Below are positions 1 through 20,349 of a DNA stretch of 20,349 nucleotides, in pieces. Under the pieces are notes generated by a model. That model saw only the letters and a list, made by a program, of their open reading frames with translations. It ran no database searches and had not been told where the DNA came from. The translations under genes and the position numbers were made by a program. The stretch comes from a virus. Each line of letters begins with the position of its first letter. Positions within the stretch are counted from its first letter, which is position 1. The DNA lies in IMG/VR virus record IMGVR_UViG_3300028654_000075, positions 1 to 20,349 of that record; one strand, 5' to 3'.

Positions 1-1
1 A

Positions 2-1747
2 TCAGGAACAGTTAATTCTGGATTAACATCACAAGTCGCATATTATGCTGCTAATGGAACTGTTGTTTCAGGAGAAGCACTAACAACATTAATCGACAAT
101 AGTATTACGAACACACAAGGAACTATACTATATCGTAATGCTTCTCAGTGGACAGCTTTATTCCCTGGAACTTCTGGACAATTTTTAGAAACACTAGGAT
201 CATCAGCAAACCCAACATGGGCGTCAGTACCTGCGACTAATTTAACTGGTCCGATTACGTCAGTTGGAGCAGCAACAAGTATCGCAGCACAAACAGGAAC
301 TGGCACTACATTTGCAATGAGCGCAGGTCCTACATTTACAGGAACAGTTGCAATCAACGGTTCTGCAAATAATATTACACTAACAGGCAGCGCAACTGGC
401 GTAACTCCTGTTATTACGAATACCGGAAGCGACACATCTGGCGTTGGTCTAGGTATAGCAATTACTGCTAAATCAGCGGGATCAAACTTGACCGGTGGTC
501 CAGTAAATCTAACAGCAGGAACGGCAAGCGGCGCATCTGGTATTGGTGGCGCAATAAATCTTATTGCTGGGCAGGGCGGCGCAAATGGAGCTGGCGGCGC
601 AGTCAATATTACTGGTGGACATGAATTAGGAACAGGTGGCGCAGGATTTGCAGGAAATGTTGTTATAACAGCCGGACAAGCAGATAATGGCGCAGCATAC
701 AACGGAAATATTCAGCTACTCGGCGGAAATGTACTCGTAGGCGCAAATTCTGGCGCAAATGCCGTTATTATTATGAACGGTTCAACATCAGGCGCAGTAA
801 CAATTCAAACTCAAGCAGCAGCCGGAACATATAACTTTAATTTGCCAACAACCGCAGGAACAGCAGGACAAGTTCTAACGTCACAGGGCGGCAGTTCAGC
901 AATGACTTGGTCAAATAATTCAACAGGATCTGTAACAGTTCAAGACTTTGCCGCTGGCGCAGGATTTACAGCAGGAACATCAACGACAATTACACTAAGT
1001 TCGACGCCTGCTTCATCAGCTTCGCTCGACATTTATTTTGACGGCGTATATCAGTTTCACAATACATGGTCATTAGCAGGAACCACAGTTACATTTACTT
1101 CAGCTATTCCAGCACTTGTTCTGAATGTTGAAGCAACATGGGTATCGACCGCTGGAATATCATCATTTGCCGGCGGATCAGCTTCATCGCCAAGCTTTTC
1201 AGTAGCAGGAAGTTCAAACACTGGGTTCTATTCATCATCGGCAAATACACTTGGTATTTCTACAAATGGTACAGCAGCTTTAACTATCGATACGTCACAA
1301 AATGTAACAATAGCAGGAACATTAACACCTTCTGGAGGTATTGTAGGGGTAACTACAAATAGTAATGCTACTGCCGGAAATGTTGGCGAATTTATTACGG
1401 CTAATGCAACTGGAGTTTCTCTTTCGACTGGCGTTGGAAAAACTGTCACTTCAATATCACTAACGGCAGGAGATTGGGATGTATTCGGAAATGTTTATCT
1501 AACTCCAACAGCAGTTATGACGGCTATATATGCAGGAACTAACACTACGACAAATACATTCCCGGCGGCACTTTATTATTCCCAAATACAAACAACATTT
1601 ACATCTGCGGCAGCATCATCAGTTGTTGCTCCGACACAGCGTTATAGTTTATCTACGACGACAACAGTATATCTTGTAGGTCAAGCAGCATTTGCGTCAG
1701 GAACTTGCACTGCTGCCGGAGTAATTTCAGCACGCCGTATAAGATAA
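2..1747 (+). CDS. Tail-fibre-like protein, 5' end cut by window edge
   Basis: The reading frame is open from the left edge (no stop back to base 2), so the visible 581 residues are the C-terminal part of a longer protein. An internal ATG at 317 would give 476 residues, but the identical low-complexity composition upstream argues that it is not the start. The protein is rich in Gly, Ala, Ser and Thr. It has a block of repeats of the type GGxxNLxAG at about 580-700, a fibre hallmark GQVLTS followed by a Trp at about 870-910, and a TALTID-type segment at about 1190-1320 that is related to the fibre genes at 4196 and 6107. These features are typical of trimeric phage tail fibres, which bind the host surface. 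The next gene starts 31 nt downstream on the same strand, so this is the first visible member of a fibre array. Family assignment is fairly sure; receptor and position in the tail are unknown. Confidence 0.8.
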   Translation, partial: SGTVNSGLTSQVAYYAANGTVVSGEALTTLIDNSITNTQGTILYRNASQWTALFPGTSGQFLETLGSSANPTWASVPATNLTGPITSVGAATSIAAQTGTGTTFAMSAGPTFTGTVAINGSANNITLTGSATGVTPVITNTGSDTSGVGLGIAITAKSAGSNLTGGPVNLTAGTASGASGIGGAINLIAGQGGANGAGGAVNITGGHELGTGGAGFAGNVVITAGQADNGAAYNGNIQLLGGNVLVGANSGANAVIIMNGSTSGAVTIQTQAAAGTYNFNLPTTAGTAGQVLTSQGGSSAMTWSNNSTGSVTVQDFAAGAGFTAGTSTTITLSSTPASSASLDIYFDGVYQFHNTWSLAGTTVTFTSAIPALVLNVEATWVSTAGISSFAGGSASSPSFSVAGSSNTGFYSSSANTLGISTNGTAALTIDTSQNVTIAGTLTPSGGIVGVTTNSNATAGNVGEFITANATGVSLSTGVGKTVTSISLTAGDWDVFGNVYLTPTAVMTAIYAGTNTTTNTFPAALYYSQIQTTFTSAAASSVVAPTQRYSLSTTTTVYLVGQAAFASGTCTAAGVISARRIR

Positions 1748-1778
1748 TTATTAGAATTAAAATTAGAGGATATAACAA

Positions 1779-2987
1779 ATGTCAACGACAATAGTATCAC
1801 AAAATTTAGTGAATTTAACTTCACCGACGTTCTCAACGTCAGCAACGACGCCACTATTAATTGGTGGAACTACTGCATCATCAACGTTGACACTCGAAAG
1901 TACTTCTGGCGTAGGAACAAGTGATAGTATCATATTCAAAACTGGTAGCCAAGCAACTGCATTGACTATTAATTCGGCTGGACTTATTGGTATCGGAACT
2001 TCGCCAGTAGCAACAAATCAATTAACAATAGCTAAAACAGTATCAACATCACCAACTGATGCCGAAGCAACGATTGCAGCAACGTTAACAGATACTGGAA
2101 CCACAGCACCGCTAACAGCACAGCGTTTTCCAATTTATGCAAAACTTATTAAAACTGGTTCTGGAACACTAGGCATTACAGATCATTACCAAAATAGTGC
2201 AGGTTGGTTTGAAACATCAGTTACCGGTGGAACGATTGATACATTAGATGTAGTCAACAGCAGAGCAGGAGCAGGAACTGGCGCAACTATAACAAATCTT
2301 GCAAACTTTAAAGCAGATCAACAGTTTGTCGGCACAGGCACAGTAACCAATAGATATGGTTTACAAGTATTGGATCTAAATCAAGTATCAGGACTCACAT
2401 CACAATATGGTTTGTACGTAAACAGTTTAACAAGTGGAACTAGTGTTAATTATGCAGTTTTTACAGCAGGAACAACACCGTCACAATTTGGCGGCAAGGT
2501 TACTATACCAAGTGGTATCGTTCTAGCTACTGATACACCACTAAATTCAGCAACCACTACTAATACAACACTATCACATTATGATGAAGGTACATGGACG
2601 CCAGCATGGGGCGGAAGCACTGGCGCTCCAACCGTAACTTACGTTGCGCATGTTGGAACTTACACGAAGATTGGCCGCCTTGTATTTGCAAGAGGTTATA
2701 TTGCGGTTTCCGCTTTCAGCGGCGGTAGCGGAGTGGTTGAGATAACTGGGTTGCCGTTTACATCGGCCAATAACACGGATGCCTATGTTCCCGTTAATTT
2801 CGGCCCTGTATCAGGGCTTACCTTCCCGGCCAGCACTACGCAGCTTGTGGCGTTTGTGCTTCCCAACACGACTTACATGATCGTTGAGGCAGTTGGCAGC
2901 GGTCAGAATGAAACCGCGCTATCTCTCACGGGTATAGCATCGACAAGCTACGTGGCATTTAGCGTAACCTATGAGGCATCAAACTAA
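1779..2987 (+). CDS. Tail-fibre-like protein with EGTWTP-type C-terminal domain
   Basis: A 402-residue Ser/Thr/Gly-rich protein. The start is supported by an AGAGGA Shine-Dalgarno about 10 nt upstream. Residues about 25-80 hold fibre-type segments (TLTLESTSG, ALTINSAGLIGIGTSP). The C-terminal ~130 residues begin with DEGTWTPAWGG and continue with GTYTKIGRLVFARGYI, a pattern that recurs at the ends of tail and fibre proteins of many phages and is presumed to be a beta-sandwich exposed at the tip. Base composition changes within the gene: the 5' part is AT-leaning like its neighbours, while the part after about 2600-2640 is clearly GC-richer and continues so into the next gene. I infer that the tip domain was exchanged by recombination. 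The stop overlaps the next start by one base (TAATG), suggesting translational coupling. Confidence 0.8.
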   Translation: MSTTIVSQNLVNLTSPTFSTSATTPLLIGGTTASSTLTLESTSGVGTSDSIIFKTGSQATALTINSAGLIGIGTSPVATNQLTIAKTVSTSPTDAEATIAATLTDTGTTAPLTAQRFPIYAKLIKTGSGTLGITDHYQNSAGWFETSVTGGTIDTLDVVNSRAGAGTGATITNLANFKADQQFVGTGTVTNRYGLQVLDLNQVSGLTSQYGLYVNSLTSGTSVNYAVFTAGTTPSQFGGKVTIPSGIVLATDTPLNSATTTNTTLSHYDEGTWTPAWGGSTGAPTVTYVAHVGTYTKIGRLVFARGYIAVSAFSGGSGVVEITGLPFTSANNTDAYVPVNFGPVSGLTFPASTTQLVAFVLPNTTYMIVEAVGSGQNETALSLTGIASTSYVAFSVTYEASN

Positions 2988-3544
2988 TGAAAAAACTTCT
3001 TCTCCTTTTCGGTTTTCTTTTAATTGCTTCACCGGCCAATGCTGGGTTGAAAGCTGTTGTTGGAAGTTCAGGTGGAGGAGGCTCCGGCACCGTCTCAACC
3101 GGCACGGCGGGGCAGGCGGCGTATTACACCGGCGCGACAACCACAGGCAGTACACCATATATCACTATCGGCACATCGACCGCTCCTGTCACCCTGACAA
3201 GCCCGGTTTTTATCGGCGCTCCATCAATTACAGACACCAACGTTTTGCTTCAGGCGACATCAAGCGTGGCTGGCTATAACCAATTCATCATCCAGAACAC
3301 GAACAGCGGGGCAACGGCCTCATCGAACTTCGTGGTGAATAACAACAACGGCACGGCGACGACCTACTACGGCGAGTTTGGGATGAACAGCAGTGGGTTT
3401 ACGGGTTCGGGGTCATTCAACAAGGCTGGCGCGGTTTATCTAGATTCGCAAAGCGGTGATTTGGTTCTCGGTACGTTGACGAGCAACCCTAATGCCACAT
3501 TATCTGGCAAGTATTTGATTTTCTCTGGATTTTATTTTATATAA
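2987..3544 (+). CDS. Exported-looking tail-fibre fragment with signal peptide, apparently 3'-truncated
   Basis: 185 residues. Residues 1-19 (MKKLLLLFGFLLIASPANA) form a textbook signal peptide: two lysines, a Leu-rich core and an AxA cleavage site before Gly20. After that come a Gly/Ser linker and fibre-like sequence: GTAGQAAYYTGATTTGSTPYI at about 36-57, then an Asn-rich part and YLDSQSGDLVLGTLTSNPNA near the end. In fibre relatives that last motif normally continues into a further domain. Here it stops within about 14 residues (YLIFSGFYFI), where base composition falls back to AT-rich, so I infer truncation at a recombination joint. The gene body is strongly GC-rich (one 60-base stretch near 3061 is about 72% G+C). 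The start is coupled to the previous stop (TAATG), with GAGG about 11 nt upstream. A signal peptide on a fibre-like phage protein is odd; whether it is exported is unknown. Confidence 0.7.
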   Translation: MKKLLLLFGFLLIASPANAGLKAVVGSSGGGGSGTVSTGTAGQAAYYTGATTTGSTPYITIGTSTAPVTLTSPVFIGAPSITDTNVLLQATSSVAGYNQFIIQNTNSGATASSNFVVNNNNGTATTYYGEFGMNSSGFTGSGSFNKAGAVYLDSQSGDLVLGTLTSNPNATLSGKYLIFSGFYFI

Positions 3545-3571
3545 TAAAAAGATTTTTTAAAGGATATAACA

Positions 3572-4072
3572 ATGTCAACAACCACAGTAACACCAAGTTT
3601 ATTATCTTCAACAGTAAGTGCTCCAACAGGAGCAGGACAAGTTCTGACATCTACGAGTACAACAGCAGCCACATGGAAATCACCTGCGCCTACTATTCAG
3701 ACATATGTTTCAGGATCAGGAACATACACAGTTCCTGCAGGAACAACTTATCTTAAAATTCGTATGGTAGGCGGCAAAGGCGGCAATTCACCTTTCGGTG
3801 GCGGAGGCGTAGGAGGCCCAGGTAATGCAGCAGCACCAAATGCTGCTATTGCCAATACAGGTTCTGGTGGTGGTGGCGGTGGCGGACCTGGCGCATTTGC
3901 AAACTCAGTTGTTGGAGTCGGCGGAGGATCAGGAGGATATATCGAAGCAGTTATCACATCCCCTGCAGGAACATATTCTTATGCGGTAGGAACAGCAGGA
4001 ACAGCAGGCGCAAATGGATACGCTGGAAGTGCCGGCGCTGCGGGTGTTATCATCATCGAAGCATATCCATAG
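3572..4072 (+). CDS. Glycine-rich phage adhesin / tail-fibre tip protein
   Basis: 166 residues. The start has an AAAGGA Shine-Dalgarno about 9 nt upstream, in a leader nearly identical to that of the gene at 1779. Residues 1-35 are a short fibre-type N-terminus (MSTTTVTPSLL, GAGQVLTS, W). Residues about 41-65 (YVSGSGTYTVPAGTTYLKIRM) and the C-terminal VIIIEAYP bracket a glycine-rich core with a run of seven Gly (about 99-105) and further GGSGG and GTAGTAGA motifs. This layout is that of the glycine-rich domain widespread in phage tail proteins and is reminiscent of the polyglycine-helix sandwich of gp38-type adhesins, which sit on fibre tips and contact the receptor. The adhesin role is inferred from family and context; no receptor can be named. 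Confidence 0.75.
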   Translation: MSTTTVTPSLLSSTVSAPTGAGQVLTSTSTTAATWKSPAPTIQTYVSGSGTYTVPAGTTYLKIRMVGGKGGNSPFGGGGVGGPGNAAAPNAAIANTGSGGGGGGGPGAFANSVVGVGGGSGGYIEAVITSPAGTYSYAVGTAGTAGANGYAGSAGAAGVIIIEAYP

Positions 4073-4195
4073 CTTATACACTTGATAGTCTAAAAATATC
4101 GTATTATGCATCAATCATCACATTGATTAAATACTGTATAACATTCAAATCTAACAGATTTAACCTCATTTCTGTAGATTTAGGAGAGACTGTAC
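4073..4195 (+). other. Intergenic leader of the second fibre group, with small inverted repeats
   Basis: This is the longest gap (123 bp) within the fibre array. No gene is visible. It holds two small inverted repeats: ATCAAT/ATTGAT at 4110-4127 (6-nt loop) and AAATCT/AGATTT at 4147-4161 (3-nt loop). The second right arm is repeated at about 4176-4181, just before the Shine-Dalgarno AGGAGA. Neither stem is followed by a T run, so they do not look like terminators. A promoter for the downstream group (4196-7120) could lie here, but I see no convincing consensus. Confidence 0.3.
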
Positions 4196-5719
4196 ATGTC
4201 AGTGAATTTCAACGATCAACTCGATTTAATTTATACCACGTCTGGCATTTTAAAAGATGCCGATACTGGCGGTTTTGTAGTCCCAAATGGATCAAGCACA
4301 CCCACATCTACATCAGCAACTTTAATTGATGGCGGAATTACATACTCAGCAGTCACATCAGGAAATTCAGGAAATAGTATTACGATTACATATACAACCG
4401 GCGCAACAGTTGGTTTAGAAAAAGCATCTGTAATCGGAAATGCTATCACTGTTAAAATTGCATCTGGCACATCTACTGGAAATCAAATAAAAACAGCAAT
4501 ACTTGCCTCGACTCCCGCATTAGCACTAGTAACAATATCTGGAACAGATGCTACGACACGAACAGCAATGTCAGCAAATTATCTTTCGGGCGGTGGACAA
4601 CAACCGCTACCCTCAGGCAACAACGGCCTCATTCGTTATAACACAACTACAAATCGTATAGAAGCTGTTATGAATGGAACATATGTTAATTGGCTTTTAG
4701 CAACCGATGTAATTAGTTCTTATTTACCTTTATCCGGTGGAACATTATCCGGAGTATTAAGTTTACCTTTAGGTTCGCTAGCAACACCAGCATTGAATAT
4801 TGGTGGTTCATCAATCGGTATATTCAGTCCAGCAGCAAATATTTTATCACTTTCAACAAGTAGCACAGAAGCACTACGCATCGATGCATCAGGAAATGTT
4901 GGTATAGGAATTATTCCGACACATAAACTAGATGTTAACGGAACATTTAACGTTTCAGGATTATCAAGTTTAGCAGCAACAACCACAACAACATTATCTG
5001 CTTCAGTATCAGCAACAGTACCAACACCAGCACAATTTGATAATAGCACAAATGTAGCAACAAGTGCGTTCGTTCAGCGAGCATTAGGAAATTTTAATAG
5101 TCGCGTGCAATACACAAGTACCACTGCAACTATACCGCCGTCACAAGTCGGGGCAATGATTGTACTAGGAGGCGGCGGCAATACAATCACATTACCTTTG
5201 GCAGCATCATGCCCAGCAGGTTCAGTATGCTATTTTCATATACAAGGTAATATCAATACAATTTTACGCCAAGGTTCTGACACAATTTATTATGATGCTG
5301 TAGGCACATTAACATCATATCAGGTATCAGGATTTACTGAAGTTATGTTTGTTAACTCTGATGGCACATCAAGTTGGGAAATAATGGGTGGAGCAGAAGC
5401 AAGCACATCAGCTAAAGCATGGGTATCTTTCACGCCATCTACAGGAGCAATTCGTAGTTCATATAATATTTCGAGCGTTACAAGAAATTCTGTCGGAGAT
5501 TACACAATAGCATTTAATACTCCGATGCGAGCAGCAACTTATGCCATAGTCGGAACATGTACGGATGATAAAGCCGGAACAACAAATTCTTTATGTGTAT
5601 ATCCAGCGGCAAATGGCGGAACAGATCCTTCTACAACTTCTTTCAGAGTAGTAACAACAACAAACGGATCACCAGTAGATGTTGCATTAGAAAATTCTAT
5701 AGTTGTGTTCGGAGTATAA
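4196..5719 (+). CDS. Multidomain tail fibre protein with paralogous N-terminal anchor
   Basis: 507 residues; start supported by AGGAGA about 8 nt upstream. Residues 1-32 (MSVNFNDQLD, TSGIL, GGFVV, NG) match the start of the collar protein at 6107 and are probably a shared tail-attachment segment. Residues about 34-135 form a cassette absent from that paralogue (ITYSAVTSGNSGNSITITY, then GNAITVKIA), a pattern also seen in other phage structural proteins. Residues 138-165 (SGNNGLIRYNT, EAVMNGTYV) return to the shared sequence. Residues 176-255 carry YLPLSGGTLSG and an ILSLSTSSTEALRIDASGN segment, followed by DNSTNVATSAFVQRALG at 282-298, a very common fibre motif. The end (AKAWVSFTPSTGAIRSSYNI from 407, then GDYTIAF) is a common fibre tip domain. 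The next ATG lies one base after the stop. Confidence 0.85.
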   Translation: MSVNFNDQLDLIYTTSGILKDADTGGFVVPNGSSTPTSTSATLIDGGITYSAVTSGNSGNSITITYTTGATVGLEKASVIGNAITVKIASGTSTGNQIKTAILASTPALALVTISGTDATTRTAMSANYLSGGGQQPLPSGNNGLIRYNTTTNRIEAVMNGTYVNWLLATDVISSYLPLSGGTLSGVLSLPLGSLATPALNIGGSSIGIFSPAANILSLSTSSTEALRIDASGNVGIGIIPTHKLDVNGTFNVSGLSSLAATTTTTLSASVSATVPTPAQFDNSTNVATSAFVQRALGNFNSRVQYTSTTATIPPSQVGAMIVLGGGGNTITLPLAASCPAGSVCYFHIQGNINTILRQGSDTIYYDAVGTLTSYQVSGFTEVMFVNSDGTSSWEIMGGAEASTSAKAWVSFTPSTGAIRSSYNISSVTRNSVGDYTIAFNTPMRAATYAIVGTCTDDKAGTTNSLCVYPAANGGTDPSTTSFRVVTTTNGSPVDVALENSIVVFGV

Positions 5720-5720
5720 A

Positions 5721-6098
5721 ATGAAAAATATTATTTGGCAAAAATCAGACGGATCATATGCAGTTACAACACTCGCAGATTTATTAGATATTTCAAGTGC
5801 AGATTATGCAGCATATTTAAAATCTATAAATGCAGTACAATCAGATTGGACTCTTTATAAAGTAGATCAATCTGATATATCAATGTATATAACTCCATCT
5901 GCAGCAGAAATAAAAGCAGTATTAATTTATAATGCGCAGTTAGCATTGACTGCATCTGATATTATAGTTTTACGTTGTTATGAAAATAGTGTAGCAGTTC
6001 CTAGTGATTGGGTATCATATCGTAATACATTACGAAACATTATTTCAACAGGTTCAGGAACAATTCCGATACAACCTACAAATCCAGCAGGAATATAG
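5721..6098 (+). CDS. Putative tail-fibre assembly chaperone-like protein
   Basis: 125 residues from the ATG at 5721. That start is preferred over an in-frame ATG at 5703 because GGAG lies 6-7 nt upstream and 5703 would overlap the end of the fibre gene. The N-terminal part is acidic and mixed. The C-terminal part has ASDIIVLRCYENSVAVPSDW, followed by VSYRNTLRNI and a Pro-rich end (IPIQPTNPAGI). This Trp-x-x-Tyr-Arg-x-x-Leu-Arg pattern with a proline-rich tail is the signature of the phage tail assembly chaperone / fibre-assembly family, whose small members are encoded beside the fibre gene they serve and help it fold or attach. The position here, one base after one fibre gene and 8 nt before the next, fits that role. 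Function is inferred from motif and position only. Confidence 0.6.
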   Translation: MKNIIWQKSDGSYAVTTLADLLDISSADYAAYLKSINAVQSDWTLYKVDQSDISMYITPSAAEIKAVLIYNAQLALTASDIIVLRCYENSVAVPSDWVSYRNTLRNIISTGSGTIPIQPTNPAGI

Positions 6099-6106
6099 GA
6101 GAATAA

Positions 6107-7120
6107 ATGTCAGTAAATTTTAACGACCAACTAGATCAAGTTTCCGCAACAAGTGGAATCCTAACACAAAAAAATGTCGGTGGATTTGTCGTAGCAAATG
6201 GAAACAATGTTGCTAATAAACCAGCAACATCTGGAAATAATGGTTTAATTCGATATAACACAGACAACAATGTTCTCGAAGCAGTAATCAACGGAACATA
6301 TTATAACTTGGCAATCGTTCCAACTGGTCCTACGGCATTAGTATCTGGATTCTTGCCAGTTAATGGTACTTCACCGATGACAGGTTCATTAGCATTAATT
6401 TCAGGAACATCATCTGTGCCAGGATTATATTTTACGGGAAGTTCAGCAACTGGATTGTTTAGTCCCGGGGCAAATATTTTGTCGATATCTTCTAATAGTA
6501 CAGAAGCATTGCGTTTTAATGCAGACTCTTCCATAACAGTTTATACGCCGATAAATTTTACGAATACTGCGACGGCGATAACGCAAGTATCAACAGATAG
6601 TTCAACTAAACTCGCTACTACGGCATTCGTAGCAAACTCAGCAGTCCCAGCAGGAACTGTTATACAATATGCAGGATCTTCTGCACCATCTGGATATTTT
6701 TCATGTGATGGATCATCTATACCAACTGTTAGTTATCCTGCTTTATTTGCGGCAATTGGCTATACATATGGTGGAGCAGGCGGAAACTTTACTCTACCTG
6801 ATATGCGCGGAGTATTTGCGCGTGGTTTAGATAACGGTCGCGGATTAGATCCAGGCAGAACTTTAGGATCATATCAAGCAGATGTGTTCGGCGCTCATGG
6901 ACATGCTATAACTGATCCAGGACATGCTCATGCATCTACTACCGGACAGCCATTTTTGATTGCGCCAGGACCAAGTAATCCAACAGTTGCGGGTGGTGGC
7001 GAAGGTACTTCCTCAACGCCAACAACAGCAACCGCAGTTACCGCCATAACAATCAATCCAACCGGTGGTTCTGAAACACGTCCGAAGAACGTTGCTTTAT
7101 TATACTGCATAAAACATTAA
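6107..7120 (+). CDS. Phage tail collar domain protein, T4 gp12-like short tail fibre
   Basis: 337 residues; AGGAG 7 nt before the ATG, overlapping the previous stop. Residues 1-32 match the N-terminus of the 4196 protein, and residues 43-68 share NGLIRYNT and EAVINGTYYN with it. Residues about 118-140 (SPGANILSISSNSTEALRF) are the shared fibre module. Residues 181-236 (PAGTVIQYAGSSAPSGYFSC ... NFTLPDMRGVFARG) are a clear phage collar domain, and the end, GSETRPKNVALLYCIKH (321-337), is its usual close. Between them are two HxH motifs, H264-G-H266 and H273-A-H275. HxH pairs coordinate metal in T4-type fibre tips, so metal binding is likely. In T4 the collar-containing gp12 is the short tail fibre that binds irreversibly to the cell surface. 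This is the last plus-strand gene of the array and is followed by a terminator. Confidence 0.88.
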   Translation: MSVNFNDQLDQVSATSGILTQKNVGGFVVANGNNVANKPATSGNNGLIRYNTDNNVLEAVINGTYYNLAIVPTGPTALVSGFLPVNGTSPMTGSLALISGTSSVPGLYFTGSSATGLFSPGANILSISSNSTEALRFNADSSITVYTPINFTNTATAITQVSTDSSTKLATTAFVANSAVPAGTVIQYAGSSAPSGYFSCDGSSIPTVSYPALFAAIGYTYGGAGGNFTLPDMRGVFARGLDNGRGLDPGRTLGSYQADVFGAHGHAITDPGHAHASTTGQPFLIAPGPSNPTVAGGGEGTSSTPTTATAVTAITINPTGGSETRPKNVALLYCIKH

Positions 7121-7121
7121 T

Positions 7122-7148
7122 AAAAAAGGGCCCCGAAGGACCCTTTTT
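7122..7148. terminator. Bidirectional rho-independent terminator
   Basis: Directly after the collar gene stop, AAAAAAGGG and CCCTTTTT flank a hairpin (GGG/CCC, one C-A mismatch, CC/GG, loop CGAA). The A run on one side and the T run on the other make it work in both directions. It lies between convergent genes (plus-strand stop at 7120, minus-strand stop at 7168) and should stop both transcripts. Confidence 0.85.
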
Positions 7149-7167
7149 AAATTAGATAAAAATGAAA

Positions 7168-7455
7168 TTATTCTTTTAGCAAAGCACTAAACTTTTTTTC
7201 GACATTAACAATTAATTTCTCGAAGTTTATTTCTACCATAACATTTTCAATTTCTTCACCGGATTCAACCAATTTCGAAACATAAACATCAAAATCTTTT
7301 TTATTTTTGATGATCTTCTCGTTGCCATTTGTCAAAAGAACCTTGAAATTTTTGGTAAAATCAAAAGGTATTTCAGACGGAACAGACAACTGACCAAGAA
7401 TAGACTTCCATTGCTTTTTGATCTTGTAACGGTTCTTTATAGATACATTACTCAT
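7168..7455 (-). CDS. Hypothetical small phage protein
   Basis: 95 residues, not recognised. It is basic at the N-terminus (KNRYKIKKQWKS) and mixed-charge later, with an alternating pattern (VMVEINFEKLIVNVEKKFSA) at the C-terminus. No transmembrane segment, signal peptide or cysteine motif is visible. There is no strong Shine-Dalgarno before the ATG; an AT-rich GATAAATA lies just upstream and could be a late-type -10, but this is weak. It is the last gene of a minus-strand group of three small proteins and ends at the shared bidirectional terminator. The tight packing and normal codon use support it as a real gene. Confidence 0.65.
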   Translation of the reverse strand: MSNVSIKNRYKIKKQWKSILGQLSVPSEIPFDFTKNFKVLLTNGNEKIIKNKKDFDVYVSKLVESGEEIENVMVEINFEKLIVNVEKKFSALLKE

Positions 7456-7486
7456 AAAGATATTTATCTCAAGTTACAAAATAAAA

Positions 7487-8047
7487 TTAAACTTCGGTCT
7501 TCTTAACCTTCTTAGATTTTGTCTTCTTAGGCTTTTCAAAGCAAGCATCTGGCATCATATCATGTGCCAACTTTTCTTTCTTCGTTGCTTCTTCGCGGAG
7601 CATTTCAGCTTCGATTAGAAGATTCTGTGCAACCGCTACTTTTTCTTCTAAGGTCTTAGCAGTAACAAGCGGAGCCTTAACTTCTGTTGATGTACTATCC
7701 ATCATGCCTAGCAATTCAGCGAGAGCAATAGGATGACCAGGATGTGGTACCATAACAACGTCAGTAACAGCAACCTTGCGAAGCTTACCAGCAGTATGCA
7801 ACCAATTCAAAATTGATCCTGCATTACCTTGTGAAAGTGTCTTACGATTTAGGAAAGTTCCTAGATCATGTTCCTTCTGACATTCATCAGTTTCAAGTAA
7901 GCGAATAATTTCATCTTGAACCAAATCAGGCAGTGTATGTGTTTCAACAACCAATGAGCTTTTTGGATCTTCTGGAAGTTGCATGAAAACTACGAGAACC
8001 TTTGTATCACGGTCCTTTAGCTTTCCAATATGTTTAATTAATTTCAT
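7487..8047 (-). CDS. Conserved phage protein of unknown function, lysine-rich C-terminus
   Basis: 186 residues. The start MKLIKHIGKLKDRDTKVLVV is preceded by AGGAGA 5 nt upstream. Residues 1-110 look like a compact globular domain (LPEDPKSSLVVETHTLPDLV, DLGTFLNRKTLS, VVMVPHPGHPIALAELLGMM). About 125-160 is Ala/Glu/Lys-rich and probably helical, and the last ~15 residues are almost all lysine (KKTKSKKVKKTEV). To my memory, proteins starting like this, with an Ala/Lys-rich tail, occur in other large T4-like phages without assigned function; this needs a search. A basic tail could bind nucleic acid or other acidic partners (inference). A strong hairpin precedes the ribosome binding site, so expression may depend on read-through from the upstream gene. 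Confidence 0.75.
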   Translation of the reverse strand: MKLIKHIGKLKDRDTKVLVVFMQLPEDPKSSLVVETHTLPDLVQDEIIRLLETDECQKEHDLGTFLNRKTLSQGNAGSILNWLHTAGKLRKVAVTDVVMVPHPGHPIALAELLGMMDSTSTEVKAPLVTAKTLEEKVAVAQNLLIEAEMLREEATKKEKLAHDMMPDACFEKPKKTKSKKVKKTEV

Positions 8048-8068
8048 TTTTATCTCCTAGTTAAATTA

Positions 8069-8100
8069 AAAGATATGTGGGTAAACACCCACATATCTTT
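8069..8100 (-). terminator. Perfect 14-bp hairpin between two co-directional genes, terminator or attenuator
   Basis: AAAGATATGTGGGT (8069-8082) pairs perfectly with 8087-8100 across a 4-nt loop. On the minus strand the stem is followed by TTTTAATTT, so it resembles a rho-independent terminator for the gene ending at 8111. The next minus-strand gene begins only 21 nt beyond the stem, and its Shine-Dalgarno takes up part of that, leaving no room for a promoter. Confidence 0.75.
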
Positions 8101-8110
8101 ATTTCAGTTC

Positions 8111-8401
8111 TTACTTCTTTGACTTCTTATGCTTCTTTGTTTCTGTTACTTGGGCAGCAGGCGCTTCTGCATTAGCAGCAGCTTGACTTTCCTTCTGTGC
8201 TTCAGCCTGAACATAGCTTACAAACGCGAATAGACGATTGTATACAGCCATAACTTCATTTAGTTCTTCTGTTTTAAATGTTCCGCGATCAATAGCTACC
8301 TTAAGAAGAATTGTTCCGTTAGTAATATCATTTACCTGCAATTGTACAGGTTGTGGAGCAGTTGTTTCAGGGGTAGTAGGTTGTGTTGTAGTATCAGTCA
8401 T
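8111..8401 (-). CDS. Hypothetical small phage protein with charged, low-complexity ends
   Basis: 96 residues with a strong AAAGGAG Shine-Dalgarno 7-8 nt before the ATG. The N-terminal 20 residues are Thr/Pro/Gln-rich (MTDTTTQPTTPETTAPQP) and look disordered. The core (VQLQVNDITNGTILLKVAID, RGTFKTEELNEVMAVYNRLF, AFVSYVQ) looks helical, and the tail is Ala-rich then lysine-rich (KKHKKSKK). The core pattern of hydrophobic start, RGxFxxEEL and Asn-Arg-hydrophobic is one I associate with short unannotated proteins of large T4-like phages, but I can name no function. It is the first gene behind its own promoter and a structured leader, and the lysine-rich end resembles that of the next gene, suggesting a shared setting or partner. 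Confidence 0.7.
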   Translation of the reverse strand: MTDTTTQPTTPETTAPQPVQLQVNDITNGTILLKVAIDRGTFKTEELNEVMAVYNRLFAFVSYVQAEAQKESQAAANAEAPAAQVTETKKHKKSKK

Positions 8402-8410
8402 TTATTTTCT

Positions 8411-8448
8411 CCTTTGCAAAGGTTATTAAATTCTTTTAATTAAAGAAT
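8411..8448 (-). promoter_or_regulatory. Structured 5' leader with two palindromes, one covering the ribosome binding site
   Basis: The perfect 12-bp palindrome CCTTTGCAAAGG (8411-8422) overlaps the Shine-Dalgarno AAAGGAG of the gene at 8401. A second inverted repeat, ATTCTTT/AAAGAAT (8430-8448, 5-nt loop), lies just upstream, close to the predicted transcription start. In the RNA, the first could hide the ribosome binding site and the second could form a 5'-terminal hairpin. The pairing is seen in the sequence; the regulatory role is inferred. Confidence 0.45.
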
Positions 8449-8453
8449 GATTA

Positions 8454-8483
8454 ACGATACATCAAATTGTATATAAATGTCAA
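8454..8483 (-). promoter_or_regulatory. Sigma70-like promoter for the gene at 8401
   Basis: On the minus strand a perfect -35 TTGACA (8478-8483) is followed, after 18 bp, by TATCGT (8454-8459), a 4/6 match to the -10 consensus. It lies in the gap between the HNH gene and the gene starting at 8401, and would give a leader of about 45 nt. The -10 is weaker than in the other three promoters called here. Confidence 0.5.
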
Positions 8484-8500
8484 GAAAAAATGAGGTTAGA

Positions 8501-9085
8501 TTATTTAATATGATCTATGCTATATTTTTCTTCATGTGATGATCCGATACGAACCAAATCTTCTGGCCAATTCAAGAAAAGTTTCCACGACTCATGTGAA
8601 ATATTAATCGGGAATTTCTTTCGTTCAGCAACAAGTTGATAATATGTTGGTTTACGCGGTTTCTTAATAGGTTGAATAGAAATGTCATCGCCACGTCCAT
8701 GATTGCACTTGGGACACGCCATCACCAGATTTTCCCAAGACTTCTTACCGCCAAAACTCCTAGGTACGACATGGTCAAGAGTTAGGTCTTTTGGTGGAAA
8801 ATGTTTATTACAATATTGACACTTACCGCAGTCTCGCCAATATAAATTTTGTTTAGTGAAACGAATACGTGTAGCAGCCTCATGATATTTTTTACACATA
8901 ATAATAGCCGGAACAGCCATCGCAAGCATTTGTGAGTGAACTACCCAATCTTCATATAATTCTACGACAGTAACTTTGTCTTGATAGAGTAACTTAACAG
9001 CCTCCTGCCAACTGACAACAGACAACGGAATAATACTTAAAGGGTTGCCATCGGAATTCAGGATGAGAACATCACCACTACTCAT
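8501..9085 (-). CDS. HNH endonuclease
   Basis: 194 residues; ATGA overlap (4 nt) with the upstream phosphatase, and AGGAG before the ATG. Residues 89-129 form a zinc-bound HNH core: C89-x2-C92, LTLDH with His105, a second-shell SFGGKKSWENLV with Asn119, then C124-x2-C127 and His129. This is the arrangement of the common bacterial and phage HNH nucleases, which cut DNA with a single metal ion. The ~80 residues before it (DVLILNSDGNPLSIIPLSVV, WQEAVKLLY) are typical of the stand-alone chromosomal-type HNH family rather than of homing endonucleases, and no NUMOD-type DNA-binding repeats are present. Its job in the phage is not evident; host DNA cutting, packaging or recombination are possible. 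Confidence 0.85.
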   Translation of the reverse strand: MSSGDVLILNSDGNPLSIIPLSVVSWQEAVKLLYQDKVTVVELYEDWVVHSQMLAMAVPAIIMCKKYHEAATRIRFTKQNLYWRDCGKCQYCNKHFPPKDLTLDHVVPRSFGGKKSWENLVMACPKCNHGRGDDISIQPIKKPRKPTYYQLVAERKKFPINISHESWKLFLNWPEDLVRIGSSHEEKYSIDHIK

Positions 9086-9822
9086 TTAAAACTCCTATAT
9101 TCGATTAAGTCGCCATTAATATTTAAGATAGCGCCACTAAGATGTCCTTCTTTTGAACTTCCAGTATCTAAAAATACCACGGAACCATCTTCAAACGGCT
9201 TTTCAAAATCTCGAATATCATGCCCCACATATACTCGAACATCAGTAGGAATATTCTTCACCCATGTATAGACGCGATTAGGATAGCCGGATTCCCTCTT
9301 CGGAGCATCGGGATCAATCTCGCCAAATAATGCATACTGATATGCAACGGGATTATATTCTTGTTTAATCAAAATATCTTTATGCAATGCGCCGTGTGTG
9401 AAATAATTATTTTTGTATTTTATAATATTTACCATATCACTATACAACGTCATGAAATTATTGATCGTAGTTTTATCATTATCAAAACTATCAATCGTAG
9501 CTTGAATAGGTGGCTTGATCGTTATTCTAACGTGTCCCTCAGCATTTTGAATGATGAATTTTTGATATTTCCTCTCGTGATTTCCCAGTATAATAGAAAT
9601 TCTTTGTTCATCGTACAGAGATTTTGCAAGATTGATACATTCTTTTGAATGTAGTCCGTAGTCTACAATATCGCCCAAAGAAAGTACATACAGATTTTGT
9701 TCAGTTGCTAGATTAACAGCAGATGTGAAAGCCTCGATATTACCGTGAATATCGCCAAGAACTAAAATCCCGGAGAATTTGTCGATTTTATTTTCATCTA
9801 GATATTCAAAAAACTTTGGCAT
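9082..9822 (-). CDS. Calcineurin-like metallophosphoesterase (Ser/Thr protein phosphatase family)
   Basis: 246 residues with the complete metallophosphoesterase motif set in order: GDIHG (23-27), GDIVDYG (50-56), GNHE (80-83), THGALH (142-147) and GH (200-201), followed by a conserved-looking FLDTGS (218-222). These residues bind two metal ions and activate water to hydrolyse phosphoesters. The closest style is the PPP/lambda-phosphatase-like group, which acts on phosphoproteins, but diadenosine tetraphosphate hydrolases and nucleases share the fold, so the substrate is open. It is the first gene behind a strong promoter, with a purine-rich ribosome-binding region (AAGGG), and overlaps the HNH gene by 4 nt. 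Confidence 0.88.
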   Translation of the reverse strand: MPKFFEYLDENKIDKFSGILVLGDIHGNIEAFTSAVNLATEQNLYVLSLGDIVDYGLHSKECINLAKSLYDEQRISIILGNHERKYQKFIIQNAEGHVRITIKPPIQATIDSFDNDKTTINNFMTLYSDMVNIIKYKNNYFTHGALHKDILIKQEYNPVAYQYALFGEIDPDAPKRESGYPNRVYTWVKNIPTDVRVYVGHDIRDFEKPFEDGSVVFLDTGSSKEGHLSGAILNINGDLIEYRSFK

Positions 9823-9866
9823 TCTCTCTACCCTTTTAGCTGTAGACGCATATAATTTATAATTTC

Positions 9867-9894
9867 AGTATAGCACAACTAGCTAAACTGTCAA
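9867..9894 (-). promoter_or_regulatory. Strong sigma70-type promoter for the phosphatase-HNH operon
   Basis: On the minus strand: TTGACA (9889-9894), 16-bp spacer, TATACT (9867-9872), with TGC directly before the -10 (extended -10). The predicted start lies about 35-40 nt before the phosphatase ATG. It shares its layout with the promoters at 12290-12317 and 12458-12485. Confidence 0.75.
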
Positions 9895-9919
9895 CCACAT
9901 CTTTATTAACGAATTTTAA

Positions 9920-10612
9920 CTATGGTATAGTATATGGTAACACAGAATTTATAGCTGCGCCAGCAGAAACAAACGATAATAGCGTATGATCTAATTGACT
10001 GCGAAGTTTTAAACATTGATACATAGGCTCAGACCAAGTTACATAACCATATGGCTTGTAACGAAAGATTAAATCGTTAATCTTTTTTAAATCCTCATTA
10101 ATATTATCTAAAATTTCTTTTTGATGTGTGATATAAAGAGATACTTTAAACTTTTCCGTACTAGTCAGAACAATCCCGTATTTTATTTTTGGCACGATAA
10201 ATTCTAAATCTCTTCCCAAAGAGAAAATATGACTTTTATATTCGGCATCACCTTTAATTGTCGGCGTCATAAATTTAAATATTCTGCATCCCATACCTTT
10301 TAAAAATAATTTTGCTTCTTTATCAAGCTGCAAGAAAACATCAGTAGCAGACGCAATTTCAATGCCCCTTGCGTAATCAATATAAGCGTCGATCAATTCA
10401 GACCAAACAGGATCGCCCGACATATCAAGAGAATGTGACCAACTAAGAATACAGTCATATATATTATTATGTTTGACTAAGAATTTTCTAGTAGTTAACG
10501 TATCAGGTAATTGTCCGGTAGTTTTAAACACATCGATATCGTGCTGAATTCTTTTCTTTTCAAAATCAACGTCGATGATATTTGTTTCTGATACATCTGT
10601 TATGTCGGTCAT
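9920..10612 (-). CDS. Hypothetical phage protein
   Basis: 230 residues, not recognised. The N-terminus is acidic (MTDITDVSETNIIDVDFEKK). The middle is mixed helical, with LSWSHSLDMSGDPVWSELID and AKLFLKGMGCRIFKF. About 160-195 is Lys/Asp/Glu-rich and probably helical (HQKEILDNINEDLKKINDLI). The C-terminal SFVSAGAAINSVLPYTIP is hydrophobic but short and not a clear membrane anchor. No catalytic motif is seen. It overlaps the upstream gene by 4 nt (ATGA) and is the last gene of the operon starting with the metallopeptidase-vWA protein, so co-translation and a joint role with its neighbours are likely but unproven. Confidence 0.7.
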   Translation of the reverse strand: MTDITDVSETNIIDVDFEKKRIQHDIDVFKTTGQLPDTLTTRKFLVKHNNIYDCILSWSHSLDMSGDPVWSELIDAYIDYARGIEIASATDVFLQLDKEAKLFLKGMGCRIFKFMTPTIKGDAEYKSHIFSLGRDLEFIVPKIKYGIVLTSTEKFKVSLYITHQKEILDNINEDLKKINDLIFRYKPYGYVTWSEPMYQCLKLRSQLDHTLLSFVSAGAAINSVLPYTIP

Positions 10613-11007
10613 TTATATGCCTTGCAAAATAACTGCGCATATTTCATTTTGAAAAAATCTGCATCTTCTTGATTTTGAAAAATTAAATACTTATCACTAA
10701 CTTCAATCGCAACGCCCATGGTTTCTTCGAGATATAATTTACAACATTCTAAAAATTCATTCTCATAAACTTGATTTACATGCAACTTAAACTGCCTCGG
10801 GCATGTTTCTATGATGCGATTGCCAGCATAAAAACACATTTCTTCGATGCCGGAATAATCATTATATAAAGTTTTTTTATCGTCTCTTATTAGTATAAGA
10901 GTGTCAGTCTTTACATTATAAAATAAATGCGGCCATGGTACTGTAGATTTATAAAAATATTTAAAATCTGGATTAGCAGATAATTCATTATAAGAATAAT
11001 TGTGCAT
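10609..11007 (-). CDS. Hypothetical small phage protein
   Basis: 132 residues, not recognised. It is rich in Tyr and Phe (MHNYSYNELSANPDFKYFYK) and has a patterned middle (LFYNVKTDTLILIRDDKKTL) suggesting beta strands, followed by helical, acidic stretches (YENEFLECCKLYLEETMGVA). The C-terminal half ends in EDADFFKMKYAQLF. There are five cysteines, but they are not in a recognisable metal-binding spacing. It starts 23 nt after the metallopeptidase-vWA gene and overlaps the next gene by 4 nt. Whether it is a partner of that protein is a guess from operon order. Confidence 0.65.
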   Translation of the reverse strand: MHNYSYNELSANPDFKYFYKSTVPWPHLFYNVKTDTLILIRDDKKTLYNDYSGIEEMCFYAGNRIIETCPRQFKLHVNQVYENEFLECCKLYLEETMGVAIEVSDKYLIFQNQEDADFFKMKYAQLFCKAYK

Positions 11008-11030
11008 GTTACGTTCTATTTCTCATGCAA

Positions 11031-12254
11031 TTACTCGTAGTATGCATACGCCCCAAATGGAGGTTTTACATCTTTGTTCCAGGGATTTGAAATTATCCAG
11101 GTTGTTTCTATATAATCTGGATCTATCGAGTTCAACGAGCCACATTCAAGATCAGTAAAAACAATTAATGCATCAGCGTCAACTTCTTTTTCTTTCATGA
11201 AGTCCCAGTTTGCCGCAATGTGTGTGCCGCCTCCGCCTTCTGGAACCCATTCTTCTAACTCATCTTGATTATCCTGTGTGAATATAGTATATGCACCGCA
11301 GCGCGTATCAAACGACCAAAGCGTAACTTGAAACGATTGATACTGCGACATGATACCTTTAATTTCAGACAAGAAATCTTTGACCTGCTTATCAGAGATA
11401 GAGCCACTAACGTCGATTGACACGGCTACTTTAATTGTTTCCTCGGGAATTCTACCAGGAAGAATATATTCGTCAAAATCTGATTTACGCGACGGACGAA
11501 TAAATGACAAATCAGATTTTACTTGGCTTTGAATTGTATTAGCAAGCAAATCGCGCCAGTTAAGTTTTGGTTCCAAAAGTTCACGCACCATTCGCGCAAT
11601 TTCTCCGGGAATACTACCGGCATTGCGACTATTCTGGCCCTTTACAGCCTCGATCAAAGCCTCGCGCATTGTATCACGAACTTCTTTGGCTTCTGCAGGA
11701 GAAAGCGTCGGAACAGTAACTTTATCGCCAGAACCATCACCGTTACCATTGCCATTTTCAGAAACGTAAATGTGACTATCAAGTGAATTACGTTTTTTAG
11801 CTTTTTCTTGTAGCAACTTGTCATAAATTTGTTCGGCGGTCATGTCTTTATATTTTTCGTCGAGCAGAAGACCGTTATCAGAACCCGGAGCGCCAAGTTT
11901 AATTTCTGGAATTGGACCAGGAACTTCGCCTACGCCATCGCGCTTTAGCATCCAGTTAATAGCATAGTCAGTTGCCATATTCCAATAATCGTGATTGCGA
12001 CCATTCAAGCGCGTGAAATGTTCAAAAGCGCAATGAAGAATTTCATGACAGATAACAAATTGAATATTCTCGCCGCTTAATGCCATCGTAAAATCACGAT
12101 TGAAAAAAAGATGTTTACCATCGGTAGCCATCGTTTTATTCCATGGTTCGTTAGTTTCGATGATTTTTAAGCGTGTTGCGATAACACCCCAAAATGGTTT
12201 CTGCAATAAGAGCGCAGTTCTTGCAGCACGAATTTTGAGTTCAACTGGATCCAT
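11031..12254 (-). CDS. Metallopeptidase-like plus vWA-like domain protein (DUF2201 family)
   Basis: 407 residues; AGGAGATT before the ATG. The N-terminal half carries the zinc-peptidase motif HEILH (70-74) inside FVICHEILHCAFEHF, followed by WNMATDYAINWML (91-103), the usual arrangement of the putative metallopeptidase domain of the DUF2201 family. A Gly/Asn/Asp-rich linker lies at about 165-180. The C-terminal half is a von Willebrand A-like domain with a MIDAS set: D281-x-S283-x-S285 in SIDVSGSIS, Thr344 in GGGGTH, and Asp368 in FTDLE. In bacteria, relatives usually pair with a MoxR-type AAA ATPase and are thought to act in assembly or metal insertion of other complexes. No such ATPase is visible in this window. 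It is the first gene of a three-gene operon. Domain assignment is confident; the cellular role is unknown. Confidence 0.88.
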   Translation of the reverse strand: MDPVELKIRAARTALLLQKPFWGVIATRLKIIETNEPWNKTMATDGKHLFFNRDFTMALSGENIQFVICHEILHCAFEHFTRLNGRNHDYWNMATDYAINWMLKRDGVGEVPGPIPEIKLGAPGSDNGLLLDEKYKDMTAEQIYDKLLQEKAKKRNSLDSHIYVSENGNGNGDGSGDKVTVPTLSPAEAKEVRDTMREALIEAVKGQNSRNAGSIPGEIARMVRELLEPKLNWRDLLANTIQSQVKSDLSFIRPSRKSDFDEYILPGRIPEETIKVAVSIDVSGSISDKQVKDFLSEIKGIMSQYQSFQVTLWSFDTRCGAYTIFTQDNQDELEEWVPEGGGGTHIAANWDFMKEKEVDADALIVFTDLECGSLNSIDPDYIETTWIISNPWNKDVKPPFGAYAYYE

Positions 12255-12289
12255 GATAATCTCCTAAAATTAATACGACGACGATAATC

Positions 12290-12317
12290 ATCATAGCATA
12301 ACTATAATCTTTGTCAA
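12290..12317 (-). promoter_or_regulatory. Strong sigma70-type promoter for the metallopeptidase-vWA operon
   Basis: On the minus strand: TTGACA (12312-12317), 16-bp spacer, TATGAT (12290-12295), preceded by TGC (extended -10). The predicted start leaves a leader of about 30 nt carrying AGGAGATT before the ATG at 12254. Confidence 0.75.
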
Positions 12318-12457
12318 TCACTAAAATACAGTGAAAATGATTAAAAATTAGCTTTAAAATCAATGAGATATATACGATATAGTGTAGATAATGCAGTTTT
12401 ATGCATCAGAGTGCTGAAAACACAAAAAACGATAGATTTTAGTCTTTATTTCAACAA

Positions 12458-12485
12458 TTGACAGTTTAACACAGTATGATATAAT
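12458..12485 (+). promoter_or_regulatory. Full-consensus sigma70 promoter directly abutting a start codon
   Basis: TTGACA (12458-12463), 16-bp spacer ending TGA (extended -10), TATAAT (12480-12485): both hexamers are perfect. The ATG of the LRR-like gene is at 12491, so the normal start point 6-8 bases after the -10 falls on or next to the initiation codon. A leaderless transcript is predicted. Confidence 0.75.
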
Positions 12486-12490
12486 ATAAT

Positions 12491-13036
12491 ATGATTAAAA
12501 TAACCGAAGAAATAACCGAAGATAACTATCACATCTTATTTGCCGCTGCGGATGCAGAACGAAAATCTATGAATGAAGTTATAGAAGTAAAATCTATAAA
12601 TCTACAACATTCTAAGTCGTATATATCACTGCCCGTTAATATGATAGTAAAAGAGTTTTTGTGTCTAAGCGATTCATCAATTATATCGTTGCCTGCTAAT
12701 CTAACAGTAAATGGATTTTTAAATTTAGGCGATTGTGCGTCACTAGTAGCAATACCCGACGATTTGATTCTTAAATCTCATCTAGGCGTGAACGGCAAAA
12801 CGTCTCTTATATCGTTGCCCGATAACATGACAGTTGGCGGCGATTTATACTATCACAATACATCATTTACGTCATTGCCTCGCAACTTAATGGTTCACAA
12901 AAGTTTATATCTGAATAATACACCGATAATGCTGTTACCCGATGATTTAAAAGTCAAGGGAAGAATTCACGTCGAAACAGCCAGATTAGCCGAGTTCAAG
13001 AAAATGAATAAAAAATTTGCTAAGAAAATCTTTTAG
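12491..13036 (+). CDS. Leucine-rich-repeat-like beta-solenoid protein
   Basis: 181 residues. After a 45-residue N-terminal part, six repeats of 20-21 residues follow, each with the pattern (S)LPxNLxVxGxLxLxxxxx: LP, IP or equivalent at residues 47, 67, 88, 109, 129 and 149. Such repeats build a short solenoid usually used for protein binding. The C-terminus is basic (KKMNKKFAKKIF). The gene is alone on the plus strand, under a full-consensus promoter that leaves essentially no 5' leader, and I see no Shine-Dalgarno; an in-frame ATG at 12569 also lacks one. The stop overlaps the helicase stop on the other strand by 4 bp. Partner and function are unknown; with an early-type promoter it may be a host-takeover factor (inference). 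Confidence 0.75.
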   Translation: MIKITEEITEDNYHILFAAADAERKSMNEVIEVKSINLQHSKSYISLPVNMIVKEFLCLSDSSIISLPANLTVNGFLNLGDCASLVAIPDDLILKSHLGVNGKTSLISLPDNMTVGGDLYYHNTSFTSLPRNLMVHKSLYLNNTPIMLLPDDLKVKGRIHVETARLAEFKKMNKKFAKKIF

Positions 13037-14511
13037 TCTTTTCTATTTTTCGTTTTATTCATCAATCGTTCTAATGCGGGCGTCATATCTCTACTATTTG
13101 TTGGAGTGGACGATGTCGAAGTAACGTGTTCCGTGACACTACTTTCATCAACATTATAAACTGTATGACTGCCATATGAAGTGTTATCAAAAATTGGAAT
13201 ATCATTTGATTGCGAAGTTTCAATAAGATGTTGTGCGTCAGCTTTAGTAGTGGCCATGGAGAAATCGGCCGGATCAGTAATTCGCAATGTATTGGAATCG
13301 AATCCTAATGCTATATGTTTCCCAGTGCCGGCACTATTTCGCGTCTTAATAAAGTGAAAACCAATTTCTCCACGTTCTCTAGATGCTGGCGTGTTTGAAA
13401 TATTGATCAAAAGGTCACATGCAAAAATTTTAGAAATTCCACCACTTATATTTGCTGCTGTTGGATCTAACTCTCCATATCCGGATCTATTAACTTGTAC
13501 TGCTGAGATTGCCAGCAATCCCAATTCCATTGCAAGTCCACGAAGTTCTTCAGCAACTAATTTATCTTTGGCAAATAGATTTGTTGGATCGATTCTTTTG
13601 CTATTGGCTCCCATCAAGTCCATATAATCTACAACGATTGCATCGGGCTTTTTATTATGCTGAATTTGATATTCTTTCAAATATGCACGTAAATCATTTG
13701 TTGTGGTTGATGGTTTAATATATTTTACTTGAATTGCACCGAGATGTTTTTCTTTTTGTTTGATAATAAGTTCAACTTTATCAATTTGTCTAAAGATACT
13801 CGCATTCGGAATATCAGTTATCATCGAGTCTAATCTTTTTGAAGTTAATTCCTCACTAAGCTCTAGTGTAAAATAAACAACATTGTAATTTTGCATTGCG
13901 AGATTACAAGTTAGATTTTGTAATGCCACTGATTTGCCGCCCCCCGTAACTGCTGAAAACAGGATCAATTCACCCAAACCCATACGATAAATTATTTGAT
14001 CGACGCATTTCCATCCGGAAGAAATATTTCCATTTTGTTCTAACAGTTTTTCCAGACGTTTTCTAGGATCTTCGAAGTAATTCGTACCCAATTCTCGATT
14101 AAGAGATACTAACACTGCATCTTTGATGATGCCTTCGACATCACCATAATAACCGCTCTCCAACATATCAGCACTGGCTAAAATAGCAATCTCAATAGCC
14201 TTATGTCGGCAAAATAATTCTATTTGATCAAGAAACCATTGCTTAGACGAATCAGAAACTTCAACGAGTGATATATCAATTCCTGTTTGAGCTTTAATAA
14301 GTTCTACAGGTGGCAAACCTTTATAGGTTGTAGAATGATCTAATATAAGCTTCACCACAGATTGCAGCGAACCGTCAAAATATTGCGTCTGAACAATATT
14401 TTGACACTGAATATATGCTTCACTATCACTCAACATATATGAAACTAATACTCGCTGAAAATCAACACTGTAGTTTATTTTTTCTTTTTTTGTTTTGCTG
14501 TAATTATTCAT
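13033..14511 (-). CDS. Replicative DNA helicase, DnaB / T4 gp41 type
   Basis: 492 residues, similar in size to T4 gp41 (475). The RecA-like core has Walker A AVTGGGKS (187-194), Walker B IVVDYMD (292-298, with Asp295), the sensor SAVQVNRSGYGE (336-347, Gln339) and FHFIKTRNSAGTGKH (386-399), which should supply the arginine finger. Residues 1-140 form the helical N-terminal domain that contacts the primase in this family. The last ~70 residues are Ser/Thr-rich and probably flexible. It forms a hexamer on the lagging-strand template, unwinds the fork and works with the primase encoded two genes upstream. The ATG overlaps the end of the homing endonuclease gene by 8 nt, and the 3' end meets the LRR-like gene with a 4-bp overlap. 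Confidence 0.92.
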   Translation of the reverse strand: MNNYSKTKKEKINYSVDFQRVLVSYMLSDSEAYIQCQNIVQTQYFDGSLQSVVKLILDHSTTYKGLPPVELIKAQTGIDISLVEVSDSSKQWFLDQIELFCRHKAIEIAILASADMLESGYYGDVEGIIKDAVLVSLNRELGTNYFEDPRKRLEKLLEQNGNISSGWKCVDQIIYRMGLGELILFSAVTGGGKSVALQNLTCNLAMQNYNVVYFTLELSEELTSKRLDSMITDIPNASIFRQIDKVELIIKQKEKHLGAIQVKYIKPSTTTNDLRAYLKEYQIQHNKKPDAIVVDYMDLMGANSKRIDPTNLFAKDKLVAEELRGLAMELGLLAISAVQVNRSGYGELDPTAANISGGISKIFACDLLINISNTPASRERGEIGFHFIKTRNSAGTGKHIALGFDSNTLRITDPADFSMATTKADAQHLIETSQSNDIPIFDNTSYGSHTVYNVDESSVTEHVTSTSSTPTNSRDMTPALERLMNKTKNRKD

Positions 14512-15709
14512 TATTTTTGCCCTTTGATTTATTGTTGCGTTTTTTATTAATCTTTTTATTTCGACGATTCTGTTTTTTAAGTAATTTCTTCTTCTTTTTT
14601 AATAGTTTATGTTTTTTATCTAGCTCTGCTTCCCACATGAATATCACTGTATAACCGTGTTTTCTTAGTTTTCTAATTCTAGCAAAAGTTTCTTTATGTA
14701 ATTGGCCGAAGCTTTTATAATTGCGACCGTTTATATCATTTTTATCATATTTTCTAAGATCACCGTGCCAGTATCCACCAAGAAATTCAAATACTATTTT
14801 CTTTCTGGGTTTACATCCATCTACTATAATATATGTATAATCATCGAAATTAATTTTATATTGTCGAAATTTTTTAGGAATACCAATTTCATTGAGCCAG
14901 TTTGTTTCCTTTTTAGAAATTGAATTATTTGCGCAATACGGACAACCCCTGCCAAAAATATGTTTGGCAGGGACTTGCAAAAATTGGTCGTGTTTAGGAC
15001 ATTTTATGATAACTTTTTCTCGACTAGATTTGTAAACTACTAAACTATAGTTATAAAAATCGCCATGTACTTCTTTTGCATCTTTAATAAATTCCGATGT
15101 TGTCTTTAAACTCGCGCATTTTTTACAACCCTGTCCACACAAATGTTTGGCCGCCGATTGTAACCATGGTCCGTGGTTAAGACATTTAATATAAACCTTG
15201 GACTTTATGTTTTTATAGACGACTAAACTATAATCATATTTTAATCCGTGCTTTTTTTGAGCTTTCTTTATAAACCAATCCGTTGTTTTTTGCTGTAACT
15301 TTGAACTGTTATCCCAGCCGCACTTAATGCAACCTTTACCTTGTAGATGATTTCCTACGGATTGCAGGAATTCTTCGTTATGAACTGGACAGATTATACG
15401 AACATTTTCACTTCGACTAATGTACTCCACTAAACTGTAATCATAAAAATTATTATGAACTTTATTGGCTTCTTTTATGAATTGTTCTGTGGTTTTTCTT
15501 CGAATAAATCCAGCATTATTATGACCGCAGGTTGGACATCCCTGTCCTTGAATGTGATTTCCTGGAGATTGCATAAATTCATTGTGCAATGGACATTTGA
15601 TGCAAACTTTGGTTAAACTATTTACATAATTTACTAACGTATAATCATAAAAATCATTATGTACTACATTTGCTTTTTTAATAAAAAGCTCTATGAAAGA
15701 TTTAGCCAT
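14504..15709 (-). CDS. Homing endonuclease with four zinc-ribbon-like repeats and a Vsr-like nuclease domain
   Basis: 401 residues. Four repeats of about 59 residues (4-62, 73-131, 141-199, 203-260) share F-I-K-x-A-x-x-x-H, YDYSLVxY, IKCPxH and GxGCPxC. Each carries Cys/His pairs for zinc and is a probable DNA-binding unit (DUF723-type). Residues about 266-365 form a nuclease domain of the Vsr / PD-(D/E)xK kind, with FEFLGGYWHGD (Glu308, His315) and ARIRKLRKHGYTVIFMWEAE. The tail is almost entirely Lys/Arg/Asn. Proteins with this layout are free-standing homing endonucleases that cut a target site and spread by repair. It lies exactly between primase and helicase, overlapping each by 8 nt (ATGGCTAA and ATGAATAA), so the operon stays translationally coupled. 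Confidence 0.85.
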   Translation of the reverse strand: MAKSFIELFIKKANVVHNDFYDYTLVNYVNSLTKVCIKCPLHNEFMQSPGNHIQGQGCPTCGHNNAGFIRRKTTEQFIKEANKVHNNFYDYSLVEYISRSENVRIICPVHNEEFLQSVGNHLQGKGCIKCGWDNSSKLQQKTTDWFIKKAQKKHGLKYDYSLVVYKNIKSKVYIKCLNHGPWLQSAAKHLCGQGCKKCASLKTTSEFIKDAKEVHGDFYNYSLVVYKSSREKVIIKCPKHDQFLQVPAKHIFGRGCPYCANNSISKKETNWLNEIGIPKKFRQYKINFDDYTYIIVDGCKPRKKIVFEFLGGYWHGDLRKYDKNDINGRNYKSFGQLHKETFARIRKLRKHGYTVIFMWEAELDKKHKLLKKKKKLLKKQNRRNKKINKKRNNKSKGKNNE

Positions 15710-16691
15710 TGAACCAACCTTTCATCTTCAATTTAATCTTTAATTCCGAATCTAGCGTAGACGCTAAAATTTGTTGGAGTGCTGGTAGACGACCATATTT
15801 TGTAACGGCATCTGCAACATCCTTTATTCCATCGTCCCAATTAGGAAATGAAACAGAATATCCTAATTTCATAGCTTGTTCAACCAAGGTTTTCCCACTC
15901 GCATCTCTGTCTGGAACAATAATAATTTGTTTATCATCCGAGACAGTTTTCAACGTGGAAATTTGACCGTCTGTGAGATATTGCTTCATAACAGCCACGC
16001 CAGAAATACTGATCGCATCAAATAAACCTTCGCATATAATAACAAATTTTCTATTCGGAAGATATAATTTATCTTGACCAAACAAATAAGAATTGTTTAT
16101 AACTTGTGCCAAATACTTAGGTTGTGTATTATCAATCGCCCTCGCTGAATATCCATTCAACCAACCGTTATCGGACAAGAACGGCACGATAACACGATTA
16201 CTCATCTTTGGCGACCAATAGTATTCATGCCATTTTATCAAATTGGGATTTCTTTCTTGTATATAGCTAAGAACTTTTAGAAAATCTTCTGGCGGATCGT
16301 TAACCCATTCTGAAAATAATTTAGAACCGTCTGGTAAAATTATTTTTTTATTTTCAGACGGTATAATATTATTACTTATCGCGCCGCTATTTTTTAATTT
16401 CAAACAATGAAAATTTATTTTTTTAATTTCATCGGGAGTTGCACCAAGATATGAAAGAAGTTTTTTAGCATCTTTCGATAATACTCTGCCCGCTCCCCAA
16501 CTGGCCTTAAAACTGCAGTTGAAACACGAGTAGGAAATAGAGTCACTAGAAACTTTATAACCGCCTCTCATGCGTTTATCCGGTTTGTGTCCGGCATGAT
16601 GACAGCAAACGGCGTTCACTGTTGTCCAACCAGCAGGCGTGTGTTTACGTTTCGCCGGCATACGATTTATGAATTGGGAAATAATATCCAT
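15702..16691 (-). CDS. DNA primase, DnaG / T4 gp61 type
   Basis: 329 residues (T4 gp61 has 342). The N-terminal zinc-binding domain has C29-C30-H31-H32 and C56-x2-C59 after PAGWTTVNAVCCHHAG. The TOPRIM catalytic part has CEGLFDAI (220-227, catalytic Glu221), IIIVPDRDASG (256-266, acidic pair Asp261/Asp263) and DDGIKDVADA (286-295). The enzyme makes RNA primers for lagging-strand synthesis in complex with the hexameric helicase. No clear Shine-Dalgarno precedes the ATG; a later ATG at residue 11 has none either, and the longer start is kept because it fills the frame from the intergenic gap. Its last codons overlap the start of the homing endonuclease gene. The gene just upstream is structural, so a separate promoter is expected. 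Confidence 0.9.
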   Translation of the reverse strand: MDIISQFINRMPAKRKHTPAGWTTVNAVCCHHAGHKPDKRMRGGYKVSSDSISYSCFNCSFKASWGAGRVLSKDAKKLLSYLGATPDEIKKINFHCLKLKNSGAISNNIIPSENKKIILPDGSKLFSEWVNDPPEDFLKVLSYIQERNPNLIKWHEYYWSPKMSNRVIVPFLSDNGWLNGYSARAIDNTQPKYLAQVINNSYLFGQDKLYLPNRKFVIICEGLFDAISISGVAVMKQYLTDGQISTLKTVSDDKQIIIVPDRDASGKTLVEQAMKLGYSVSFPNWDDGIKDVADAVTKYGRLPALQQILASTLDSELKIKLKMKGWFNG

Positions 16692-16734
16692 AGACGAATA
16701 TTACAGTATTTTGTGTAGTTTTTACAAATTTAAA

Positions 16735-17589
16735 TTATGGAGAAGGCTTATCTAAATTTCCCTGACGCCGCAAATTTAACGTGCCGCGATATAAAACCTT
16801 ATCCACTGTTCCTTCGTTTAGAGGATCCGCTTTATACCTAAATCTTACCCACATTAATGCACCGGTCATTTGAAATGACTCGATACCACAAAACTGGTAA
16901 AAGGGCCAGTTTCCATATTGTTCGGATATGAGGACAGGAAACCAGTCAGTTGATGATGGAATATCTGCAAGGCTACCGTCGATATAGAATGTGCCCGTAA
17001 AGTTATCACAATATATAGCACAGGTCATTTGTCCGTCCGAATAGTTCATCTGTCCATCGCCCGGATGATATGAAGACACTTGATAATGCTGATTATTAAT
17101 AACTGTGTCATTGAAATCATCGACTAGGATACTTGGCGCAAATTCGGGCAAGGCTTTATCGAGAACTTCACAGTCGCCGTTTGCCCCACCGTTGTGATCT
17201 AGATATAAAAATGTTTCGACTTGATTGGTATCAATTGTGCTAATCGAAAAGCTATAATTTCCCGGATGTAAATTGACCAAATCAAATGGAACGAACGTGA
17301 ATGATAAACGACCATTTGCCGCGTCAACTGATTCGGCTATTTTTCGTGCGCTAAGTTCACCAGTTAAACGGTTAATCACATTGATATAAAAATCTTGACC
17401 CGTCACAGCAAGAAGTTTTCGGGTAATACTACGAACCTCAAGCAGAACTACCTGGGTAGAATTTTTGTACAGTTTAATTTTATTGTCGAACATTGTGTAA
17501 TTCCGTTTGTTGCTGGTGGTATTGGTAATATCCGGGTAGACTCCGGCGATAATTTGGTTATATGCCCACGCTGTTATTACCTTGCTCAT
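16735..17589 (-). CDS. Putative virion structural protein with baseplate-upper-protein-like N-terminus
   Basis: 284 residues. The N-terminal ~130 residues (GVYPDITNTTSNKRNYTMFD, NKIKLYKNSTQVVLLEVRS, then LSFTFVPFDLVNLHPGNYSF and FLYLDHNGGANGDCEVLDKA) form an Ig-like domain resembling the BppU-type N-terminal domain of baseplate proteins and similar virion proteins of T4-like phages. The C-terminal part (TGTFYIDGSLADIPSSTDWF, ESFQMTGALMWVRFRYKADP) looks like a second beta-rich domain, also seen in virion proteins. TTAGGG lies before the ATG as a ribosome binding site, and AT-rich GATAAATA/AATAAATA boxes upstream could be late-type -10 elements (weak). A late structural gene directly upstream of the primase, 43 nt away, is unusual. 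Structural role likely, exact position unknown. Confidence 0.65.
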   Translation of the reverse strand: MSKVITAWAYNQIIAGVYPDITNTTSNKRNYTMFDNKIKLYKNSTQVVLLEVRSITRKLLAVTGQDFYINVINRLTGELSARKIAESVDAANGRLSFTFVPFDLVNLHPGNYSFSISTIDTNQVETFLYLDHNGGANGDCEVLDKALPEFAPSILVDDFNDTVINNQHYQVSSYHPGDGQMNYSDGQMTCAIYCDNFTGTFYIDGSLADIPSSTDWFPVLISEQYGNWPFYQFCGIESFQMTGALMWVRFRYKADPLNEGTVDKVLYRGTLNLRRQGNLDKPSP

Positions 17590-17628
17590 TTTTTACCCTA
17601 ATTATTTATCGAAAATCAAATCATGATG

Positions 17629-17661
17629 AAATCCATATATCTATTTATTTTTAATGGATTT
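17629..17661 (+). repeat. Inverted repeat that includes the start codon of the next gene
   Basis: AAATCCAT (17629-17636) is perfectly complementary to ATGGATTT (17654-17661), the first eight bases of the gene at 17654, across a 17-nt AT-rich loop. In RNA this would hide the start codon. Eight base pairs in AT-rich DNA can arise by chance. Confidence 0.35.
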
Positions 17662-18067
17662 TTACGATCTAAATAGCTTTACAATGACATCAGATAACGA
17701 ATATACCGATATCACGACCAAATATCCCTTCCTCACGGTGGGTATGTATGCTGGTACGGAATATATCGGAATCGTGCAAAATTCGTCTAAATCAATCGTG
17801 TCGATGTACTGTTTGAATAATCTTACCGATGATAAATTGCGAGCGTTATTTCTAGTTCTCGGCGATGAATATTGGTGGGGTAGTAATCGAACGGTTTCTA
17901 TTAATTTGTTCTTGAAGCCGGACTTCGATATTTTCAATCCATATCTAAAACATTTCAACGCAAAAGAGTTTGTAGTATTACATGGACCTGTTGTGAGTAT
18001 GTCTAATTTGGTTAAAAAAAGGATCAAGAAGAAAAGGATCGAATTGATCCGAGATCCAAATAAATAA
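17654..18067 (+). CDS. Conserved phage protein of unknown function
   Basis: 137 residues. The recognisable parts are YPFLTVGMYAGTEYIGIVQN (24-43), LGDEYWWGSNRTVSINLFLK (about 69-88), EFVVLHGPVVSMSNLVKKRI (about 104-123) and a basic end (KKKRIELIRDPNK). To my memory this combination (YxGIxQNS, WWxSNRxxPIxxFLK, xxGPVxxxxxxxxKRIKKR) recurs in short proteins of large phages with no known function; a database search would confirm. The conserved-looking end argues that the gene is intact although an endonuclease remnant begins right after it. No Shine-Dalgarno is visible, and the start codon sits in an inverted repeat. Confidence 0.7.
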   Translation: MDFYDLNSFTMTSDNEYTDITTKYPFLTVGMYAGTEYIGIVQNSSKSIVSMYCLNNLTDDKLRALFLVLGDEYWWGSNRTVSINLFLKPDFDIFNPYLKHFNAKEFVVLHGPVVSMSNLVKKRIKKKRIELIRDPNK

Positions 18068-18108
18068 TAATGTAGTTCGCGTGTCGCTAAACACCAACTA
18101 CCACTAAC

Positions 18109-18199
18109 CCTAGTTCGGCAAAGAACATACTCTAGAAACTAAACAACAATGGTCAAAAAATAGAAGTGGAGCAGGAAATGCCATGTTCGGCAGAGAACA
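18109..18199 (+). repeat. Direct repeat, 19 bp, 72 bp apart, within an endonuclease remnant
   Basis: The two copies are 18109-18127 and 18181-18199 and differ only at the third and fourth bases (TA versus AT) and at one A/G. The 72-bp step equals 24 codons, so they encode two successive FG(K/R)EH motifs in the same frame, as expected for tandem NUMOD3 units. Confidence 0.6.
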
Positions 18200-18386
18200 C
18201 AAATCCACATCAAAACAACTAATATCAGCCAAGAAAATAAAAACATATCAAATAACAACGTCAGATGGGACTATCATTATTTTAACGGGCCTAAATGCAT
18301 GTGCCGAATATTTTGGTTTAAATTCAAAACAGGCTTTCCTGTATCAATGTAGTTCTGGAAAATTTAAATTAGAAAAGCTTAATTAA
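18114..18386 (+). pseudogene. Remnant of a homing endonuclease: NUMOD3 repeats plus C-terminal helix-turn-helix
   Basis: In the frame of the ATG at 18183, translation upstream gives FGKEHTLETKQQWSKNRSG and then AMFGREHKSTSKQLISAKK, two NUMOD3-type DNA-binding repeats. These are followed by ITTSDGTIIILTGLNACAEY and FGLNSKQAFLYQCSSGKFK, the helix-turn-helix end common to GIY-YIG and HNH homing endonucleases. The frame is closed by a TAG at 18111-18113 and a TAA at 18105-18107, and no nuclease domain precedes it, since the gene ending at 18067 is unrelated. The catalytic part is therefore missing. A 67-residue piece from 18183 has AGGA upstream and could still be made as a small DNA-binding protein. 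The stop overlaps the convergent gene by 4 bp. Family assignment is from motif pattern. Confidence 0.65.
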
Positions 18387-18895
18387 TTCGGCAGTGTATC
18401 CGTCTTTTCAAAATAATTTAATAGAGCAACGATATTAAGTGAATAGGCTACTGCGTGGGATCTCTTAAATCTATACGCCGAATGTTCTCGAATTTTATTC
18501 AATACATCGACTAAATCCTCTACACTTCTCGGATTCATTTCTTGAACTAAATCATAATGATCGTGAATTTGTGGTAGTGCAGCTACTATTTCTTTAATCT
18601 TTAACAAATCCCAGTTTGGTTCTTTAGAAATTAATTCTTCGATTTCTTCGTTGCTAGAAAAATAATTTAGTGTGCTGAGATTTAGAAAATCGATTTTTGT
18701 AAATTCACTTTCATCATAAAATACTTCTGCTAGACCAGTTAATGGATCAATCGCAATATCCTGTACATATACACCGGTCTTATGTTTATCACCGGATGAT
18801 AATTTTGCTGGAATATGTGAGATTAATCTAAGAATAGAATTTCTATCCGCTAGGTCTAAATCTATATCCCCTATGGTTATTGGAGTTTTTATCAT
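18383..18895 (-). CDS. Hypothetical phage protein flanked by homing-endonuclease sequences
   Basis: 170 residues from the ATG at 18895. A TTG nine codons upstream (18922) would also be in frame; neither has a good Shine-Dalgarno, so the ATG is preferred. The N-terminal part (MIKTPITIGDIDLDLADRNS, TGVYVQDIAIDPLTGLAEVF) looks alpha/beta, and the rest is acidic and helical (NEEIEELISKEPNWDLLKIK). Near the end, YRFKRSHAVAYSLN resembles the YGFNKSHAVAYS motif of the bacterial DNA polymerase III alpha subunit. Nothing else of that enzyme is present, so this may be coincidence or a small captured segment. It is isolated on the minus strand between an endonuclease remnant and an intact endonuclease gene. 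Function unknown. Confidence 0.6.
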   Translation of the reverse strand: MIKTPITIGDIDLDLADRNSILRLISHIPAKLSSGDKHKTGVYVQDIAIDPLTGLAEVFYDESEFTKIDFLNLSTLNYFSSNEEIEELISKEPNWDLLKIKEIVAALPQIHDHYDLVQEMNPRSVEDLVDVLNKIREHSAYRFKRSHAVAYSLNIVALLNYFEKTDTLPN

Positions 18896-19013
18896 TTTTA
18901 AAATACTATCACATTTAATCAATAAATACTAGTGGTAATTTTGTTATATCACTAACAAAAAACCCAGCTATGGAGGGCCAGGCTGTCCCACGCAATATTT
19001 ATATGGAGAATTC

Positions 19014-19961
19014 ATGAACTACGATAACATATACGATCATCTTATTACAAGAGCATTTGCGAGGCAACTTTGGTGTCCATTCCAGGGATATAAAGAGAAG
19101 CATCATATTTTACCCGAATGCTTATTCCCAGAATTTAAAGATTTGAAGAAACACCCAGAAAATTGTGCGATATTAACTCCAGAAGAACATTATCTCGCGC
19201 ACCAATTGCTTGTAAAAATGAGCCGATATAAAAATCACGCAAATTATAAGGGATTAGTTTATGGCGCACATAAAATGTGCTCAAATTCTACGACGCAAAA
19301 AAGAAATAACAAACTTTATGGATGGATTAAGAGAAAATTTTCTATAGTTAATACCGGCTGGAAGCACACAGAAGAAGCTCTTGATGCCATGTCGATTAAT
19401 AGAAAGATAGAAATAGAAAATAGTAAAAAATTATGCCCACACTGTAGAAAAGTTGTTGGAACAGGAAATTTTAATAGATGGCATGGCGATAATTGTGAGA
19501 AAAATAGATCATGGGAGGCACAATTTGGCAAAGAAAAAGCACAGCTAAAGAAGAAAAATATCTCAGATACAAATACCGGAGAAAATAATCCAAATTGTGA
19601 TAAAACATTATATATTTGGTATCATATAGATGGAACTATAGTAGAATGTACTAGTTATGAACTTGAGAATAGATATAAATTAGGATATATGGCATCAAGA
19701 AGACTTTTGTCCGGTGATATTAAACGGCACAAAGGTTGGGCAATAACCCTCGAATTATTAAAATATAGATATTGTTCTGGAAAAAACAATTCGAATTATG
19801 ATAACACAATATATCATTGGATTAATAAAGATGGCAGAGAAGAATATCTAACGCGCCATAATTTGTGTGAACAATATAAATTATCGCTAGACTGCATAGG
19901 AAAGATTATAAGAAATGAACAAAAATATCATAAGGGATGGACAGTTAGAATCGTTCATTGA
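19014..19961 (+). CDS. HNH homing endonuclease with zinc finger and two C-terminal helix-turn-helix repeats
   Basis: 315 residues; GGAG 9 nt before the ATG. The N-terminal HNH core is KEKHHILPECLF (27-38, with His30/His31), Asn50 in PENCAILTPEEHYLAHQLL (48-66), and His59/His63. Residues 141-161 form a C-x2-C-x12-H-x3-C zinc finger (CPHCRKVVGTGNFNRWHGDN plus Cys161). Two similar repeats follow, 198-243 (LYIWYHIDGTIVE ... HKGWAI) and 266-311 (IYHWINKDGREEY ... HKGWTV), of the helix-turn-helix type used for DNA recognition. This is the architecture of T4 Mob-like free-standing homing endonucleases. All motifs are intact, so it is probably active. Its 3' end overlaps the convergent coiled-coil gene by 17 bp. 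A degraded relative lies at 18114-18386. Confidence 0.88.
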   Translation: MNYDNIYDHLITRAFARQLWCPFQGYKEKHHILPECLFPEFKDLKKHPENCAILTPEEHYLAHQLLVKMSRYKNHANYKGLVYGAHKMCSNSTTQKRNNKLYGWIKRKFSIVNTGWKHTEEALDAMSINRKIEIENSKKLCPHCRKVVGTGNFNRWHGDNCEKNRSWEAQFGKEKAQLKKKNISDTNTGENNPNCDKTLYIWYHIDGTIVECTSYELENRYKLGYMASRRLLSGDIKRHKGWAITLELLKYRYCSGKNNSNYDNTIYHWINKDGREEYLTRHNLCEQYKLSLDCIGKIIRNEQKYHKGWTVRIVH

Positions 19962-20298
19962 AAAAGCTCATTGAATCTTGAAGTTGCGCGATTTCAGCTT
20001 GCATAGAAGTGAACTTGCTATTCAAAAAAGAAATTTGGCTAGATTGAATTTTTATAATTTCTTGCTGCCGTGCCAATTTCTTTTCTAATTCACGCACATA
20101 TAATTCAGATGATGCCATCAATTTGTTGCCTTTATCATCGTGCAATTCTATCGTATCTTTGCTATGTCTTTTTATGTGTGATCTTGCATGTGCCATCGCC
20201 GCCTGTTTTTTAGCTAAGTTTTCTGCGGCATTTGGATCGTCGGCATACATATCGACAAGCCATGTTTCATCTTCTGGGACATCATTTATATCACTCAC
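19945..20298 (-). CDS. Hypothetical phage protein with C-terminal coiled coil, GTG start
   Basis: 117 residues starting at GTG (20296-20298) with AGGAG 6 nt upstream; the G-T-G-A overlaps the stop of the upstream partial gene. The N-terminal half is acidic then basic (MSDINDVPEDETWLVDMYAD, AHARSHIKRHSKD). Residues about 65-115 (SSELYVRELEKKLARQQEII, SQISFLNSKFTSMQAEIAQL) show a heptad pattern typical of a coiled coil, so it should oligomerise. No catalytic motif is visible. In the visible part it forms a coupled pair with the gene running off the right edge. Confidence 0.6.
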   Translation of the reverse strand: MSDINDVPEDETWLVDMYADDPNAAENLAKKQAAMAHARSHIKRHSKDTIELHDDKGNKLMASSELYVRELEKKLARQQEIIKIQSSQISFLNSKFTSMQAEIAQLQDSMSFFNERF

Positions 20299-20348
20299 AG
20301 CATCTCCTTCTTCAATGTCTTTTTAATTTCTTCGCAAATGTTCTTATG
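20295..20348 (-). CDS. 3' end of a gene running off the right edge
   Basis: Seventeen codons are open on the minus strand from the edge to a TGA at 20295-20297 (HKNICEEIKKTLKKEML). The stop is embedded in the GTGA start of the next gene, the same kind of 4-nt overlap seen elsewhere in this window, and the coiled-coil gene's AGGAG lies inside it. Too little is visible to name it. Confidence 0.45.
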   Translation of the reverse strand, partial: HKNICEEIKKTLKKEML

Positions 20349-20349
20349 T

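Follow-up and report, generated by a model that had tools for sequence, protein, structure and literature searches.

In 2025, the EDxHD/Vsr homing endonucleases were described as having a large outgroup that had gone unrecognised, in which CapR/DUF4379/DUF723-like repeats are combined with an EDxHD/Vsr-like domain (PMC12350094). Repeats of the treble-clef class have been described as modules with which phage homing endonucleases bind DNA (PMC10448857), and I-Bth0305I is intron-encoded (PMC3943268). Furthermore, of the 12 free-standing homing endonucleases of phage T4, 5 overlap the gene that precedes them, examples being mobE, segC, segF, mobA, and mobC, and translational coupling or ribosome scanning was proposed for them; homing endonucleases that split nrdA, gene 60, and gene 43 are described in the same review (PMC2988022).

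The DNA analysed here (the window) comprises a whole IMG/VR virus record of 20,349 bases and is a piece of a larger genome. The phage that it comes from is large and unclassified, with RaK2, 121Q, Atu_ph07, and PA5oct as jumbo-phage relatives, and megablast of the whole window against phages gave no match. Three genes are arranged in tandem on the minus strand, with an endonuclease-like gene between a primase and a DnaB-like helicase (Table 1); both of the flanking genes are full length and neither is split. The intervening gene is probably a free-standing treble-clef/EDxHD-Vsr homing endonuclease; it would have reached the primase-helicase junction through cleavage and repair and would be expressed by re-initiation. 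It resembles the recently described endonucleases in its layout of treble-clef-like repeats (three to five in that group) and, after them, an EDxHD/Vsr-like domain of about 100 aa, whereas those endonucleases are intron-encoded and that of the window is free-standing between two genes (PMC12350094). A search of the window for group I or II introns or other Rfam RNAs gave none, and no intron or intein was recognisable around the endonuclease gene. With the T4 set it shares a free-standing gene between conserved genes, often those of replication or nucleotide functions, and a start that overlaps the upstream stop, but the T4 enzymes are of the GIY-YIG or HNH type and occupy other sites, none being noted at a primase-helicase junction in the available part of that source (PMC2988022). 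The locus would add this junction to the sites held by free-standing homing endonucleases, as a known kind of element in a new location, and would show that a family lately described in introns also has a free-standing member (PMC12350094).

Table 1. Features of the primase-endonuclease-helicase locus, in window coordinates
Feature	Position	Strand	Basis
T4 gp61-type DNA primase, 329 aa	15702..16691	-	PHROG 47 (E 2.6e-33), Toprim_2; zinc-binding N terminus, Toprim domain; apparently intact
AAAGG, weak Shine-Dalgarno-like site, 8 nt before endonuclease start	15718..15722	-	inferred
Overlap ATGGCTAA, 8 nt	15702..15709	-	primase stop within endonuclease start
EDxHD/Vsr-like probable free-standing homing endonuclease, 401 aa	14504..15709	-	DUF4379 (E 1.6e-11) and DUF723 (E 6e-10) in Pfam; PHROGs 4605, 681 (endonuclease), and 559 (HNH endonuclease); C-terminal fold matches
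Four treble-clef zinc-binding repeats	14924..15709	-	CxxH...CxxC from residues 39/58, 107/127, 176/195, and 237/256
Nuclease domain, residues 263-366	14612..14923	-	E of KKETNWL (266-272), VDG, FEFLGGYWHGD (307-317), WE of MWEAEL (358-363); alignment A4
Lysine-rich low-complexity C-terminal tail, residues 367-401	14507..14611	-	sequence
AAAGGG, weak Shine-Dalgarno-like site before helicase start, within endonuclease 3' end	14520..14525	-	inferred
Overlap ATGAATAA, 8 nt	14504..14511	-	endonuclease stop within helicase start
T4 gp41-type DnaB-like replicative helicase, 492 aa	13033..14511	-	DnaB_C (E 8.8e-15), PHROG 19 (E 4e-63); apparently intact

The encoded protein and its relatives

The DUF4379 and DUF723 matches of the 401-aa protein exceed the Pfam cut-off, and with its four CxxH/CxxC repeats it has tandem zinc-binding repeats as in the outgroup (PMC12350094). 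These treble-clef repeats are presumed to be the DNA-reading part, and the PHROG matches of the protein were to endonucleases or to unknown families. In the nuclease domain, the candidate active-site residues, the E of KKETNWL, the D of VDG, the E of FEF, and the H of WHG, align with phage relatives. The whole-protein model was poor in the nuclease part and its fold search was uninformative; the nuclease domain was therefore modelled by itself, giving an AlphaFold model of medium confidence (pLDDT 74, pTM 0.63). The best two Foldseek matches of this model among 350,542 chains were I-Bth0305I (3r3p) and Vsr (1vsr), with a probability of 0.97 and an E value of ~0.03, and the top matches in VIA-align were Vsr (Z 7.1) and I-Bth0305I (Z 6.9). 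The Z values alone are middling, and the weight of the fold evidence comes from both Vsr-superfamily structures ranking at the top. In addition, a profile built from five phage relatives placed Vsr among its top five matches in the PDB, weakly (E 1.5). The description of the protein as Vsr-like in the first-pass annotation is supported by these matches, and the nuclease domain is assigned, with moderate confidence, to the Vsr/EDxHD fold; this predicted fold is shared with I-Bth0305I and with E. coli Vsr (1vsr, 1cw0), a repair enzyme, although the sequence similarity to them is very weak.

A scan of viral contigs with the nuclease domain alone gave no matches. The closest nuclease-domain relative found (37% identity) is encoded in the nrdA locus of a 636-kb uncultured phage (LR756504; L203:2145-6439), where nrdA is split by an apparent split intein, the endonuclease occupies positions 3416-4339, and what looks like another interruption, ~0.3-0.4 kb long, comes after the intein C-part. 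In another locus (L139:6645-10372), a gp41-type helicase is split by an apparent split intein at the Walker A region, and a 601-aa Vsr-like endonuclease ORF (7231-9036) lies between the helicase halves and overlaps the C-half by 17 nt. The split-intein calls in both loci were made from intein-like ends read by eye, and we take the two arrangements to be akin to the published "fractured genes."

The window shares with these two loci a Vsr-like/EDxHD endonuclease in the replication genes of a large phage, and with L139 also an overlapping seam, but in those loci the intein presumably rejoins a host gene that is split, whereas the primase and helicase of the window are whole. A comparable case is the Jedunavirus DNA polymerase gene of the phages JustaPhage and KpV79, again a replication gene with overlapping seams of -4 and -11; in the Klebsiella phage JustaPhage the endonuclease within it also has treble-clef repeats of the DUF723 type, but its C-terminal nuclease domain is GIY-YIG-like and it splits one gene, whereas the endonuclease gene of the window sits between two.

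Occupancy of the primase-helicase junction

Relatives were gathered from viral contigs and phage records by means of the primase and helicase; counting the window, both genes are present in 127 distinct loci. The two genes were adjacent in 57 of these loci and at least 100 nt apart in the other 70, nearly all of which hold one or more extra genes in the gap. The intervening genes that were scanned included those for Clp protease, ThyX, carbamoyltransferase, dCMP deaminase, DNA methyltransferase, oxygenases, and others, and in large phages unrelated metabolic genes are often inserted at this junction. An all-against-all comparison that covered 124 ORFs from 69 junction intervals revealed no relative of the window endonuclease. 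The gene was found at the junction in the window alone (1/127) and was missing there in all 126 other distinct loci, each of them distant, which agrees with its earlier description as an insertion between primase and helicase. An insertion is no more than probable from comparison with distant relatives, because the best matches of the helicase and primase reached 49% and about 47% identity, respectively, the latter over a partial match; searches of viral contigs and phage records for close relatives of the primase, the helicase, and the nuclease domain gave none near enough for a true empty allele, and a search of GTDB genomes with the helicase gave nothing.

Since many relatives carry other genes at the junction, position alone is no indicator of homing. 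Seamless overlaps alone are likewise no signature of it, given that paired overlapping seams also accompany unrelated cargo in several loci (L008, L043, L055, and L070). Both observations would suit an ordinary cargo gene that serves the phage, for example in cleaving host or competitor-phage DNA or in repair, and that merely occupies a permissive junction. This is nevertheless unlikely, as relatives of the nuclease domain and of the repeats are found in a split-intein-like gene and in a split polymerase, and the same architecture has been placed among homing endonucleases (PMC12350094). The position of the nrdA endonuclease between apparent split-intein halves is a known homing setting, and the assignment as a homing endonuclease is strengthened by the occurrence of endonucleases of the same fold class in split-intein-like genes (the L139 helicase and LR756504 nrdA). 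The lysine-rich low-complexity tail could instead be the mark of a decayed or inactive relic, kept only since its loss would disturb the primase-helicase junction; with a full-length open frame, four complete zinc repeats, and the nuclease-domain residues shared in alignment A4 all present, such decay is very improbable.

The paired 8-nt overlaps and their origin

The 8-nt overlaps that had been reported at both junctions are present (Table 1). At the upstream seam, the primase ends in GGT TGG TTC AAT GGC TAA and the endonuclease start, ATG GCT AAA, is nested inside; at the downstream seam, the endonuclease ends in AAT AAT GAA TAA and the helicase start, ATG AAT AAT, is nested inside. The primase C terminus, KGWFNG, is similar to those of 121Q and Vibrio 2.275.O (KWM/KWFI). 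The form ATGxxTAA follows automatically from an 8-nt overlap of an ATG start with a TAA stop, and the observation thus reduces to two overlaps of 8 nt. Genes in compact phage operons ordinarily overlap by about this much. Among tandem pairs from the related loci, in which genes were called mechanically, -8 ranked third in frequency among overlap lengths (29 of 813 pairs, or 3.6%, and 29 of 339 overlapping pairs). Two independent -8 seams are expected in ~0.13% of cases, and two overlaps of equal length, whatever that length, in ~3%; the pairing is real and mildly unusual, as judged after the fact. Identities between the flanks of the two seams were at chance level (10/30 upstream and 9/30 downstream), a search for a duplicated segment at both seams found none, and beyond the 8-nt class there was no sign that one seam copied the other.

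Direct -8 overlaps of primase and helicase occurred in 18 of the 57 adjacent junctions (15 of them ATGNNTAA, several ATGAATAA, and one ATGGCTAA). In the primase-helicase tree, all 18 fell within a single clade of 19 rows that has strong support, contains one departure, and lies far from the window. The window itself sits on a long branch near the base, with uncertain placement; as evidence for an ancestral overlap, these junctions were rejected on the strength of the tree. An 8-nt ATG overlap is kept in one clade; in another, the overlap is 17 nt long and the helicase begins at a TTG. Among the eleven named jumbo phages that share the synteny of the window, ten have spacers of +1 to +22 nt (PA5oct, +1; Atu_ph07, +6, measured from an upstream start and not the annotated one; XbC2 and CBB, +7; Vibrio 2.275.O, +9; Hallingskeid and Munch, +11; XaC1, +12; RaK2, +14; and 121Q, +22), and one, Phosso, has an overlap of -11. 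The junction in L194, a 607-kb phage contig, is TAATG (-1).

Two comparisons of empty and filled sites show that inserted genes can gain overlaps where the parent had none. L051 and L055 have 80-87% DNA identity around the junction, and L051 has a +15 spacer where L055 has a 117-aa cupin-type gene with -4/-11 seams. In the Jedunavirus polymerase, KpV79 carries a different endonuclease at the same site and with the same seams as JustaPhage, and the polymerase genes of ZCEC13 and 1611E-K2-1 are uninterrupted. At the same Jedunavirus polymerase position, two different endonucleases (L199:981-3974 and L202:1001-3934) have identical -4/-11 seams and a common 3' end, as if the endonuclease front had been exchanged.

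The first-pass annotation held that the element replaced or duplicated an original overlap, for which a direct ATGxxTAA junction in endonuclease-free relatives would speak and against which a long or unrelated spacer would. Such direct junctions do exist, but only in the distant clade, and the named jumbo relatives have short, unrelated spacers, which in part counts against this origin. The first reading was partly supported, in its Vsr-like and insertion parts and not in that of an inherited or duplicated overlap. An ancestor with a direct ATGxxTAA overlap, duplicated or kept by an ATG-to-ATG insertion, would be consistent with the frequency of -8 among direct junctions, several of them exactly ATGAATAA, and with the outcome of excising 1198 bp from ATG to ATG, which gives a direct ATGAATAA overlap with a single amino acid change, G to E at the very end of the primase. 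The restored junction, however, follows automatically from the equal overlaps, and with the seam flanks alike only at chance level, every direct -8 junction in a clade distant from the window, and spacers or other overlaps in the jumbo relatives and L194, we regard this ancestry as rather unlikely. It is somewhat less likely still that the endonuclease is shaped to swap one stop/start overlap for two equal ones without polarity, such that its removal restores ATGAATAA and the overlap itself is the homing site. Equal overlaps need not copy an older one and could reflect later selection to maintain translation of the helicase.

Proposed entry and expression

As a homing endonuclease, the protein would cleave the endonuclease-free allele in or near the 3' end of the primase gene or the 5' end of the helicase gene, and recombination-dependent repair would then copy the endonuclease gene into the break. 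The gene would be read from the replication-gene transcript, with ribosomes that end at the primase stop re-initiating at the endonuclease start, and translation of the helicase would be re-initiated in turn at the endonuclease stop. The earlier suggestions of coupled translation, of an insertion without polarity, and of expression timed to fork activity are plausible for such an arrangement. Promoters and terminators near the seams were no more frequent than in shuffled sequences.

Other genes in the window include a NUMOD3-bearing homing-endonuclease-like gene (19014-19961, plus strand) and an HNH endonuclease gene (8501-9085, minus strand). A further gene (11031-12254, minus strand) encodes a metallopeptidase/VWA (DUF2201) protein, for which the PHROG 1314 label "HNH endonuclease" looks wrong in view of the Pfam match.
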